Source: Candidatus Hydrogenedentota bacterium (GTDB lineage: Bacteria > Hydrogenedentota > Hydrogenedentia > Hydrogenedentales > JAEUWI01). Taken from it: 64,000 nt of DNA. The DNA lies in the NCBI GenBank assembly GCA_016182605.1, contig JACPGE010000038.1:1-64000 (forward strand). The letters are read 5' to 3'. Each line of letters begins with the position of its first letter. The stretch's first letter is position 1. This document shows positions 1 through 64,000 of the stretch, in pieces. The position numbers were made by a program, and so were the translations under genes. Below the pieces are notes generated by a model that worked only from the letters and a program-made list of their open reading frames with translations, had not been told where the DNA came from and did no database searches.

Positions 1-1
1 A

Positions 2-78
2 GTGCGTTTGCTTCGCGCGCAATGCCTACGCTCGGCGAGCGAAGGCCTACTTGGGTGGCGTGCCCAAAAAGTAGCACG
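2..78. repeat. intergenic direct repeat, copy 1
   Basis: The first 59 bases (2-60) recur exactly at 272-330, and the next 18 recur with four changes. The unit carries a short palindrome (CGCTC GGC GAGCG). The copy starts at the window edge, so the full unit may be longer and more copies may lie to the left. Confidence 0.85.
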
Positions 79-271
79 CTGCTCGCCGAGCGGCGTGATT
101 GGGGCGCGACTTAAGGGGTTTGCGCCATTCGGGGCAGTCCAGCGGTGCGTTCCCGGGTACAGTCCCCTTGGGTAGTCCCCTTGGTGCTCGAAGTTATCGT
201 TGCGAGACTCTTGCCGGTTCTATCTTCGAAGGGGGGCGCTTCGACGTTGGGCGCGTGATGGTTGGTGTGTG

Positions 272-348
272 GTGCGTTTGCTTCGCGCGCAATGCCTACG
301 CTCGGCGAGCGAAGGCCTACTTGGGTGGCGCACCCAAATCGTAGCACG
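272..348. repeat. intergenic direct repeat, copy 2
   Basis: Second copy of the 77-base unit at 2-78, offset by 270 bases. Between the copies (about 150-190) lies a GGGTACAGTCCCC-type short repeat that also occurs near 28.9 kb. I see no gene in 1-508; short open frames here overlap the repeats and lack ribosome sites. Confidence 0.85.
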
Positions 349-430
349 GTCTCCCAGGGGAGCACAAAAAACGGATACTCCAGCTACGCGTCAAGGGACG
401 GGGCACGGTTTTTTTGAGGGGCCGGGCAGG

Positions 431-439
431 TGCTATAGT
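431..439 (+). promoter_or_regulatory. putative extended -10 promoter element
   Basis: TGC TATAGT resembles an extended -10 (TGn-TATAAT). There is no good -35 at 17 bases; TTGAGG lies only 14 bases upstream. It would start transcripts near 446, ahead of the small gene at 509. The same TGn-TATA style recurs ahead of other genes in this window. Confidence 0.35.
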
Positions 440-508
440 GGCGGGAGTGCTGGAGCGCGCCGGGTTGCGGAGATGGAGTACTTTCTTCGCGGTGGCATGG
501 AGTGATCG

Positions 509-634
509 ATGGACGACGGTAGCCCGAAGGGCATTATGGGAATCGTGCGGATCGTTTTTCCGTATCTGGTGTTTATCACGGTGTTTATTCTGGCGGGTGC
601 GGGCATGGCGATCTGGGGCGCATCCCAGACGTGA
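509..634 (+). CDS. 41-residue single-pass membrane peptide
   Basis: Small reading frame not previously called here. ATG at 509 follows a GGAG ribosome site at 499-502. The product has a short polar N-terminus (MDDGSPKG) and one hydrophobic stretch from about residue 9 to 37, so it is probably a single membrane helix. Its stop (632-634) ends 11 bases before the start of the secreted phosphodiesterase at 646, so the two are likely co-transcribed and possibly coupled. I do not recognise a family. The evidence is coding logic only: ribosome site, tight spacing and hydrophobicity. It could still be a chance frame. Confidence 0.5.
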   Translation: MDDGSPKGIMGIVRIVFPYLVFITVFILAGAGMAIWGASQT

Positions 635-645
635 AGGGGCGGAAC

Positions 646-1446
646 ATGAGCGTTCGAGTCTGTGTTGTGTTGGGGCTGATGGCGCTTCTTGCGGCGGGCG
701 CGGGTGCGCAGGAGGCGGTGGCGCCGCTGGAGCGGGGGCATTCGCACAACGATTATTTCCGCGCGCGGCCGTTGCTGGATGCGCTGGACAATGGCCTGTG
801 CAGCGTGGAGGCGGACATTTATCTGGTCGATGGGGCGCTGCTGGTGGCGCATGATCGGGACAAGGTGGATCCGGAGAAGACGCTGGAGGCGTTGTATCTG
901 GCGCCGTTGCGGGCGCGTGTGCAGGCGCATGGCGGGCGGGTGTACCGGGACGGCCCGAGCGTGACGCTGCTGATCGATTTCAAGAGCGAGGGGGAGGCGA
1001 CGTGGGCGGTGTTGAAGCCGCTGCTGGCGCAGTACCGGGAGATGCTGACGGTGTTTACGGACAGCGCGACGGTGCCGGGCGCGGTGACGGTGATCGTTTC
1101 GGGGGATCGGCCCACGGACACGATACTGCCGGATGCGGAGCGGCTTGCGGGAATCGATGGGCGCATTGCGGATCTGGATGGCGCGTATACGGCGCATCAG
1201 ATGCCGTTGATCAGTGAGAGCTGGGGGAGCGTGTTTGCGTGGAAGGGGAAGGACGCGTTTCCGGAGGCGGAGCGGAAGAAGCTGGAGGCATTGGTTGCGC
1301 GGGTGCATGCGCGGGGCCAAAGGCTGCGGTTCTGGGCGCTTCCGGGGCGGCCCGCGGTGTGGCCCGCGGTGCATGCGGCTGGGGTGGATTTGATCAATGC
1401 GGACAATGTATCGAAGCTACGGGAGTTTTTGCTGGAGCAGCGGTGA
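646..1446 (+). CDS. secreted PI-PLC/glycerophosphodiester phosphodiesterase-like protein
   Basis: A 266-residue protein with a clear signal peptide (residues 1-21, cleavage near AGA|Q). The mature part starts with HSHNDY (32-37), followed by EADIY (55-59) and LVAHD (66-70). This pattern fits the TIM-barrel PLC-like phosphodiesterase superfamily, where the His and the Glu-x-Asp pair bind metal and do acid-base catalysis. The C-terminal part (RLRFWALP, then GVDLINAD) matches the last barrel strands. It is probably periplasmic or secreted and cleaves phosphodiesters; the substrate is unknown. I chose ATG 646 over an in-frame GTG at 631 because AAGGGG at 634-639 is well placed and the signal peptide then begins at Met. 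The small membrane peptide gene ends just upstream. Confidence 0.8.
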   Translation: MSVRVCVVLGLMALLAAGAGAQEAVAPLERGHSHNDYFRARPLLDALDNGLCSVEADIYLVDGALLVAHDRDKVDPEKTLEALYLAPLRARVQAHGGRVYRDGPSVTLLIDFKSEGEATWAVLKPLLAQYREMLTVFTDSATVPGAVTVIVSGDRPTDTILPDAERLAGIDGRIADLDGAYTAHQMPLISESWGSVFAWKGKDAFPEAERKKLEALVARVHARGQRLRFWALPGRPAVWPAVHAAGVDLINADNVSKLREFLLEQR

Positions 1447-1793
1447 CGGGGGTGGGCGAGGCGGGGCGGGGGAGAAAAGATAGGTCGAATAGGGCGTAGA
1501 GGCAGGGTTCCGGGGACAGCCCCTCGCCGGTGCTGGTTTGTGCTGCGGGGTTGGGTTGGTGCTGCCGGCGGGGACAGCCCCCGGTAGTGTACGTGAGGGC
1601 GCATGCCGTATTGTTGGTGCGTGTTGCGGGGGGGGGGAACGGGCTGGGGTAATTGCGTGCCCGGGTTGAGATGGAGGGGATCTCTCACTTCGTTCGAGAT
1701 GACCGATTGTTTGAGATGACAGATTGTTCGAAATGGCAGGGAGCTTCGAGGGGAGCGATTGTCCGGGTTGACGCTGTGTGAGGGGGGGGGGGT
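1447..1793. other. gene-free spacer with GGGGACAGCCCC motifs
   Basis: No gene seen. The spacer separates convergent genes. It holds two copies of GGGGACAGCCCC (about 1513 and 1570), related to the GGGTACAGTCCCC repeats near 155 and 28.9 kb. It also has a short direct repeat around 1690-1730 built on GAGATGAC-GATTGTT. Confidence 0.6.
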
Positions 1794-3350
1794 TCAGGTT
1801 TCTTTCATGGCGGTTTCGTAGGCGGGGCTGTGCAGGATGGCGTTGGGGCGGGGGACGAGTTTGCCGTTTTTGACCCAGTGTTCGCCGCGGGGTTCGAGGT
1901 GGGCGATGAGGCGTGCGCGCCATTGTTTGAGGGTTTTCTGGTGGCGCGTTTTGCCTGCGAGGTTGTGCAATTCTCCGGGATCGCGGGTGAGGTGGAAGAG
2001 TTGTTCTGCGCCGTCTTGTGCGTGGTAGATGTATTTCCAGTTGCCGTCGGTGACGGCGCTCCAGTGGTTGCGCTTGTCGTAGCAGACGTCGTGTTCGAGG
2101 TCGATCCATTGGCGCCAGGCGGGGGCGCCGCTCCGGAAGAGATCGAGCATGGAGCGTCCGTCGAGGGATTGGGGGACGGTGGCGCCGGCGGCGTCGAGGA
2201 AGGTGGGCAGGATGTCGCGGATTTCGACGGGTTCGGTGCGGATCTGTCCGCGGGGCGCGTCGAGGAGCGCGTTGGGCCAGCGGAGGAGCATGGGGATGCG
2301 GGCGGAGGCTTCGTAGGGATAGCCCTTGCGCCAGAGGTGGTGATCGCCGGTCATGTCGCCGTGATCGGAGGTGTAGAGGATGAGGGTGTTTTCGAGCATG
2401 CCCCGGGCTTCGAGTGCGGCGAGGATGCGTCCAATCTGTTCGTCGACAAAGGAGACGGTGGCGAGGTAGCCCTGGCGGGAGTGGCGGACGGTTTCCGCGC
2501 CGAGGTCGCCGCACCAGAGGGTGTCTTCGGGGGTGTCGCGCGTGGCGTTGATGGCGGCCCACTCGCCGATGGCGGGCGCGGGGATATGGGCGCCGTTGTA
2601 GTGGTCCATCCAGCGTTTGGGCGGATCGTAGGGACTGTGCGGGCGGGCGAAGGAGACTTTGAGGAAGAAGGGGCCGGGCTGGTTGTAGGATTCGAGGAAG
2701 TTGATGGCGACGCCGGCGGTCCAGCGGGTGGGGTGGAGTTCTTCGGGGAGGGCGTAGACGCCGGCGCGATAGGAGTTGAAGCCGATGCCGGTTGCGTCGG
2801 GATCGAGGTTGGGGGCGGCGGATTTGAACCAGGCGCGGTAGTCGCTTCGGAATTCGGGGGTGGCTTCACGGCCGGATTCGTCGAGGATGGTTTGGTGAAA
2901 GCCGTGGAGGTTGCGCTGGGGGTGCCAGTGCATTTTCCCGATGCCGGTGGTGTAGTAGCCGGCGTCGCGGAGGGCCTGGGGCATTTCGACGGGGTAGCGG
3001 AGGCCGACTTTGGAATAGCCGAGGAGTCCATGATTCCAGGGTTGGAGCCCGGTGAGCAGGGCGGCGCGCGCTGGGGTGCAGGTGGGCGTGGTGGAGTAGG
3101 CGTGGGAGAAATATGCGCCTTCGCGCGCGATGCGGTCCAGGTTGGGGGTGTATGCGGCGGGGTGTCCTGCGATGCCGAGTGTGTCGCCCCGGTGCTGGTC
3201 GGCCATGAGCAAGAGGATATTGGGGCGGGAGGTCTGGGCGAGCGCGGTGGGGTTTAAGAGGGGCGTTTGTGCGCCGAGGGCGAGCAGGAGGGCGGTGTGG
3301 CGCATCCAGTCGCGGCGGCTCATGCCGGAAGGGTTCGACGAATTGCCCAT
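1794..3350 (-). CDS. Tat-exported type I sulfatase
   Basis: A 518-residue sulfatase of the alkaline phosphatase superfamily. The N-terminus carries a twin-arginine signal (SRRDWMR at 11-17, then a hydrophobic stretch ending ALA near 38). The metal-binding start NILLLMADQ is at 44-52. The CTPAR motif places the catalytic cysteine at residue 91; in this family it is oxidised to formylglycine. The DHGD motif and later GxWKY region are also present, and the length is normal. It hydrolyses sulfate esters outside the cytoplasm; the substrate, perhaps a sulfated glycan, cannot be read from sequence. ATG 3350 has an AGGAGG site 7 bases upstream. A bona fide formylglycine-generating enzyme lies at 7307-8299. 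The stop runs into a G-tract near 1785. Confidence 0.92.
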   Translation of the reverse strand: MGNSSNPSGMSRRDWMRHTALLLALGAQTPLLNPTALAQTSRPNILLLMADQHRGDTLGIAGHPAAYTPNLDRIAREGAYFSHAYSTTPTCTPARAALLTGLQPWNHGLLGYSKVGLRYPVEMPQALRDAGYYTTGIGKMHWHPQRNLHGFHQTILDESGREATPEFRSDYRAWFKSAAPNLDPDATGIGFNSYRAGVYALPEELHPTRWTAGVAINFLESYNQPGPFFLKVSFARPHSPYDPPKRWMDHYNGAHIPAPAIGEWAAINATRDTPEDTLWCGDLGAETVRHSRQGYLATVSFVDEQIGRILAALEARGMLENTLILYTSDHGDMTGDHHLWRKGYPYEASARIPMLLRWPNALLDAPRGQIRTEPVEIRDILPTFLDAAGATVPQSLDGRSMLDLFRSGAPAWRQWIDLEHDVCYDKRNHWSAVTDGNWKYIYHAQDGAEQLFHLTRDPGELHNLAGKTRHQKTLKQWRARLIAHLEPRGEHWVKNGKLVPRPNAILHSPAYETAMKET

Positions 3351-3515
3351 GGTGGAATCCTCCTGGGTTTGAGGGCGCGCACGGGGGCTGCTTGTGGCGC
3401 GGCTCTCCGGCGATCGGGTACACTGAACGCGAATTCCGACAGGGTACGTGTGCGGCCGGCGCAATGCAAGCAGTTTAGTGCGGGCCTGTCCCCTTGGTGC
3501 TTGTGAAGGAGCGGG

Positions 3516-3866
3516 ATGGAAATCAGCAAATCGAATGAGGACGGGGTTCTGGTGGTGTCGCTTGCCGGGCGGCTGGACGAGATGGCGACGCGGGAGGTGG
3601 AGGCGGCGTTTACGGAGATTGTGGAGCGGGGCGCGGCGCCGGTGATTCTGGATCTGGGCGGGGTGGAGTACATCAGCAGCAACGGGCTGCGCGTGTTGTT
3701 GCTGTTCAACCGGGGCCTCTCGCGGGTGGCGGGTCAATTGAAGCTTGCGGGGCTGACGCCGTTTGTGGCGGAGGTATTTCAGATCAGCAATTTCACGGCC
3801 GTCTTCGAGATCTATCCCACGCGGCAATTGGCCCTTGCGGCGGTGCAGGAGCGCGGGGGGAGTTGA
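3516..3866 (+). CDS. STAS-domain anti-sigma factor antagonist
   Basis: A 116-residue single STAS domain of the SpoIIAA/RsbV type. Beta strands and helix order look complete. The motif YISSNGLRVLL (52-62) puts the phosphorylatable serine of the family at Ser55, with Asn56 in place of the usual Ser/Ala. Such proteins switch anti-sigma kinases or bind partner proteins according to phosphorylation state. GAAGGAG lies just upstream of ATG 3516. It is 47 bases ahead of a Ser/Thr protein kinase gene on the same strand, so the kinase could be its phosphorylator; that is inference. No RsbW-type anti-sigma kinase gene is nearby. Confidence 0.88.
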   Translation: MEISKSNEDGVLVVSLAGRLDEMATREVEAAFTEIVERGAAPVILDLGGVEYISSNGLRVLLLFNRGLSRVAGQLKLAGLTPFVAEVFQISNFTAVFEIYPTRQLALAAVQERGGS

Positions 3867-3913
3867 ACCGGCGCGTGGTCTATTGGCGGCCTATCAAGGA
3901 GTACTGAAGTGAT

Positions 3914-5830
3914 ATGACCGAAGCTGCCGCACCTCATGATGCCAAGACCGTCATTGTCTCACCAGCGGGATCCGAGGGGGATTTGCTTGGGCATCCTGGT
4001 GAGCTTATTGATGGGCGTTATCTGGTGCGCGAGATCCGCGGGGGGCAGGGGAAGACGGGGATGGGGGTGGTGTATATCGTGGAGGACGGGGGAAAGCTTT
4101 TCGCGATGAAGACGTTTCAGAGCCGCTTTGCGACGAACCTGTCGTTTATCGAGCGGTTTATCCGGGAGGCACGCACGTGGATGCTGATCGGCTTTCATCC
4201 GAATGTGGTGGGCGCCTTCAAGCTGGATATATTCCGGGCAATACCGTGCCTGTTCATGGAGTATGTGCCGTCGAACGCGCACGGCTACCATTCGCTGGGC
4301 GATTATTTGCGCGAGGGCCCGATGCCCGAGGATCGGGTGCTGTGTTATGCGGTGCAATTTTGCGAGGGGATGATTCATGCGCTGGGCGCGGTGCCGGGGC
4401 TGGTCCACCGGGACATCAAGCCGGACAATTTGCTGATCACGCCGGAGGGGGTGCTGAAGATTTCGGATTTTGGGCTGGTGCGCTGCAAGGCGTTTCAGGA
4501 CGATGGGCTGGAGGCGGGATTGGAGCCGGAGGGCGGCGTTGCGGGGCGCAACCTGACGCGGGCGGGCACGGTGTTTGGGACGCCGCCATACATGTCTCCG
4601 GAGCAGTTCCGCGGGGCGAGTTCGGTCACGTTTCACGCGGACATGTATGCGTTTGGGTGTTGTCTTTTTGAGATGCTGACGGGGGTACCGCCGTTTCAGG
4701 TGCGCGCGCGGTCGACGGCGGAGCATGTGCGGGCGTACCGGGAGCGGCACACGGAGTATCCGGCGCCGCCGTTGCAGGACTGGCTTCCCGGGGCGCACCC
4801 GGGATTGAACGAGGTGATTCAGCGTTGCCTTGCGAAGCAGCCGGGGGATCGCTGGGAGAGCTATGAGGCGCTGCAGGCGGCGTTGCGATCGATCTGGGCG
4901 GATGTGAACGGCGGGGCGCTTCCGCAATGTCCCGGCGCGCCGCCGCCCGCGCCGAAGACGGTGGCGGGTCAGTTGCGATCGATCGCGTTGCTGGATGGGT
5001 ACACGCGGGCGGTGCGGCTGAAGAATCTGCGGGAGCACCACGCGCAGAGCCCGTACGCGTTTCACCTGGCGCTGGCGTCGTACTTTCATGTGAACCACGA
5101 TGCGCATGAAGAGGAGCGGCAATTGTTGAAGGCGCACGAGGCGCGCGCGGAGGAGTGCGGGTACGAGGCGGTGCGGCGGCTTGCGGAGTTGTACCTGGAT
5201 TCGGAACGTTTCGTGCTTGCGGAGACGATTCTGGAGGGGTATCTGTCCTATTCGCCGGGGGGCCTGGACAGTGTGCTGGAGCCGTATGTTCGGTTGAAGT
5301 GCCACCAGCACGATTTTGAGACGGCGCACCGGCTGCTGGACGCGTATCAAACGGGCACGCGGGGCCAATTGCTGAAGGCGATGGTGTATAACCACGCGGG
5401 CGAGAAGGAGCCGATGTGTTTGTATTTGCGTCAGTTGGTGGAGGAGTTGCTGGATCGGATCGAGGAGAAGCTGGCGCAGGTGGAGACGGGCCAGGCGGCG
5501 GGTTGGGCGCAGAAGAGCGATCGGTACACGCTGGAGGCGGTGTTGCTGTCGCTGCGTCCCGAGGCGGAGATAGGGCGGTTGCGCAGCGCACAACACACGG
5601 TGTGGCCGGATTTGCTCGGGTATCCCGATTTTTCGCAGGACATGGCTTGGCTGTCGGAGGCGCTGGGGCGCTTGGGCGAGAACGACTTGGCCGCGGGCGC
5701 GGAGACGCAGGCGCGGCTGAAGGAGTACGCGGAGTTTCTCGACTATCCGCGCCGCCTGCAGAAGCATTTGGAACGGGACGAGTATTGGTTCTGGATGCAG
5801 CAGGGGATGAATGGAAGCGGTCATGACTGA
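3914..5830 (+). CDS. Hanks-type Ser/Thr protein kinase with TPR-like C-terminal region
   Basis: A 638-residue protein. The kinase domain spans about 36-325: a glycine-rich loop (43-53), AMK with Lys66, a likely helix-C Glu85, HRDIKPDN (His155-Asp157), SDFG (Asp175), then PPYMSPEQF of the activation segment. All catalytic residues are present, so it should be active. No transmembrane segment is visible, unlike PknB-type receptors. The C-terminal 300 residues are helical and TPR/SEL1-like, with repeated AHEARAEE and LLDAYQT-type helices. The gene follows a STAS antagonist and overlaps the next small gene by 8 bases (ATG 5823, stop 5828-5830), so the three form an operon. The STAS protein or the small protein may be substrates. 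Confidence 0.93.
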   Translation: MTEAAAPHDAKTVIVSPAGSEGDLLGHPGELIDGRYLVREIRGGQGKTGMGVVYIVEDGGKLFAMKTFQSRFATNLSFIERFIREARTWMLIGFHPNVVGAFKLDIFRAIPCLFMEYVPSNAHGYHSLGDYLREGPMPEDRVLCYAVQFCEGMIHALGAVPGLVHRDIKPDNLLITPEGVLKISDFGLVRCKAFQDDGLEAGLEPEGGVAGRNLTRAGTVFGTPPYMSPEQFRGASSVTFHADMYAFGCCLFEMLTGVPPFQVRARSTAEHVRAYRERHTEYPAPPLQDWLPGAHPGLNEVIQRCLAKQPGDRWESYEALQAALRSIWADVNGGALPQCPGAPPPAPKTVAGQLRSIALLDGYTRAVRLKNLREHHAQSPYAFHLALASYFHVNHDAHEEERQLLKAHEARAEECGYEAVRRLAELYLDSERFVLAETILEGYLSYSPGGLDSVLEPYVRLKCHQHDFETAHRLLDAYQTGTRGQLLKAMVYNHAGEKEPMCLYLRQLVEELLDRIEEKLAQVETGQAAGWAQKSDRYTLEAVLLSLRPEAEIGRLRSAQHTVWPDLLGYPDFSQDMAWLSEALGRLGENDLAAGAETQARLKEYAEFLDYPRRLQKHLERDEYWFWMQQGMNGSGHD

Positions 5831-6188
5831 CGGTGGCGCAGAGGAGGGCGGGCTGCCTGCGGTAGCGGCGCGCTGGGGGATTTCGCGGAGCGAGGCGGAG
5901 GCGCGCGCGGGGGACTATGCGTGGCTGCTGGAGGAGTTGAGCGGGCGGATACAGCACCTGCTTTGCGGCAACATGGACAAGCTGATGCGCACGTTGTATG
6001 TGCTGGACATTCCGGAGGAGCGGTATCAGGCGGCGATGGGGGCGGCGACACTTGCGGAAAAGGCGCGGCGGCTTGCGGAAGCGGTGCTGGAGCGGGAGAC
6101 GGAGAAGATCGCGGCGCGTGAACGGTATGCGCGCGGGGGGGCTTCGCTCGCCGATCATAGGCATTCCCGATCCGAAGCGCCCGGCTGA
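5823..6188 (+). CDS. small helical protein coupled to the kinase
   Basis: A 121-residue protein of unknown function. ATG 5823 lies inside the 3' end of the kinase gene (ATGACTGA overlap), indicating translational coupling. An in-frame ATG at 5811 is possible but overlaps more. The sequence is mostly amphipathic helix with many Ala, Arg and Glu (EKARRLAEAVLERETEKIAARERYAR), and has no signal peptide, cysteine motif or recognised domain. The C-terminal 15 residues look disordered. By position it could be a kinase regulator or substrate. I do not recognise a family. Confidence 0.7.
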   Translation: MTDGGAEEGGLPAVAARWGISRSEAEARAGDYAWLLEELSGRIQHLLCGNMDKLMRTLYVLDIPEERYQAAMGAATLAEKARRLAEAVLERETEKIAARERYARGGASLADHRHSRSEAPG

Positions 6189-6363
6189 GCTACTTCCAAG
6201 CGTCTCCGCCAGCGCTCCCCCTCTCTCCGTACTCTTCATCAGTCCCTGGGGAATGCCCTCGAAGATTCAAGCTTTTCATTCCCCGCGGCACTGTCCTTCG
6301 CTGCCATTCCCGAATGGCCCGGACGCCGGCCCGGTTTCCCGATCCGCCACAGGCCACACCCAT

Positions 6364-6393
6364 TTCACCACCCGCGCCCGCATGCGCTATACT
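6364..6393 (+). promoter_or_regulatory. putative promoter of parvulin gene
   Basis: TTCACC (6364-6369), 18 bases, then TATACT (6388-6393). It is placed 31 bases ahead of ATG 6424, with AGAGGA as ribosome site in between. The -10 is good and the -35 is only a 4/6 match. Confidence 0.5.
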
Positions 6394-6423
6394 ACCCCTT
6401 CCCACGAACAGCAAGAGGACATC

Positions 6424-7296
6424 ATGGCACTCCTGGTCAATGGCGATCGCATCGAGGACAGCGAAATCGAGGCCGTCCGCAAGGAACTGGCACAGACCCC
6501 GGAAGGCAACAGCCTCAGCCAGGAAGGCCTGACCGAAGTCGCCACGCGCCGCGCGATCGAGCGCGTACTCGTCCGCCAGGAAGCTGCCCGCCGCGCAGAC
6601 GAAGTCCCGCGGGCCGCGATCAAGGCCGAACTCGACAAGCTCATGGCGAAGGCGGGCGGCCGCGAAAACTTCCTTCGCTTTGTCCACTCCAAAGGCATGA
6701 CCAAGGAAATGTTCGAGCAAGACATCCGCATGCGTCTCTCTATCTCGCGCGTGCTGGACGAGATCTGCCGGGACTATCTGGCCCCCACCGACGAGGCCCT
6801 GCGCGCCTACTACGAAGAAAACAAATCGCGCTTCAACAAACCCGAACAGATCCACGCGGCGCACATCGTCTGTTACACGCGCGGCAACGTCATCGAAGAC
6901 TACGCCGTGCTCGAACGGATCCGCGCCATCCAGGCACGGCTCCAGGCCGGCGAAAGCTTCGAAGACGTCGCCCTGCACCTCTCCGAATGCCCCGAACGCG
7001 GCGGCGACCTCGGCTACATCTCCCCGGGACAAATGGTTCAGGAATTCGACGACGCCGCCTTCGCTCTCGCGCCCGGTGAGAACAGCGGTGTCTTCCAGAC
7101 CCCCTTCGGCTACCACATCGCCAAGGTCTACGATCGCAATGAGGCCGAGGAACAGCCCTTTGAGACCGTCAAAGACGATGTCCTCGCCCGCATGCGCGAT
7201 GAACAGGAAAATGCCCTCATCGACGCCGCCACCCAGCGCCTCCGCGATGCGGCCGCGATCGAATTTCTGCCGGAGGAAGCCGTGCAGGCCCAATAG
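6424..7296 (+). CDS. parvulin-type peptidyl-prolyl cis-trans isomerase
   Basis: A 290-residue protein. An N-terminal helical SurA/PrsA-like chaperone region (about 1-130) is followed by one rotamase domain (about 140-250). Typical motifs are [56 protein letters not shown]. It catalyses prolyl isomerisation and helps folding. No signal peptide or lipobox is visible from ATG 6424, so a cytoplasmic location is most likely, unlike classical SurA or PrsA. The gene is followed 10 bases later by the formylglycine-generating enzyme gene, so they are probably one operon. A link to maturation of folded exported enzymes such as Tat-dependent sulfatases is conceivable but not shown. Confidence 0.9.
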
Positions 7297-7306
7297 ACGC
7301 ACCATC

Positions 7307-8299
7307 ATGCCCACACACAATCCATCTGAAACGCCGTCCCCCAAGGCCTGTTGCATGCCCGCCAGCGAGGACCGCAGCCGTGTGGAGACGGGCTCCGCGC
7401 TCCCCGCCACCGCCTCAAACGGCGTCAACACGCGCGGCATGAAACGCATCGATGGCGACGCCTTCCTCATGGGCACGGACGCCGGCGCGGCGTTTCCCGC
7501 CGATGGCGAAGGACCCGTGCGCGAAGTCACCGTCCGCCCCTTCTACATCGACGTTTGCGCCGTCTCCAACCGGCATTTCGCCAGGTTCGTCAAGGAAACC
7601 GGTTACCTCACCGAGGCCGAAGGCTACAAGAACTCCTTCGTCTTCCATCTCCTCGCGCCGCCCGAAGTGAAAGAGCGCGTCTCCCAGCGCGTGCTTGGGG
7701 TCGAATGGTGGATGAAGACGCCCGGCGCCTCCTGGCGCCACCCCGAAGGCCGCGGCACGTCCATCGCCGATCGCATGGACCACCCCGTTGTCCACGTCTC
7801 CTGGAACGATGCCATGGCCTACTGCGCCTGGGCGGGCAAGCGCCTCCCCACGGAAGCCGAATGGGAATGCGCCGCTCGTGGCGGACTCGTGCAGCAAAGC
7901 TACGCCTGGGGAAACGACCTCACCCCCGGCGGCGAACACCGCTGCAACATCTGGCAGGGGCACTTCCCCGACCAGAACACTGGCGAAGACGGCTTCATCG
8001 GCACGGCGCCCGTGCGCACCTACGCCCCCAACGGCTACGGCCTCTATCAGATGGCGGGCAACGTGTGGGAATGGTGCTGGGACTGGTTCTCCCCGGACTT
8101 CCACCTCACCGCGTCTCCCACCCACCCCACCGGTCCGCCGACCGGCGCGGCCAAAGTCATGCGCGGCGGCTCTTACCTGTGCCACGCCTCCTACTGCAAC
8201 CGTTACCGCGTCGCCGCACGCACCGCCAACACGCCGGAATCCTCCACGGGCAACATGGGCTTCCGCTGCGTTGTGGATGGCGGCCAGTCCGCCCTGTGA
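7307..8299 (+). CDS. formylglycine-generating enzyme (sulfatase activator)
   Basis: A 330-residue FGE/SUMF1-type enzyme that oxidises the CxPxR cysteine of sulfatases to formylglycine using O2 and copper. The C-terminal core [15 protein letters not shown] (286-300) and GNMGFRC (315-321) closely follow human SUMF1 as I remember it. The two active-site cysteines are conserved at 292 and 297. The FGE fold motifs [20 protein letters not shown] and MAGNVWEW are all present. Most SUMF1-like proteins in bacteria lack the cysteine pair, so this looks like a genuine activator. ATG 7307 has a weak ribosome site, and coupling to the parvulin gene (10-base gap) may help. The obvious client is the Cys-type sulfatase at 1794-3350. 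Confidence 0.93.
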
Positions 8300-8437
8300 T
8301 TTGCCGGGGCGCATGCCCGGCCCAGAGTCTGGCGGATCCTCAAAGTCCTGCTCCGCATAACTTCCGGATCCCGGGCCCTGCACGCACGACCTTGGGCGCG
8401 GCAGATCGCCGCCGCAATGTTCGCGCCGGGCCACTAA

Positions 8438-8482
8438 CGTCGATGCTGGTGTTCACTGGGCAGGCTAGATCACGGGCTGTTT
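8438..8482. repeat. 45-base direct repeat, copy 1
   Basis: Starts CGTCGATGCTGG and ends ATCACGGGCTGTTT; it matches 8641-8685 with about four differences. A partial copy of its first part is visible near 27885-27905. Confidence 0.75.
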
Positions 8483-8564
8483 GCGTGTCTTGGGTCCAGC
8501 TTCGCCGCAACGCACAAATATGGGTTGTGGATGCAAGGCCCCACATCCGCGATTTGCCCGGGCT

Positions 8565-8665
8565 AACCCGCATATTTCACCACTTTGCGACCTCCGGATC
8601 GCATTCGGATTGGCAACGTGGTGAACTATGCTCAGCGTGACGTCGATGCTGGCGTTCACCGGGCA
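8565..8665 (-). repeat. dispersed hairpin repeat, copy A
   Basis: On the minus strand this reads GCCAGCATCGACGTCACGCT, then GAGCATAGTTCACCACGTT, then a spacer, then GTGGTGAAATATGCGGG. It matches copy C (36411-36508) and, less well, copy B (32138-32222). The arms ATATTTCACCAC (8572-8583) and GTGGTGAACTAT (8618-8629) form an 11/12 inverted repeat. It behaves like a REP/BIME-type or MITE-type intergenic element. Confidence 0.7.
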
Positions 8666-8685
8666 GGCTAAATCACGGGCTGTCT
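8641..8685. repeat. 45-base direct repeat, copy 2
   Basis: Second copy of the unit at 8438-8482. It abuts the dispersed hairpin repeat at 8565-8665, so the two repeat types overlap here. Confidence 0.75.
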
Positions 8686-8878
8686 GTTATTTCCGGATCC
8701 AAGGTTTGGGCAACAACAAGTGTGAGTGAGAGTTATGGCTCCGCCGGCTGGAGCCCGTGATTTATCCGGGCTAATTGCAGGGAATAGTTATATACTGGGC
8801 TCCAGCATGCGCGGGCCCATGCTTTGAAACCCTGGAGTGCCCGGCTGGCCAACGGCCCGGGGGCCTTATGGAGCGTCC

Positions 8879-10150
8879 ATGAGCGACAATTACAAGTACA
8901 CCGCCATCGTCGCCGATGACAGCGAAGATATTCGCCGGCTCGTCAAGCGTGCCCTCGAATGCGAAGGCGTGATGTGTGACACCGTCCCGGATGGACTCGC
9001 CGCCAAAGAGCGCATGGACGCACAAGCCTATGACATTGTCATTTCCGACCTCCGCATGCCCCGCATGCACGGACACAAGCTCCTCGTGGACATGCTTGAG
9101 TCCGGAAGCGCCGTTCCCTTTGTCGTCATCACCGGCGTGACCGATCCGCGCGTCATCCGCGACCTCTACACCCGCGGGGCCGCGGATGTTCTCGTGAAAC
9201 CCTTCAACTTCACCGTGATGGCCTTGCGGATGCGCCACCTCCTCGATCAGCGCCGCCTCGCCACCACCGGCGCCTCCCACGAAAACATCTCCCGCCAGCT
9301 CGAATCCACCACCGCCGTTCTGCAGCGCCAGCTCTCCGAGGTTGCCACCAGTTTCGAATCCACCATCGCCGATCTCTCCCGCCAGCGGGAAGAGCTTGAA
9401 AGCGGCTATCTCGGCTCCGTCCGCGTCCTCGCCAACCTGATGGAACAGGTCGGCCAATCCAGCCGGAGCCATACCGTGCGCGTCGAAAAAACTGCCGCCG
9501 CCATCGCACAACGGGTCGACTATCCGGCCAGTGAACTTCTCAATCTCAAGCTCGCCGCCCTGCTCCACGAAATCGGCGCCTTCGGCATGCCCGACGGCAT
9601 CCGCCTCAAACCGCCCTGGGAGCTGGATCCCGAAGAACGCAAACACTTCGAGCGCTATCCCGAGATTGGCGCCACCGTCCTCTATGAACTCAAGAACGGG
9701 GCCGCAATGGTGGAACTCGTCGAAGACCACGCGGAAAACTTCAACGGCACCGGCTTTCCCGCGAAAAAACTTGGGCGCAACGTCTCCCTCGGCGCGCGCA
9801 TCCTGCGCATTGCCGACGGCTGCGACACCTTTCTCATGCACATCCATGAAGCAGACAAGATGGACGCGCTGGAAGCCTATCTGTTACAGGAGAGCGGCAA
9901 GAAATTCGATCCCGTCCTCGTGCCGCACGCCAGCGACTACTTCGACGAGTTGCTCCGGGGCGACGACATGACATTCGAACTGCCCGCGAATCAACTGTAC
10001 GAAGGGCTGACCCTCGCCGAAAATATTTTCGACGCTCGCGGGCGTTTCCTCGCGCGCGAAGGCGCCGAACTCACCGCCACTCTGGTCCAGCGCATCGGCA
10101 CACTCCTGCGCGCGAAGCTCGTGCGCGTCAGCGCATCGCCCGCATCCTGA
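8879..10150 (+). CDS. response regulator with divergent HD-GYP domain
   Basis: A 423-residue protein. Residues 5-125 are a receiver domain with the acidic pair Asp13/Asp14, phospho-acceptor Asp57 and Lys107. A coiled-coil linker (about 140-175) leads to an HD-GYP-like domain. The usual metal motif HDIGK reads LLHEIGAFG, and the signature HHExxDGSGYP reads DHAENFNGTGFP. The His-Asp pair is therefore His-Glu and the GYP motif is GFP. It may still bind metal, but cyclic-di-GMP hydrolysis is uncertain. ATG 8879 has GGAG at spacing 5. No partner histidine kinase is adjacent. It converges with another response regulator at 10192-10785. Confidence 0.85.
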   Translation: MSDNYKYTAIVADDSEDIRRLVKRALECEGVMCDTVPDGLAAKERMDAQAYDIVISDLRMPRMHGHKLLVDMLESGSAVPFVVITGVTDPRVIRDLYTRGAADVLVKPFNFTVMALRMRHLLDQRRLATTGASHENISRQLESTTAVLQRQLSEVATSFESTIADLSRQREELESGYLGSVRVLANLMEQVGQSSRSHTVRVEKTAAAIAQRVDYPASELLNLKLAALLHEIGAFGMPDGIRLKPPWELDPEERKHFERYPEIGATVLYELKNGAAMVELVEDHAENFNGTGFPAKKLGRNVSLGARILRIADGCDTFLMHIHEADKMDALEAYLLQESGKKFDPVLVPHASDYFDELLRGDDMTFELPANQLYEGLTLAENIFDARGRFLAREGAELTATLVQRIGTLLRAKLVRVSASPAS

Positions 10151-10191
10151 CGCCACAGGGCGCCGCGCCGCCCATGCCTCATGCGGCGCTC

Positions 10192-10785
10192 CTACTGCAA
10201 TTCCGGAAAGTGCGCCGCCCGGCAATCGGGGCAAATCACATGACTCACCTCCACATCGATGTGCGCCTCCACGTACTGCGCAAGATCGCTCCACGACTCC
10301 TGCTCCGGATTTACCTTGTGGCAATACATGCATACTGGCAAGAGCCGCGCCAGATCGCTGATCTGGCGGCGCGCGCCCTCCAATTCCCGGATGCGTTCCG
10401 AAAGCTGCACTTGCAAGCGCACCACCCGTATTCCCACCTTGACGCGCGCCAGCAGCTCCGCCGTATTGAAGGGTTTCGTCAGGTAATCGTTGGCGCCCGC
10501 ATTAAGGCCCTCCACGATATTCGCCTTCTCGTTCATTGCCGAGAGCAGTATGATATACGGCAGGTTGTTGTCATACTGCGCCCGGATGCGCCTGCACAGA
10601 TCCACCCCGCTTAACCCCGGCATGATCCAGTCCAGCAGCAGCAGCATCGGCGCGTCCTCCCCCTGAATCAAACCCCACGCTTCCTCGCCATCGCAAGCCT
10701 GCAACACCTCGCAATTCAAGCTCGCCAGCGCGTGCTTCAGAATCGTGCGGGAAATTTCAAGGTCGTCTGTGATGAGAATGCGCAC
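10192..10785 (-). CDS. response regulator with C-terminal Cys-rich (CxxC)2 module
   Basis: A 197-residue protein. A receiver domain (1-125) carries Asp7/Asp8, phospho-Asp52 and the KPF motif. A helix (about 125-145) joins a C-terminal module MPVCMYCHKVNPEQESW...HVICPDC. This CxxCKxI...W...FSHGICPxC-type tail is a known short module in sensory proteins and likely binds zinc or another metal. There is no DNA-binding domain, so output is probably through protein contact. It has its own promoter region in the repeat-containing gap above 10786. The gene is convergent with the HD-GYP-type regulator, 41 bases apart. Confidence 0.88.
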   Translation of the reverse strand: MRILITDDLEISRTILKHALASLNCEVLQACDGEEAWGLIQGEDAPMLLLLDWIMPGLSGVDLCRRIRAQYDNNLPYIILLSAMNEKANIVEGLNAGANDYLTKPFNTAELLARVKVGIRVVRLQVQLSERIRELEGARRQISDLARLLPVCMYCHKVNPEQESWSDLAQYVEAHIDVEVSHVICPDCRAAHFPELQ

Positions 10786-10910
10786 GGGGATTTAGCCTCC
10801 ACCGCATTCTACACGATCGGTCGCGCCCGCGATTACTTTTTTTCCCCGTTTCTCACACCCCAGCCGCTCGTTCCCGCACCTCCCGTCGAAACACATACAA
10901 AACCCGGGCA

Positions 10911-11074
10911 TAGCAGCCCGTTGCAAAACTCGAACGCGGGCTACGAACGGCCCTCTTGTCCGAACTCTGCGTTGCGAGACCTTGAAAATAGCCGTATTTC
11001 CGGCGGTCTCACGCCTTGATTTCGGCCAAAATTGCTCGTTCTCGCCGTCGCGCGACTTTTGCAACGGGCTGCTA
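10911..11074. repeat. 18-base perfect inverted repeat enclosing 128 bases
   Basis: TAGCAGCCCGTTGCAAAA (10911-10928) is repeated exactly in inverse at 11057-11074. A shorter inverse pair (GAGACC/GGTCTC) lies inside. No gene is seen in 10786-11174. The arrangement resembles a small non-autonomous element; no clear target duplication was found at the ends. A separate hairpin, CCTTGCCGG (about 11099-11107) with CCGGCAAGG (about 11142-11150), lies near the end of the VOC gene. Confidence 0.75.
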
Positions 11075-11174
11075 GATTCCCAAAACCAAAGGGGGTGTGC
11101 CTTGCCGGCGCGCAGATCTCCAAACCGGACGGCAGATCTCCTCCGGCAAGGCGCTGTCCCCGAAGCACACACCC

Positions 11175-12071
11175 TCACTCCCACACCCCCTCCGGAATGG
11201 GCTTTGCCTCCACGATCTCGAGCAAGACCTGCTCCGGGCCCAGCACGAAGAAGCTCTTCATGCCATAGGGCTCGCGCACGGCAATCGGCTCCACAATATT
11301 CAGCCCCGCCGCCTTCATGCGTTCATAGACCGGTCCGATATCCCGGTAGGAAAACGCGAGGTGATCCAGCACGTGCCCCCGCGTCGGCTCAAAGGCCACC
11401 AGCGGCTTGCCCGGCCACCAGGAGATCCCCGGCTGGTCCGGCTTGCCGAACACGATGATGTTCACATTGCCGCATTGGATGAAGTTCATCCAGATCCCCG
11501 CCAGCGTCTCCATCGACCCCGCGGGCTTCGGCACCTCGCGCCCCCGGCGGCTCGCAAGCCCCAGGTGATCCGCGTACCAGTTCGACGTGGCGTTTACGTC
11601 GTCGGCGAAGAGATGCACATGCGCGAAGCGGTGGTGCCCCATCGTGTTGATCTCGATGGCCTCTTGATCCGGGCCCTTGATGTACATGTAGAAATTGTCT
11701 TCGCCGGGCAGGGGCTGCAACTCCGTGTGAAAGGGCACGCCCTGTTTTTTCCACCACTGGAATTCATGCGCCACATCCACCCCGCCCCAGCCGATGTGCC
11801 AGATGCCCGTCGTCCACGCATTGCGGGGCTCCTCCTCCACCACGTTAAACAGCAAAAACGACCGCTCGGTGAAAAGGGCGTCCACCCGGTTCATGAACTT
11901 CACCGGCACCGCGCCGAAGACTTCCTCGTAGAACTTCATCGAACGCGCCTGATCCGTCGTGTTGATGTGCACGTGATGAAAGCGCGCCGCATCCTCCGCG
12001 GCAGCACCCGCGATTCGAGTTGCAGTCATCAGCATTGCCCCCCACAGTAAAACGCTTCCTGCACGCATCAT
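11175..12071 (-). CDS. secreted two-domain VOC (glyoxalase-like) protein
   Basis: A 298-residue protein with an N-terminal signal peptide (about 1-23, ending AGA|AAED). Two vicinal-oxygen-chelate repeats follow. The first (about 30-140) starts FHHVHINTTD and ends EAIEINT; the second (about 145-290) starts FAHVHLFADDV and ends VLLEIVEA. The paired His and Glu at strand ends are the usual metal ligands of the fold. The reaction cannot be named: glyoxalase, dioxygenase and resistance proteins share this fold, and an exported form is unusual. Its ATG overlaps the stop of the upstream thioesterase gene by one base (TGATG), so the two are translationally coupled. Confidence 0.83.
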   Translation of the reverse strand: MMRAGSVLLWGAMLMTATRIAGAAAEDAARFHHVHINTTDQARSMKFYEEVFGAVPVKFMNRVDALFTERSFLLFNVVEEEPRNAWTTGIWHIGWGGVDVAHEFQWWKKQGVPFHTELQPLPGEDNFYMYIKGPDQEAIEINTMGHHRFAHVHLFADDVNATSNWYADHLGLASRRGREVPKPAGSMETLAGIWMNFIQCGNVNIIVFGKPDQPGISWWPGKPLVAFEPTRGHVLDHLAFSYRDIGPVYERMKAAGLNIVEPIAVREPYGMKSFFVLGPEQVLLEIVEAKPIPEGVWE

Positions 12072-12541
12072 CAGGCCTCCCGGGTTGTGTTCAAGGGTTC
12101 CCGTACGGTCTTCATCGTCGAAGTGGACGTCACGGCCACGGCGCCCTCCTGATCGATCACGCCGCCCTCCATGTGAATAAGGCGCCCCTCTACCTCGCTC
12201 AGCCGCACTTCCACGAAATAGGGCCGCTCATCCGCGGGCACGGGCCGCAGATAGGTGCAATTCAGCGTCAGCGTGACGCACGGGGCCCGGGTCGCCAGCA
12301 CGGCGAGTGAACCGTAAATGCAGTCGAGCGACGCACACAGGATCCCTCCCTGCACAATCCCGGCCGAATTCGCAAAGGGGTGCCGCGCGGGAAAGGCGGC
12401 CCGAAGCGACTGCCCGGCCTGGTATGCCGTAAAGGTCATCTCCAAATGCTCCATCACCGGCGGCGGCATAAACCGGGTCCTGGGCGATGCCGACATCACG
12501 GCATGGAGCGCCGCGTGCAATTCTGTGTGGAGGTCCGCCAT
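12071..12541 (-). CDS. PaaI-like hotdog thioesterase
   Basis: A 156-residue single hotdog-fold protein. Motifs HPFANSAGIVQGGILCASLDCIYG and VTLTLNCTYLRPV match the PaaI/YiiD thioesterase group, where the N-x-x-G-x-x-x-GG segment positions the catalytic water and acidic residue (here Asp in the SLDC turn). It would hydrolyse acyl-CoA or aryl-CoA thioesters in the cytoplasm. Two starts are possible, ATG 12541 and ATG 12571; neither has a strong ribosome site, and I prefer 12541 because the helix then begins as in the family. It is the first gene of a two-gene operon with the VOC protein and is divergent from the PQQ dehydrogenase. Confidence 0.82.
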   Translation of the reverse strand: MADLHTELHAALHAVMSASPRTRFMPPPVMEHLEMTFTAYQAGQSLRAAFPARHPFANSAGIVQGGILCASLDCIYGSLAVLATRAPCVTLTLNCTYLRPVPADERPYFVEVRLSEVEGRLIHMEGGVIDQEGAVAVTSTSTMKTVREPLNTTREA

Positions 12542-12590
12542 GGCGTTACGGTATCCGATTTGGAGCGTCATATCCAACTGTCCGCGCGTA

Positions 12591-12619
12591 TGGACAAATG
12601 GAGGCGTTGGGGTTAGAAT
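12591..12619 (+). promoter_or_regulatory. promoter of the PQQ dehydrogenase gene
   Basis: TGGACA (12591-12596), a 17-base spacer, then TAGAAT (12614-12619): 5/6 at both boxes of the housekeeping consensus with optimal spacing. It fires toward the gene starting at 12693, with a leader of about 65 bases. Confidence 0.72.
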
Positions 12620-12692
12620 CACAGGTCTTCCCGCGGGGCTGCCGCGGGCGGATCGGGCGGACACCGGGCAGAAACGGAGAGGAGGCTCTAGC

Positions 12693-14579
12693 GTGGGTGT
12701 AGCGGGAAAACTCTGGGCAAGCAGCTTGACGCTGCTGGTGGCGGCGGTGGGATGGGCGGGATCGGACGGCACTTCCTGGCCCACGTACAATGGCGACCTG
12801 GGCAGCACGAAGTACGCCCCCCTCGATCAAATCAACAAAGACAACGTGAGCCAGCTCACCCTCGCCTGGCAATGGGACTCCCCCGAAAACGCCCTGGCCG
12901 CCAAGGACCGGCGCCTCATGACCTTCGCCCACGAGGCCACCCCGCTGATGGCCGATGGCGTCCTCTATACCCTCACGTCCCACTGCGTCGCCGCCGCCAT
13001 GGACGCGGCCACCGGCGAAACGCAGTGGACCTACGACCCCGAAAGTTACAAGGCCGGGCGCCCGACCAACCTGGGCTTCCTCGCGCGGGGCCTCGCCTAT
13101 TGGACCGATGGCAGCGTGAAACGCCTTTTCGTGCCCACCGGCGATTCGCGCCTTATTGCCGTCGACGCCGTCAGCGGAAAACCCGTTCCCGAATTCGGCG
13201 TCAACGGCGAGATCGATCTCACTCAGGGCCTCCGCCGGCCCATCGCACGCAACGACTACACCGTTAACTCGCCGCCCATCGTCTGCCGCGATGTCGTCGT
13301 CGTCGGCAGCGCCATCTTCGACGGTCCCAGCTATATGGAAATGCCCCCGGGCGACGTGCGCGGTTTCGACGCGCGCACCGGCGCCCTCAAATGGACCTTT
13401 CAGACCGTCCCCCAGCCCGGGGAATTCGGCAATGAAACCTGGGAGAACGGATCCTGGCAGTACACCGGCAATACCAACGTCTGGACCCTCATGAGCGCCG
13501 ACGACGCGCTCGGCTTCGTCTATCTCCCCACGGGCACCCCCACAAACGACTGGTACGGCGGCCACCGCCACGGCGACGGGCTCTTCGGCGAATCGCTCGT
13601 CTGCCTCAATGTGGAAACCGGCGAGCGCGTCTGGCACTTCCAGCATGTGCACCACGGGGTCTGGGACTACGATCTCCCCGCCGCGCCCGTGCTGGCCGAC
13701 ATTGTCGTCGATGGCACGCCCCGCAAGGCGCTCGCCCAGATCACCAAGCAGGGCTTCTGCTGGATGCTCGACCGCGTCACCGGCGAACCCATCTGGCCCA
13801 TCGAAGAGCGGCCCGTTCCGCAGTCCACCGTGTCCGGCGAGAAGACCTCGCCCACGCAGCCCTTTCCCACCAAGCCGGTGGCCTTTATCGAGCAGGGCGC
13901 GTCGGTGGACAGCCTGATCGATTTCACGCCGGAAGTGCGCGAGAAGGCCCTGGCCATCTTCGAGAAGTATCACGGTGGACCGCTCTACACGCCCCCCGGC
14001 ACCGACAAGCCCACCATCAACATGCCCGGCTGGGCGGGCGCCGCAAACTGGAATGGCGCCGCACTCGATCCGGAGACCGCGACCCTCTTCATCCCCGTGA
14101 AGCGCGCGGCCATCTCCATGCTGCTCGTAAAGCCCGATGCGGCGCGATCCAACTTCGACTATGTCGGCCGCCCGGAACTCTACGTCCAGGGCCCCGAAGG
14201 GCTGCCCCTCTGGAAGCCCCCCTACTCTTACGTGATCGCGCTCAACATGAACACCGGCGAGTACACTTGGAAGACCACCACCGGCGCGGGCCCCAAGGAT
14301 CATCCGCTCTTGAAGGGGCTGAACCTGCCCGACCTCGGCGACTTGGGCAAGGGCTTCCCCCTCGCCACCAGGAGCCTCCTCTTCCTCGCGATGGAAGACG
14401 AAAACAAGATGTTCTATGCCTTGGACAAGGGCACCGGGGAAATCCTCTTCAAGATGGCCCTCCCCGTCACCCCCACCGGCGCACCGCTTACTTACATGCA
14501 GAATGGAAAACAGTTTATCGTCCTGGCCGGCGGCGGCCGCCGCGAGCCGGCCTCCATCATGGCGCTCGCATTGCCCTAA
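12693..14579 (+). CDS. PQQ-dependent dehydrogenase (quinoprotein, beta-propeller)
   Basis: A 628-residue periplasmic quinoprotein. GTG 12693 follows GGAGAGGAGG and begins a signal peptide ending near VGWAGSDG. The mature protein starts with the family entry motif WPTYNGDLGSTKYAPLDQI and contains repeated propeller-blade motifs (VDAVSGKPV, FDARTGALKW, LNVETGERVWHFQ, LDRVTGEPIW, ALDKGTGEIL). Such enzymes oxidise alcohols, aldoses or polyols and pass electrons to a cytochrome c or quinone. I see no fused haem domain and no adjacent vicinal Cys-Cys typical of methanol dehydrogenase. The next gene, 27 bases downstream, encodes a cytochrome c protein that could accept its electrons. No PQQ synthesis genes are in the window. 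Confidence 0.9.
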   Translation: MGVAGKLWASSLTLLVAAVGWAGSDGTSWPTYNGDLGSTKYAPLDQINKDNVSQLTLAWQWDSPENALAAKDRRLMTFAHEATPLMADGVLYTLTSHCVAAAMDAATGETQWTYDPESYKAGRPTNLGFLARGLAYWTDGSVKRLFVPTGDSRLIAVDAVSGKPVPEFGVNGEIDLTQGLRRPIARNDYTVNSPPIVCRDVVVVGSAIFDGPSYMEMPPGDVRGFDARTGALKWTFQTVPQPGEFGNETWENGSWQYTGNTNVWTLMSADDALGFVYLPTGTPTNDWYGGHRHGDGLFGESLVCLNVETGERVWHFQHVHHGVWDYDLPAAPVLADIVVDGTPRKALAQITKQGFCWMLDRVTGEPIWPIEERPVPQSTVSGEKTSPTQPFPTKPVAFIEQGASVDSLIDFTPEVREKALAIFEKYHGGPLYTPPGTDKPTINMPGWAGAANWNGAALDPETATLFIPVKRAAISMLLVKPDAARSNFDYVGRPELYVQGPEGLPLWKPPYSYVIALNMNTGEYTWKTTTGAGPKDHPLLKGLNLPDLGDLGKGFPLATRSLLFLAMEDENKMFYALDKGTGEILFKMALPVTPTGAPLTYMQNGKQFIVLAGGGRREPASIMALALP

Positions 14580-14606
14580 CGGATTGCCCAAAGAGGAGTT
14601 CCCAGC

Positions 14607-16262
14607 GTGTTTCGCACTCTCAGTCTCGTCATCATTGCCTGTGCCGTTTCCGTTGCCGCCTGGGCACAACTGCCGCCCGAGGCCGTCGATCTCTCCAAGC
14701 TCAAGATCCCCGAGGCGCAAAAGAGCACAGACCTCTGTCCCGTCCACCTCGTGCCCGCCGATCCCAAGGTCGCCACGTGGAAACACGACGGCGTCACCTA
14801 TGGCGGCAGCACCCCGGAAGCGCAGGCGGAGTTTATGAAGGATCCCGCCAAGTTCGCCGAGGCCGCGAAACTCCAGCGCTGGGAAAACAACTTCATCCAG
14901 GCCATGAGCCGCATCTGGTGTCCCGTCACCGATCAGGTGAACCCCGGCGGACTCACCGAGTGGGACCGGCTCGGCATCAAATGGGAAAGCTGCTGCACCT
15001 TCTGCACGCAGTCCTTTGCGGAACAGGATTTCCCCGCCGCCCTGGATCGCCTCAAGGCGCGCGCCAAAGAAGCCTATACCCTGTTGGCGGGCGAATACGT
15101 CGAAGGCGCTTCCAGCCCGGTTGAAGGCGCCATCGCACAGCCCGGCGGCGGCGCGGCAGAGGCCGGCGCGGCGTGCGCGCCTGTGCCCGCATGGTTCACC
15201 TCTGGCGCACTCCAGCCCACGTGGACCGGCGGTGTCCGCACGGTCTTCGAACAGCGCTGCGTCGCCTGCCACCGCGCCGGCGGCATCTCCCCCATCGTCT
15301 TCAGCGACTACGCGACTGTCCGCAACTGGATCAAGAACATGAAGCAAAGCATCGAGACCGGCGCGATGCCCCCTTGGCCCGCCGCCCAGGGCGACCTCTG
15401 CTTCTCCAACAGCACGGCCCTCTCGCAGCCTGAGAAAGACCTCCTCCTCGCCTGGGCCAACGACCGCTTCGCGCGCGGTGAAGGCCAGGACGCCCCGATC
15501 GCCGCGGGTGCCGGCGGGTGGGCCATCGGCGAGCCCGGCGCCGTGCTGACCCTGCCGGAATATTCGCTCGCCGCGGACGTGGAAGCCGTCTTCCAGGAAT
15601 TCACGATCAAGGCTCCAGAGAAAGACCTGTGGATCGTCGCCTCCGAGATCCGCCCGGAAGATGAGTTCCTCGTCGCCGTTGTCGAAGGTGGCCCCCTCGG
15701 CGCCTATTATCCCGGCAACCGCGTGCAGCAGGCTCCTGAAGGCACCGGCTGGCGCCTCAAGGCCGGCGAGGAAGTGAAGGTGCGCGTCCGCTTCCTGAAG
15801 GAGGCGGGCTACGAAGCAACGGACCATACCCAGTTCGCGCTCCAGTTCGCAGACGGCGCAGGCCTCAAGCCCTTGCGTCAACTGCGCCTGGCCCAGGACA
15901 GCCTCTCCATTCCCGCGGGCGAAGCGAACCACGCCGTCTCGGCAGCGCTGAAGGTGGATAACGCCATGACGCTACGCGCCGTCCTCCCCAACATGAACGA
16001 ACGCGGCAAGGACCTCAAGCTTTCCCTGAAAAAGGCCGACGGATCGAGCACCACCCTTCTCGAGATCCCCCATTGGAACCCCAAGTGGCGCTTTACCTAC
16101 ACCCTGGCGCAGCCCCTCGCGCTCACCCCCGGTTCCACCCTGCTGCTGGAAGGACACATGGACAATTCCTCTATGAACGTAAACAATCCCGATGCCGGGG
16201 CCGTCGTGGGCACGGACGCGAACGGCGAAGTCTTTGAATGCTGGCTGAACTGCACCGACTGA
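14607..16262 (+). CDS. secreted cytochrome c protein with YHS-like and degenerate Cu-monooxygenase-like domains
   Basis: A 551-residue protein with a signal peptide (1-20, AWA|Q). Two Cys-containing YHS-like segments lie at about 40-95 (DLCPVHLVP) and 105-155 (WCPVTD, CCTFC). One haem motif CVACH follows in VFEQRCVACHRAGGISP, then MPPWPA, as in cytochrome domains fused to ascorbate-dependent type II copper monooxygenases. The C-terminal 200 residues follow that monooxygenase fold (IPAGEANH, EIPHWNPKWRFTYTL, DNSSMNVNNPD). However, the copper motif PHMH reads PNMN and the early His pair is missing, so that copper site looks lost. GTG start with AGAGGAG upstream. It is probably an electron acceptor for the PQQ dehydrogenase immediately upstream. 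Confidence 0.8.
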   Translation: MFRTLSLVIIACAVSVAAWAQLPPEAVDLSKLKIPEAQKSTDLCPVHLVPADPKVATWKHDGVTYGGSTPEAQAEFMKDPAKFAEAAKLQRWENNFIQAMSRIWCPVTDQVNPGGLTEWDRLGIKWESCCTFCTQSFAEQDFPAALDRLKARAKEAYTLLAGEYVEGASSPVEGAIAQPGGGAAEAGAACAPVPAWFTSGALQPTWTGGVRTVFEQRCVACHRAGGISPIVFSDYATVRNWIKNMKQSIETGAMPPWPAAQGDLCFSNSTALSQPEKDLLLAWANDRFARGEGQDAPIAAGAGGWAIGEPGAVLTLPEYSLAADVEAVFQEFTIKAPEKDLWIVASEIRPEDEFLVAVVEGGPLGAYYPGNRVQQAPEGTGWRLKAGEEVKVRVRFLKEAGYEATDHTQFALQFADGAGLKPLRQLRLAQDSLSIPAGEANHAVSAALKVDNAMTLRAVLPNMNERGKDLKLSLKKADGSSTTLLEIPHWNPKWRFTYTLAQPLALTPGSTLLLEGHMDNSSMNVNNPDAGAVVGTDANGEVFECWLNCTD

Positions 16263-16306
16263 GCCCGCTTTCGCAGAAAGCGGCCTAAATTGCGCAAGAT
16301 AGGATA

Positions 16307-16335
16307 TTGGCAACGGCCCGGGCGCGTGCTACAAT
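16307..16335 (+). promoter_or_regulatory. promoter of the 64-residue GspF-N-like gene
   Basis: TTGGCA (16307-16312), 17 bases, then TACAAT (16330-16335), 31 bases before ATG 16366. With the terminator at 16590-16624 this makes the small gene an independent transcription unit. Confidence 0.75.
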
Positions 16336-16365
16336 GCCCGTCAGGGAAAAACGGAGACGATAGCC

Positions 16366-16560
16366 ATGCCAACCTACGAGTACCATGCCATTCGTGCAGA
16401 GGGCGACAAGGAAAAGTCCTTTGTCGGCGGCGTTGTTGTGGCCAAGGATCGCCATGATGCGAAGGCCAAGATCCGCGAGCACGGCCTGAAAGCCACGATG
16501 CTGAAACAGGCGCGCGGCATCATGGCCTTCATCAAATGGCTGGATGCGGACATCCGATAG
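16366..16560 (+). CDS. 64-residue protein resembling the GspF/PilC N-terminus
   Basis: A small basic protein beginning MPTYEYHAIRAEGDKEKSF, then AKDRHDAKAKIREHGLKATM. The opening Y-x-Y-x-A and the A-x-x-x-L/I-x-x-x-G helix are what one sees in the first 50 residues of type II secretion / type IV pilus membrane protein GspF/PilC. Here they stand alone, without the membrane domains. The C-terminus (IMAFIKWLDADIR) is short and not a membrane helix. It has its own consensus promoter and terminator, so it is unlikely to be debris of a longer gene. It could be a stand-alone regulator of the secretion machinery, or an unrelated small protein. A PilB/GspE ATPase lies at 52478-54358. Confidence 0.72.
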   Translation: MPTYEYHAIRAEGDKEKSFVGGVVVAKDRHDAKAKIREHGLKATMLKQARGIMAFIKWLDADIR

Positions 16561-16589
16561 CCCGGTTTCGCGCCGATTAAGTACGGCTT

Positions 16590-16624
16590 GACGCTCTGGC
16601 CCTCGGGCTTGGGCGTCTTTTTTA
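16590..16624 (+). terminator. rho-independent terminator
   Basis: GACGC (16590-16594) pairs with GCGTC (16613-16617), with an inner GGCC/GGCTT stem, followed by seven T. It ends the small gene at 16366-16560 just before the GH88 gene. Confidence 0.7.
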
Positions 16625-16652
16625 TGTGACCAGGAATTTTGAAGGTAGGTAC

Positions 16653-18032
16653 ATGCAGATCGATGATGCCCTGACCCTGGCGGCGATCCAGCCCCGCCTC
16701 GAAGCGTTCTTTGCCCTGGCCGGACCCAAGATCCGGGCGCTTGAAGATTCCTGGGACCCCAAACAGGGATCTCCCGTGTTCACCGCGGCGGGCCGCTATA
16801 CGGCGCGCGGCTGGACCGAGTGGACGCAGGGCTTCCAGTATGGCTGCCAGATTCTGCACTTTGACGCCACGGGCGACGAGGCCTTTCTGGAAATGGGACG
16901 GCGCAACACGCTTCTGCGCATGGCGCCCCACGTCTCTCACGTCGGCGTGCACGACCATGGCTTCAACAACCTTTCCACCTACGGCAATCTCTGGCGGCTC
17001 GAGAAGGAGGGGCGCATTCCCGCGCGCGACGGCGAAGCCTATCACGCCCTCGCAATCAAACTTTCCGGCGCCATCCAGGCCGCGCGCTGGTCCGGCATTG
17101 CGGACGGATCCGGCTTCATCCATTCCTTCAACGGGCCCCACTCGCTTTTCAGCGACACGATCCGTTCCTGCCGCATCCTGATGCTGGCGCACCTGCTTGG
17201 GCATGTGCTCATGGGAGAGGGCGACCGATCCATCTCCCTGTTCGAGCGCGCGGCGCAGCACATGATCAACACGGCGAAATACAACGTGTATTACGGAGAA
17301 GGCCGCGACAGTTACGATGTGCCTGGCCGGGTCGTGCATGAGAGCATCTTCAACATGAAGGACGGCAACTACCGCTGCCCCAGCACCCAGCAGGGCTATA
17401 CGCCGTTTTCCACGTGGACGCGCGGCCTCGCCTGGGTGCTTCTTGGCGCCGCGGAAGAACTGGAACTGCTTCGATCGCTGCCCGCCGGTTACCCATGCGG
17501 CAACGTCGACCGGAACGCGCTTTCGGAAGCCCTGTTGCGTATGGCAACGGAGACCGCGGAATTCTACCTCGAAAACACGGCGCGCGACGGCATTCCCTTC
17601 TGGGACACCGGCGCACCCGGCCTTGCGCATCTGCCCAACTACACCGAGGAAGACGCGCAACCGGACAATCCCTACGAGCCCCTTGACAGTTCCGCTGCGG
17701 TTATCGCCGCGCAGGGTCTCTTGCGTCTCGGCTGCCTCTGCGGCCTGGACACGCCCGATGGGCAAGCGTATTGGCAGGCCGGATTGACCGTTGCAAACAC
17801 GCTTTTTCAGGCTCCTTTTCTCAGCGAGGCCCCGGATCATCAGGGACTCCTCCTGCACTCGGTTTACCACCGGCCCAACGGCTGGGACTACATTCCACCG
17901 GGGAAATGCGTCCCGCACGGCGAATCCTCGATGTGGGGCGACTACCACGCGATGGAGCTGGCGGTCTATTTGAAGCGCCTCCACGAGGGCGGACCCTATC
18001 TGACATTCTTTGGCAAGCTTGAATCCATCTGA
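16653..18032 (+). CDS. GH88/105-like unsaturated glucuronyl hydrolase
   Basis: A 459-residue (alpha/alpha)6-barrel glycosidase. The motif HDHGFNNLSTYG (Asp101) and the later PLDSSAAVIAAQGLL, WTRGLAW and SMWGDYHAMEL fit family 88, which removes unsaturated uronic acid from lyase products by a hydration mechanism using two Asp. Asp101 and the Asp of LDSS are the likely pair. There is no signal peptide, so it acts on imported oligosaccharides. I chose ATG 16653 (GGTAGG upstream) over GTG 16626, which touches the terminator T-run. The two next genes, Gfo/Idh/MocA and SDR, fit a uronate catabolic operon. Confidence 0.82.
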   Translation: MQIDDALTLAAIQPRLEAFFALAGPKIRALEDSWDPKQGSPVFTAAGRYTARGWTEWTQGFQYGCQILHFDATGDEAFLEMGRRNTLLRMAPHVSHVGVHDHGFNNLSTYGNLWRLEKEGRIPARDGEAYHALAIKLSGAIQAARWSGIADGSGFIHSFNGPHSLFSDTIRSCRILMLAHLLGHVLMGEGDRSISLFERAAQHMINTAKYNVYYGEGRDSYDVPGRVVHESIFNMKDGNYRCPSTQQGYTPFSTWTRGLAWVLLGAAEELELLRSLPAGYPCGNVDRNALSEALLRMATETAEFYLENTARDGIPFWDTGAPGLAHLPNYTEEDAQPDNPYEPLDSSAAVIAAQGLLRLGCLCGLDTPDGQAYWQAGLTVANTLFQAPFLSEAPDHQGLLLHSVYHRPNGWDYIPPGKCVPHGESSMWGDYHAMELAVYLKRLHEGGPYLTFFGKLESI

Positions 18033-18046
18033 AGGACTTTACGCGC

Positions 18047-19195
18047 ATGAACGTACATGAAGTGGGCATTATCATGAATGGCGTCACCGGACGCATGGGG
18101 AAAAACCAGCATCTGGCGCGATCGATCATGGCCATCCGCCAGCAGGGGGGCGTGCGCATCAACGACGATGAAACGATCATGCCGCAGCCCATCCTTGTGG
18201 GGCGCAATGAGAACCGCCTGAAGGCGCTGGGCGAGCAGCATGGCGTGCCCTACTCGACCGATCTCAACGCCTGCCTCGCGGATCCCAAGTACAGCATTTA
18301 CTTCGACGCGCAGACGACCCTGCGCCGTGTGGAAAGCGTGAAGCGCGCCATTGCCGCCGGGAAGCACGTCTATTGCGAGAAGCCGACCGCCGTTTCCGCC
18401 AGCGAAGCCGTGGAACTCTTCCGCTGCGCCGATACGGCGGGGGTGAAGCACGGCGTCGTGCAGGACAAGCTGTGGCTGCCCGGGCTCCTCAAGCTGAAGT
18501 ACCTGATCGACACCGGATTCTTCGGCGAGATCCTCTCCGTGCGCGGCGAGTTCGGTTACTGGGTCTTCACTGGAGAGAATCAGCCTGCGCAACGGCCCAG
18601 TTGGAATTACCGTAAGGCCGACGGCGGCGGCATCATGGTCGACATGCTCTGCCATTGGCGCTACGTCATCGACAACCTTTTCGGGGCCGTCACTGCGGTG
18701 TCGTGCCTTGGCGCGACGCACCTCAAGGAGCGCCGCGACGAAGCGGGACAGCCTTACACGTGCGACACCGACGACGCGGCCTACGCCACGTTTGAAACGG
18801 ATCAGGGGATCATTTGCCAGTTTAACTCCTCCTGGTGCACGCGGGTGCGCCGAGACGACCTGCTGACCATACACGTCGACGGCACAAAAGGCAGCGCGGT
18901 GGCGGGGCTTCGTGAATGCGTCGTGCAACACGACAGCGCCACGCCGAAGCCCGTCTGGAATCCGGATATTGCCAACCCGATCGACTTCTTTGGCGGCTGG
19001 ACCGCGATGCCCTGGAACCAGTCCTTCGACAATGCGTTCAAGGTGCAGTGGGAACTCTTTCTGCGCCACGTGGCGCTCGATGAGCCCTTCCGCTGGGGAC
19101 TGCTCGAAGGGGCCAAGGGCATACAACTCGCGGAACTCGGTCTCGAATCCTGGGCAAAACGCGCTTGGGTCAATGTCCCCCCACTGGCGAGCTAA
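18047..19195 (+). CDS. Gfo/Idh/MocA family oxidoreductase
   Basis: A 382-residue NAD(P)-dependent oxidoreductase. The N-terminal Rossmann fold begins EVGIIMNGVTGRMGKN, an atypical glycine loop, and contains the family signature EKPTA (111-115), whose Lys is catalytic. The C-terminal alpha/beta domain has SWNYRKADGGGIMVDMLCHW, with Asp and His of the active site. There is no export signal. The substrate is probably a sugar, sugar acid or inositol; it cannot be fixed by sequence. It lies 14 bases after the GH88 gene with GAAGGA as ribosome site, so it probably oxidises a product of that pathway. Confidence 0.88.
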   Translation: MNVHEVGIIMNGVTGRMGKNQHLARSIMAIRQQGGVRINDDETIMPQPILVGRNENRLKALGEQHGVPYSTDLNACLADPKYSIYFDAQTTLRRVESVKRAIAAGKHVYCEKPTAVSASEAVELFRCADTAGVKHGVVQDKLWLPGLLKLKYLIDTGFFGEILSVRGEFGYWVFTGENQPAQRPSWNYRKADGGGIMVDMLCHWRYVIDNLFGAVTAVSCLGATHLKERRDEAGQPYTCDTDDAAYATFETDQGIICQFNSSWCTRVRRDDLLTIHVDGTKGSAVAGLRECVVQHDSATPKPVWNPDIANPIDFFGGWTAMPWNQSFDNAFKVQWELFLRHVALDEPFRWGLLEGAKGIQLAELGLESWAKRAWVNVPPLAS

Positions 19196-19225
19196 AACGC
19201 AACCAAAAGAATAACTGACACCCTC

Positions 19226-19249
19226 GTTCCCACGGTCCCCCGTGGGAAT
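19226..19249. repeat. REP-like palindrome
   Basis: TTCCCACGG (19227-19235) and CCGTGGGAA (19240-19248) form a 9-bp hairpin with a 4-base loop. The GTTCCCACG...CGTGGGAATG pattern is a widespread REP-type intergenic repeat. It lies between the oxidoreductase and SDR genes and could act as an mRNA stabiliser or weak terminator. Confidence 0.7.
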
Positions 19250-19277
19250 GCAGACGCAGCCGCACGAGGAAATACAC

Positions 19278-20063
19278 ATGGCCCCCGTAGCACTCATCAC
19301 CGGATCCAGCCGCGGTATCGGCCGCGGGATTGCGCTTGTGCTCGCCCAGCACGGCTTCGATATTGTGGGCGCGGCCACCCAGGCCGACCCGAAACAAACC
19401 GAACGTGGCCTCTACGAAGTGAAGGCGCGCGTGGAAGCGCTCGGCCGGCGCTTCGTGCCGGCAGTGGGCAACATTGCCGACACGGCCGATCATGGCCCGC
19501 TTTTGCAGACGGCGATCGATGCGTTTGGACGCGTCGACGTGCTTGTGAACAATGCCGGGGTCGCGCCGCTCGAACGCCTCGATCTGCTCGACACGACCGA
19601 AGCGAGCTATGATCGCGTGATGGGGATTAACCTGCGCGGCCCCTTCTTCTTCACTCAGCGCGTTGCGCGGCAGATGATTGCACAGCGTACGGCAGAGGGC
19701 GAACGCCGGCCCATGATCATCTTTGTCACGAGCATCAGCGCGCGCACCGCCTCGGTCAACCGGGTTGAATACTGCGTGAGCAAGGCGGGCCTCAGCATGG
19801 CCGCACAGGCCTGTGCGTGCCGCCTGGCGGAACACGGCATCAACGTCTACGAGATCCAGCCCGGAGTGATCGCCACCGGCATGACGGCCGGGGTGAAAGC
19901 ACGTTACGACGCGGCGATCGAAGGCGGGCTTCTGTTGCAAAAGCGCTGGGGCGCCCCGGAAGACGTTGGGAAAGCCTGCGCCGGACTCGCACTCGGCTTC
20001 TTCGATTACGCAACCGGCGCGGTGATCGAAGTGGGCGGCGGCTTCGGCGTGGCGCGGTTGTAG
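19278..20063 (+). CDS. short-chain dehydrogenase/reductase
   Basis: A 261-residue classical SDR. The cofactor motif TGSSRGIGRG is at 8-17, NNAG is present (VLVNNAGVAPL), and the catalytic tetrad includes a Ser in IFVTSISA and YCVSK. The C-terminal GAVIEVGGGFGVARL is typical of 3-ketoacyl-ACP-reductase-like sugar or polyol dehydrogenases. I chose ATG 19278 (GAGGAAA upstream) rather than ATG 19242, which lies inside the REP-like hairpin. By context it acts on a sugar acid or keto intermediate together with the GH88 and Gfo/Idh/MocA products. It ends 55 bases before the convergent NRPS gene. Confidence 0.9.
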   Translation: MAPVALITGSSRGIGRGIALVLAQHGFDIVGAATQADPKQTERGLYEVKARVEALGRRFVPAVGNIADTADHGPLLQTAIDAFGRVDVLVNNAGVAPLERLDLLDTTEASYDRVMGINLRGPFFFTQRVARQMIAQRTAEGERRPMIIFVTSISARTASVNRVEYCVSKAGLSMAAQACACRLAEHGINVYEIQPGVIATGMTAGVKARYDAAIEGGLLLQKRWGAPEDVGKACAGLALGFFDYATGAVIEVGGGFGVARL

Positions 20064-20118
20064 CCCGGCCCGAGACCTGGGGCTTGTTTGGGCCTGAAGG
20101 GATAATAGGTCGAATAGG

Positions 20119-23100
20119 TCATATAGCCCCTGCCTCAGTATGGATCGCGTCGAGGCAGGCCTGCAATTGCTGGGCAAGTGGGACGACGTACGGCTCGCGG
20201 ATGAGCATGAGGTGATTGCCCGCGATGGTGTGCACGTCCACGGCGGCGGCCACGTGGCAGAAGCCCAGAGTGGCGTCCTTTTCCCCGGTCAATCCGGGGC
20301 CCTCCACGGTTCGGAAGAGGGTCACGGCGCCGGGGTAGGACTGCATGTGGTAGCGCGCCGCGGTGGCCTCGTTGGCGCGTGCGCCGGCGACGACGGTGCG
20401 CACGAAGTGGTCCTGGGCCATGCCGATCCGGCTCGCTTGGGCCTCGGGGATTTCGACCCCGGCCTTTTTCATGGCGTAGACGCGGACGATATCGCTTCTG
20501 GCGAACTGGAGGTACTCGCGGAAGGAGAGGCGGTGGGTCTGGGCTCCGGTGAGGGATTTCCCGGCGATGCGGGTGAGATCGCGGGCGTAGGTCCAGACGG
20601 TTTCCCGGGTTTCCACGAGGATGAGGAGTTTCCTCCAGAGGTTGTGGAGTTTGCGCTGTAGCGTGCCGGCGATCTGATGGGGAGCGTGGCCCGGGGCGCG
20701 GTGGGCTTCACAGTCGATGAGGGCGAGGAGGGCGATGGGCTCACCTTCGCGGTGCAGTTGCTGAGCCATTTCGTAGGCCACGATACCGCCAAAGGACCAG
20801 CCCGCGATGCGGTAGGGCCCGTGGGGCTGGACCTGCCGCACGGCGTGGAGATAGCGTGCGGCAATGGATTCAACGGTGGTGTACTGGGGTGCGTTGGGCA
20901 GGTGGGAGTACTGGAGGCCGTAAACGGGCTGGCCGGGGTCGAGATGGCTGGCGAGGGCGCTGTAGCTGTAGGCGGCGCCGCCGGCGCCGAGGGCGCAGAA
21001 GAGGGGCGATCCCCGATCGGTTTTGCGCAGGACGACGAGGCAGGGGTCATCGTGGAGATCGGTGGAGGGCTTGGCGGCGTCTTTGGGGGCGCCTGCCGCT
21101 TCGATGGTCTGGGCGAAGCCTTCGATGGTGGGCTGGAGGAAGAGGGCGCCGAGGGGCACATCGACGTGAAGGGCGCCGCGCAGCCGGGTGATGACCTGGG
21201 CGGCGCGGAGGGAGTGTCCGCCGAGATCGAAGAAGTTGTCGCGGACGCCGACATGCTCGATGTGGAGGACTTGGCGCCAGATCTTGGCGATGAGGCGTTC
21301 GAGTTCGGTGCGCGGTTCGACGCGCGCGTCGGCCGCAGCGGCAAAGGCGCTTTCATCGGGGGCGGGCAGGGCGGGGTAGTCGATCTTGCCGGAGACGGAG
21401 ATGGGGAAGGCGTCGAGGAACATGAAAGCGGCGGGGATCATGTAGCCCGGCAGCCGGGAGCGGAGATGGCAGCGGAGTTCGCGGATGGTGGCGCCGGTCT
21501 GGTTGGGGACGATGTAGGCGACGAGGTGGTGTTCGCCGCCGCGCTCTTTCCGGCAGCGGACGACGGCGCCGCTCACGCCGGGGTGTTCGCGCAAGATGGA
21601 TTCGATTTCGCCCAGTTCGATGCGGAACCCGCGGATCTTCACTTGGTCGTCGATGCGGCCGAGGAACTCGATCTGGCCGTCCTCCAGGAAGCGGGCGAGA
21701 TCGCCGGTGCGGTAGAGGAGCGCCCCGCGCTCCGTGCTGAAGGGGTGGGGGATGAAGCGCTGCGCGGTGAGCATGGGCCGGTTGAGGTAGCCGCGGGCCA
21801 GGCGGTTGCCGCCGAGGAGGAGTTCGCCCGGCACCCCGACGGGCACGAGGTTGTTGCGTCCATCGAGGATGCAGGCAGCGGTGCCGGGGAGGGGGCGGCC
21901 GATGGGCACGCGCGCGGGTCCGTTGTTCGTGCCGAAGCCGGGGGGAATTTCGAAGAGCGTGGCGGTGATGACGGTTTCGGTGGGGCCGTAGGCATTGACG
22001 AGGCGGACGGGGGCGGTGGCGGGGCAGCACTGCCACAGTTTGAGCGTTTCCAGGGGCGCCACGTCGCCACCGAGGATGAGGAGGCGGAACTGGGGGCCGC
22101 AATGGGCGGCGCCATTGGCGAGGCCCTCTTCGGTCCATTGGCGCCAGAAGGCCGGAGGCAGATTGGCGACGGTGATGCCTTCGCTGTGGAGGAAGGCGGC
22201 GAAGCCGGCGGGCATGCAGGTGGCGGGATCGGCAATGACGAGGGTGGCGCCGGCGTGAAACGTGGTGAAGATTTGTTCCAGGCTCACGTCGAAGCTGAGG
22301 GAGGCGAATTGAAGGACCCGGTCGCCGGGGACGAGGGCATAGTATTCGCGCATGGTGGCGCAATGGGCGGCGGCCTCGCTGTGGCGCACGCAGACACCCT
22401 TGGGTTCGCCGGTGGAACCGGAGGTGTAGATGATGTAGGCGAGGTGGGCGGGATCGGCGGGGGGCGCGGGCGCGTCGCCGGGAGCGGTGTGGGCGGGGTC
22501 CGGTGTGCCGTCCGGGTGAAAGAGGGGGACCTTGGCGTGGAAGGTCTGGAGCGCGTCCGCGCCGCCGGTGAGGAGCACGGCGAGCTGGGCGCCGGCGACC
22601 ATGCGTTCGATGCGCTCCTCGGGGTAGGCGGGGTCGATGGGCACATAGGTGGCCCCTGCCTTGAGGATGGCGAGGAGGGCGGCGAGGGCGTCGATGCCGC
22701 GGGGCATGCAGAGTCCGGCGCGATCTTCGGGGGCCACGCCCCGTTCCCGGAGCTGGTGGGCGAGGTGGTTGGCGCGCCGGTTGAGTTCGCCGTAGGTGAG
22801 GGCCCGATCGCCGCAGCGCACGGCGGTGGCGCCGGGTGTGGCGGCCGCGGCGCGCTCCAGGCCGTGGTGGAGGCATTCGTGGGGCCGGGGGATGGCGGGG
22901 GGCTGCCAGGTGTCGAGGATCTGGTGGCGTTCCTCCGGGCGGAGCAGGGGCAGGGCGCCGAGGGGGGCCTGGGGATTGGCGAGGAACTGCTCCAGGAGGG
23001 TCTGGAGGTGGCCGAGCATGCGTTCGATGGCGCCGGCGCCAAAGCGCGTGGCGTCGTATTCGATGTTCAATTCGATGGACTCGCCGCCGTAGGCTGCGAG

Positions 23101-25215
23101 CATGAGGGGCAGGGGGGTGCGTTCATAGAGGGCCACATCGCGCGCGGCCCAGGGGCCGCCGAGCGCGCGGAGTGCCTCGCCGAGGCGGTGGTGGTCGAAG
23201 ACGAAATAGACCTCGTAGAGGGCCGTGCCTCCGGGGATTTCGCTGCATCTGCGAATCATGCCGGGGGCGCTGTGCTCAAAGGCGCGCAGGCGAAGCCACT
23301 GTTCCCGAAGGGCCCGGAGCCAGGGGATGGCGGGGGTTTCACTGTCGAGCCGGGTGCGCACCGGCAGCGTATTGATGTAGACGCCGAGGGAATCGGGTCC
23401 TGCGGCGGGGCACTGGCGCACGGATTTCGTGGCACCGAGGACGGCGTCGTCGCTCCCGCTGTAGCGGTGGAGGAGCAGGGCCCAGGCGCCCAGGAGGAGG
23501 ATGTTGAGGGTGAGGCCCTCCTGTTGGGCGAAGGCCTCCAAGGCGGCGCTCAGCCGGGCATCGAGCCGGCGCTGGGCCGCGTTGTGGCGGGGCGTGCCGG
23601 CGGTGAGGGCGGGCGGGGGCAGGGGCACGGTGGTGGGCGCATGGAAGCCGGCGAGGTGCTGGCGCCAGAAGACTTCGGCCTGGGCGGAGGGCTGGCGCGG
23701 CAGCCAGTCGAGGTAGGCCTCAAAGGGGGGCGCCGCCGGGGGGGTGAAAGGCAGGCCGCTGGCGGCGGCCTCACAGGCGCCGAAGACTTGGTGGAGCAGC
23801 AGGCGGATGGAGCGGCCATCGACCAGCAGGTGATGGACGGTCCAGATGAGCTGGTATTCGTCATCGGCGAGGCGGATGAGGGCCAGGCGCATGAGGGGGG
23901 GGCGGGAGAGGTCGAAGGGGGTGGCGCGGTCGGCGGCGAGGAAGGCGTCCAGGCAGGCGCGCTGGCCGGCGGCGGGGCGATCGCGCCAGTCCTCTTCCGC
24001 CCAGGGGAGGACGGCGTCGCGCGCGGCGGTCTGGCAGGGTTCGGGGAGATTTTTCCAGCAGAAGGCGGTACGGAGGATGGGATGGTGGCGCAGGGCGGCC
24101 TGCCAGCAGCGGAGCAGGTGCGGCACGAGCAGGGGCTCGCGGATCTGCACGGCGATCTGCTCCACGTAGGCGCCGGGCTCGGCCCCGGTGAGGCTCAGAT
24201 AGAGCATGCCCTCCTGGGCGGGCGACAGGGGGCGCACTGCCGCAGGTGCGGCGGCTGGAAGGAAGGCGTCTGCGAGGATGTCCTGAAGGCTGGCGCCGTT
24301 GAGAAAGCATTGGCGCTGCAACTGCCGCACCAGCGCCGGATCCCCGCACAGCCACACTCCCCAGCCGCCGAGCGCCGGAAACTGCTGTTTGAGATAGGCC
24401 TTCAGATCCCCCTGATGCATCCCCGTTTCGCCGGCCTCCTCCAACACGCACGGATGGTAGCGCAGCTGAGCGTGCTGCGCCGCCAGCGCACGCAGTTCCT
24501 CCACAAGATAGAGCCCCTCCGGGCGGAGCGCCCCGTGAAGCACATGGATCTCCCCCGTGTGCCCCTGACGCAACGCATCGCGCAAGACCCCATACAGCGG
24601 GGCAAGCCCCGTTCCTGTTCCCGCGAGCAGCAGGGGGCGGTCTGGATTCCCGCCCGTGTAAAAGCACGTGCCCAGCGGGCCCCGCACATGGAGCGCACTG
24701 CCCGGCTGTGCCTCGTTGTGAAACCACCCGCTCATCGCTCCGCCCGGCATCAGGCCCACATGGAACTCGAGAAAATTCTCCAGCTCCGGCACGCTGGCCG
24801 CGCTGTAGCTGCGGATGGCCCCGTCCCCGCGATCAAGATTGAAGAACTGGCCCGCGCGGTACGCCACCGGCGCATCCGGCTTGACGCGGATGCGGAGCGT
24901 TCGGGCGTTCAACGGGGCAATGGACTCAATCCTCGCGTCGACCGATGCGTTCGCCGCATCCGTCATACAAACCGTCACATCCTCCTCCGGATGACAAGTG
25001 CACGCCAGAAAATAGCCCTCGGCCTTCCAGCTTGGGCGCAGCCCCTCCTGCGATTTGGGCGGAATCGCGCCAGAAAGCACCTTCATCAGACAGCTCTGGC
25101 ACACACCGCTCCGGCACGAAGCCGGTATCAGGCGCCCGTGCCGTTCCAGGCATTCAAGCACACTTTCGCCGTGCTGCATCGGGTATGCGTTGCCCGCGAA
25201 TGTTACCTGCGCCAT
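20119..25215 (-). CDS. ferredoxin/flavin reductase fused to a one-module NRPS (Fd-FNR-C-A-PCP-TE)
   Basis: A 1698-residue fusion. Residues 1-88 are a [2Fe-2S] ferredoxin (Cys34, 39, 42, 72). Residues 92-318 are an FAD/NAD(P)H reductase with RSYS (135-138), GTGTGLAPL (199-207) and LCGDP (289-293). Residues 325-770 are a condensation domain with intact HHLLVDG (461-467). Residues 780-1290 are adenylation: YTSGSTGEPKG (930-940), YGPTE (1076-1080), Lys1277. A PCP at 1300-1375 has Ser1335 in LGGHS. A type I thioesterase follows with GWSFG (Ser1474), Asp1501 and GNHLML near the end. Every active-site motif is present. The ATG overlaps the truncated haemoglobin stop (TGATG), so the reductase half probably reduces that globin. 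Codon use changes near 24.26-24.31 kb, at the reductase/C junction. The product is unknown. Confidence 0.93.
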   Translation of the reverse strand: MAQVTFAGNAYPMQHGESVLECLERHGRLIPASCRSGVCQSCLMKVLSGAIPPKSQEGLRPSWKAEGYFLACTCHPEEDVTVCMTDAANASVDARIESIAPLNARTLRIRVKPDAPVAYRAGQFFNLDRGDGAIRSYSAASVPELENFLEFHVGLMPGGAMSGWFHNEAQPGSALHVRGPLGTCFYTGGNPDRPLLLAGTGTGLAPLYGVLRDALRQGHTGEIHVLHGALRPEGLYLVEELRALAAQHAQLRYHPCVLEEAGETGMHQGDLKAYLKQQFPALGGWGVWLCGDPALVRQLQRQCFLNGASLQDILADAFLPAAAPAAVRPLSPAQEGMLYLSLTGAEPGAYVEQIAVQIREPLLVPHLLRCWQAALRHHPILRTAFCWKNLPEPCQTAARDAVLPWAEEDWRDRPAAGQRACLDAFLAADRATPFDLSRPPLMRLALIRLADDEYQLIWTVHHLLVDGRSIRLLLHQVFGACEAAASGLPFTPPAAPPFEAYLDWLPRQPSAQAEVFWRQHLAGFHAPTTVPLPPPALTAGTPRHNAAQRRLDARLSAALEAFAQQEGLTLNILLLGAWALLLHRYSGSDDAVLGATKSVRQCPAAGPDSLGVYINTLPVRTRLDSETPAIPWLRALREQWLRLRAFEHSAPGMIRRCSEIPGGTALYEVYFVFDHHRLGEALRALGGPWAARDVALYERTPLPLMLAAYGGESIELNIEYDATRFGAGAIERMLGHLQTLLEQFLANPQAPLGALPLLRPEERHQILDTWQPPAIPRPHECLHHGLERAAAATPGATAVRCGDRALTYGELNRRANHLAHQLRERGVAPEDRAGLCMPRGIDALAALLAILKAGATYVPIDPAYPEERIERMVAGAQLAVLLTGGADALQTFHAKVPLFHPDGTPDPAHTAPGDAPAPPADPAHLAYIIYTSGSTGEPKGVCVRHSEAAAHCATMREYYALVPGDRVLQFASLSFDVSLEQIFTTFHAGATLVIADPATCMPAGFAAFLHSEGITVANLPPAFWRQWTEEGLANGAAHCGPQFRLLILGGDVAPLETLKLWQCCPATAPVRLVNAYGPTETVITATLFEIPPGFGTNNGPARVPIGRPLPGTAACILDGRNNLVPVGVPGELLLGGNRLARGYLNRPMLTAQRFIPHPFSTERGALLYRTGDLARFLEDGQIEFLGRIDDQVKIRGFRIELGEIESILREHPGVSGAVVRCRKERGGEHHLVAYIVPNQTGATIRELRCHLRSRLPGYMIPAAFMFLDAFPISVSGKIDYPALPAPDESAFAAAADARVEPRTELERLIAKIWRQVLHIEHVGVRDNFFDLGGHSLRAAQVITRLRGALHVDVPLGALFLQPTIEGFAQTIEAAGAPKDAAKPSTDLHDDPCLVVLRKTDRGSPLFCALGAGGAAYSYSALASHLDPGQPVYGLQYSHLPNAPQYTTVESIAARYLHAVRQVQPHGPYRIAGWSFGGIVAYEMAQQLHREGEPIALLALIDCEAHRAPGHAPHQIAGTLQRKLHNLWRKLLILVETRETVWTYARDLTRIAGKSLTGAQTHRLSFREYLQFARSDIVRVYAMKKAGVEIPEAQASRIGMAQDHFVRTVVAGARANEATAARYHMQSYPGAVTLFRTVEGPGLTGEKDATLGFCHVAAAVDVHTIAGNHLMLIREPYVVPLAQQLQACLDAIHTEAGAI

Positions 25216-25589
25216 CAGCCGGCGCTGCGTCCAAGCACGTCTTCGCGCGTTGTTTCCGCTACCGCCGCCACCTGCGCGATCAGCTCGCTCGATACGCCCA
25301 TTTCCGCAAGCGTTTCTCCAAGATCCTGCACCACCGCGTCGAAATGGCTGTCGTTCAGACCCATCTGCACCAGCCGCGCATGGCCCGCTTTCATGTCTTT
25401 CCCGGAATAGTTGTGCGGGCCCCCAAAGGCCATCGTCAAAAACGCCTTCTGCTTCGCCGCTTGCCGCTCCATGTCCACATCGTCAAAAAAGTGCGCGATT
25501 CGATCGTCGGAAAGCACCTTCCGGTAAAAACGATCCACCGCGGCATCCACTGCGGCACTGCCCCCCAAGGCCTCAAATAAATTTTCCAT
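25215..25589 (-). CDS. group I truncated haemoglobin (trHbN-like)
   Basis: A 124-residue 2-on-2 globin. Tyr22 at position B10 (DRFYRK), the Gly-Gly turn (FGGPHNYSG) and the proximal His70 (KAGHARL) identify group I. Such globins convert nitric oxide and O2 to nitrate when supplied with a reductase. Here the gene overlaps by one base a gene whose N-terminus is a ferredoxin-flavin reductase, so the pair looks like a split flavohaemoglobin. AAGGAG precedes the ATG. A TTGACA-17-TAACAT promoter and a candidate NsrR site lie directly upstream, pointing to NO-induced expression. Confidence 0.92.
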   Translation of the reverse strand: MENLFEALGGSAAVDAAVDRFYRKVLSDDRIAHFFDDVDMERQAAKQKAFLTMAFGGPHNYSGKDMKAGHARLVQMGLNDSHFDAVVQDLGETLAEMGVSSELIAQVAAVAETTREDVLGRSAG

Positions 25590-25605
25590 TGCAGAAGCTC
25601 CTTAA

Positions 25606-25652
25606 AAGTGGTATTTTGGATATATGTTATATGGTCTTCGGCTTTTTGTCAA
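25606..25652 (-). promoter_or_regulatory. globin-NRPS promoter with candidate NsrR operator
   Basis: On the minus strand, TTGACA (25652-25647), a 17-base spacer and TAACAT (25629-25624) form a strong promoter. At plus 25606-25628 the sequence AAGTGGTATTTTGGATATATGTT matches, by my alignment, 17 of 23 positions of the NsrR palindrome as I recall it (AAGATGYATTTTAAATRCATCTT). The site would cover the -10 and start point, consistent with repression released by NO. Confidence 0.6.
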
Positions 25653-25727
25653 GTACCGGGAAACAGGCCCCCCGTGCAAGCACCTACCCTGCTTGTGATA
25701 GACTAAACCCTAAGGAGAACACAGGTT

Positions 25728-26177
25728 ATGCAGTTGACGCGCTACACCGATTATTCGTTGCGGGTTCTCCTTTATCTCGCCGTGATGGAGGGCGGCGGCA
25801 CCATTTCCGAGATTGCCGCCAGCTACAACATCTCTCGCAACCACCTCGTAAAGGTGGCTCACCAACTGGGCAAGGAAGGGTATGTCGCGACCACACGCGG
25901 ACGCTCGGGCGGTCTCCAGTTGGGCCAGGACCCGGGCGGGATCAACCTGGGCGAAGTGGTGCGCCGCGTCGAGCCGAACTTTCACTTGGTCGAATGTTTC
26001 AACACCGCCGAAAACCGCTGTGTCATCACCCCGGCATGTACACTCACGGGCGTACTGGCGCAGGCGCACCGCGCCTTTTTCGCCGTTCTGGATCAATACA
26101 CCCTCAAAGATCTGCTGGACAACAAAGACGAACTGCGCCGCCTCTTGAGCCTCCGGGCGGATGCCCTGCGCAATTGA
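25728..26177 (+). CDS. nsrR: Rrf2-family regulator, NsrR type
   Basis: A 149-residue Rrf2 winged-helix repressor starting MQLTRYTDYSLRVLLYLA, the usual Rrf2 opening. Three cysteines at 90, 98 and 104 (LVECFNTAENRC, TPAC) have the spacing of NsrR, which holds an NO-sensitive Fe-S cluster. The following CTLTGVLAQAHRAFFAVLDQYTL also follows NsrR rather than IscR. AAGGAG precedes ATG. It is divergent from the truncated haemoglobin / reductase-NRPS operon with 138 bases between, so that operon is the obvious target. Alternatives such as IscR or RsrR have different cysteine spacing. Confidence 0.88.
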   Translation: MQLTRYTDYSLRVLLYLAVMEGGGTISEIAASYNISRNHLVKVAHQLGKEGYVATTRGRSGGLQLGQDPGGINLGEVVRRVEPNFHLVECFNTAENRCVITPACTLTGVLAQAHRAFFAVLDQYTLKDLLDNKDELRRLLSLRADALRN

Positions 26178-26578
26178 TGGGGAAGAGGCCCGATGCCGTG
26201 CGGGGCACTGCACCGGGGAGTTCGTGGCTTGGCCGCCGCGGAAACCCTCAGGGGGCTATTTATGGGTCCAATTCAATTGACAATACTCCGGCGTGCCATT
26301 AGAATTAGGGGGATCGAGCGGCGCCTTGGCCGGCGGAATTGTGTGCGAATTCCAGACGGAGCCGGCGTTGCTGTCTGAAGCCAGGCCCGGGCATTTTTGC
26401 AATGGGCGGTTCCGCGTATCCCGGTGGGCGCGAAACGGGCAGGCCGGTCACTTGGTCTGAGGGTCGCGCCATGAGTTACGCATCCCCTGGATAGCATTGG
26501 GATTTTACGAGGCAGTGCCCGGCAGTTCGCGCGGCAGGGTGGCCGTTTGGCGTTTGCATTGCGCGAGGGAGAAGTTAC
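26178..26578. other. long leader upstream of the radical SAM gene
   Basis: No gene seen. A promoter lies at 26277-26305, leaving a transcribed leader of about 265 bases to the GTG at 26579. I do not recognise a riboswitch class in it. Confidence 0.6.
26277..26305 (+). promoter_or_regulatory. near-consensus promoter of the radical SAM gene
   Basis: TTGACA (26277-26282), exactly 17 bases, then TAGAAT (26300-26305): 6/6 and 5/6 matches. It is the best sigma-70-type promoter in the window. Confidence 0.75.
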
Positions 26579-27811
26579 GTGGGACCTAAAGCGGACATCA
26601 GCACCTATGAGGCCGACTGCGCGCGCAATGTGGCGGCGTGGCGGCGTGGAGAAGCCCGCGGGCCACTGATGATGGAAGTCTTCCCCACGAACCGCTGCAA
26701 CCTTCAGTGCAAGCATTGCTGGCAGCGCACCAACGAATACGACAAAACCTATAAGACCGAACTCACCGACGAACGTCTTCTGCGCATTGTCGACGAAGGC
26801 CACGAACTCGGCGTCCGCCAATGGGTTATCAAGGGTGGCGGGGAACCCATGGCGCGCGGCAAGCTCGTCATGAACATGTTCTCCCGCATTTCCGAGTTGG
26901 GCATGTACGGCACCTTGCACACCAACGGCACGCTGCTCAAGCCCGAGCAGATCGAAGCCCTCGTTTCCATGGGCTGGTTCGAGGTCTCCTTCAGTATCGA
27001 CGGCGTGAATGCGGAAAACAACGACTACCTCCGCTCGGGAGGTTTCGACAAGGCCGTTACCGCGCTGCGCGGAATCAAGGCCGCGCGCGAGCGCCAAGGC
27101 AAGAAACTTCCCATTACCCGCGTCGCCATGGTGGTCACGCGCACCAACTACCAGTTGTTGGATCAAATGGTCGAACTGGTCCATGAAAGCGGCGCCACCA
27201 CGCTTGGCTGCGGCGGCATGGTCGAGCACACCGACCTCTGCAACGAGTTCCTGCTCCAGCCCGAAGACCGCGCCGCCCTCCCCCGATACGTCCGCAAGGC
27301 CATGAAACGCGCCGATGAACTTGGGCTGGTCAACAACCTCGAGAGTTTCCTGCACGAGGAAATCACCGCAAACCCCAGCGCCATGGAATTTGGCCTTGAG
27401 TACGCCTCGAAGCGCGACTTTCCAGACGCCCTCTGCTTCGCCCCCTTCACCGAATTCGTCGTCCACGCCAATGGACAGATCGGCCCCTGCTGCATGTCCT
27501 ACGATGAGCGCGCCAACAACCTCAAAGATCTCTCCCTGCGCGAAGCCTGGCTCGGACCCTACATGACCAGCGTCCGCGAGCATTTCTTGTACAACCGCCC
27601 GATGAGCTACTGCGCCACGTGCCCGACGGGCCACTACACCCGGATTGATCGCATCCGCGAATCCCTCAAGGATCGCGTCCGCATGGAAGCCATGAACCCC
27701 GCCGAAAAATCGGTCTGGCTCGCGGCGCGCGCCCTCGAAAGCATCAAGTCGCGTGGCGTCGCCACTACCATGCAACACGCCAAGAAGTGGGTCTCCGTCC
27801 GCATGAAATAG
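26579..27811 (+). CDS. radical SAM/SPASM-type enzyme
   Basis: A 410-residue radical SAM protein. CNLQCKHC (Cys40, 44, 47) binds the SAM-cleaving [4Fe-4S] cluster; the GGGEPM motif binds SAM. The C-terminal cysteines (DALCFAPF, GPCCMSYDE, YCATCP) form a SPASM-like region for auxiliary clusters, as in peptide-modifying enzymes and some carbohydrate or lipid enzymes. The start is GTG 26579 with GGGAG upstream. No small precursor peptide gene is visible within a few hundred bases on either side, so a RiPP role is unsupported. It stands alone behind a strong promoter and long leader. The substrate is unknown. Confidence 0.85.
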   Translation: MGPKADISTYEADCARNVAAWRRGEARGPLMMEVFPTNRCNLQCKHCWQRTNEYDKTYKTELTDERLLRIVDEGHELGVRQWVIKGGGEPMARGKLVMNMFSRISELGMYGTLHTNGTLLKPEQIEALVSMGWFEVSFSIDGVNAENNDYLRSGGFDKAVTALRGIKAARERQGKKLPITRVAMVVTRTNYQLLDQMVELVHESGATTLGCGGMVEHTDLCNEFLLQPEDRAALPRYVRKAMKRADELGLVNNLESFLHEEITANPSAMEFGLEYASKRDFPDALCFAPFTEFVVHANGQIGPCCMSYDERANNLKDLSLREAWLGPYMTSVREHFLYNRPMSYCATCPTGHYTRIDRIRESLKDRVRMEAMNPAEKSVWLAARALESIKSRGVATTMQHAKKWVSVRMK

Positions 27812-27946
27812 CCGTTTGCCGCCGCGGCACGGGCAGCGGCTCCACATCGAACGCTTCCCGTACACGATTGCGCGACGATGGTGCTGGCGTCCACCGGGCG
27901 GGATTCCCAGCCCACACCCGGGGGAGACTGTGCCCGAGTCCCTGCC

Positions 27947-28657
27947 TCACTTCCCCCCCATCTCCAGCGCCTCCTTCGCGGGCCGCGCCTCCGGATTCAC
28001 CTCCAGCACCGCGCTCCAGATCGCTTCCGCCGCGGGCCGCTCCCCGTTTTTCTCCAGGGCATGCGCCTTCAGGAGCAGGGCGCTTTCCAGGCCCGGCTCC
28101 AGCGCCAGCGCCTTGTCCAGCGATGCGATACCTGCCTTCAGGTCGCCCCCCTGATCGGCATCGGCAAAGATCAGCGGTTTGGCATGGCTCACCCACGCCC
28201 GGGCGTTTTTTTCATCCAGCGCGACGGCCCGATCGATAAATTCGTGGAGGCGCTTCTGATACCGCTTCGCACGGTACTTGCTGCGGATCATCGTTGCCTG
28301 CAAATCCGCGAGCAGCCGGTACTTCTCCGAAGTGGGCGGCAGCGCCTGTGCGAGGGCCATCCCCTCTTCCGCGGCGGCATCGATCGTCGCGCCGGCCGCC
28401 TGCATCGCCGCACTCTCCTTTTCCTTCGCGTGTTCAAAATCGACGCGCTGCAAGTCCGCCACCAGGAGCAGTGCCTCCACCAGTTCCTGCTGCGCGGCGC
28501 TGGCTTGGTCCTGCGCGGCGCGCACGCGCGCTTCGGCCACGGCCGCCTGTGCGGCTTCGAGATCGTAGCGCCGTGCGGCGTCCTGCAGCAGGGGGCTGGC
28601 GTGGAGGGGCCAGGCGGCGGCCATCGCAAAGACAGCGGGGATCCAAAATGGTCTCAT
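27947..28657 (-). CDS. secreted TPR-like helical protein
   Basis: A 236-residue protein with a signal peptide (about 1-20, LHA|SP). A long Ala/Glu/Gln-rich helical region (25-115) is followed by TPR-like repeats (about 130-230: AVALDEKNARAWVSHAKPL, ALALEPGLESALLLKAHAL, VLEVNPEARPAKEAL). It is probably a periplasmic scaffold or chaperone. GGGGAG is the ribosome site. Its upstream region abuts the possible MITE at 28674. There is no clear functional partner. A partial copy of the 8.4-kb repeat lies downstream near 27885. Confidence 0.75.
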   Translation of the reverse strand: MRPFWIPAVFAMAAAWPLHASPLLQDAARRYDLEAAQAAVAEARVRAAQDQASAAQQELVEALLLVADLQRVDFEHAKEKESAAMQAAGATIDAAAEEGMALAQALPPTSEKYRLLADLQATMIRSKYRAKRYQKRLHEFIDRAVALDEKNARAWVSHAKPLIFADADQGGDLKAGIASLDKALALEPGLESALLLKAHALEKNGERPAAEAIWSAVLEVNPEARPAKEALEMGGK

Positions 28658-28673
28658 CGTGGCGATACTCCCC

Positions 28674-28821
28674 TTAGAGCGTGTTTGTAAAGTGTGGTCA
28701 AGAGTATCTTGGCACTACTGCGTACTGGGTTCTCACTTCGCTTGGCGAGGTCGAGCCACGTGGTGAACAACCCGATTGGACAAAAAATAGGGCACGAAAG
28801 AGCTTTCAAAACACCCTCTTA
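28674..28821. mobile_element. possible MITE-like element
   Basis: TTAGAGCGTGTTTGTAAAG (28674-28692) is matched in inverse at 28803-28821, 15 of 19 identical. The 148-base body has no coding capacity. The ends look like transposase-recognised terminal repeats, but no target duplication is evident. Confidence is low. Confidence 0.4.
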
Positions 28822-28975
28822 GAAAGTCGCGGGCGGCAAAGGAACGCGAAGGATGAAATTGTGCAACGGGTATTGCTGGGGACAGGTCCACTGATAAGTT
28901 CCCGGGTACAGTCCCCGACGGAGCAGGCCGGCGCTGCGGTAGTGTGGTCTTGCAGGCCGTCGGGTACAGTCCCCT

Positions 28976-29053
28976 TGGTAAGTTCCCTTGGTGTTCCGGT
29001 TGGACATTAACGGCTCCGTTAAAAGAATGGACGTTGGTATTCACAGTGTAGCA
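28976..29053. repeat. 78-base tandem repeat, copy 1
   Basis: Matches 29060-29137 at 76 of 78 positions, with 6 bases between the copies. It begins TGGTAAGTTCCCTTGGTGTT. Preceding it are GGGTACAGTCCCC motifs (about 28903 and 28962) that recur at 155 and, in variant form, at 1513-1580 and 3486. Confidence 0.92.
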
Positions 29054-29059
29054 GTCCCC

Positions 29060-29137
29060 TGGTAAGTTCCCTTGGTGTTCCGGTTGAACATTGACGGCTC
29101 CGTTAAAAGAATGGACGTTGGTATTCACAGTGTAGCA
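29060..29137. repeat. 78-base tandem repeat, copy 2
   Basis: Near-perfect second copy of 28976-29053; the two differences are in the TTGGACATTAA / TTGAACATTGA segment. Such recent duplication in a gene-free region (28658-29227) suggests replication slippage or a mobile repeat. A run of about 12 G follows at about 29181. Confidence 0.92.
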
Positions 29138-29227
29138 TTTCCGCCGTTTGCGGGCGCCGCCCGTTTTGCTCTACAGTAGTGCGGGGGGGGGGGGGATTGG
29201 GCGAGGCCTCGCGCTTGAGGGGCGGCC

Positions 29228-30127
29228 ATGCGAAGCATCTGCGAAACGCTGCGGGATAAACGTGTGTTGGTCTCCGATGGAGCTTGGGGCACCATGCTCA
29301 TGGAGGCCGGCCTCGCGCCCGGAAAGTGCCCGGAATCCTGGAACATCGAGCGCCCGGAGGCGGTGCGCCAGGTGGCGGAGCACTACATCGCGGCCGGCGC
29401 GGACATGGTCAGCACCAACAGCTTCGGCGGCACGGCGATCAAGCTTGCGCGGCATGGCCTGGGCGGCAGCGTCCGCGAAATCAACCGGACGGCGGCAGCG
29501 CTTTCCCGCGAGGCGGCCGGGAACGATCATTTTGTCATTGCCTCGATTGGGCCCACGGGCAAAATGCTCCAGCTTGAAGACGTCACGGAAGCGGAGCTCT
29601 ACGACGCATTCCGCGATCAGGCGCTTGCGCTTGAGGAGGGCGGCGCCAACGCCTGCTGTATCGAAACCATGTCTGCCATCGACGAAGCCGCGATCGCCGT
29701 GCGCGCGGTGAAGGAAAACACGGGCCTCGAAATCATTTGCACGTTCACGTTCGATCGCGCCATCGAGGGGCGGTATTGGACCATGATGGGCGTCTCCCCC
29801 GAGGCCATGGCCACGGCGATGCGCGAGGCGGGTGCGCACATCATCGGCACCAACTGCAGCCAGGGGCCGGCCACCATGATTCCCATCGTCGCAGCGATGC
29901 GCCGTGCCGCGCCCGGCCTGCCCATCCTCGTGCAGCCCAACGCGGGGATGCCCATTCACACGGAGAGCGGCACCCGTTTCCCCGAATCCCCGGACAGCTT
30001 CGCTGGATATGTTCCCGCGCTTCTTGAGGCGGGGGCCTCGATCCTCGGCGGTTGTTGCGGCACGACGCCGGAACACATCGAGAAACTTGCCGCGGCCGTC
30101 CGCACGGCACGCGGATCGCTCCGTTAG
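29228..30127 (+). CDS. homocysteine S-methyltransferase-family protein
   Basis: A 299-residue TIM-barrel methyltransferase of the BHMT/MetH N-terminal family. It begins VLVSDGAWGTML and contains the zinc ligands GTNCSQG (about Cys218) and GGCCGT (about Cys276/277), which hold the thiol substrate. It lacks the folate, B12 and reactivation domains of full MetH. It could be a stand-alone homocysteine methyltransferase or the substrate subunit of a corrinoid system. The latter is suggested by the RACo-like activator gene 84 bases downstream. No corrinoid-binding protein is encoded nearby. Confidence 0.88.
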   Translation: MRSICETLRDKRVLVSDGAWGTMLMEAGLAPGKCPESWNIERPEAVRQVAEHYIAAGADMVSTNSFGGTAIKLARHGLGGSVREINRTAAALSREAAGNDHFVIASIGPTGKMLQLEDVTEAELYDAFRDQALALEEGGANACCIETMSAIDEAAIAVRAVKENTGLEIICTFTFDRAIEGRYWTMMGVSPEAMATAMREAGAHIIGTNCSQGPATMIPIVAAMRRAAPGLPILVQPNAGMPIHTESGTRFPESPDSFAGYVPALLEAGASILGGCCGTTPEHIEKLAAAVRTARGSLR

Positions 30128-30211
30128 TGCGCCCCCTCGCCACAGCCTGTGTCATCTCGATCGCGGTGGGCGTTCTGCCGTGTTCCTGGCAACTTCCCGA
30201 AGGGCTGCCCC

Positions 30212-32053
30212 GTGGATGAGCGCTTCGAAACCGTCCGCTTCCTCCCCGAAGAGACCACGGTTTCGGTGCCGCACGGCCACAGCCTGCTTGCCGCCGCGGC
30301 CCTAGCGGGGATAACGCTGGACGCCCCCTGCGGCGGGATCGGCAACTGCGGCAAGTGCAAGGTCCAGCCCATGGGCGAAACGCCCGTCTGGGGGGACGCC
30401 GAACGCGCCCTCCTCAGCCACGCAGAACAGGCAGAGGGATTCCGCCTTGCGTGCCAGACCCCCGTACGGTCTGCTCTCACCGTCCACATACCATACAGTT
30501 CGCGCCTCGCGACTGCTCATCAGATCCTTGTCGACACGGCCACCGCAAAGGCGCCCGACGCGACGCCGGTCCTGCGCGTCATACCGTTTCACCTGGAGCC
30601 GCCCACGCTGGAGGACAGCACTGCGGATTGCGAACGGATTCAGGCCGCACTCGGCCCGCTTCATGTGCCCCTGGGCCTGATCCGCGCGCTGCCGGCACGC
30701 TTGCGATCCGGCTCCTTTCATGGCGCCGCCATCGTATCGGGCGAGCGCCTGCTTGACGTCGTGGAAGGGCATGCGACTGCGCCGTGTTTCGCCGCGGCGT
30801 TTGACATTGGCACGACGACCCTCGCCGCCACCTTGATCGATCCACGCGATGGCCGCGAACGCGCCCGGGCCGCGCGCCTCAATCCACAATGCGCCGTGGG
30901 GGACGACGTCGTAACACGCATCTCTCATGCAAGCGCCGCACCCGCGCAACGCGAAGCACTGCGATCCGGCATCGTGCGCGCGGTGAACGAGATGATCGCG
31001 GAACTCGCCGCCGCCGCGGGCGTATCCACGGAGCATATCTATGAACTCGTCTTCACCGGCAACACCGTGATGCAGCAGCTCCTGCTCGGCATCGATCCCG
31101 CCCCTCTCGGCGTATCCCCCTTCGTTCCCGCGATCGGCGGCCCCATGGAAATGGCCGCGGCAGGCGCGGGCTTCAAGGCGCACCCCAATGCGCGCTGCCA
31201 TGTTTTTCCGGTCATCGCCGCCTACGCCGGGGGCGATACCGTCGCCGGTATCCTCGCCACGCGCCTCGCCGGCATGGAATCGCCCGCGCTCTTCATCGAC
31301 ATCGGCACCAACGGCGAACTCGTCCTCGCAAAGGATGGAAACCTCGTCGCCACCTCTTGCGCCGCGGGCCCCGCCTTCGAAGGGGTGCGCATCCGCGACG
31401 GCATGCGCGCCGCCAACGGCGCCATCGAGGCCATTCGGCTCGAAGACGATGTGGCCTGCAAGATCATCGGGGGCGGCAGGCCCGCGGGCATGTGCGGATC
31501 CGCCCTCGTCGACATCGTGGCGGAATTGTTGCGTCTGAAAGTGCTCTCCTGCAGCGGATACTTTGCCGCCCCGCAGGATCTGCCCCAAGATCTGCCTCCC
31601 GCGCTCCGCGCGCGCCTGCGCCCGCTTGACGGCCAGCCGGCGTTTGCCGTGGCAACGCAGGATGAGACTGCCACCGGGCGGCCCATTGCCCTTTATCAAA
31701 GCGACGTGCGCGAGGTGCAACTTGCTACCGCGGCGGTCCGCGCCGCGCTTCAAATCCTCCTCAGCCGCACCGGCACCCAGCCCACCGATCTAAGACAGGT
31801 GATCGTGGCGGGGGGCTTCGGCAATTACCTCCGATGCGCCAACGCTCAGCGTATGGGCCTCCTCCCGCCGGAGGTCTGCCCCGGCCGCATTGCGTTTGCG
31901 GGCAACACCGCCCTTGCGGGCGCGCGCCTCGCAGCCACCTCCCAGACGGCCCGCAACGCCGCGGAAGAACTCGCCCGCCGCACCACCCACATCGATCTCT
32001 CCCTCGACCCCGCCTTCCAGGACACCTACATCGAGGCCCTCTTCTTTCCATGA
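30212..32053 (+). CDS. RACo-like corrinoid-activating ATPase (ferredoxin + ASKHA)
   Basis: A 613-residue protein. The N-terminal plant-type [2Fe-2S] ferredoxin has Cys40, 46, 49 and 81 (PCGGIGNCGKC, then LAC). A linker leads to the actin-like ATPase domain with FDIGTTTLAA and FIDIGTNGE phosphate loops and GGFGNYL near the end. This is the architecture of RACo/RamA-type reductive activators, which return oxidised Co(II) corrinoid to Co(I) using ATP. GTG 30212 with GAAGGG upstream is the likely start. Paired with the methyltransferase gene it implies a corrinoid methyl-transfer system or reactivation of a MetH lacking its own activation domain, encoded elsewhere. Confidence 0.9.
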   Translation: MDERFETVRFLPEETTVSVPHGHSLLAAAALAGITLDAPCGGIGNCGKCKVQPMGETPVWGDAERALLSHAEQAEGFRLACQTPVRSALTVHIPYSSRLATAHQILVDTATAKAPDATPVLRVIPFHLEPPTLEDSTADCERIQAALGPLHVPLGLIRALPARLRSGSFHGAAIVSGERLLDVVEGHATAPCFAAAFDIGTTTLAATLIDPRDGRERARAARLNPQCAVGDDVVTRISHASAAPAQREALRSGIVRAVNEMIAELAAAAGVSTEHIYELVFTGNTVMQQLLLGIDPAPLGVSPFVPAIGGPMEMAAAGAGFKAHPNARCHVFPVIAAYAGGDTVAGILATRLAGMESPALFIDIGTNGELVLAKDGNLVATSCAAGPAFEGVRIRDGMRAANGAIEAIRLEDDVACKIIGGGRPAGMCGSALVDIVAELLRLKVLSCSGYFAAPQDLPQDLPPALRARLRPLDGQPAFAVATQDETATGRPIALYQSDVREVQLATAAVRAALQILLSRTGTQPTDLRQVIVAGGFGNYLRCANAQRMGLLPPEVCPGRIAFAGNTALAGARLAATSQTARNAAEELARRTTHIDLSLDPAFQDTYIEALFFP

Positions 32054-32137
32054 TGCGCACCCGGGGGGCCGTCACGCTGCGAGACTGCAAGCTCCAGAGA
32101 AGGGCACCCCCATGAAATTGTCTCCGCAGACCTTGCC

Positions 32138-32222
32138 CGGCGAAGGCCAGCGCCATCGTTACGCCGAGCATAGTTCGGCACGTTCCAAGAGGAGCTTGCC
32201 GGGGAGCTTTGGGGCGTAAGCG
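32138..32222 (+). repeat. dispersed hairpin repeat, copy B (degenerate)
   Basis: Shares GGCCAGCGCCATCG, ACGCCGAGCATA, CACGTTCCAAGAGGA and GGAGCTTTGG with copy C at 36411-36508, but the inverted arms are eroded. The rest of 32054-32368 holds no gene; a -10-like TATAGT lies at 32324-32329. Confidence 0.65.
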
Positions 32223-32323
32223 GGACCTCCCCCGCCAAGCCATTTACCAAGTCCGGCGCTGGGGGATTCCAGTCAATCAATCCGGCGGCGGGGGACTTTT
32301 TCCGGTACCTGCCTTGAACATGT

Positions 32324-32329
32324 TATAGT
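32324..32329 (+). promoter_or_regulatory. putative -10 element of the MATE gene
   Basis: TATAGT, 40 bases ahead of ATG 32369; no convincing -35 at 17 bases. Same style as the element at 434. Confidence 0.4.
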
Positions 32330-32368
32330 GTGGGCCTCTTTTTCCCCTCTCACGGAATCATTCACACT

Positions 32369-33778
32369 ATGAAGCCCTTTGATGAAGAAATTGTGTCCGG
32401 GAGCATTCTGCGATCCGTTTGGAAGCTTGCGTGGCCGGTGACGCTGTTGAACCTGGTAAACGGCATGCATGGATTCGTGGACAATGCGCTGGTGGGGCAT
32501 TACCTGAGTTCCCCGGACAATGCGGCGAATGCGTCCATCGGGGTGGCGTGGTCGGTCTTTCTTGTGATTGTGGTTTTTATCGCGTCGCTGTTTCATGGCA
32601 TGAACGTGCTCATCTCCCGTTATGCGGGGCGTCAGGACCGGGAGAATCTGAGCCGGGCGGCGTACCAGTCCTTCCTGTGTTCGGTGTTCATTCTGGCAAT
32701 TCTTGCGCCGGTGGGCTATGTGATTGCGCCGTACTTGCTGGATTTTGTTGCGAGCGAGGCGCGGGTGAAGGCGTATGCGCTGCCGTATTTGCGGATCATG
32801 TTTACGTGCGGCGCGCCGCTTTTTCTCATGTTCATGTTCACGGGCGCGTTTCAGGCGTCCGGGGATCCGAAGATACCGCTGGTGCTGGGGATCATGACGA
32901 CGGTCTTGAACATCGTGGTCAGCACGGTGCTGATCGTCGGACTGGGCCCGCTGCCGGCGCTGGGGACGGTGGGGGCGGCGGTCGGGACGGTGGTGGCGCC
33001 GGTGCCGAGCGTGATCATTGCGATCGTGCTCATTCTCCGGGGCAAGACGATTATTCAGGGGCCGGCGCATTATTCGTTCCGGCCCGACTTCCGGGTGTTG
33101 AAGACGATCACGCGGATTGGGCTCCCGACAGGCATTCAGGGCGTGCTGTTGAATCTCGGGGGGATCTTTCTGCTGCGGTACATCGGGCAGTTGGAGCATT
33201 CCGCGGCGGCGCAGGCGGCCTACACGATTTGTTATGCGCAGCTTTTTTCGCTGGTGACGTGGACCTGTTTTGGGTTGCGATCCGCGGCGGCGACCTTGAT
33301 GGGGCAGAACATTGGGGCCGGCAAACCGGCGCGCGGCAAGCAGGCGGTGGCGGTGGCGTCGGTTTTTGGCGCGGTGTGGGCGATGTTCTGGGGGCTGTTT
33401 TACTGGTTCGCGCCGGGGCTGCTGCTGGGGATCTTCGAGGCGGTGGACGAGCCGGTATTTTCGTATGGGAAGTCGCTGTTGCAGTACCTGACGTTTTCGG
33501 GCATTGTGCTGGCGATTACGCTGGCATTGACGGGGGGCTTGCAGGGCGCGGGCGAAACGAAGATACCGATGTACATAGCGTTTCTGACGCAGATCCTGGT
33601 GCTATTGGGGATATGCGAGTATTTGAAGATGAGCGGCATGCTGACGCCGGACCGGGTGTGGATGGCGATTTTTATCAGTCATCTTTCGCGCCTGGTGCTG
33701 ACGTATGCGGTGTTCCGCACGGAGCGCTGGACGGAGAAGCGCATTGAATTGAGCGAGGAAGCGGTGGAAGCGGGGTGA
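32369..33778 (+). CDS. MATE-family multidrug/solute exporter
   Basis: A 469-residue integral membrane protein with about twelve hydrophobic segments in two halves. The N-terminal half shows the MATE pattern LAWPVTLLNLVNGMHGFVDNALVGHYL; the second half has RIGLPTGIQGVLLNLG and AATLMGQNIGAGKPARGKQ, the repeat-2 counterparts. MATE proteins export cationic drugs or metabolites using Na+ or H+. ATG 32369 is chosen over an upstream in-frame start at 32330 because the latter falls on the -10 element. The ribosome site is weak (GGAA). The gene is not obviously linked to the UDP-glucose dehydrogenase that follows 100 bases later. Confidence 0.9.
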   Translation: MKPFDEEIVSGSILRSVWKLAWPVTLLNLVNGMHGFVDNALVGHYLSSPDNAANASIGVAWSVFLVIVVFIASLFHGMNVLISRYAGRQDRENLSRAAYQSFLCSVFILAILAPVGYVIAPYLLDFVASEARVKAYALPYLRIMFTCGAPLFLMFMFTGAFQASGDPKIPLVLGIMTTVLNIVVSTVLIVGLGPLPALGTVGAAVGTVVAPVPSVIIAIVLILRGKTIIQGPAHYSFRPDFRVLKTITRIGLPTGIQGVLLNLGGIFLLRYIGQLEHSAAAQAAYTICYAQLFSLVTWTCFGLRSAAATLMGQNIGAGKPARGKQAVAVASVFGAVWAMFWGLFYWFAPGLLLGIFEAVDEPVFSYGKSLLQYLTFSGIVLAITLALTGGLQGAGETKIPMYIAFLTQILVLLGICEYLKMSGMLTPDRVWMAIFISHLSRLVLTYAVFRTERWTEKRIELSEEAVEAG

Positions 33779-33878
33779 CGGGCCGCGCGGGCCGCGCAGA
33801 TGCCGGCCGCGCGGATTGGCATATTGAATTCATGCCGGAGGGCCGCAGGGGCGCCGGCGCAGCAGGAAAGAGAGCGCG

Positions 33879-35231
33879 ATGAAACTGGCGATCATGGGGA
33901 CCGGTTATGTGGGTCTGGTCAGCGGGGCGTGTTTTGCGGATCTGGGCCATGAAGTGATCTGCGTGGACATAGACGCGCAGAAGATCGAGAAGCTGAAGCA
34001 GGGGGAGGCGCCCATCTATGAGCCGGGCCTGGAGGAGATGGTCAGCAGCAACGTGGAGCAGGGACGGCTGGTGTTTACGACGGATATTGCGCACGCGGTC
34101 GAGAACTCGCTGATGGTGTTTGTCGCGGTGGGCACGCCGCCGCGCGAGGATGGCACGGCGGATTTGCAGTACGTGCTGGAGGTGGCGCGGAACGTGGGGC
34201 GGCACATCAACGGGTACAAGATCGTGGTGGACAAATCGACGGTTCCGGTGGGCACGGCGGAGAAGGTGCGGGCGGAAGTGCTGCGCGAGATGGCGGCGCG
34301 CGGGGTGTCGTACGAGTTCGATGTGGTTTCGAATCCGGAGTTTTTGAAGGAGGGCGCGGCGCTGGAGGATTTCATGAATCCGGACCGGGTGGTGATCGGG
34401 TGCGAGAACGTGCAGGTGAAGGTGTTGATGGAGGAGTTGTATTCCAATTTTGCGCGGAACGGGCGTCCGATCATTTGCATGTCGACGAAGTCGGCGGAGA
34501 TGACGAAGTATGCGGCGAACGCGATGCTTGCGACGAAGATCTCGTTTATGAACGAGATTGCGGGGATCTGCGAGCGGGTGGGGGCGAATGTGGACGATGT
34601 GCGCAAGGGGATCGGATCGGACAGCCGTATTGGCTACCGGTTCATTTTTCCGGGAATCGGTTATGGGGGGTCCTGTTTTCCGAAGGATGTGAAGGCGTTG
34701 ACGCAGACGGCGCGCGAGGCGGGCGCGGACCCGATGCTGCTGCCCGCGGTGGATGATGTGAACAACCGGCAGAAGCGGGTGCTGATCGACAAGATTGACG
34801 CGTATTATGAGGGCCAGTTGCGGGGAAAGACCTTTGCGCTTTGGGGGCTGGCGTTCAAACCGGAGACGGATGACGTGCGCGAGGCGCCTGCGCTGGTGAT
34901 GGCGGAGTGGCTGCTGGAGCACGGGGTGCGGCTGCGGGCGTTTGATCCGAAGGCGGCGGAGCAGGCGCGGCATCACCTTGGGGAGCATTCCTTGATGAGT
35001 TATTGCCCGAATTATTACGAAGCGCTTGAGGGGTGCGATGCGCTGATACTGGCGACGGAGTGGCCGTTCTTCCGGAACGTGGACTTTGACCGTTTGAAGA
35101 AGGGGTTGAAGAGTCCGGTGGTTTTTGACGGGAGGAATGTGTACAACCCCGCGGTGATGGCGCGGATGGGGTTTGATTATTTCAGTATTGGACGCGATGC
35201 GGTGCTGGCGCATTCGAAGCCGGGGGCGTGA
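33879..35231 (+). CDS. ugd: UDP-glucose/GDP-mannose 6-dehydrogenase
   Basis: A 450-residue NAD-dependent nucleotide-sugar dehydrogenase. It begins KLAIMGTGYVGLVSGACFADLG, the NAD-binding fold. VDKSTVPVGT, NPEFLKEG and the catalytic GGSCFPKD with Cys266 are present. The four-electron oxidation makes UDP-glucuronate (or GDP-mannuronate) for capsule, exopolysaccharide or LPS. Length and domain order are those of the UDP-glucose enzyme, so that substrate is more likely; the symbol is tentative. AGGAAAGAG precedes ATG. There are no glycosyltransferases nearby. Confidence 0.92.
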   Translation: MKLAIMGTGYVGLVSGACFADLGHEVICVDIDAQKIEKLKQGEAPIYEPGLEEMVSSNVEQGRLVFTTDIAHAVENSLMVFVAVGTPPREDGTADLQYVLEVARNVGRHINGYKIVVDKSTVPVGTAEKVRAEVLREMAARGVSYEFDVVSNPEFLKEGAALEDFMNPDRVVIGCENVQVKVLMEELYSNFARNGRPIICMSTKSAEMTKYAANAMLATKISFMNEIAGICERVGANVDDVRKGIGSDSRIGYRFIFPGIGYGGSCFPKDVKALTQTAREAGADPMLLPAVDDVNNRQKRVLIDKIDAYYEGQLRGKTFALWGLAFKPETDDVREAPALVMAEWLLEHGVRLRAFDPKAAEQARHHLGEHSLMSYCPNYYEALEGCDALILATEWPFFRNVDFDRLKKGLKSPVVFDGRNVYNPAVMARMGFDYFSIGRDAVLAHSKPGA

Positions 35232-35407
35232 GGGGCGCAGGCGCCGATCTTCAATTGCCGTGGCCAAGCGGCCCGTTTTCTTTTGCCGTGTTCTTGGCGG
35301 CCCTTCCGGCCTCCGGACTACAACCGCACGGGGGAAAGTTGTATCATGGCCCGGTGACACGTATCGCAATCCGATGTTGACGCATCAACCCAGGAGGTAC
35401 CCGTCCC

Positions 35408-36304
35408 GTGAACAAGATTGCTGTAGTCTGTATGGGCCTGGCGCTGGCCGGCCTCGCCTTGACCGCGTCCGCCGCGGAAAAGACCAAGATTGTGCTCGTT
35501 GCCGGCAAGGCGAGCCATGGCCGCTGGCAGCATGAACACAAGGCCGGCTGCCTGCTGCTGGCCGATCGCCTGAACAAAAACATGCCGGGCGTGGAGGCGG
35601 TGGTCACCACCGAGGGCTGGCCGAAGGACGATTCGATTTTCGACGGCGCCGCGGCGGTCATCATGTATTGCGACGGTGGCGCGGGCCACATGGTCAATCC
35701 CCATGCCGGGTTCTTCCAGGGGCTCATGGACAAGGGCGTGGGCATGGCCTGCCTGCACTACGCCGTGGAGGCGCCGAAGGGCAAGGAGGGCGGCAACTTC
35801 CTGAACTGGCTCGGCGGCTATTTCGAGCCGCACTGGTCGGTCAATCCCCACTGGACCGCGGACTACAAAGTGCTGCCGGATCACCCGATCGCGCAGGGCG
35901 TGAATCCCTTCTCTCAAAATGACGAGTGGTACTACCACATGCGCTTCCGCGACGGGATGGAAGGCGTGACGCCCATCCTCACCGCGCTGCCGCCCGCCGA
36001 GTCGCTTTCGCGCCCCGACGGTCCGCATGAGGGCAATCCCGCGGTGCGCGAAGCCGTCAAGAACGGCGAAGCCCAGCATATGGCCTGGGCCTATGAACGC
36101 CCCAACGGCGGCCGCTCCTTCGGCTTCACCGGCGGCCACTTTCACAAGAACTGGGGGAACGACGATTTCCGCAAGCTGGTGCTGAACGCCATTTGCTGGG
36201 TCGCCAAGGTGGATGTTCCGGAAGGCGGCGTGCCGTCCGAGACGCCCTCCACGGAAGAACTCGCCGCCAACCAGGACGAGCCCGCGAAGCCGGGCGAAGA
36301 GTAA
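35408..36304 (+). CDS. secreted ThuA-domain protein
   Basis: A 298-residue protein with a signal peptide (about 1-22, ASA|AE). The ThuA/glutamine-amidotransferase-like fold starts KIVLVAGKASHGRWQHEH and contains GVGMACLHYAVE and GFTGGHFHKNW. ThuA proteins are common in sugar catabolic loci; their reaction is unproven, with trehalose utilisation suggested. The C-terminal 25 residues are acidic and probably disordered. GTG 35408 lies downstream of AGGAGG. A clear terminator follows, so this is a single-gene unit. Confidence 0.85.
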   Translation: MNKIAVVCMGLALAGLALTASAAEKTKIVLVAGKASHGRWQHEHKAGCLLLADRLNKNMPGVEAVVTTEGWPKDDSIFDGAAAVIMYCDGGAGHMVNPHAGFFQGLMDKGVGMACLHYAVEAPKGKEGGNFLNWLGGYFEPHWSVNPHWTADYKVLPDHPIAQGVNPFSQNDEWYYHMRFRDGMEGVTPILTALPPAESLSRPDGPHEGNPAVREAVKNGEAQHMAWAYERPNGGRSFGFTGGHFHKNWGNDDFRKLVLNAICWVAKVDVPEGGVPSETPSTEELAANQDEPAKPGEE

Positions 36305-36353
36305 CGGCGCGCCGCAAGGCACGGCTCGAGAAAAGAAGAACGCCCATTGTCCG

Positions 36354-36387
36354 CCGCACGGTGCGCCCAGTGCCGTGCGGTCTTTTT
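36354..36387 (+). terminator. rho-independent terminator after ThuA gene
   Basis: CCGCACGG (36354-36361) and CCGTGCGG (36373-36380) form a perfect 8-bp stem with an 11-base loop, followed by TCTTTTT. Confidence 0.8.
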
Positions 36388-36410
36388 CCGGCATTGGCGG
36401 GGAAGAGCCT

Positions 36411-36508
36411 GGCGAATGCCAGCACCATCGCCACGCTGAGCATATTTCACCACGTTCCAAGAGGAACTCGTTGCCAGAAAGCTTTGAAGTGGTGAAATAT
36501 CCGGGCCA
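36411..36508 (+). repeat. dispersed hairpin repeat, copy C (best preserved)
   Basis: Carries perfect 12-base arms ATATTTCACCAC (36442-36453) and GTGGTGAAATAT (36489-36500). The flanks GCCAGCACCATCGCCACGCTGAG and ATCCGGGCC are shared with copy A in inverse orientation. It lies between the convergent ThuA and ABC-binding-protein genes. Confidence 0.75.
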
Positions 36509-36529
36509 AGCGTCCGCCCGCCGCCACCC

Positions 36530-38269
36530 TTACTGCCAGTTCTTGATGATCTCCTCGTAGGCCATCGTTTTTGGCTCCCGATCGGGCCGTTCGCCTTTGG
36601 GCGATCCCGGCGCGTCGAGCCATTCTTGCGCGGGCTTCTCCGGGTTCAAGACGGGGGAATACTTCTCCAGCTTCATCTTGCCCATGAGATCGTCCATCGC
36701 CTTCGCGATGTTGTCCATCGCCTGTTGCGGTGTCACTTCGCCCGTGACGGCTGGCGCGATGTTCTGCCACCACTGTTCCGCAAGCAGCGGATAGTGCGGC
36801 ACGTTGGGCCCGGAGCCGGTCCACATCTTCTCCACGGGCGACTTGTAGAAGGTCAAGAGGCCGCCGTAGTCGTCGCCCTGCTCTTCAAGATACTTGGAGA
36901 AGACCGTCGACTTGCGGATGGGCGTCTTGCCAACGAGAAACTTCTTCAGGCAGACGGATTTCGACACGCAGAACTGTGCCCAGAGCCACGCCGCTTTGCG
37001 TTCATCCCCCGTGACGCTCTTGTGCAAGATGGTCCAGCTTCCGGCGTCTTGATAGCCGATCTTCATACCCTCATCCCAATACTTGCCGTGGGGCGTCGGG
37101 GCGAGGCGCCACAGGGGCTTGCCATCCGCGCCCACCACGGGGCTGCCCGGCGCAATGAAGTCGTCGTCGCTAAGCCAGGTCGTGTATTGGAAGATGTGCT
37201 GGGCGATAATGCCGCGCGCGGGGACGGGACCCGCCTCGGCCCACTCCATCGAGGCCGCGAAGGGCGGCGCATAGCGCTTCATCCAGTCCACGTACTTCGT
37301 GAGCGCATAGACCGCCGCGGGGCCGTTGGCCTCGCCGCCACGCGTGACGGATGCGCCCACGGGCACGCCGTTCTCCACGCGGATGCCCCATTCGTCCACC
37401 GGGATCCCGTTGGGCAGGCCTCCGTCGCCCACGCCCGCAATCGAGAGCCACGCGTCGGTGAAGCGCCAGCCCAGCGAAGGCGATTTCTTGCCGTAGTCCA
37501 TGTGGCCGTAGACGGTCTGGCCGTCGATCTCGCGGCCGGTGAAGAATTCGGCAATGTCTTCATAGGCTTCCCAGTTTAGGGGCACGCCCAGATCGTAGCC
37601 GTACTTCGTCTTGAACTCCGCCTTGAGATCTTCGCGATTGAACCAGTCGTAGCGGAACCAGTAGAGGTTGGCAAACTGTTGATCCGGCAGTTGAAGCTGG
37701 TTGCCCTCGTAATCCTGCCCGAACTCAAGGTTGAGGAAATCCGGCAAATCCAGGTGCGGATTCGTAACCTCTTTTCCTTCACCCGCCATGTATTCCGTGA
37801 GGTTCAGCGCACTGTTCAGCCGCAGGTGCGTGCCGATCAGGTCCGCGTCGTTCACATAGACGTCGTACAGCTTGCGGCCGGTCTGGATCTGCGTCTGGAT
37901 CCGATCGACCACGTCGCCCTCGCCGAGAATGTCGTGGGTGACCTCAATGCCCGTGATTTCATTGAAGGCCTTTGTGAGCACTTCCGACTCCCAGGTGTGG
38001 GTCTTGATGCCTTCCGCGACCGACTTGATGGCCATGCCTCTGAAGGGCGCCGCCGCCTGCGCGAACCACTGGAACTCTGCGCGCATCTCCTCCGCCGGCT
38101 GGGAGGAGGGCTGAAACCCGGCTATCCACTTGTCGATGGCCGCACTGGCATCGGCCGCGGGCGCCGCGGCGCCGGACGCGGATTCGGGCGCGCCTCCGCC
38201 ACATCCTGCAAGGAGCGTCAGGACCGCGGGGAGCACAAGAACGCCAAGAGCTGTCAAGAAACGCTTCAT
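36530..38269 (-). CDS. ABC-transporter substrate-binding lipoprotein, glycerol (GlpV)-like
   Basis: A 579-residue lipoprotein: hydrophobic signal with lipobox LLAGC (Cys23), then an Ala/Ser-rich linker. The mature protein follows the large solute-binding proteins of glycerol-type ABC importers (SVAEGIKTHTWESEVLTKAF, LPDQQFANLYWFRYDWF, YGHMDYGKKSPSLGWRFTDAWLS, VDEWGIR, PHGKYWDEGMKIGYQDAGSW). The similarity is from memory and strong along the whole length. It would capture glycerol or a related polyol in the periplasm. GGAGG precedes the ATG. Notably no permease or ATPase gene is next to it, so it is an orphan component, perhaps with transporter genes elsewhere. Confidence 0.86.
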   Translation of the reverse strand: MKRFLTALGVLVLPAVLTLLAGCGGGAPESASGAAAPAADASAAIDKWIAGFQPSSQPAEEMRAEFQWFAQAAAPFRGMAIKSVAEGIKTHTWESEVLTKAFNEITGIEVTHDILGEGDVVDRIQTQIQTGRKLYDVYVNDADLIGTHLRLNSALNLTEYMAGEGKEVTNPHLDLPDFLNLEFGQDYEGNQLQLPDQQFANLYWFRYDWFNREDLKAEFKTKYGYDLGVPLNWEAYEDIAEFFTGREIDGQTVYGHMDYGKKSPSLGWRFTDAWLSIAGVGDGGLPNGIPVDEWGIRVENGVPVGASVTRGGEANGPAAVYALTKYVDWMKRYAPPFAASMEWAEAGPVPARGIIAQHIFQYTTWLSDDDFIAPGSPVVGADGKPLWRLAPTPHGKYWDEGMKIGYQDAGSWTILHKSVTGDERKAAWLWAQFCVSKSVCLKKFLVGKTPIRKSTVFSKYLEEQGDDYGGLLTFYKSPVEKMWTGSGPNVPHYPLLAEQWWQNIAPAVTGEVTPQQAMDNIAKAMDDLMGKMKLEKYSPVLNPEKPAQEWLDAPGSPKGERPDREPKTMAYEEIIKNWQ

Positions 38270-38424
38270 GAGTACAGACCTCCAACGATGGGATTTCCAG
38301 AGAGCCAAGCCGCAAGGGCATCAATGTAACACGCCGGGAGGCGGAAGGGAAGGCAGGGGCGGCAGAGGGGGTTCCCTGCATTTCGAGGGTGGGCACGGCA
38401 AAGAAACAGCGCACCGGCGGGCCA

Positions 38425-38991
38425 TTAGGTCCGCTCGCCGGTCCCCTTTGCCCGGGAGCGGCGGTGGAGCGAGCGATCGATGCGCTGATACTCCACAAAC
38501 TCAATGACTTTTTTCAAGGCCTCCGTCTCCTGCTCCAAACCCAGGCAGCGGTAAAACTCATAGCAGGAATCGCAGACGAATAGGCGCTCCACTATCGTCG
38601 CCACATCCTCTTTCTCCCGTCCCCGGGAAAAGAGGCAGTGGGGGGTCGCATTGTGCTCGAAGTCTTCGGCGCGCAGTTCGGAATTCAACACGAGTGCGCG
38701 CTGTTGCACCACCCCGAGAAAACTGCCGAGCAGGCCGAACTCCTCTGGCGTGAGCTTGGTGTATTCGCAAATGCCCGCGGCATGAACCATGGGAACCGTG
38801 ACGATGTTGAACTGCACTTCAAACAATTCAGACAGGGCGGAGTCCACGAAAGCCACCACGACCTCGGGTTTGGGAAAGCGCGTTGCGTAACTCACGTGCG
38901 TTTGGGCATTGTTCGCGATGCGGCAGAGGTGATCGAGTTTCATCGCCGATGTACTCAGATTCCCGACGGCACACGATACCGGGTTGCTCAT
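38425..38991 (-). CDS. conserved-looking protein of unknown function with Cys pairs
   Basis: A 188-residue soluble protein, no signal peptide. Visible features: SYATRFPKPEVVVAFVDSALSEL and NIVTVPMVHAAGICEYTKL, which look like an alpha/beta core, and a C-terminal FVCDSCYEFYRCLGLE with three cysteines that could bind metal. ATG 38991 is preceded by GAGGA; a -10-like TACAAT (minus strand, 39040-39035) lies about 45 bases upstream. I do not recognise a family. The basic tail (RIDRSLHRRSRAKG) suggests nucleic acid or membrane contact, but that is guesswork. Confidence 0.7.
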   Translation of the reverse strand: MSNPVSCAVGNLSTSAMKLDHLCRIANNAQTHVSYATRFPKPEVVVAFVDSALSELFEVQFNIVTVPMVHAAGICEYTKLTPEEFGLLGSFLGVVQQRALVLNSELRAEDFEHNATPHCLFSRGREKEDVATIVERLFVCDSCYEFYRCLGLEQETEALKKVIEFVEYQRIDRSLHRRSRAKGTGERT

Positions 38992-39099
38992 GCCAATCCT
39001 CACGACGTTCACGTTGACTACAAACCCAAACGTGATTGTAGCATGGGCCGGGGGGCGGGGTGTAACGATATCGAACAAAAATCCGGGGGGCGGTCGAAG

Positions 39100-39130
39100 A
39101 AAAGCCCGCGGGAAGTGGCCGCGGGCTTTT
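39100..39130 (-). terminator. terminator of the metallophosphatase gene
   Basis: AAAAGCCCGCGG (39100-39111) and CCGCGGGCTTTT (39119-39130): a perfect 12-bp stem with 7-base loop. On the minus strand the stem ends in a T-run, 27 bases after the stop of the gene at 39158. Confidence 0.88.
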
Positions 39131-39157
39131 ATGGATTGTCACAGTATCGCCAAGTAT

Positions 39158-40996
39158 CTACTTGGCTGCCTTCTTCTTTGCCCAGCTCTCCCACTTCTCC
39201 ACGAATTCCTCCCGCTCCGCACCCGGCTTCGATCGCGCAATCGGCGCCTTGGAATCCAGACTCTGCCGCCGCCCGGTGATGTCGTTCAATATAAACGCCA
39301 GGCGCAACGTCACGTAGGGCGTAGCCTCTTTCCGGAACAGCGCGTAGATCTGCTCCCGCTGTTCGAGGCCCGCGGTCCGCGCCAGCGCATACGAGGCGCG
39401 CTCGCGAACATATTCGGAGGGGTCTTCACTCTTCAGCAGGGCCATGAACTGCCCCGTGGCGTAGTCTTTCGGGGCGTGGAATTGCAGTGCGCCGATGAGG
39501 CGGATGCGTGTGGTCTCGTCGGCGTTTTTGTCGAGCGCCACCGCCGCGACGGCCCCCGCAAGCCCGGGCTCCATCGCAATTTCGAGCGCCCGCGCAACCT
39601 CATGCCGGACGTGGGCATCGGCATGGCTCAGGTAGGGAATCAGTTTGGGCGAAATCGAGGCGATGCCGATGCGGCGGATAGCCGTGGCGGCTGCCTGGGC
39701 CAGTTCCGGCGCGGTAGCATCGAGCAGCGGAAGCAGGGCCTCCGCGGCGGGCCGGTAAGCCATGGCGCCTGCTTCCGTGATGTTCTCCACTGTGGGCGAT
39801 GCCTTCAGCGATTCCAGCACGGCTTTGGGCACGGCCTCATCCTGCCAACGGACGAAGTAATCCATCTCCACGATTTTTTCCTGGGTCTTCGACCAGCAAA
39901 ATGTGCGGGAGGCGATACGGTCATCGTTCATATGAAAGATTGTGTAGGTGGGCTGATCGTATTCAAAGCGGTCGTCCGTCACGGCGCTCAGCGCTTCGGG
40001 GAAGTTGGCGCCAATATCGCCGCCATTGATCAGGTAGGTCACCCCCTCCGCATCGTTCCGTTCGCCCGCCTGGATGGGATAGAGGCGTTCGTAGATGTGG
40101 GTGTGCCCCGCCAGATCCAGATCCACATTCTGCCGGTCCAACGAATCTGCCAGCGGCTTGAAGGCGCTCTTGCCCCATTCCTTCCGGTTGTCCGTGGGGC
40201 CGTAGTAGCCCGTGCAATAGACCGGGAAGTGGTGCGCGACAATCTTGTACTGCGTGTCCTTTTGGGGAAGATTCCCATCGATCCATTCCACGGTCGGCTG
40301 GCCGGCGGTCTGCTCAAAGGATACCAGCGAAAAATGTGTGTTGCCCCAGGTGAAATCGGCAAAGGGTTCGCCCGCGCCCGGCAACTCGTGGTACTTGGCA
40401 AACCAGTCGTTCTCCGGGTCGAAGATCTGCGATCCCTCGTGGTTGCCTCGGGCAGTCACCATCCAGATCGATCCCGTAATCGCCTCGAAGCGCTTGAAAT
40501 GCTCCGGCCACAGATCATACTTGTGCCCGTTCACCACCAGATCGCCCTGAGTGACCACAAATTCCGGCTTCCACTGCATCATGTGATCGCTCATCTTCGT
40601 CTCCGCCCACCGATCGCTCCAGCGCCGGGAATCGCCGATCATGGCAAAGGTGATGGCGCGCGCCGCGGCCGGGGCCGTGATGAAGGTGGCCTCCTGCACA
40701 TCCTTGCCACAGGCGACCCGGTAATTATAGGTAGTTCCCGCCGTGAGTCCGGTCATGCGCAGGCGCTGGATCTTGACTTCGGCCTCCGCCTCGGCCTTCC
40801 GGTCATAGGCCCCGTTCTGCCCAAACTCAATCACGCCTTTTCCGGGCAGGTTCCCCTCCCAGATCAGCGTGGCGCCATCCTTCGTGATATTGTTGATGTG
40901 GGGTTTAATGTAGAAGCCCTGCTCCTGCGCCATCAACGGCTGGGCGAACACCAGTACGCCCGCCGCCAGACCGCACAGCCATCCGGTGAGTCTCAT
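39158..40996 (-). CDS. secreted purple-acid-phosphatase-like metallophosphoesterase with HEAT-like repeats
   Basis: A 612-residue protein with signal peptide (1-23, LMA|QE). A fibronectin-III-like domain (about 28-110, GLTAGTTYNYRV) precedes a calcineurin-type phosphatase (about 112-360) with all metal motifs: IGDSRRW, QGDLVVNG, RGNHEG, AHHFPVY, AGHTHIYER. The C-terminal 200 residues contain HEAT/PBS-like repeats (AAATAIRRIGIASIS, HVRHEVARALEIAM, YVRERASYALARTA), an unusual addition. It hydrolyses phosphate esters in the periplasm or outside. The gene ends in a strong terminator and appears monocistronic. Confidence 0.88.
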   Translation of the reverse strand: MRLTGWLCGLAAGVLVFAQPLMAQEQGFYIKPHINNITKDGATLIWEGNLPGKGVIEFGQNGAYDRKAEAEAEVKIQRLRMTGLTAGTTYNYRVACGKDVQEATFITAPAAARAITFAMIGDSRRWSDRWAETKMSDHMMQWKPEFVVTQGDLVVNGHKYDLWPEHFKRFEAITGSIWMVTARGNHEGSQIFDPENDWFAKYHELPGAGEPFADFTWGNTHFSLVSFEQTAGQPTVEWIDGNLPQKDTQYKIVAHHFPVYCTGYYGPTDNRKEWGKSAFKPLADSLDRQNVDLDLAGHTHIYERLYPIQAGERNDAEGVTYLINGGDIGANFPEALSAVTDDRFEYDQPTYTIFHMNDDRIASRTFCWSKTQEKIVEMDYFVRWQDEAVPKAVLESLKASPTVENITEAGAMAYRPAAEALLPLLDATAPELAQAAATAIRRIGIASISPKLIPYLSHADAHVRHEVARALEIAMEPGLAGAVAAVALDKNADETTRIRLIGALQFHAPKDYATGQFMALLKSEDPSEYVRERASYALARTAGLEQREQIYALFRKEATPYVTLRLAFILNDITGRRQSLDSKAPIARSKPGAEREEFVEKWESWAKKKAAK

Positions 40997-41202
40997 GCCT
41001 TGTCTCCTTGTTGCCGCAGCATGGAAGCGCCACGATCATTCTAATTCGCCCCGCATATGCGCTCCATAGGGTAACAATCGAGCGCGGGGCATATCCAACC
41101 CAGCCCGCGCCCAAGGTCCTTTTGTCCGGGGCTTGCGCGGGCCTTTGCGGGATCGGGTACAATCGCGGGCGATTCGTGTGGCGGGCAGGGAGCAACCCCG
41201 GA

Positions 41203-43272
41203 ATGGGCGCAAGGATGCATCAGCAGGGCGGCAAATATTCGATTGCGCTCCACAGTTTCGTCTGTGCGCTGTTCTTCGTGCTGATCGAGGGGATTAAGGC
41301 GTATCGATCGTCGCAGTGGAGCGGCACGACGGCGTGGGACTTGGGGGGAATCGCCGCGGGCCTGGCGCTTTATGCGGTGTTGCTCGCGCTGCTTGGGGGC
41401 GGGCTGCCCTGGGGGGCCGCGCGGCTGTGGAAGCGGGAATTCCTGGCGTCCGCGCCGGTGGCGGGCACGCTGGCGGGCCTGGTTGTGTGGGGGTGCCTGA
41501 GTCCGTACCGGGAGTTTGCGCCGACGCTGGATGATGCCGTGGTGGCGGGCGGGCTGGCAGCGCTGGGTTTTTCGGCCTGGCTGGGCCGGCGCGCGCTGGG
41601 GATGGGCGGCGCGGAGATCGCGGCGATCCTCTCCACGGCGTTGCTCTGTGGCTGCACCGCCCTGTATGCGTCAGGGCTCTATTGGCTCTTCGAGCCGGAT
41701 CGCGCGCGTTGGGTCACGGTCGTGCCGCTTGCGGCCGCGGGTATTGCGGGCGGCCTGGCGATTGGGTTGCGCTCTATTCCGGGGTTGCGCATGCCTTGGG
41801 TGCGGGTTGCGTGGAGCCTGTTGCTGGTGGCCGCGCCGGTGATCGCGTGCCGGGGCGCCACGTGGCGGTCGACGCGCGCCAGCGCGGACGCGCAGCCGAA
41901 TCTGGTTTTTGTTGTGGCGGACACGTTGCGCGCGAAATCGCTTGCGCTGCACGGCGGCCCGATCCCCTCCCCCGCTCTTGACGCAATGGCGGCGCGGGGG
42001 CATGTCTTCGAGCGCGCCTATTCGCTTGCGCCGTGGACCCTGCCTTCGATGACGTCGCTCTTCGGGTCGGACTATCCGCCGAGCCTTACGCCGGGCGCTT
42101 CGGGGGAGGTGTGGACGCAGCAACTCTGGCAGTATGCGGTGCAACCCGATCGCGAGACGCTCGCGGAGAAGCTGCGGGCACGGGGTTATGCGACGGGTGC
42201 GTTTACGGCGAACGCGTTTCTGCCGGTGGTGCCGGGGCTGATGGAGGGATTCGACACGCGTGCCAGCGCGCATCCGATTTTGTTGCTGCCGCAGGGGCTC
42301 TTCAATCACCTGCCCTTTTTGCAGGATGCGCTGCTGGCCTGGGCGCCGGCACTGGCTAATCTGCGGCCCCACGACACCACGCGCGATCTTGCGCATTACA
42401 GCGAGGCCTTTCTTCAGCGCAACCGCAATCGCCCCTTCTACCTTTGGGTGCATTACATCGATCCCCACGCGCCCTACGATCCGCCCGCGGCCTACCGCAC
42501 GCGCACGGGGGCGTGGCCTTTTTTTCACCCGTATACCGGCGGGGAGCGATGGGGCATTCCGATTCTTGGTCACAACTACACGGTACCGGAGGCCGATCGC
42601 GATTATGTTGCCTCGCTCTATGATGGCGAAGTGCGCTACATCGATGAGTTCATCGGGCGCTTGAATGGGGCCATTGTGGAGAACGGGCTTGCGGAAAACA
42701 CCTATGTGTGCGTGACCTCCGATCATGGCGAGGAACTTTGGGAACGGGGCGACTGGGGACATGGCCAGTCGCTTTATGATGAGCTGGTTCACGTGCCGCT
42801 GCTCATCACGGGTCCGGGCATTCCCGCGGGCCGGACGGGGGCGCCCGTTTCCGCGGTGGACCTCACTCCCACGCTGGCGGACTTTGTTGCGGCAGCGCCG
42901 GAGCCGGGCTGGAAGGGCGTGAGCCAGCGCGCCGCGATCGAGGGCCGCGCGGCGCTGGCGCCACGGCCGGTCTTTATGCAGGGCACAAGCAACAAGGCTT
43001 GGCCCCATCCGGTTCAGGCGGTGGTGGACGGCGGCTTCAAGCTGATGCGGGAACTGGACACGGGCGCGGTGCGCCTCTACGATTTGGCGGCGGATCCTGG
43101 GGAGACCGCCGATCGGTCCGCGGCCGAACCGGAGCGGGTGGCGGCCATGGCGGCGCTGCTGGACGCGTGGATGCTGGGATTTTCCGCGGTTTTTCCCGTG
43201 CCGGAGGGGGGCTCCCCGGGGGCGAACACGGAACTCTTCGATGAATTGCGCGGCATGGGCTACCTGCGCTGA
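41203..43272 (+). CDS. membrane-anchored sulfatase-superfamily hydrolase with Thr at the nucleophile position
   Basis: A 689-residue protein. Six to seven hydrophobic segments fill residues 13-216, then a sulfatase-fold domain (232-680) begins NLVFVVADTLR (Asp240). Where sulfatases have CxPxR the sequence is WTLPSM: Thr279 takes the cysteine's place and Met the arginine's, so formylglycine chemistry is impossible. A Thr nucleophile is known in phosphodiesterases and LtaS or EptA-type transferases of this superfamily. Metal motifs VTSDHGEELWERGDWGHG are intact. Transfer or hydrolysis of a phospho-headgroup is more likely than sulfatase activity. ATG 41203 is preceded by GGGAG; ATG 41215 is possible. 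Confidence 0.85.
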   Translation: MGARMHQQGGKYSIALHSFVCALFFVLIEGIKAYRSSQWSGTTAWDLGGIAAGLALYAVLLALLGGGLPWGAARLWKREFLASAPVAGTLAGLVVWGCLSPYREFAPTLDDAVVAGGLAALGFSAWLGRRALGMGGAEIAAILSTALLCGCTALYASGLYWLFEPDRARWVTVVPLAAAGIAGGLAIGLRSIPGLRMPWVRVAWSLLLVAAPVIACRGATWRSTRASADAQPNLVFVVADTLRAKSLALHGGPIPSPALDAMAARGHVFERAYSLAPWTLPSMTSLFGSDYPPSLTPGASGEVWTQQLWQYAVQPDRETLAEKLRARGYATGAFTANAFLPVVPGLMEGFDTRASAHPILLLPQGLFNHLPFLQDALLAWAPALANLRPHDTTRDLAHYSEAFLQRNRNRPFYLWVHYIDPHAPYDPPAAYRTRTGAWPFFHPYTGGERWGIPILGHNYTVPEADRDYVASLYDGEVRYIDEFIGRLNGAIVENGLAENTYVCVTSDHGEELWERGDWGHGQSLYDELVHVPLLITGPGIPAGRTGAPVSAVDLTPTLADFVAAAPEPGWKGVSQRAAIEGRAALAPRPVFMQGTSNKAWPHPVQAVVDGGFKLMRELDTGAVRLYDLAADPGETADRSAAEPERVAAMAALLDAWMLGFSAVFPVPEGGSPGANTELFDELRGMGYLR

Positions 43273-43304
43273 GGCGTTGCGGTGGCATTGCGGAGACATA
43301 CCGT

Positions 43305-43334
43305 TTGCCCTGCCGCGCCGCCGGACACTACAAT
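43305..43334 (+). promoter_or_regulatory. putative promoter of Gfo/Idh/MocA gene
   Basis: TTGCCC (43305-43310), 18 bases, TACAAT (43329-43334). It lies 85 bases before ATG 43419, in the gap after the sulfatase-like gene. Confidence 0.5.
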
Positions 43335-43418
43335 ACCTTGTTTGGCCTGTACTCGTATTGACCCCATACTCAACATCGGACCGAGGGTTCGATATGCGCG
43401 GAGAGAAGGAGAAGCCTC

Positions 43419-44453
43419 ATGGCTGGAAAAATCAAAGTGGCCTACGTGGGTTGCGGCGCCATCGCGGAGCGCCTGCACATACCGGACATGCTCGCGTGCG
43501 CGGATGCGGAGATCGTGGCTTTCAGCGATCCGATGAAGGCGAAGGCGGAGCAGATGCGCGCGCAGTTTGCGGAGAACGCGCGGGTGTATGACAGCCACAA
43601 GACGATGTTGAAGGCGGGGGGCATCGACGCGGTGGTGGTGTCGACGCCGAACATTTACCACGGCCCGGTGGCGATCGATTGCGCGAACGCGAAGTGCCAC
43701 GTGCTGGTGGAGAAGCCGATGGCGACGAGCATCGCGGAAGCGAAGAAGATGATCGAGGCGGCGAAGAAGAACAAGGTGCAGTTGATGGTGAACCAGTGCC
43801 AGCGCCTCTTCCCCGCGCACAAGAAGGCGAAGGAGATCATGGACAGCGGGATCATGGGCCGGGTCTTGCACGTGACGGCAATGTTTGGGCATGAAGGCCC
43901 GGAACACTGGAGCCCCTCGGGCAAGTGGTTCTTCCAGAAGAAGAATGCGCGCTTTGGCGCGATGGCGGATCTGGGCGTGCACAAGGCGGATCTTATCCGC
44001 TACCTGACGGGCGAAGAGATCGTGGAGATCAATGCGTTCTATGAAACCGTGGAGAAGAAGAAGACCGACGTGGAAGACAATTTCGTGTCGTCGCTGAAGT
44101 TTTCGAATGGCGCGGTGGGCACGCTGGCCGCGTCGTGGACGGTGAAGGGCGCGGAAGCGAACTACACGGTGCTGCATTGCTCGAACGGCACGCTGCAGGT
44201 CTGCATGCAGCCTGGCAAGCCGCTGGTGGCCTATCTGCACAATCCGTCGTGCACGATTGAGTTTGAGCTGCCGAAGACGCCGAGCAACTATGAAGGAAGC
44301 TGGGGCCTGGACGTGGGCAACGCGTTCATCGGCGCGCTGCTCGGGCGCGCGAAGCCCTATTGCAGCGGCGAAGAAGGCATGCGGTCGCTTGCGGTGATTC
44401 TGGCGGCGGAAGAGGCCGCGAAGACCGGCCGCACGATCAAGATCAAGGCGTAA
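43419..44453 (+). CDS. Gfo/Idh/MocA family oxidoreductase
   Basis: A 344-residue NAD(P)-dependent enzyme. KVAYVGCGAIAERLH is the Rossmann glycine loop, EKPMA carries the catalytic Lys, and MADLGVHKADLIRYL supplies the Asp and His of the active site. Length and order are standard. The substrate, a sugar or cyclitol derivative, is unknown. GAGAAGGAG is upstream of ATG. It is closed by a strong terminator, so it forms its own unit ahead of aroB. It is only distantly like the paralogue at 18047. Confidence 0.9.
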   Translation: MAGKIKVAYVGCGAIAERLHIPDMLACADAEIVAFSDPMKAKAEQMRAQFAENARVYDSHKTMLKAGGIDAVVVSTPNIYHGPVAIDCANAKCHVLVEKPMATSIAEAKKMIEAAKKNKVQLMVNQCQRLFPAHKKAKEIMDSGIMGRVLHVTAMFGHEGPEHWSPSGKWFFQKKNARFGAMADLGVHKADLIRYLTGEEIVEINAFYETVEKKKTDVEDNFVSSLKFSNGAVGTLAASWTVKGAEANYTVLHCSNGTLQVCMQPGKPLVAYLHNPSCTIEFELPKTPSNYEGSWGLDVGNAFIGALLGRAKPYCSGEEGMRSLAVILAAEEAAKTGRTIKIKA

Positions 44454-44463
44454 CGCGTTACCC

Positions 44464-44502
44464 CGCGCGGGAGGAGGGCGCGGCCTTCCTCCCGCGCGTT
44501 TT
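44464..44502 (+). terminator. rho-independent terminator
   Basis: CGCGCGGGAGGA (44464-44475) and TCCTCCCGCGCG (44487-44498): perfect 12-bp stem, 11-base loop, then TTTT. Confidence 0.88.
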
Positions 44503-44525
44503 ATCCAGACGGGATCCATTCGAAC

Positions 44526-45614
44526 ATGAAGACCACCGAAATTCCGGTCGATCTGGGCGATCGCAGTTATCCCATCTTCGCGGGTCAGGACATCCTGGGC
44601 ATGCTCCCCGCGCAGGTGGCCCGGCTCCAGATCAAGGGGACCATTGGCATCGTGACGGACGCGAACACCGGCCCGCTCTATGGGGATCGGGTTCGCGCGC
44701 TGCTGGAGCAGGCGGGTTACAAGACGGCGATCCACACGATGCCCGCGGGCGAGGAACAGAAGCGGCTGGCGCGCGTGGAAGAGATCTGCGGGACCTTTCT
44801 GGAGGCGCGCCTCGATCGATCCAGCCTGATAGTGGCGCTGGGCGGCGGGGTAGTGGGCGACATTGCGGGATTCGCCGCATCGGCCTACATGCGCGGCATC
44901 CCTTTCATACAGATACCCACAACGATTGTTGCGCAGGTGGATTCGAGCGTGGGCGGCAAGACGGGCGTCAACCATCCGCTTGGCAAAAACACCATTGGAG
45001 CGTTTCACCAGCCGGGGGCGGTGCTGATCGACATGACGCTGTTGCGCACGCTTCCCGATCGCGAGTTGCGCGCGGGGATGGCGGAGGTGATCAAGCACGG
45101 CATCATCGCGGACGCCGCGCTCTTCGAGCACACGCGCACCCACGCGACGGCGATACTTGCGAAAGATCTTGACGCGCTCCTGTTTCCGGTGGTGCGATCG
45201 TGCGAGATCAAGTCGGCGATTGTGATGGCGGATGAGAAGGAGATGGGCGTGCGCGCGAACCTGAATTATGGGCACACGTTTGGCCACGCGATCGAGTCGG
45301 TGACGCGCTACGAGACGTATCTGCATGGCGAGGCGATTGCGCTGGGCATGGTGGCGGCGGGCGCGATGTCGGAGTCGCTGGGTATGGTGGCGGCGGGGTT
45401 CAACGACGCGCAGAAGTCGGTATTTGCGGCGTATGGCCTGCCCGTGCGCTGGCCCGAGCTGCCGGTGGAGGCGTGCCTGGAGGCGATGAAGAAAGACAAG
45501 AAAGTGCGGGCGGGCGCGATGAAGTTTATACTGGCGACGGGGATTGGCCAGGTGGCGCAGCGGACGGATATCGACGAGGACTGCGCGCGTGCGGCGCTCT
45601 CCAGCCTGAAGTAA
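44526..45614 (+). CDS. aroB: 3-dehydroquinate synthase
   Basis: A 362-residue AroB that converts DAHP to 3-dehydroquinate in the shikimate pathway. NAD-binding ALGGGVVGDIAGFAA, the IPTTIVAQVDSSVGGKTGVN stretch, and metal ligands in GMAEVIKHG, NYGHTFGHAIE and HGEAIALGM are all present. Length is standard. The ribosome site is weak. It is followed 17 bases later by a TPR gene and another unknown gene, apparently one operon; no other aro gene is adjacent. Confidence 0.96.
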   Translation: MKTTEIPVDLGDRSYPIFAGQDILGMLPAQVARLQIKGTIGIVTDANTGPLYGDRVRALLEQAGYKTAIHTMPAGEEQKRLARVEEICGTFLEARLDRSSLIVALGGGVVGDIAGFAASAYMRGIPFIQIPTTIVAQVDSSVGGKTGVNHPLGKNTIGAFHQPGAVLIDMTLLRTLPDRELRAGMAEVIKHGIIADAALFEHTRTHATAILAKDLDALLFPVVRSCEIKSAIVMADEKEMGVRANLNYGHTFGHAIESVTRYETYLHGEAIALGMVAAGAMSESLGMVAAGFNDAQKSVFAAYGLPVRWPELPVEACLEAMKKDKKVRAGAMKFILATGIGQVAQRTDIDEDCARAALSSLK

Positions 45615-45631
45615 CCAGCGGGATTAGAACC

Positions 45632-46468
45632 ATGCTTTTTGGCGGCGAATCGGCGGAAAGTTACTACGATGAAGGCGTGACCGCCAGCATGAAGGGCAAT
45701 CTCACGCTGGCGATGCGCCACTTTGAGCGCGCGATACACCTGGAGCACAACCACATTGCGGCGCGCTATCAGCTTGCCAAATGCTATGCGCGCGCGGGGA
45801 ACGCGGACAACGCCGTCGAGCTGTTTCGCCAGGTGATTCGAGCGAAGCCGAATCAGGTGCCCCCGCGGGTGGACCTCGCGTTTACGCTGATTGAAATGGG
45901 CAAGATTGGCGAGGCCGAGAAGCTCTTCAAGGAAGTGCTGCACTACAAGGGCGATCACGGGCGCGCCTACATTGGCCTGGGCCAGTGCGCGCTGGCCGCG
46001 GAGCGCTGGAAAGAGGCCATGGTGCTGGCCGATCTGGCGATCAAGAACGGCGGCGCGAACTTTGCGGCGCTGTTTCTGCTGGGCCGGGCGCAGCGGCAAT
46101 CGGGGATCGGCGAAGAGGCGGTGGGCACGTTCAAGCAGGCCGACGCGCTTGTGCAGAAGCTGATCGAGAGCACGCCCGAGGCCCCCGAAGGCTATTACCT
46201 GCGCGGGGTGCTTTGCCTGAGCCAGGACAAAATAACCGATGCGATGGAACTGTTTCAGTCCGCGGAAAACCGTGCGAATCCGGAGGCGTTCTATTCGGCG
46301 TACGGCCTGCATTTCAACCGTTTCGACATCCAGGCGCAGCGCGGCATTTGCCTGCTTCGTTTGGGGCGGCGGCCGGAAGCCGAGGCGCTGGGCCGGAGCA
46401 TCCTGGAGCAAACCGCCAATCATGGCGTGGCGCGCCAGCTCGTTGGCGAGGCCGATCGGGAGACATGA
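45632..46468 (+). CDS. cytoplasmic TPR protein
   Basis: A 278-residue protein almost wholly of tetratricopeptide repeats: YYDEGVTASMKGNLTLAMRHFERAI, then AARYQLAKCYARAGNADNAVELF, PPRVDLAFTLIEMGKIGEAEKLF, AYIGLGQCALAAERWKEAM and further units, roughly seven. There is no signal peptide or membrane segment. It is probably a scaffold. Its stop overlaps the next start (ATGA, 4 bases), so it is translated together with the unknown protein at 46465. Confidence 0.85.
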   Translation: MLFGGESAESYYDEGVTASMKGNLTLAMRHFERAIHLEHNHIAARYQLAKCYARAGNADNAVELFRQVIRAKPNQVPPRVDLAFTLIEMGKIGEAEKLFKEVLHYKGDHGRAYIGLGQCALAAERWKEAMVLADLAIKNGGANFAALFLLGRAQRQSGIGEEAVGTFKQADALVQKLIESTPEAPEGYYLRGVLCLSQDKITDAMELFQSAENRANPEAFYSAYGLHFNRFDIQAQRGICLLRLGRRPEAEALGRSILEQTANHGVARQLVGEADRET

Positions 46469-47094
46469 GCGATCTCAACATGCAGTTTGTGCGGGAGTTC
46501 TTCGAACTCAACCGCTTTCATGTGCTGACCCATTGGCAGCACGACGCCCCCGTTGCGCGTGGCGTCGATTCCACGGCCCTGCTCTTCGCCGAAAACTCGC
46601 AACCGGAGGCCCTCGGCCCGCTGCCGTTTTTGTTGCGTCCCGCGGAATTGTCCGGTTTGCGGCGCGCGGTGGTGGAGGTGCGCGCGTGGCACGGGGACCG
46701 CTTCTACCCTTCGGTGGTCGAGAACAGCGCCGTGCTTTCGCATGTGGTGCAGGAGGAAACGCTCAACCTGGCGCGGAGCGTGTTTGGCAGCCCCGATTTC
46801 GTGACGGTGCTGATCCTGTCGGAGCTGCCGGCGTCGCCACGCCACCGTGCGCGATCGCTTGAGCTGCTTCAGGGGCGCGGTATCGGCCACGTTTTGGAAT
46901 TCCCCACGATACTTCAGGACATGCTCGCGCACGTGAGCGTGGATGGCAATTACGCGCCCTCGCAGACGCTCCAGACCCTGCGCCTGTTGAAGCGCTACAA
47001 TCTTTTGCGGCGCCAGCAACTGGAGTTCAGTTTCCCGCACGGCCCCGTGACTCCCGGGAAAGAGCCGGACGAGGGAACCTTTCCGGAGGATTAG
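46465..47094 (+). CDS. unknown protein coupled to the TPR gene
   Basis: A 209-residue soluble protein. It starts MSDLNMQFVREFFELNRFHVLTHW and contains LFAENSQPEALGPLPFLL, VVEVRAWHGDRFYPSVVENSAVLSHV and SPDFVTVLILSELPASPRHRARSLELLQ, giving a repeated alpha/beta look that could be a degenerate nuclease- or Rossmann-like fold. No motif allows a confident call. The tail is Pro/Glu-rich. ATG overlaps the TPR stop by 4 bases, so the two products likely act as a pair. A TATAAT -10 for the next gene lies just past its stop. Confidence 0.75.
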   Translation: MSDLNMQFVREFFELNRFHVLTHWQHDAPVARGVDSTALLFAENSQPEALGPLPFLLRPAELSGLRRAVVEVRAWHGDRFYPSVVENSAVLSHVVQEETLNLARSVFGSPDFVTVLILSELPASPRHRARSLELLQGRGIGHVLEFPTILQDMLAHVSVDGNYAPSQTLQTLRLLKRYNLLRRQQLEFSFPHGPVTPGKEPDEGTFPED

Positions 47095-47156
47095 GTATAA
47101 TCTAGGGGGAATCGTGCCATGCCAACGCGCCCCACCTGTCCGGAGCGGATTTCACC

Positions 47157-47807
47157 ATGGAACATGTGCTGATCGAGAACCCCCTGAGCCCGCGCCGTTT
47201 ACCCAAGCAACTGCGCAGCCGGCAGCGGGTGGAAAAGATACTGGCGGTCGTGGGCGACTTGCTTGTCGAGAAGGGCTTTGAGGGGATCAATACGAACCTC
47301 GTGGCGGAGAAGGCCGGCATCCCGGTGGGCTCCATCTACCAGTTTTTTCCCAACAAGTATGCGATTTTCTGCGCGCTGGCGGAGCTCTATTTTGAGGAGT
47401 TGATCGCGATCAATCGCGGGCCGGGCCGGGAAGCGGCCGCGCACATGCCGTGGGAGGGCATCATCGACCACGTGATCGACGGCTTCGGCGCTTTTGGCCG
47501 GCGCAACCCCAGTTTCCCCATTCTCTGGTCGGGCATGCAGCATACGCCGGACTTGCGGGACCAGATTACCCTGATCAATCAGAAGGCGGTGGAGGCGAAT
47601 CTGGTCATGATAGAACGGCTCCTGCCGCACGAGACCCAGGCGAAGCAACGGCTCATCGCGTCGATCATGGCCGACTTGGGCGAACGGCTTCTCATAAGCA
47701 GCATTTCGGAGCGCCACGCGGAGAGCCGGGACGTCATGGAGGAGTTGAAGTTTCTGCTGAAGGCGTACCTTCGCGCGCACATGAGCGGCGCAGACCGAAG
47801 CGCATAG
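47157..47807 (+). CDS. TetR/AcrR-family transcriptional regulator
   Basis: A 216-residue regulator. The N-terminal helix-turn-helix (about 20-65: RVEKILAVVGDLLVEKGFEGINTNLVAEKAGIPVGSIYQFFPNKYAIF, in parts) is typical TetR, and the rest is a helical ligand-binding domain. A TATAAT at 47096-47101 could be its -10. Ribosome site GGAG is upstream. Target genes are not obvious: the neighbours are a TPR pair and a convergent Spy-like/sigma operon. Confidence 0.9.
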   Translation: MEHVLIENPLSPRRLPKQLRSRQRVEKILAVVGDLLVEKGFEGINTNLVAEKAGIPVGSIYQFFPNKYAIFCALAELYFEELIAINRGPGREAAAHMPWEGIIDHVIDGFGAFGRRNPSFPILWSGMQHTPDLRDQITLINQKAVEANLVMIERLLPHETQAKQRLIASIMADLGERLLISSISERHAESRDVMEELKFLLKAYLRAHMSGADRSA

Positions 47808-47846
47808 CCTCGCTGATACCGGTGCAGTCTCCTGCGGCCGTTTTGA

Positions 47847-48557
47847 TCAGGGCGAGGGCGCATCTCCTGCCGCGGCTGGAGCGTCCGTGGTTCCGGTTTC
47901 CGGTTCTTCCTTCTTCAACTCCGCGCCCTTGCCGCCAGACTTTTGCTGGCGCGCCTTTTCGATCATGCGGCGCATGTCGGTCTCGAACTCGGAGAGGAAA
48001 ACATAGAGCCGGCCCCGCTGCCAGGAGGTGAGGTCTTCCCCGATGTGCTCGAAGAAGGCCTTGCGGGTCTGGTAGGCCTTGTCGTCTTCCACGATCATCT
48101 GCGACAGGAGGGCGTCGATGTTGGCGCCGTCCTGACCCTCTTTGAGTTCGTTGCGCAGGTCCCGCATGATTTTCATGCGCTGTTTCTTGGAGGCCAGGAC
48201 TTCGTCGCGGAACTCGCTGAACTTCCGCACGAGCACGACGGTTTCCTGATCGTTCAAGGACAACTGCTTCGAGAGCCGCGCGACCATTACCTCTTCCAGC
48301 AGGACCCGCGTCTCCGGGTCCACGCCCATGGCGTGATGCCGGCGGTGGCGGCCATCGGCGTCATTGTCGTCGCGTTCATCGGCGGCTTCGGCTTCTTTGT
48401 CCGCTTCTTCCGCGCCGGGTTTCGCAGCTTCCGGCGCGGTAGAATCGGCGCCCACTTCCGCGGCGTTGGCGGCGGGCGCGCTTTCCTGCGCGGCAGCGCG
48501 CAGGGCAAGACTGCCCCAGGCCAGCAACAAAATCAGAATGATGCCTGCAAATCGCAT
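47847..48557 (-). CDS. secreted Spy/CpxP-like helical protein of the sigma operon
   Basis: A 236-residue protein with signal peptide (about 1-23, RAAA|QE), an acidic low-complexity stretch (30-75, including DERDDNDADG), then a long helical region. The segment LTSWQRGRLYVFLSEFETDMRRMIEKARQ resembles the last helix of periplasmic heavy-metal-sensor/Spy-like proteins. The C-terminus is Pro/Ala-rich. It lies 4 bases after the anti-sigma gene, third in an ECF operon, so it is likely part of the envelope response or its sensor. Function is inferred from context. Confidence 0.75.
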   Translation of the reverse strand: MRFAGIILILLLAWGSLALRAAAQESAPAANAAEVGADSTAPEAAKPGAEEADKEAEAADERDDNDADGRHRRHHAMGVDPETRVLLEEVMVARLSKQLSLNDQETVVLVRKFSEFRDEVLASKKQRMKIMRDLRNELKEGQDGANIDALLSQMIVEDDKAYQTRKAFFEHIGEDLTSWQRGRLYVFLSEFETDMRRMIEKARQQKSGGKGAELKKEEPETGTTDAPAAAGDAPSP

Positions 48558-48561
48558 GAAA

Positions 48562-49203
48562 CTACACCTCGCCTCCGTATTGCACCAGGAGCGCCGTGAA
48601 GGCCTCGGTTTCGGCCTCGCCCAGCGTCTCCAACTCATCGTACCATGAAAGGGAACCGGGGTCGCCATTGTCTTCCAGCGCGGGCTGGAGCGACTCGGTG
48701 ACGAGAGACGCCACCAAGGCGTCCACTTCCACATCGTCCTGCTCTTCCAGTTCCACACTGGCTCCGTCCATCAGGACCCATTCGAGATCCTCCAGGGGCA
48801 GGTTCTCCACGGCGGCCGCGAGCCGTTCCTCCGGCGGGGCCGCCCGGACAGCGGGTGGCGCGGCAACGGGTTCACCGGTCTGAAAGAGGGACTGCAAGCC
48901 CGCCACGGCTGCGATGGATGCCGCGAGGGCGCCTGTGGCGATCAGCAGGCGCACGGGGCGCCGGAAGGGCGTCACGGGGGCCATCGGCACTTCGTCTGCA
49001 ATGGCGGCCATGACCCGGTCTGTGAAATCGGGCGCGGGTTCTGGGCCCTTCATCGCCTTCATGTGGGCGCCGATTTTCCGGTATTGCACGGCCGTGCGCG
49101 CCGCATGCTCATTCTGTTGAATGAGGCGGTTCACCCGATCGTCGCCGGGGGCTTCTCCGTCGATAAAGGCCGAGAGGGTCTCATATTCAGGATGTGGTTC
49201 CAT
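48562..49203 (-). CDS. membrane anti-sigma factor
   Basis: A 213-residue protein. The N-terminal cytoplasmic part (1-80) begins LSAFIDGEAPGDDRVNRLI, like anti-sigma domains. There is no HxxxCxxC zinc motif, so it is not a ZAS type. One membrane segment at about 87-107 (LLIATGALAASIAAVAGL) is followed by an acidic periplasmic domain. It should hold the ECF sigma factor encoded immediately upstream; the genes overlap by one base (TAATG). An upstream in-frame TTG is less likely than ATG 49203. Confidence 0.82.
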   Translation of the reverse strand: MEPHPEYETLSAFIDGEAPGDDRVNRLIQQNEHAARTAVQYRKIGAHMKAMKGPEPAPDFTDRVMAAIADEVPMAPVTPFRRPVRLLIATGALAASIAAVAGLQSLFQTGEPVAAPPAVRAAPPEERLAAAVENLPLEDLEWVLMDGASVELEEQDDVEVDALVASLVTESLQPALEDNGDPGSLSWYDELETLGEAETEAFTALLVQYGGEV

Positions 49204-49766
49204 TACCAATCACCTCCATGCCGTTCCAGCGCCTTGCGCAGGCTTTCGCGCGCGCGGGCGAGGCGGCTTTTCACGGTGCCCTTGCGGCAATTCAGGACGC
49301 GGGCGAGATTGTCGTAGTCGAGCCCTTCCACTTCGCGCAGCAGGAGGATTTCCCGATGCTCCGTGGAGAGGGTTTCCAGGCACGCCTCCAACGCCTCACC
49401 GAGTTCGTGGGCCGCTGCCACCTGGCCCGGATTCAACTGGCGGCTCTCCAGGGCGGGGCGGGAATCGAGGGAATCGTGGCTGCCGCGCCCGCGCCGGTTC
49501 ATGTCGCGCACGAAGTTCAGGGTGAGGTTGCGCGCGATAGCGAACAAGAACGTGGAGAATTTCGCCTTGGGCTCCAGGCCGTGCACGTGACGGTGCAGCC
49601 GGACGAAGGTCTCCTGCGCGAGTTCCTCGGCGTCCTGATAGGAGCCCACCATACGGAAGCAAAAATGCAGGAGGGGCCCCTGGTATCGCCGGACCAGCGC
49701 CGCAAAAGCCTCCCGATCTCCCGAGCGGGCTTGGGCAACCAGTTCCCAGTCATCTAACTCACTCAT
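49203..49766 (-). CDS. ECF-family RNA polymerase sigma factor
   Basis: A 187-residue sigma-70 of the ECF group. Region 2 (about 20-95: FAALVRRYQGPLLHFCFRMVGSYQDAEELAQETFVRLHRHV, in parts) and region 4 (about 125-180: LSTEHREILLLREVEGLDYDNLARVL, GTVKSRLARARESLRKAL) are complete. Upstream on the minus strand GGAAC (49823-49819) with GTTC 17 bases further could be an ECF-type autoregulated promoter; this is weak. It is the first gene of the sigma / anti-sigma / Spy-like operon. Confidence 0.93.
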   Translation of the reverse strand: MSELDDWELVAQARSGDREAFAALVRRYQGPLLHFCFRMVGSYQDAEELAQETFVRLHRHVHGLEPKAKFSTFLFAIARNLTLNFVRDMNRRGRGSHDSLDSRPALESRQLNPGQVAAAHELGEALEACLETLSTEHREILLLREVEGLDYDNLARVLNCRKGTVKSRLARARESLRKALERHGGDW

Positions 49767-49856
49767 GCTTTGGAGTTTACCACGCCATCAATCCATTGAA
49801 CCCCGGTAACGGGCAAATGTTCCGGTGATATCCGCGTGCGGAGCACGGGCGATGTG

Positions 49857-51251
49857 CTACGCGCGCTTGACACGTGCCCCGTCGGGTGTGTCTTCGATCG
49901 CCCAGCCGGCGGCGGCGAGGGCGTCGCGGATCTGGTCGGCCCGGGCAAAGTCTTTGCTGCGGCGCGCTTCCTGGCGCGCCTGGACCTGATCGAGCACTTC
50001 CTGGGGCGCTTCCTCGTCGCGCAGGGTGAAGAGCCCGGTGACCTGATTGAGGCTGGCCAGCAGCGCGAGGGCCTCGGCGGCGCCCTCTGGCCCGACTTTG
50101 CCCTCTTCCATGAGCTTGTTCACATCGCGCACGAATTCGAATACCACGCCCAGCGCGCCGGAGATGTTCAGGTCGTCGTCCATCGCGGCGATGAAGCCAT
50201 CGCGGCATACCTGGCACCGATCCGCGAGGCTGCCTCCCCCACTCTTGATCTCTTTGAGGCGGCGCTGGAAATCCTGTATGCGCGCGAGGGCCTGGGTGGC
50301 GCCCTCGACGGCGTCGAAGGAGAAGTTGCTCGGCTGGCGGTAGTGTGTGGCGATGAGGGCCCAGCGGATGGCGAGCGGGGAGATGCCTTTGGCGAGGAGA
50401 TCGCGCAGCGTGTAGAAGTTGCCGAGGGACTTGGACATCTTCTTGCCCTCGACCACGAGATGGGCGCAGTGCAGCCAATATTTGACGAAGGTCTTGCCGG
50501 AGGCGCAGGTGGACTGGGCGATTTCGTTTTCGTGGTGCGGGAAGATGTTGTCGACCCCGCCGCAATGGATGTCGAAGCTGGGCCCGAGGTGTTTCATGGC
50601 CATGGCGGAGCACTCGATGTGCCAGCCGGGCCGCCCCTTGCCCAATTCGGTTTCCCAGAACACATCGCCGTCTTCCTCCACCCAGGCTTTCCAGAGCACG
50701 AAGTCGCGGGCGTCCTCGCTTTCGTATTCATCGGAATCGACGCGTCCGGAGGCGCCGTCGCGGAGTTCTTCGAGCTTCATGTGGCTCAACTGGCCATATT
50801 CGGGAAAGCTGCTGAGGCGGAAGTAGACGCTGCCGTCGGCCTCGTAGGTGTGGCCTTTTTCACGCAGGGTTTTGATGAGTTCGATCATTTCGGCGATGTA
50901 GTCTGTGGCCGCGGGGTAGGCGTGGGCGCGCTGAATGGAAAGGGCATCGAGGTCTTCGAAGAAGGCGGCGGCGTAGCGCCCGGTGACGGACTTCAGCGGC
51001 TCGCCGGTCTCGCGGCAGGTGCGGATGATCTTGTCCTCCACATCGGTGAGGTTCATGATGTGGTCCACGTCGAAACCGCGGAATTCCAGATAGCGCCGGA
51101 GCAGGTCTTCGAAGATATAGGCGCGGAAGTTGCCGATATGGGCGTAGTTGTAGATGGTGGGACCGCAGGTGTACATCCCCACGCGGCCGGCCTGCAAGGG
51201 CTCGAAGGTCTCCTTCTGCCGCGTCAGCGTGTTTAAAAAGCGCAAGGACAT
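49857..51251 (-). CDS. cysS: cysteinyl-tRNA synthetase
   Basis: A 464-residue class I synthetase charging tRNA-Cys. HIGN (38-41), KMSKS and the zinc ligands (Cys29 in MYTCGPT, the Cys of WHIECSAM, the His pair of FPHHENE) are present. Length is normal. ATG 51251 begins MSLRFLNTLTRQKE as in orthologues; the ribosome site is weak, and an upstream ATG at 51278 is possible. A -10-like TACAAT on the minus strand is at 51356-51351. No T-box leader is visible. Confidence 0.97.
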   Translation of the reverse strand: MSLRFLNTLTRQKETFEPLQAGRVGMYTCGPTIYNYAHIGNFRAYIFEDLLRRYLEFRGFDVDHIMNLTDVEDKIIRTCRETGEPLKSVTGRYAAAFFEDLDALSIQRAHAYPAATDYIAEMIELIKTLREKGHTYEADGSVYFRLSSFPEYGQLSHMKLEELRDGASGRVDSDEYESEDARDFVLWKAWVEEDGDVFWETELGKGRPGWHIECSAMAMKHLGPSFDIHCGGVDNIFPHHENEIAQSTCASGKTFVKYWLHCAHLVVEGKKMSKSLGNFYTLRDLLAKGISPLAIRWALIATHYRQPSNFSFDAVEGATQALARIQDFQRRLKEIKSGGGSLADRCQVCRDGFIAAMDDDLNISGALGVVFEFVRDVNKLMEEGKVGPEGAAEALALLASLNQVTGLFTLRDEEAPQEVLDQVQARQEARRSKDFARADQIRDALAAAGWAIEDTPDGARVKRA

Positions 51252-51350
51252 GCTCTGAGGTGCCTTTCTGTGGTCCATGGGGAATGGCGGCGGTGTCTGC
51301 TGCGCCCGCCGGAGCCCCACCGGTACCGGACACAGCGCGGGCGCGTGCCT

Positions 51351-51356
51351 ATTGTA
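51351..51356 (-). promoter_or_regulatory. putative -10 element of cysS
   Basis: TACAAT on the minus strand, about 100 bases before the cysS start. The -35 region (TTCTTT at 18 bases) is poor. Confidence 0.35.
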
Positions 51357-51400
51357 TCGTGAAATCCAGCCGGAAAAGAAGCCGCACTCCGGGATGGGGT

Positions 51401-52426
51401 TCAGCCTGAGGCGTCGAGGAGGGCTTCCAGCTTTTCGGAGATATCCACCCGCAGGGTGGCCAGTTTCATGTCGTTGAAGTTGAGGTAGCGCGCGGATGGG
51501 TGGGAGAGGAGGAGAATGTCTTCCTTGCCGCGCATGCCATAGCCCTCCACTTTTGCCACGGCGTTGGCCATCGAGACGATGTGCGCGAGGGGCAGCCAAT
51601 CTTCGCGCGGCGCCCGTTCCGGTTCGTGATGGGCGTAGGCAATGGCGCCGAACTCGGGCGGCAGATCCCAATGTTGCGCCAGGTGCAGCCCCACCAGCGG
51701 ATGAAAACTCTGCACGACCTCGTCGAGCAGTTCCGGGGTCATGCGGAGCGAGGCGATGGCTCCGGAATAGGATCCGGTCACGATATCGAGGAGGACGACT
51801 TTGCCGATATCGTGCAGCAGCCCGCCGAGGAAGAGCGATTCGGCGCGGGGCTCGGCCAGGAGCTTGGCGACTTCGAAAGCGCAGTGGGCGGTGGCCACGG
51901 AATGGCGCCAGAGGGCGCGCATCACGTTTTTCAGGCGTTTGTCACCGGTGATGAAGAGATTGCTGTTCGCTACGACCTGCACGGTGTTTGCGATGGTTTT
52001 GGAGCCGAGGCGGGCGCAGGCGGCATTGAGATCCTTGATTTCCTGCAATCCGCCGTAGACCGGGCTGTTAGCGAGTTTCATAATCGTGAGGGCGACGACC
52101 GGGTCCTGGCGAATCAGGGTGGCCAGGTCAGTCATGGACATCTCCGGGTCCCGGAGCATCTGCAAAATCTTCATCGAAATTTCAGGCATGACGGGCAGTT
52201 TGTCGAAGGCCTGGGGAAGAATGGAGAGGATGGCGTGGCCGAGGGAGCCTTCCGGCGCGATCAGGCGGATGTCTTGCGTGTTCTCCGGTATCTCGCCGGC
52301 GGTGCTGTTGCCGTCCCTCCGGATGATGTAGGGGTTGAAGCAGGCGCCGCAGGCGAAGAGTTCGCAACGCTCGGTCGAGGTGTACGCGGCGGGGGGCGGG
52401 GTATTACAGAAGGGGCAGTTTGCCAA
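51401..52426 (-). CDS. HDOD-domain signalling protein with N-terminal zinc ribbon
   Basis: A 341-residue protein. CPFC (4-7) and CGAC (26-29) form a small zinc ribbon. An HDOD domain follows (about 70-280: LPVMPEISMKILQMLRDPEMSM; LFLGGLLHDIGKVVLL), a non-catalytic HD relative used in signalling, often linked to motility, pili or competence. The HD pair is present in LLHDIGK. It lies just downstream of the PilB/GspE ATPase gene (51 bases), so a role in type IV pilus or secretion control is reasonable. Confidence 0.87.
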   Translation of the reverse strand: MANCPFCNTPPPAAYTSTERCELFACGACFNPYIIRRDGNSTAGEIPENTQDIRLIAPEGSLGHAILSILPQAFDKLPVMPEISMKILQMLRDPEMSMTDLATLIRQDPVVALTIMKLANSPVYGGLQEIKDLNAACARLGSKTIANTVQVVANSNLFITGDKRLKNVMRALWRHSVATAHCAFEVAKLLAEPRAESLFLGGLLHDIGKVVLLDIVTGSYSGAIASLRMTPELLDEVVQSFHPLVGLHLAQHWDLPPEFGAIAYAHHEPERAPREDWLPLAHIVSMANAVAKVEGYGMRGKEDILLLSHPSARYLNFNDMKLATLRVDISEKLEALLDASG

Positions 52427-52477
52427 GGCGGGTATCTCCGATGGGGCATAAGCGTGCGGCGGCTATGTAGACGCGGG

Positions 52478-54358
52478 TTATTGACACAGGGTGATGACCT
52501 GGCGCAGGGGCCGTATGCCGAAGGTACGGGGCGTGTGCTTGAGGACTTCGTCGAAGGTGGTGATGCCCCGGATGACCTTGGCGATGCCGTCTTCGCGCAT
52601 GCTGACGAGGCCGGTGGTCTCGACGCTGAGGCGGCGGATTTCGTGGGCGGTGCGCTTTTCGAGGATGGCCTGTTTCACGTGTTCGTTCAGCACGAGCAAC
52701 TCATAGACCGCGATGCGGCCGCGGTAGCCGGTGTAGCTGCAATGGCTGCAACCGCGGCCCTTCTTGAATTCGTATTCGCGCACCTCCTCCATCTTGAGGC
52801 CCACGGCGTGCGCTTCCTTGGCCATGGGTGAATAGGGCGTGCTGCAATGCTCGCAAATCCGGCGCAGGAGCCGCTGCGCGATCACGGAAATGACGGTGGA
52901 GGAGATCAGGAAGGTTTCGATGTCCATGTCGATCAGGCGCAGCAGGCCGCCGATGGTGTCTTCGGTGTGAAAGGTGGAATAGACCTTGTGCCCAGTGAGC
53001 GCGGCCTGTATTGCCACCTGCGCGGTCTCTTTGTCGCGGATTTCGCCGAGCACGATGACGTCCGGGTCTTGGCGCACGATTTCGCGCAGGGTGTTGGCAA
53101 AGGTGCGGCCGATCTTTTCGTTCATGCTGCACTGCACGATGCCTTCGATGGTGAACTCGACGGGATCTTCCGCGGTGATGATCTTCCTGCCCACCTCGTT
53201 GCAGTAGTCGATGCTGCTGTAGAGGGTGGTGGTTTTCCCCGAGCCGGTGGGCCCGGTGATAAGCACGACGCCGGTGGGGAGGTCGAGCACGTCGTCCCGG
53301 AAGCGCTCCAGCATGGTGGGGGTCATGCCGAGCTGATCGAGGGTGACGAGGGCCATTTCCTTGTTGAGGATGCGCAACACGCAGGACTCGCCATGCACGG
53401 TCACGTAGACCGAGAGGCGCAGGTCGATTTCCTTGTCGCCGTGCAGGTAGTTGATACGCCCGCCCTGATGGCGCTGGTGCTCGCTGATGTTGACCTCGGC
53501 CATGATCTTGATGCGGGAGACGAGTTTCGGCAGGAGGTCTGGCGGCAGGTCGGTTTTGTAGACGAGCACCCCATCGATGCGGTAGCGCACGCGGACCATG
53601 TGGGCCATGGGTTCGATGTGGATATCGCTCGCTTTCTCGTCGATGGCGGAGCCGATCAGATGGTTGACCAGTTGAACGGTGGAATCTTCTTCCGCGGCTT
53701 GATGCCCCCGTGCGCCCGTTTTTTCGCGGGTCTTCGCGTAGTTCTTCAGATCTTTGAGTGTTTGGAGGATGGCGTCTTCCGGGCCGAGCGCAAAGGTGAA
53801 ATTGTCGAAATGGAGTTGCTTGATGGCCTCGGTGGTTTCCGGCCGCTCCAGATCGCCCACGACAATGGTGACGCGGCCTTCTTCGTTGCGGCTCACGGGC
53901 ACGAAGATGTTGCGCTCCAGGAAATCGACCGATACGCCGCGCAGCAGGTCCATGTCGATCATGTTCATGCTGGGCTCGATGTAGGGGACGCCGTGCTGGT
54001 GCGCCACATTCAGGAGGAGGGTGCGCTCGTTCAGTGCGCCGACTTCGACCAGCGCCTGCCCCACGCGGATGCCGCGATCCCGCTGGGTGGCCAGGGCCAT
54101 CTCCAGGGCCTCGGTGGTGATGATGCCCTGCTCCACCAGCATGTCACCCAAGCGCAAGTGGGAACCGCGCCGGGCGATGGCATCGGTAAGGGCCTTCCGG
54201 TTGGAGTAGCCCAAATCCACGAGCACGTCCACGAGTTGCTTGGGCTCTTCGAGCAACTGCTGCACCTTGAGCGCGCGCTTGAGTTGTTCGGCGGTGATAA
54301 CGCCTTCGGCGACCATCGCATCACCGATTGCCGAGCGTGGTGCGGGTGCTTTTTCCAT
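52478..54358 (-). CDS. PilB/GspE-type secretion ATPase
   Basis: A 626-residue hexameric ATPase for pilus extension or type II secretion. Two N-terminal MshEN-like modules (about 10-65 and 70-180: GDAMVAEGVITAEQLKRAL; LGDMLVEQGIITTEALEMAL), known to bind c-di-GMP in MshE, precede the core. The core has Walker A GPTGSGKTT, an Asp box ITAEDPVEF, Walker B DPDVIVLGEIRD, a His box LTGHKVYSTFHTED, and a zinc CxxC pair (CEHC, CSHC). All are intact. It is the only secretion-machine core gene here. A strong minus-strand promoter lies at 54476-54448. Confidence 0.94.
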   Translation of the reverse strand: MEKAPAPRSAIGDAMVAEGVITAEQLKRALKVQQLLEEPKQLVDVLVDLGYSNRKALTDAIARRGSHLRLGDMLVEQGIITTEALEMALATQRDRGIRVGQALVEVGALNERTLLLNVAHQHGVPYIEPSMNMIDMDLLRGVSVDFLERNIFVPVSRNEEGRVTIVVGDLERPETTEAIKQLHFDNFTFALGPEDAILQTLKDLKNYAKTREKTGARGHQAAEEDSTVQLVNHLIGSAIDEKASDIHIEPMAHMVRVRYRIDGVLVYKTDLPPDLLPKLVSRIKIMAEVNISEHQRHQGGRINYLHGDKEIDLRLSVYVTVHGESCVLRILNKEMALVTLDQLGMTPTMLERFRDDVLDLPTGVVLITGPTGSGKTTTLYSSIDYCNEVGRKIITAEDPVEFTIEGIVQCSMNEKIGRTFANTLREIVRQDPDVIVLGEIRDKETAQVAIQAALTGHKVYSTFHTEDTIGGLLRLIDMDIETFLISSTVISVIAQRLLRRICEHCSTPYSPMAKEAHAVGLKMEEVREYEFKKGRGCSHCSYTGYRGRIAVYELLVLNEHVKQAILEKRTAHEIRRLSVETTGLVSMREDGIAKVIRGITTFDEVLKHTPRTFGIRPLRQVITLCQ

Positions 54359-54447
54359 GGACTGCGGCTGCTCCCAATCTGCTTGCGGTTACGAAACCCA
54401 GCCGCCCCATGCTGGAAAATCGAAAAAAGCCTTATTTTCTTGATTTT

Positions 54448-54476
54448 ATTATAACGTGGCAACGCGCCGTTGTCCA
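54448..54476 (-). promoter_or_regulatory. promoter of the PilB/GspE gene
   Basis: On the minus strand TGGACA (54476-54471), 17 bases, TATAAT (54453-54448): a near-perfect housekeeping promoter, about 90 bases before ATG. Confidence 0.78.
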
Positions 54477-54734
54477 GTTGCCCCATTATTTGTGGAAACA
54501 AGCAATGGGCGGCGCGCATGAGCGATCCCAATGGGCCGCTTTGGGCCGAAAATGGGCCGTTTCCCGCACTTTTGCACGGGACTGTGCTGTGCGTCCAAAG
54601 GGCACATGAGGGGAATGAATGTTCTGTTCCGGATTTATTAGATCAGTGGCATTTACGGACGGTCTGGGGATTGCCCATGCGCGTGGAGCGCTGCGGGCAG
54701 CAGGCGGAATCCCGAATCGGGACGCCGCAATCCA
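54477..54734. other. gene-free spacer downstream of ftsY
   Basis: No gene seen. It contains repeated AATGGGCCG motifs (about 54530-54565) and an imperfect hairpin GGCGGAATCCCGA / TCGGGACGCC (about 54703-54725) that could end ftsY transcripts, though without a T-run. I looked for an SRP RNA core and did not find one. Confidence 0.5.
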
Positions 54735-55655
54735 TCAGCCAAACAAGGCTTCCACAAACTCCGCTGCATTGAACGGGGCCAAATCGTCCACCCCCTCTCC
54801 GATGCCGATGAGCTTGATGGGGATGCCCAGTTCTTTCTGGATGGCCACGACCATGCCGCCCTTGGCGGTGCCGTCGAGCTTGGTCAAGACGATACCGGTG
54901 ACGTTGAGGGCCTCGGTGAAGACGCGGGCCTGTTGCAGTCCGTTTTGGCCGGTGGTGGCGTCCAGCACGAGCAGGACTTCGTGGGGGGCATCGGGAATGC
55001 GCCGCTGAATGACCCGCTGAATTTTTTTGAGTTCATTCATGAGGTTGAGCTTGTTGTGGAGTCTGCCTGCGGTATCGATGATGATGTTGTCGGCGCCGCG
55101 GGAGATGCCGGCATCGGTGACGTCGAAGGCGACTGAAGCGGGGTCGGCCCCTTCCTGGTGCTTGATGATGTCTACGCCGGCCCGTTCGCTCCAGATGGTG
55201 AGCTGTTCGGCGGCGGCGGCGCGGAAGGTATCGGCCGCGCCCAGGAGCACTTTGCGTCCGTCGCGCTGGAGTTTGGCGGCGATTTTTCCGGCCGTGGTGG
55301 TCTTTCCAGAGCCATTTACGCCGGCGATCAGGGTGACGTGGGGTCCGGACTCCGTATGCAGGTGCAGGCTGTGATCCCCCGGCGAGAGCAGGAGGGTAAG
55401 CTCTTCCTTTAATACGGCGATGAGCGTCTCCCCGTTGTCGATGTGTTTTTCGCGGGCGTTTTTCCGCATGTCGTCGAGGATTTGGGTGACGGTGTTGACG
55501 CCGAGATCGGCCTCAATGAGGACGGATTCCAGCTCCTCCCACACGGCATCGTCGAGGCGGATACCGGCTCCCAGCACGCGGCGGACGTTGTCTACCAGGG
55601 CGGTGCGGGTCTTGCCCAGGCGATCGCGAAGACGCCCCAAAAATCCAGTAGCCAT
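54735..55655 (-). CDS. ftsY: signal recognition particle receptor FtsY
   Basis: A 306-residue SRP-GTPase. The N helical domain (1-80) is followed by the G domain: GVNGSGKTTTAGK (P-loop), DTFRAAAAEQL, IIDTAGRLHNK, TKLDGTAKGG and GIGEGVDDLAPF. It lacks the long acidic A domain of E. coli FtsY, as in many bacteria. It docks ribosome-SRP complexes at the membrane. ATG 55655 is the most likely start. A TATACT -10 (minus, 55759-55754) lies upstream, within the gap after the decahaem gene. Confidence 0.96.
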   Translation of the reverse strand: MATGFLGRLRDRLGKTRTALVDNVRRVLGAGIRLDDAVWEELESVLIEADLGVNTVTQILDDMRKNAREKHIDNGETLIAVLKEELTLLLSPGDHSLHLHTESGPHVTLIAGVNGSGKTTTAGKIAAKLQRDGRKVLLGAADTFRAAAAEQLTIWSERAGVDIIKHQEGADPASVAFDVTDAGISRGADNIIIDTAGRLHNKLNLMNELKKIQRVIQRRIPDAPHEVLLVLDATTGQNGLQQARVFTEALNVTGIVLTKLDGTAKGGMVVAIQKELGIPIKLIGIGEGVDDLAPFNAAEFVEALFG

Positions 55656-55753
55656 GCAGCGTTGTATTCCATGTGGTTGGCGGGGGCAGTCCGGCTGGAA
55701 GAGCAAGCGGCTGCCGCCTTGAGGGGAGGGTGACGGGAAACCTACGTGGCCAT

Positions 55754-55759
55754 AGTATA
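55754..55759 (-). promoter_or_regulatory. putative -10 element of ftsY
   Basis: TATACT on the minus strand, 99 bases before the ftsY start. The -35 is poor. Confidence 0.4.
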
Positions 55760-55827
55760 GCGCCCATATGGGGAGCATTTCGAGCCGGAAGGAGCGAGCG
55801 GGCAAAAGGGGAGGAGCATACGTGGTG

Positions 55828-58644
55828 TCACGCGGGGTTTTCTGGCGCAGGGGTTTCTTCGGCGGGGAGTGCGGGGGCGGGATCCGCTTGGGGGGCCGGG
55901 GCCTGCTGCGCAGGGGCCGGAGCACGGACAATTTCCGTCAGCGAGGATACGCCGCCACCGGGCATGATGGTGCTGATGTGGTAGTTGTGGCAGATGGTGC
56001 AGTTGTTTCCGGCTTCTGACTGGGTATGGCATCGGACGCAGGTGGCTTTGGAGATGCCGGGGAAGTTGCTGGCGAACGGGCGCGGCGACGCGGTATCCAC
56101 GTGGGTGAAGCTGACGCCGAGTTCTTTGGTGCGCACGCCGTCCTTGTCGAGGGCGCGGAAGCCGTCCAGATAGGGAAGCGCGGGGGCGGCTGCATCTGGG
56201 GTCTTCCATGGTTCTGGGTGGCATTCCTGGCAGTCCATCAATTTGAGGTGGGGCTGGTGGTTAAAGCGGACCAGCCGCTTTGCCCCGGGTTTGCCGGCCC
56301 AGTTTACCTGCACGTGGTAGGCCTGATTGACGTCGGTGGAGACGTCCACACTGTGGCACTTGGTGCAGTTGCCAGGGGAGGCGCTGGGATCTTTGCGGCC
56401 GCTGAGGTAGTCAAAAAGCACGCGCGCGCCCGGGTTCGATCGGTAGAGTGCGGCGGTTGTGTCGAGCCAGGCCTTGAGGAAGGGGTCGGCATGCCCGACG
56501 GGCCGGTAGAGCAGGGAACGCGGCGAGCTGAGCGGGAACCAGCCGGCATCGCTGACGCGGAGGGCGCTTTCGAGCCAGGACTGGAACTTGCTTTGGTCTT
56601 CGATCCATTTTACGAAGGCCAGCGCGGGCTCATCCCTGGTTTCTTTCGCGGACTTTTGCAATGCGGCGTAGGCCGGCACGTCGGCGAGATGTTCGGACCA
56701 GTCTCCGGAGCGAATCGAGCTTCCGTTGCTCCGGTTCAACCAGCGGCTGCCGTCCACACGCACGTGGCCACTGAACCAGGAGCGCACGGCATCTCGGTTC
56801 TCGAACCAGGCTGCGAAGTCTTTCAGCGCGGCCTTCCACGTTTCCGGCAATGCCGCTTGGGGCGCGGTGGTCCCGGCATCGGCTTGTTCCGCCGCGGGGG
56901 CGCCGTCTGGTGCGGCCTCTGCGGGGGCGGGGGCCTGCGCCGCGGCGCGGGGTGCGGCAAGCGCGGCATATTCGGGGAGGGCCAGCGCCATTTTTTCCCA
57001 TTGGGACGCGGGAATCGACGCGCCATCTTCGCGGCTGAGCCATCCCGAGGCGGAGACGACGTCGGTGCGCGCAATCTCGGCGAAGACCGCGCTTGCGGGT
57101 TTGACTTGTGCGAGCCCGCCCAGCATATCCGTCAGCGTTCCAGTGTCTGGACTGCGCCCGAGGACGGCGGCGATCTTTTGGGCGAGGATCGCCGTTTCAG
57201 ACACCTGCTCCAGGCTGCTCAAGAGGGAGTGCGTGCCGAGAAGCAGGCGTTCGACGGACTTGATCTCCGCTTCGTCTTCCACGTCGGGCAGACTGCCGTT
57301 TTCCGAGAAATCCATCGCGAGCGTTTCAGCGGCCACCTTCAGATCGGCGGCGTCCTGTCCTGTGGAGTCTCCGCCGCCCTGCATGAAGAAGGTCATGAAG
57401 GGCGAGAGCATGCGGTTCTGCACTTCCGGGAATCCATCGATGAGGATGTCTTTGTCTTCGAGGCTGAGGAGATCGACGGAGGGGTAACCGAGCACGGGAA
57501 TCCAATCGCCCTGCTTGTCTTTCGTGATGTCTTTTCCGAGGTGACATGCGCCGCACATGCTCTCGAAGGGGCGCAGGGAGGTGGCAAAAGGGGTCGCGCG
57601 CATTTCGTGGCAGTCGTCGCAGCGATTGGGGGCCAGTTGTGCATTGGCGCCTTCGAGGAAGTGCTTTTGGACATGGCTGGCGTGGTCGAAGACGATGCGG
57701 GTGCGGCGGCGGAACGGGAAGTCGTAGGCGTCGCCATTTTCGAGGGAGGCGAAGCCGGGGTGGCTGGCGTCGAAGCGGTCAAACTGCCGCACGTGGCAGA
57801 CTTGGCACGCGTTGTTGTCGATGTCTTTCAGGTCGAAATTGCGGCCGTTGTGTTCATGATGGCAAGAGGCGCACGCGAGTTGTCCCTCGGGGGCGCCTGC
57901 GGGGCCCGGAATCAGGCTGGCGAGTTTCAGCGAGAGGTCTGTCTTGCCTTGTGGCGGCTTTTTTTGGGCCGTTGCGGTGCGCAGCCCGAGTTCACGGGGC
58001 ATGGCGCCGTGCGCATTGAGGGAGAAGGCGCCCAATTCCCCGTGGCACTGGAGGCATTGCGTGCTTTGACTCGTCCTGTCGCGGCGCACGGGATTGACGA
58101 GGCTGTGGAGGCCATCCGTCATGGATACATGGCAGAGATCGCAGCTCTCGTCTCCAGCAGCGGTCTGGATGCCATGTGTCAGTATGCCCTCCTGAACGCC
58201 GTACGAAGCCCCTTCATGGAAGGCGGTCAGCGGGCCAGGAGAAAAAAACGCGTTCCGGAAGCGGCTGCCCATCGCCACAAGCAGGAGGGCGGCGGCGAAG
58301 AGGCAGAGCATATACACGGTGTAGGCGCGCTTCGCGCGGAGGCTGCGCACGGGGACACACTGTGCGGGCCGGCAGCACTGGACTTCACCGTTCCTGGAAA
58401 TGGGGCCGAAGGAGGGTTCGGGGCTGTTGGGCCCGTTGCAGGGGCCGCCGAAATCGTCGGGGCGCGTGCAGACATGGCGGTCGCCGACCTTCACCGGGAC
58501 GCACTCGAAGTTGCCCGGGCAGGCGCCACTCGGGTGGGGACCTCGCGGACAGGGCTGCCCCGACGCGGCATTGCCACAGACCCATTTCTGGTTGGGCCAG
58601 TTGTAGCGCCGCTTGTAGATGGCCTTGTGATCGCTTTGGCTCAT
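55828..58644 (-). CDS. membrane-anchored decahaem cytochrome c
   Basis: A 938-residue protein with ten CxxCH haem motifs: CDLCH (168-172), CLQCH, CASCH, CQVCH, CDDCH, CGACH in the first half and CTKCH, CQECH, CVRCH, CTICH near the C-terminus. A haem-free region of about 350 residues separates the two sets. One membrane helix lies at about 108-126. Before it is a Cys-rich segment (nine Cys between 23 and 96) that would face the cytoplasm and may hold metal. The tail is Pro/Ala-rich. It should carry electrons in the periplasm, and c-type maturation is required. It directly follows (TAAATG) the cytochrome-b-like gene, so it is last in a redox operon. Confidence 0.92.
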   Translation of the reverse strand: MSQSDHKAIYKRRYNWPNQKWVCGNAASGQPCPRGPHPSGACPGNFECVPVKVGDRHVCTRPDDFGGPCNGPNSPEPSFGPISRNGEVQCCRPAQCVPVRSLRAKRAYTVYMLCLFAAALLLVAMGSRFRNAFFSPGPLTAFHEGASYGVQEGILTHGIQTAAGDESCDLCHVSMTDGLHSLVNPVRRDRTSQSTQCLQCHGELGAFSLNAHGAMPRELGLRTATAQKKPPQGKTDLSLKLASLIPGPAGAPEGQLACASCHHEHNGRNFDLKDIDNNACQVCHVRQFDRFDASHPGFASLENGDAYDFPFRRRTRIVFDHASHVQKHFLEGANAQLAPNRCDDCHEMRATPFATSLRPFESMCGACHLGKDITKDKQGDWIPVLGYPSVDLLSLEDKDILIDGFPEVQNRMLSPFMTFFMQGGGDSTGQDAADLKVAAETLAMDFSENGSLPDVEDEAEIKSVERLLLGTHSLLSSLEQVSETAILAQKIAAVLGRSPDTGTLTDMLGGLAQVKPASAVFAEIARTDVVSASGWLSREDGASIPASQWEKMALALPEYAALAAPRAAAQAPAPAEAAPDGAPAAEQADAGTTAPQAALPETWKAALKDFAAWFENRDAVRSWFSGHVRVDGSRWLNRSNGSSIRSGDWSEHLADVPAYAALQKSAKETRDEPALAFVKWIEDQSKFQSWLESALRVSDAGWFPLSSPRSLLYRPVGHADPFLKAWLDTTAALYRSNPGARVLFDYLSGRKDPSASPGNCTKCHSVDVSTDVNQAYHVQVNWAGKPGAKRLVRFNHQPHLKLMDCQECHPEPWKTPDAAAPALPYLDGFRALDKDGVRTKELGVSFTHVDTASPRPFASNFPGISKATCVRCHTQSEAGNNCTICHNYHISTIMPGGGVSSLTEIVRAPAPAQQAPAPQADPAPALPAEETPAPENPA

Positions 58645-59469
58645 TTACAAGGCTCTCCCGGAGAAGGCGTGCGCAAGCCACACGTGCACGAGGACCAGCA
58701 GCAGGAGCACATAGGTGAGGGGAATATGGATGAAGAGCCATGCTTTCAGGGTGAATTGCAGGGCGTGGTGATAGTCCAGCGTGTCTTTCCGGCGCACGTG
58801 CTCCCCGATCTCCGTGAGTATGCGCCGTTCTTTGTCGTTGAGATAACGGTATTGTTCTTCGATCTTGCGCTGGAGCCGGTTGACGGGCCCGGAGAATTCG
58901 AAGAGGTGGTAGAAGAAATGGCGCGGCCCCTCGAAGTAGGCGCGGAGGTGATCGGTGTAGAAGGTAATCAAGGTGAGGGATTGCGTTTCTTCGACGGAGG
59001 ACTCCGCCAATGCCTCCACCGCAAGCTGGATACGGCGGCGGTGTTCGGGGAGGCGCTCGAAGACCACCTCGCCGCCGCGCACGGTCATGCGGCGCGGAAA
59101 GATGCGGGAGATGAAGATGCCTGCGATGCCGGTGATGACGACGGCGAAATAGAGCGCGGCGAGGAGCGTTTCCAGGATGCCGGTGGGGAACTGGAAGCCC
59201 GCGTGGAGCAGGTAGGGGGCGAGCGTGAAGACGCCGGCGTAGAGATGGAATTGCAGCCAGGCGCGCGAGGAGATGAGCGGCGGGACGGGGAATTTCTTGC
59301 GCGCGTTGTAGAGGGCGAGCGCGATCATGAGGGCGAGGAAGAACCAGCCGGTGATCAAGTGGCGCCGGTATAGATTGACGCCGAAGATGCGGTCGATCGT
59401 TACGGTGGCAAACACCGCCAGGATCACCACGCTTAGGGCGAGGATTCTACGTTTTGCAAAATAGTTCAC
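58645..59469 (-). CDS. cytochrome-b-like membrane protein
   Basis: A 274-residue protein with about five to six hydrophobic segments: 10-27, 38-56, 72-90, 98-122 and, after a soluble loop (125-235), 242-268. His residues sit at helix positions typical of haem b ligands (RRHLITGW, FHLYAGV, LLHAGF, IHIPLTY, VHVWLAHAF). It is probably the quinone-interacting or electron-crossing subunit between the Fe-S protein and the periplasmic cytochromes. GTG start overlapping the previous stop (GTGA, 4 bases) shows translational coupling. The family is not certain; cytochrome b561 or ferric-reductase-like folds are possible. Confidence 0.8.
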   Translation of the reverse strand: MNYFAKRRILALSVVILAVFATVTIDRIFGVNLYRRHLITGWFFLALMIALALYNARKKFPVPPLISSRAWLQFHLYAGVFTLAPYLLHAGFQFPTGILETLLAALYFAVVITGIAGIFISRIFPRRMTVRGGEVVFERLPEHRRRIQLAVEALAESSVEETQSLTLITFYTDHLRAYFEGPRHFFYHLFEFSGPVNRLQRKIEEQYRYLNDKERRILTEIGEHVRRKDTLDYHHALQFTLKAWLFIHIPLTYVLLLLVLVHVWLAHAFSGRAL

Positions 59470-61259
59470 CGGCGCACAAACTTCGCCACTTCGTTCGCAT
59501 CCTGCATATTAATGCGCGCGAGGGCATCGTGCGGGCAGGCCCGCACACACGACGGGCCTCCCGGCTGTTCATGGCAAAAATCGCATTTGGTGGCCTTGTA
59601 TACCGGCGCACCGGCGCTGTCTCCCTCGGCGACGACCACGAAATCTCCGCGCCGGTTGCGGACGGCAGCCATGCGGATGGCGTCGTAGGGGCAATTGCTG
59701 TAGCAGGTGGCACAGCCGATGCAGGTTTCTTCATTGATGACGACGCGCCCTTCGTGGCTCTCGCGCGAAATGGCTCCGGTGGGGCAGCCGATCATGCAGA
59801 CGGGATCGGCGCAGTGCATGCAGGCGTTGGCGACCATGATCCCATTGCGGACGGGTCCGTTCCGCACGAAGCGCGGGTTCTCATCGTGGGCGCCGGCGCA
59901 GGCGCGGACGCAATCGTCGCAACGGGTGCAGCGGTTCAGATCGATGAGCATGGTCTTCGTGCCGTTGAGGAGGCGGTGCTCCGCGAAGAATTCGAACATG
60001 TCCGGCCCGATGCGATCCCATACCGAGTCCATGGCCTGAAAGACCGGTTTCTTGTCGGGGCCCCGTTTGACGGCCAGTTTCGATTTGGTTTCCGCGGGCA
60101 ACTGGGGGAGCACGAATTCTTCAATGAGCCGCGTTGGCACGACGATCACGTGGGTGTAGCCGATGGCGCGCAGGCTGTGCTGCAAAGGGATGGGGTGGTT
60201 CGGGTGCTGCCAGTTGTAGAGGGCTTCGCGCAGCCCGAAGACGTGACCGGTGGTCATGTAGTTCAGGGTCTGATGCCCGTGCCCATACTCGCGGCTTTCG
60301 CGCGCGAATCCGGCGCGCAGGAGCAGGACACCGTTGGCGTAGTCGCCCTCGCGCGCAATCACCTCCTCCTTCTCAATGACTGTGAATTTCTCGGCGTCGC
60401 TCAGACCGATGTATTCGGAGGACCACTCGTCGTACTTGCCGTAGGTGTAAAACTGCACCTGGTCCAGTTCGCTGTCGGGGATGTTGCGGAATTCCGGCAC
60501 GGCGTCGAGGGTGCCGCGAAGCGAACGCTCCCGGTAGAGGCGGTCGATATGACGGGCAATGCCCTCATCGGCTCCCATCAGATCGCGCAGGCCCTGCCAC
60601 CGGATTTCGAGCACGCGGCTGTCTTCCGCGGCAAGAATCGAGAGTTCCCGCGGCATGCGGTAGATGGCGCCGATTTCGCCAAAGAAGACGCCGGGCTTCA
60701 TCGGGACGGTTTGATACTTTGCGGGATCGAGGATACTTTCCAGTTGCGAGGGGCTGACAGCAATGCCTTTTTCTTCCTGCCGCTTCTGCCGGGAGGCTCC
60801 GAACCGGTATTCGGGCGGGCGCGGCCGAAGGCGGTTGCCCACGAGGCGGAGGAGCGAACCGGCGACACCGCGGTGCTGGGGCTCACGGTGGCCGAGCAGG
60901 CTGTCCGGGAGGTTGGGACTGAGGACGGCGCGCAAGGCGCCATTGAGGAGGTAGAAGGCCGAGTTGCCGTAGTCGTCTTTGCGCAATACGAATTCGCCCT
61001 TGCGGAACGAGCGTATACGGGCATCGTTTTGCAGGATCCCGTAGATGGAGACGGGCGTGCCGAAGGATTCGAATCGGGGCACGCGCGCGCTTTCAAGATC
61101 GGGGCAGATGGTGGAGAAGGGTTCTCGCGCGAGAATGTCTTCGATCTGTTTGTCCGGCATTTCCCCGTAGGGCTTGGCCCAACGAGTGAGACGTTTCAGG
61201 CCGGGGGCAGTCCCTTGCGGGGCGCTTGCCACGGGCCGGAGTGAAGACGGAGTTGCCAT
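59466..61259 (-). CDS. cNMP-binding-domain protein fused to four-cluster ferredoxin
   Basis: A 597-residue fusion. Two cyclic-nucleotide-binding (CRP-type) beta-barrels fill about 70-240 and 270-385 (FRKGEFVLRKDDYGNSAFYLLNG; REGDYANGVLLLRAG, FGLREALYN). No DNA-binding helix follows. Residues 430-590 form a HybA/DmsB-like electron-transfer unit with four cysteine groups: CTRCDDCVRAC; CMHCADPVCMIGCP; CIGCATCYSNCP; CDFCHEQPGGPSCVRACP, i.e. four [4Fe-4S] clusters. It is cytoplasmic by sequence. It likely gates or relays electrons between a cytoplasmic donor and the cytochrome b encoded next. A terminator-like hairpin lies upstream. Confidence 0.88.
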   Translation of the reverse strand: MATPSSLRPVASAPQGTAPGLKRLTRWAKPYGEMPDKQIEDILAREPFSTICPDLESARVPRFESFGTPVSIYGILQNDARIRSFRKGEFVLRKDDYGNSAFYLLNGALRAVLSPNLPDSLLGHREPQHRGVAGSLLRLVGNRLRPRPPEYRFGASRQKRQEEKGIAVSPSQLESILDPAKYQTVPMKPGVFFGEIGAIYRMPRELSILAAEDSRVLEIRWQGLRDLMGADEGIARHIDRLYRERSLRGTLDAVPEFRNIPDSELDQVQFYTYGKYDEWSSEYIGLSDAEKFTVIEKEEVIAREGDYANGVLLLRAGFARESREYGHGHQTLNYMTTGHVFGLREALYNWQHPNHPIPLQHSLRAIGYTHVIVVPTRLIEEFVLPQLPAETKSKLAVKRGPDKKPVFQAMDSVWDRIGPDMFEFFAEHRLLNGTKTMLIDLNRCTRCDDCVRACAGAHDENPRFVRNGPVRNGIMVANACMHCADPVCMIGCPTGAISRESHEGRVVINEETCIGCATCYSNCPYDAIRMAAVRNRRGDFVVVAEGDSAGAPVYKATKCDFCHEQPGGPSCVRACPHDALARINMQDANEVAKFVRR

Positions 61260-61271
61260 AGTCTCTTTTCA

Positions 61272-61301
61272 AAAGCCGCGCCCGGGAATCCCGGGCGCGG
61301 C
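61272..61301 (-). terminator. terminator after the tetrahaem cytochrome gene
   Basis: GCCGCGCCCGGG (61275-61286), loop AAT, CCCGGGCGCGGC (61290-61301): perfect 12-bp stem. On the minus strand it is followed by TTTTGAAAAG. It lies 15 bases after the tetrahaem stop and 13 before the cNMP/Fe-S gene, so it could be a full or partial terminator within the cluster. Confidence 0.75.
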
Positions 61302-61315
61302 CACTGCACCTTGGG

Positions 61316-62353
61316 TTATTCGAAGGCTTTGCCTTTGTATTCGGTAGGAAGTTTGCTGTCGACGGCGGCCAGGTTGCTGGCGTAGCTGTCTTTCTTCGCC
61401 TCGAAGGCCTTTGCCGATGTGCTGATCGCATCCGCCGCGGCCAGATATTCGGCTTCGTTGCCTGCGGCCACCTTCACGGCGCCGCCGTCGGACGGCACGG
61501 CCTTTACGGCGGCGTCGATTTCCGCGACGCCGGAGACGCCCATACCCTTGAGGTCGCCGAGCACGCGGTTGGCGCGTTCGCCCATGGCGGTGAGGAAATC
61601 TCCTTCTGCGGTGGCGACGGCCAGTCCGCGCAGGGTGTATTCCATATCGAGGAGTTTGCCGATGACGTAGAGGAGACGGCGCTCTTCCGCGGGGGCTTCC
61701 TTGTTCTGGGCTTCGTCGGGCAGGGGCAGGAAATTGTGGCGTATTTCGCCCTGGCTCCAGGCGACGAGTTCGAAGTCGCTGCCCGCCTTGTGGTGGCCCT
61801 TGTTCACGAGATCTTCGCGGGGGACGGTGTGACAGCGGTAACAGCTTGTCGCCAGTTCGTAGATTTTGTCGGTAAGGCGCATGCCGTGCTGTGCCGCTTC
61901 GGCGAGGCGCGCGGCGCGATCGGGGCGGCCTTTCACGTCCTGATGGATGGCGAGCCAGTCGACGGCGGCGCCGTGGCAGCGCTGGCAGGAGATGCCCATG
62001 ATGGTCTTGGGCTCGCCGCCGCCTTCGGCATGCTGGGTGTAATGGCACTGCACGCATTCGTCGTTGCGGCGGATGCTGCCGGACATGCCCAGGTCGGTGA
62101 GGATGGTCTTTGCTTCTTCGCGCTGGTGCAATTCGTCATAGGTGACTTTGTGGGTGGACTGGGTCCACGCCTGGACCGAGCGGGCGTGGCACTGCGAGCA
62201 ATTTTCCGCTTCGTTGGCCACGATTTTTGCCGGATCGTAAGAGAGTATGGGTTCCGCCGCGGACGCGTTTGGGGTCCACAGGGACACGGCTGCGGCTATC
62301 GCCAGGGCCAGGCCCCATTGGGTTTTCCGGGTGAGCTGCATTGAGATTTTCAT
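61316..62353 (-). CDS. secreted tetrahaem cytochrome c (cytochrome c554-like)
   Basis: A 345-residue protein with signal peptide (about 1-32, ASA|AE) and four CxxCH motifs: CSQCH, CVQCH, CQRCH, CYRCH, all in the first half. The spacing and ITHK/HTVP-type His residues resemble the cytochrome c554 family that shuttles electrons in the periplasm. The second half is Ala-rich, helical and haem-free. Two starts are possible (ATG 62353, ATG 62365); the GAGGAGG site is too close to 62365, so 62353 is preferred. It lies between the NqrF-like reductase and the cNMP/Fe-S gene. Confidence 0.87.
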   Translation of the reverse strand: MKISMQLTRKTQWGLALAIAAAVSLWTPNASAAEPILSYDPAKIVANEAENCSQCHARSVQAWTQSTHKVTYDELHQREEAKTILTDLGMSGSIRRNDECVQCHYTQHAEGGGEPKTIMGISCQRCHGAAVDWLAIHQDVKGRPDRAARLAEAAQHGMRLTDKIYELATSCYRCHTVPREDLVNKGHHKAGSDFELVAWSQGEIRHNFLPLPDEAQNKEAPAEERRLLYVIGKLLDMEYTLRGLAVATAEGDFLTAMGERANRVLGDLKGMGVSGVAEIDAAVKAVPSDGGAVKVAAGNEAEYLAAADAISTSAKAFEAKKDSYASNLAAVDSKLPTEYKGKAFE

Positions 62354-62405
62354 GATACGAGCCATCCTCCTCTGATCTGATGTATTGCACATTTCCTACG
62401 CGAAC

Positions 62406-63716
62406 TCAGGCGTCCAATTCAATGGACGTCTCCGGAACGGCAATGCAGGGCAGGCAGTAGCCCGCCTGCAAGCCCGGAAAGGCCGGTTGCGTTCCCGGAT
62501 AACACACCGTACCGCTTTTCAACGCCGTATGGCAAGAACCGCATTTGCCCTGCCCGCACGCATATTTGATCTTCTTCTCTTTGTACTTGTTTGCCTTGGC
62601 AAGAGTGCGCAGACTGGCTTCGCCGTGCCAGGTCAGCTCTTTTCCAGAATGGGCATAGACCACCTTGTGCGCCACGCCTGCGATTGCGGGCGCGGGCGCC
62701 GCGGCGGGCGCGCCACCGAAGGACTCCCAGTGCACGTTCTGCTTCGGCACGCCCCACTCCAGCAGCCCCCGCTCCATCCCCGTCATCATGGGTCCCGGAC
62801 CGCAGATGAAATAGTCGTAGTTGTTGTGCGGCAGGGTCTGTTTCATGAGAGCGGCGTCCACCCGGGACTGAAGGTAATGGATGCCATTGGCGGCCTTCGC
62901 GCCTTCCGATCGATTCGCAGGCAGGACATCGCTGAAACAGAAGTGCACCCGCGCGTTGGGCAGGTTGGCCGCGGCGAATTCGAAATTCCGCTGCATGATC
63001 AGTTCGTCTTCGGCGCGGACGCCGTAAAAAACCCAGATCTCCCGGGTGCTGTTTTTGTCGATGAGCGCGTTCATCATGCAGAGAATGGGGGTAACGCCCA
63101 CGCCGGCGGCGAGGAGGACGACGGGGCTTTCCTTGTTGAGATCGAGGAAGAAATCGCCCGAGGGCGCGTGCACATCGATGAGTTCGCCTTCCTGCACGCG
63201 ATCGTGGAGGAAGCCAGAGACCACACCGGGAGGCGTGCCGGGGGCGGCATTGGGCGGGGGTAAAACGCGCTTGACGCTGATGCGGTAATAACGTGGGTTG
63301 GGGCTGTCGGAGAGGGAGTAACAGCGCGATTCTTCCACAATCTCATCGGGGTCGGCGAGATCGGGCACATCGAGGCGGAACATGAGGAACTGGCCGGGAT
63401 AGAAGGCGGGAAGGGGCTTGCGGTCGTGGGGGTAGAAGTAGAACGAGCAGATGTCGCCTTTTTCGTTTTCCAGGATCTTCTTGCGCACCTCGAACTTGCG
63501 CCAGCCGGTCCAGGAGGCTTTGCTGGATTCGGCTTCTTCCACGCGCAGTTCGGCGGCTTCCACGCGTTTCTGCCATTCGCGCAACTGGAGCTGCCGCTGA
63601 ATGACAGCGCTTCGGGAACGCTGCAAGTTTGTGTAGACCAGCATGGGGAGCTGCAAGACGAGGCATCCCACAATGGTCAGGCCGGCCCCCAGCGCAATCA
63701 ATTCAACCATAAACAT
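62406..63716 (-). CDS. membrane NqrF-like FAD/[2Fe-2S] reductase
   Basis: A 436-residue protein. An N-terminal membrane helix (about 4-28) and coiled linker are followed by an FAD domain (FYPGQFLMFRL, RCYSLSDSP), an NAD domain (LLAAGVGVTPILCMMN, YFICGPGPMM) and a C-terminal plant-type ferredoxin (YACGQGKCGSC, then C near YCLPC). Domain order is like phthalate dioxygenase reductase (FAD-NAD-Fd). It should oxidise NAD(P)H on the cytoplasmic side and feed the adjacent redox proteins. It starts near ATG 63716, with further possible starts within 10 bases. Confidence 0.86.
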   Translation of the reverse strand: MFMVELIALGAGLTIVGCLVLQLPMLVYTNLQRSRSAVIQRQLQLREWQKRVEAAELRVEEAESSKASWTGWRKFEVRKKILENEKGDICSFYFYPHDRKPLPAFYPGQFLMFRLDVPDLADPDEIVEESRCYSLSDSPNPRYYRISVKRVLPPPNAAPGTPPGVVSGFLHDRVQEGELIDVHAPSGDFFLDLNKESPVVLLAAGVGVTPILCMMNALIDKNSTREIWVFYGVRAEDELIMQRNFEFAAANLPNARVHFCFSDVLPANRSEGAKAANGIHYLQSRVDAALMKQTLPHNNYDYFICGPGPMMTGMERGLLEWGVPKQNVHWESFGGAPAAAPAPAIAGVAHKVVYAHSGKELTWHGEASLRTLAKANKYKEKKIKYACGQGKCGSCHTALKSGTVCYPGTQPAFPGLQAGYCLPCIAVPETSIELDA

Positions 63717-63779
63717 TACCACCACTTGCGCGACGCGCCATTCGGAAAGCGCCGCGCGCCTGCGTCAAACCGCTTCGGC

Positions 63780-64000
63780 CTAGAACTGCACCACGAATTC
63801 CGTGCGCAGGCCACGCTTGTCTGCCAAGTTTTCCCGCTGAACAAAATATGCGTCAACCCGCCACACAAAACGGTTCTTGATTGCTTGCTGATAACGCGCC
63901 ATTACGCCCAATCGTCCCCGATCCGTGCCGTCGGTATCCGTGCGCCCGCCAACTTCCAGTATGACCTGCTTGCGCGTATCGGAAAAGAATTTTTGATATC
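63780..64000 (-). CDS. outer-membrane beta-barrel protein, 3' end only
   Basis: Partial gene running off the window. The last 72 residues read alternating strands (KQVILEVGG; GRLGVMARYQ; RFVWRVDAYFV; LRTEFVVQF) and end in Phe, the hallmark C-terminal residue for outer-membrane insertion. Stop TAG is at 63782-63780. The gene is upstream of the reductase/cytochrome genes on the same strand, 64 bases away, so it probably heads or shares their operon. A porin next to multihaem cytochromes recalls porin-cytochrome conduits. The rest of the protein is needed to confirm. Confidence 0.75.
   Translation of the reverse strand, partial: YQKFFSDTRKQVILEVGGRTDTDGTDRGRLGVMARYQQAIKNRFVWRVDAYFVQRENLADKRGLRTEFVVQF

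Follow-up and report, generated by a model that had tools for sequence, protein, structure and literature searches.

The window, that is, the whole 64,000-nucleotide stretch analysed (bases 1-64000 of the 73,347-bp contig C95, from the 6.76-Mb genome of an uncultured Candidatus Hydrogenedentota bacterium), ends in a series of minus-strand redox genes. The question is which electron-transfer system they encode and in which direction it would work. The six features described there by the initial annotation were all found in their places, as the open reading frames agreed and domain and CXXCH scans confirmed. Extension along the contig past the window gave the entire barrel gene and one more cytochrome gene, completing a seven-gene operon transcribed in the order A-B-C-D-E-F-G (Table 1). 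From A to E the genes are separated by gaps of 55, 54, 13 and 56 bp. The overlapping starts first reported are real for E and F, which share 4 bp, but F and G merely abut, so "several" was a slight overstatement. Downstream of the cluster lie ftsY and a type II/IV secretion ATPase gene, unrelated to it. The nearest named homologues belong to Candidatus Hydrogenedentota MAGs.

Table 1. Genes of the redox cluster in order of transcription, with coordinates on contig C95 (identical to window positions up to 64000).
Gene	Product	Length (aa)	Coordinates	Strand	Features
A	Pentahaem cytochrome	674	65713-67737 (outside window)	(-)	5 CXXCH
B	Outer-membrane beta-barrel (predicted)	625	63780-65657 (in window 63780-64000, 3′ end)	(-)	Signal peptide, C-terminal Phe
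C	FAD/NAD(P)H reductase	439	62406-63725	(-)	N-terminal TM anchor, C-terminal [2Fe-2S] ferredoxin domain
D	Secreted tetrahaem cytochrome	358	61316-62392	(-)	4 CXXCH, c554-like N-terminal half
E	Cytoplasmic two-CNB + four-[4Fe-4S] protein	597	59466-61259	(-)	Pfam domains, 16 Cys
F	Five-TM di-haem cytochrome b	274	58645-59469	(-)	Two WX3HX13H
G	TM-anchored decahaem cytochrome	938	55828-58644	(-)	10 CXXCH, eight-Cys N-terminal domain, one TM

Relation to PCC4 and other porin-cytochrome systems

The name PCC4 dates from 2017 and was given on genomic evidence. The founding paper (He et al. 2017, PMC5566968) defines the system by a porin, three periplasmic cytochromes (4, 5 and 10 haem sites), an inner-membrane protein (IMP) and other redox proteins. 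The IMP has five TMs, a WX3HX13H motif on each of TM3 and TM5, and SGXXG on TM4. Subgroup II is marked by a pfam13247 Fe-S gene upstream of the IMP gene and by a redox gene that precedes the tetrahaem one. The hosts listed are Alpha-, Gamma- and Zetaproteobacteria and Planctomycetes, and the model ties the IMP to the quinone pool, a link that was assumed, in Fe(II) oxidation.

The cluster matches PCC4 subgroup II, as every defining feature has its counterpart in it. The porin corresponds to B, a predicted barrel with a signal peptide, amphipathic strands and a C-terminal Phe (aromatic in 24/24 homologues); the 4-, 5- and 10-haem cytochromes to D, A and G; the five-TM IMP to F, with TGIAG on TM4 in the window instead of SGXXG; the pfam13247 gene to E, directly upstream of F; and the redox gene to C, directly upstream of D. 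It was therefore wrong to regard the combination, as had been done initially, as not one of the standard sets known. The cluster is a real, conserved and new Hydrogenedentota member of the known, uncharacterised PCC4. This phylum is not named as a carrier in the available portion of PMC5566968, nor in the other papers found, and a literature search for biochemical or later experimental work on PCC4 found none. Besides its host phylum, the cluster differs from the published account in its apparent link to NAD(P)H, with a possible response to cyclic nucleotides, in place of the quinone link drawn in the paper. That text does not discuss the cassette of E, the clustered cyclases, the FHA inserts, the eight-Cys domain of G or the second outer module of Verrucomicrobiota, all described below.

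The arrangement also resembles MtrCAB/CymA of Shewanella in having an inner-membrane donor, periplasmic multihaem cytochromes and an outer-membrane barrel. However, entry at the inner membrane would occur here through NAD(P)H/Fe-S proteins plus a cytochrome b, unlike the quinol-oxidising CymA, and the barrel is smaller than MtrB (about 467 columns shared in its family). A crude heuristic counted about 20 amphipathic strands in B, which matched no Pfam or NCBIfam family; the cluster cytochromes did not reach the cut-offs of the DmsE-family and OmcA/MtrC models. On these model scores the cluster does not qualify as an Mtr/Mto complex, which consists of an MtrA/DmsE-type decahaem protein plus an MtrB barrel. 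Another likeness is to the porin-multihaem clusters of freshwater Verrucomicrobia (He et al. 2017, PMC5615132), which also combine a novel barrel with multihaem cytochromes in Verrucomicrobiota; their periplasmic partners are octahaem proteins and the inner-membrane part was not named.

Conservation and distribution

Homologues of E were sought in 68 Hydrogenedentota (all of one order), 398 Pseudomonadota, 388 Verrucomicrobiota and 392 Planctomycetota genomes, and were found in 4, 13, 14 and 41 of them, respectively. At 70 E loci, some on cut contigs, the partners present were F (69), G (66), D (62), C (49) and A+B (23). The figures for F and G mean a linkage far beyond chance. C accompanies E at 20/20 Verrucomicrobiota loci and is absent nearby at 17/33 Planctomycetota loci, some of these also on cut contigs. 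All seven families occur together at 15 loci of four phyla, and the same order and strand are kept at 13 of these (in Hydrogenedentota, Pseudomonadota and Planctomycetota); the Pseudomonadota locus L049 has an A-G order identical to that of the window cluster. Barrel, reductase and cytochromes are thus linked in relatives, contrary to the situation which the initial annotation had named as its refutation.

In a maximum-likelihood tree of E, the four Hydrogenedentota rows form one clade (100/100), nested within a well-supported clade otherwise made of Verrucomicrobiota. The latter retain C-E-F-G and show no A-B. Near C-E-F-G, many Verrucomicrobiota encode instead an approximately 800-aa barrel-like protein and an approximately 1,300-aa decahaem LVIVD protein, a combination that sets these loci apart from the clusters of PMC5615132. 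Thus the inner-membrane core, C-E-F-G, is conserved and is combined with differing outer modules. The LVIVD gene and the adjoining barrel-like gene are exemplified by L013:2-3784 and 3781-6240, with similar pairs in L014-L016, L020 and L105-L110. A second copy of the cluster, apparently broken, was observed at L117 (G594:C1 263000-282900), with E in two frames, F in two pieces and no G found.

Cofactor sites and the probable direction of electron flow

Reductase C matches PF00175 (3e-18) and PF00111 (2e-07), and the closest relatives of its FAD/NAD(P)H domain are flavohaemoglobin-type reductases. The [2Fe-2S] ligands Cys 390/395/398/427 are kept in 49/49 homologues. The original label of NqrF-like NAD(P)H reductase stands as to NAD(P)H reductase and was imprecise as to NqrF: the [2Fe-2S] domain is C-terminal, not between TM and FAD domain as in NqrF, the TIGR01941 score is 88 bits against a cut-off of 295, and the best relatives are of the other type. 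E, with its two cyclic-nucleotide-binding (CNB) domains, matches PF00027 (3.5e-20), Fer4_7 and Fer4_11/pfam13247 (PF13247, 4.6e-11). Its 16 Cys, spaced for four [4Fe-4S] clusters, do not vary across 11 homologues of four phyla; its Fe-S relative in the PDB is of the HycB3 type. The predicted model of E, with a pLDDT of 57 and the Fe-S half unresolved, was set aside. A plasmid search for E found none.

F carries W71x3H75x13H89 and W244x3H248x13H262 within five TM helices assigned from motif and hydropathy. The four His are kept in 56-57/57 homologues, and both Gly of the TM4 GxxG in 57/57, relatives having SGxxG. The match of F to PF01292 is weak (3.9e-05), and its predicted model (11-row alignment; helical, pLDDT 78) was too poor for fold comparison and gave no meaningful PDB match. 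The anatomy recalls NADPH oxidases (NOX) and ferric reductases (FRD, PF01794), whose NAD(P)H flavin reductase delivers electrons to a pair of b haems, ligated by the HX13H motifs of TM3 and TM5. The cluster differs in that these parts are distributed among several proteins and that five Fe-S clusters, four [4Fe-4S] and one [2Fe-2S], are interposed. The PF01794 profile matched 1/11 F members (E=0.0092), and a NOX-like working of F would rest on the HX13H geometry.

Among the cytochromes, D matches PF13435 (3e-13) and cytochrome c554 of the PDB (9e-06), and the N-terminal half of A is c554/NapC-NirT-like in profile searches. The four haem sites of D and four further His are conserved in 43-44/44 homologues, and A has five further conserved His besides its five sites. 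G has its TM helix at residues 107-125. Its eight-Cys domain (residues 23-96; window 58357-58578) matched no Pfam family, yet is conserved in most homologues, with Cys 23, 32, 42, 48, 59, 69, 90 and 96 invariant across 11 aligned ones. This domain is probably cytoplasmic, because an Arg-rich stretch precedes the TM and c-haem attachment sites are periplasmic.

Considering gene content and cofactors, it is probable, with moderate confidence, that the PCC4 cluster is an NAD(P)H-driven trans-envelope electron exporter, perhaps cyclic-nucleotide gated. An NAD(P)H route is suggested because the reductase and five Fe-S clusters precede a NOX-like two-haem membrane protein. In the complex that the products may form, C would oxidise NAD(P)H via FAD and pass electrons to its own [2Fe-2S], from which they would reach the four [4Fe-4S] clusters of E and then the inner b haem of F. 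The two stacked haems of F would take them to the far side of the inner membrane, in the manner of NADPH oxidases and ferric reductases. Periplasmic passage would fall to G, D and A, and the last transfer, through or at the outer membrane, to A together with barrel B, with ferric iron, humics or the like as the external acceptor. A cyclic nucleotide on the CNB domain of E would probably open or close this route. The observations in favour of export are the seven-gene order kept at 13 loci, the near-invariant cofactor sites, the dedicated flavohaemoglobin-type reductase at 49/70 E loci and, in F, the five-TM double WX3HX13H layout known from FRD/NOX and described for PCC4 IMPs. Transfer of electrons from NAD(P)H to the envelope, in line with the original proposal, is still the best reading, and the cell surface may be where it ends.

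Transfer from NADH to the outside is downhill both chemically and electrically, and the reverse, to NAD+, requires energy. RuBisCO was absent in 49/60 carriers, including all four Hydrogenedentota, and a haem-copper oxidase was present in 33/33 tested carriers. This pattern favours aerobic heterotrophs shedding electrons over Fe(II)-oxidising autotrophs, while leaving room for Fe(II) oxidation.

The same data bear on the opposite direction. According to He et al. 2017 (PMC5566968), electrons of extracellular Fe(II)/Mn(II) would come in by way of the porin and the cytochromes, and the quinone pool would be reduced by F, with C and E branching off or modulating the inward flow. This model is published, its carriers include Fe(II)-oxidising Zetaproteobacteria, and the terminal oxidases of all 33 tested carriers agree with it. 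However, it leaves no role for C and E, whose FAD and five Fe-S clusters lead towards NAD(P)H; most carriers lack RuBisCO, and inward flow to NAD+ would need an energy input. It therefore seems unlikely, and the anatomy favours an NAD(P)H-fed, NOX/ferric-reductase-like exporter. That the reductase and the Fe-S hub are conserved speaks for a direct route from NAD(P)H to the outside; if true, heterotrophs could shed reducing power without the quinone pool.

Some observations weigh against export. E may receive electrons from a different donor, since so many Planctomycetota loci have no C nearby; F may exchange with quinone; and B may not sheath a multihaem cytochrome, given the small size of its family relative to MtrB. 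That size would suit a simple porin, as in a different reading in which A or D is an enzyme reducing a nitrogen oxide, peroxide or other substrate (respiratory or detoxifying), C-E-F-G supply the electrons, and the barrel admits the substrate. The resemblance of A and D to c554/NrfH-like cytochromes agrees with it. On the other hand, the further His of D and A equal the haem sites in number and suffice for bis-His ligation, so neither protein has an obvious open haem, and the barrel accompanies A at 23 loci. A periplasmic reductase is thus quite improbable, and export to or beyond the outer membrane is preferred.

Possible cyclic-nucleotide link

The phosphate-binding cassette FGE(I/L)xAL..R.xRxATV was found, as a strict pattern, in 54/72 E ORFs, and 16 more have only the looser GE...R pattern. 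The cassette of the window E, FGEIGAIYRMPRELSIL, retains Glu and Arg and diverges after them. Class III cyclase genes occur within the approximately 20-kb neighbourhood of 11 loci in two phyla, which represent about four or five lineages and not 11 independent events. At six related Planctomycetota loci, an FHA-cyclase gene lies directly between A-B and D-E-F-G (L125:6010-7773, L126:12645-14384, L127:5867-7759, L128:5994-7736, L129:12733-14553 and L149:5954-7717); the remaining loci are two of Planctomycetota and three of Verrucomicrobiota. In 20 genomes, partly chosen for having a cluster-linked cyclase, 53 cyclases were counted, about 2.7 each, with about 0.01 expected per 20-kb locus. In Hydrogenedentota, 64/68 genomes have a cyclase, so co-occurrence is uninformative there, and the single cyclase lies away from the cluster.

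Gating of the route by cyclic nucleotides via E is, from these sequence features, a supported hypothesis. A literature search for CNB domains combined with multihaem cytochromes found none. If true, the CNB domain and clustered cyclases would mean that a second messenger directly controls an electron conduit. The fuller proposal is of an NAD(P)H-driven "bacterial NOX" that bypasses quinone and reaches the outer membrane, in which the CNB domain of E serves as allosteric switch on the electron path and, in some lineages, an in-cluster class III cyclase supplies the nucleotide; it is put forward tentatively and is open to considerable doubt.

FHA inserts in E or C were identified by Pfam at L111:4154-6217, L118:9283-11316 and 12575-14191, L140:2781-5357 and L144:9304-13383, and by eye at L018:1059-3209, hinting at a possible phospho-signal control. 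Finally, a mechanosensitive channel gene with a CNB domain adjoins the cluster at L014:13217-14725, and an ORF at a similar place, L020:15981-17483, gave a weak match to the E profile (3e-10).
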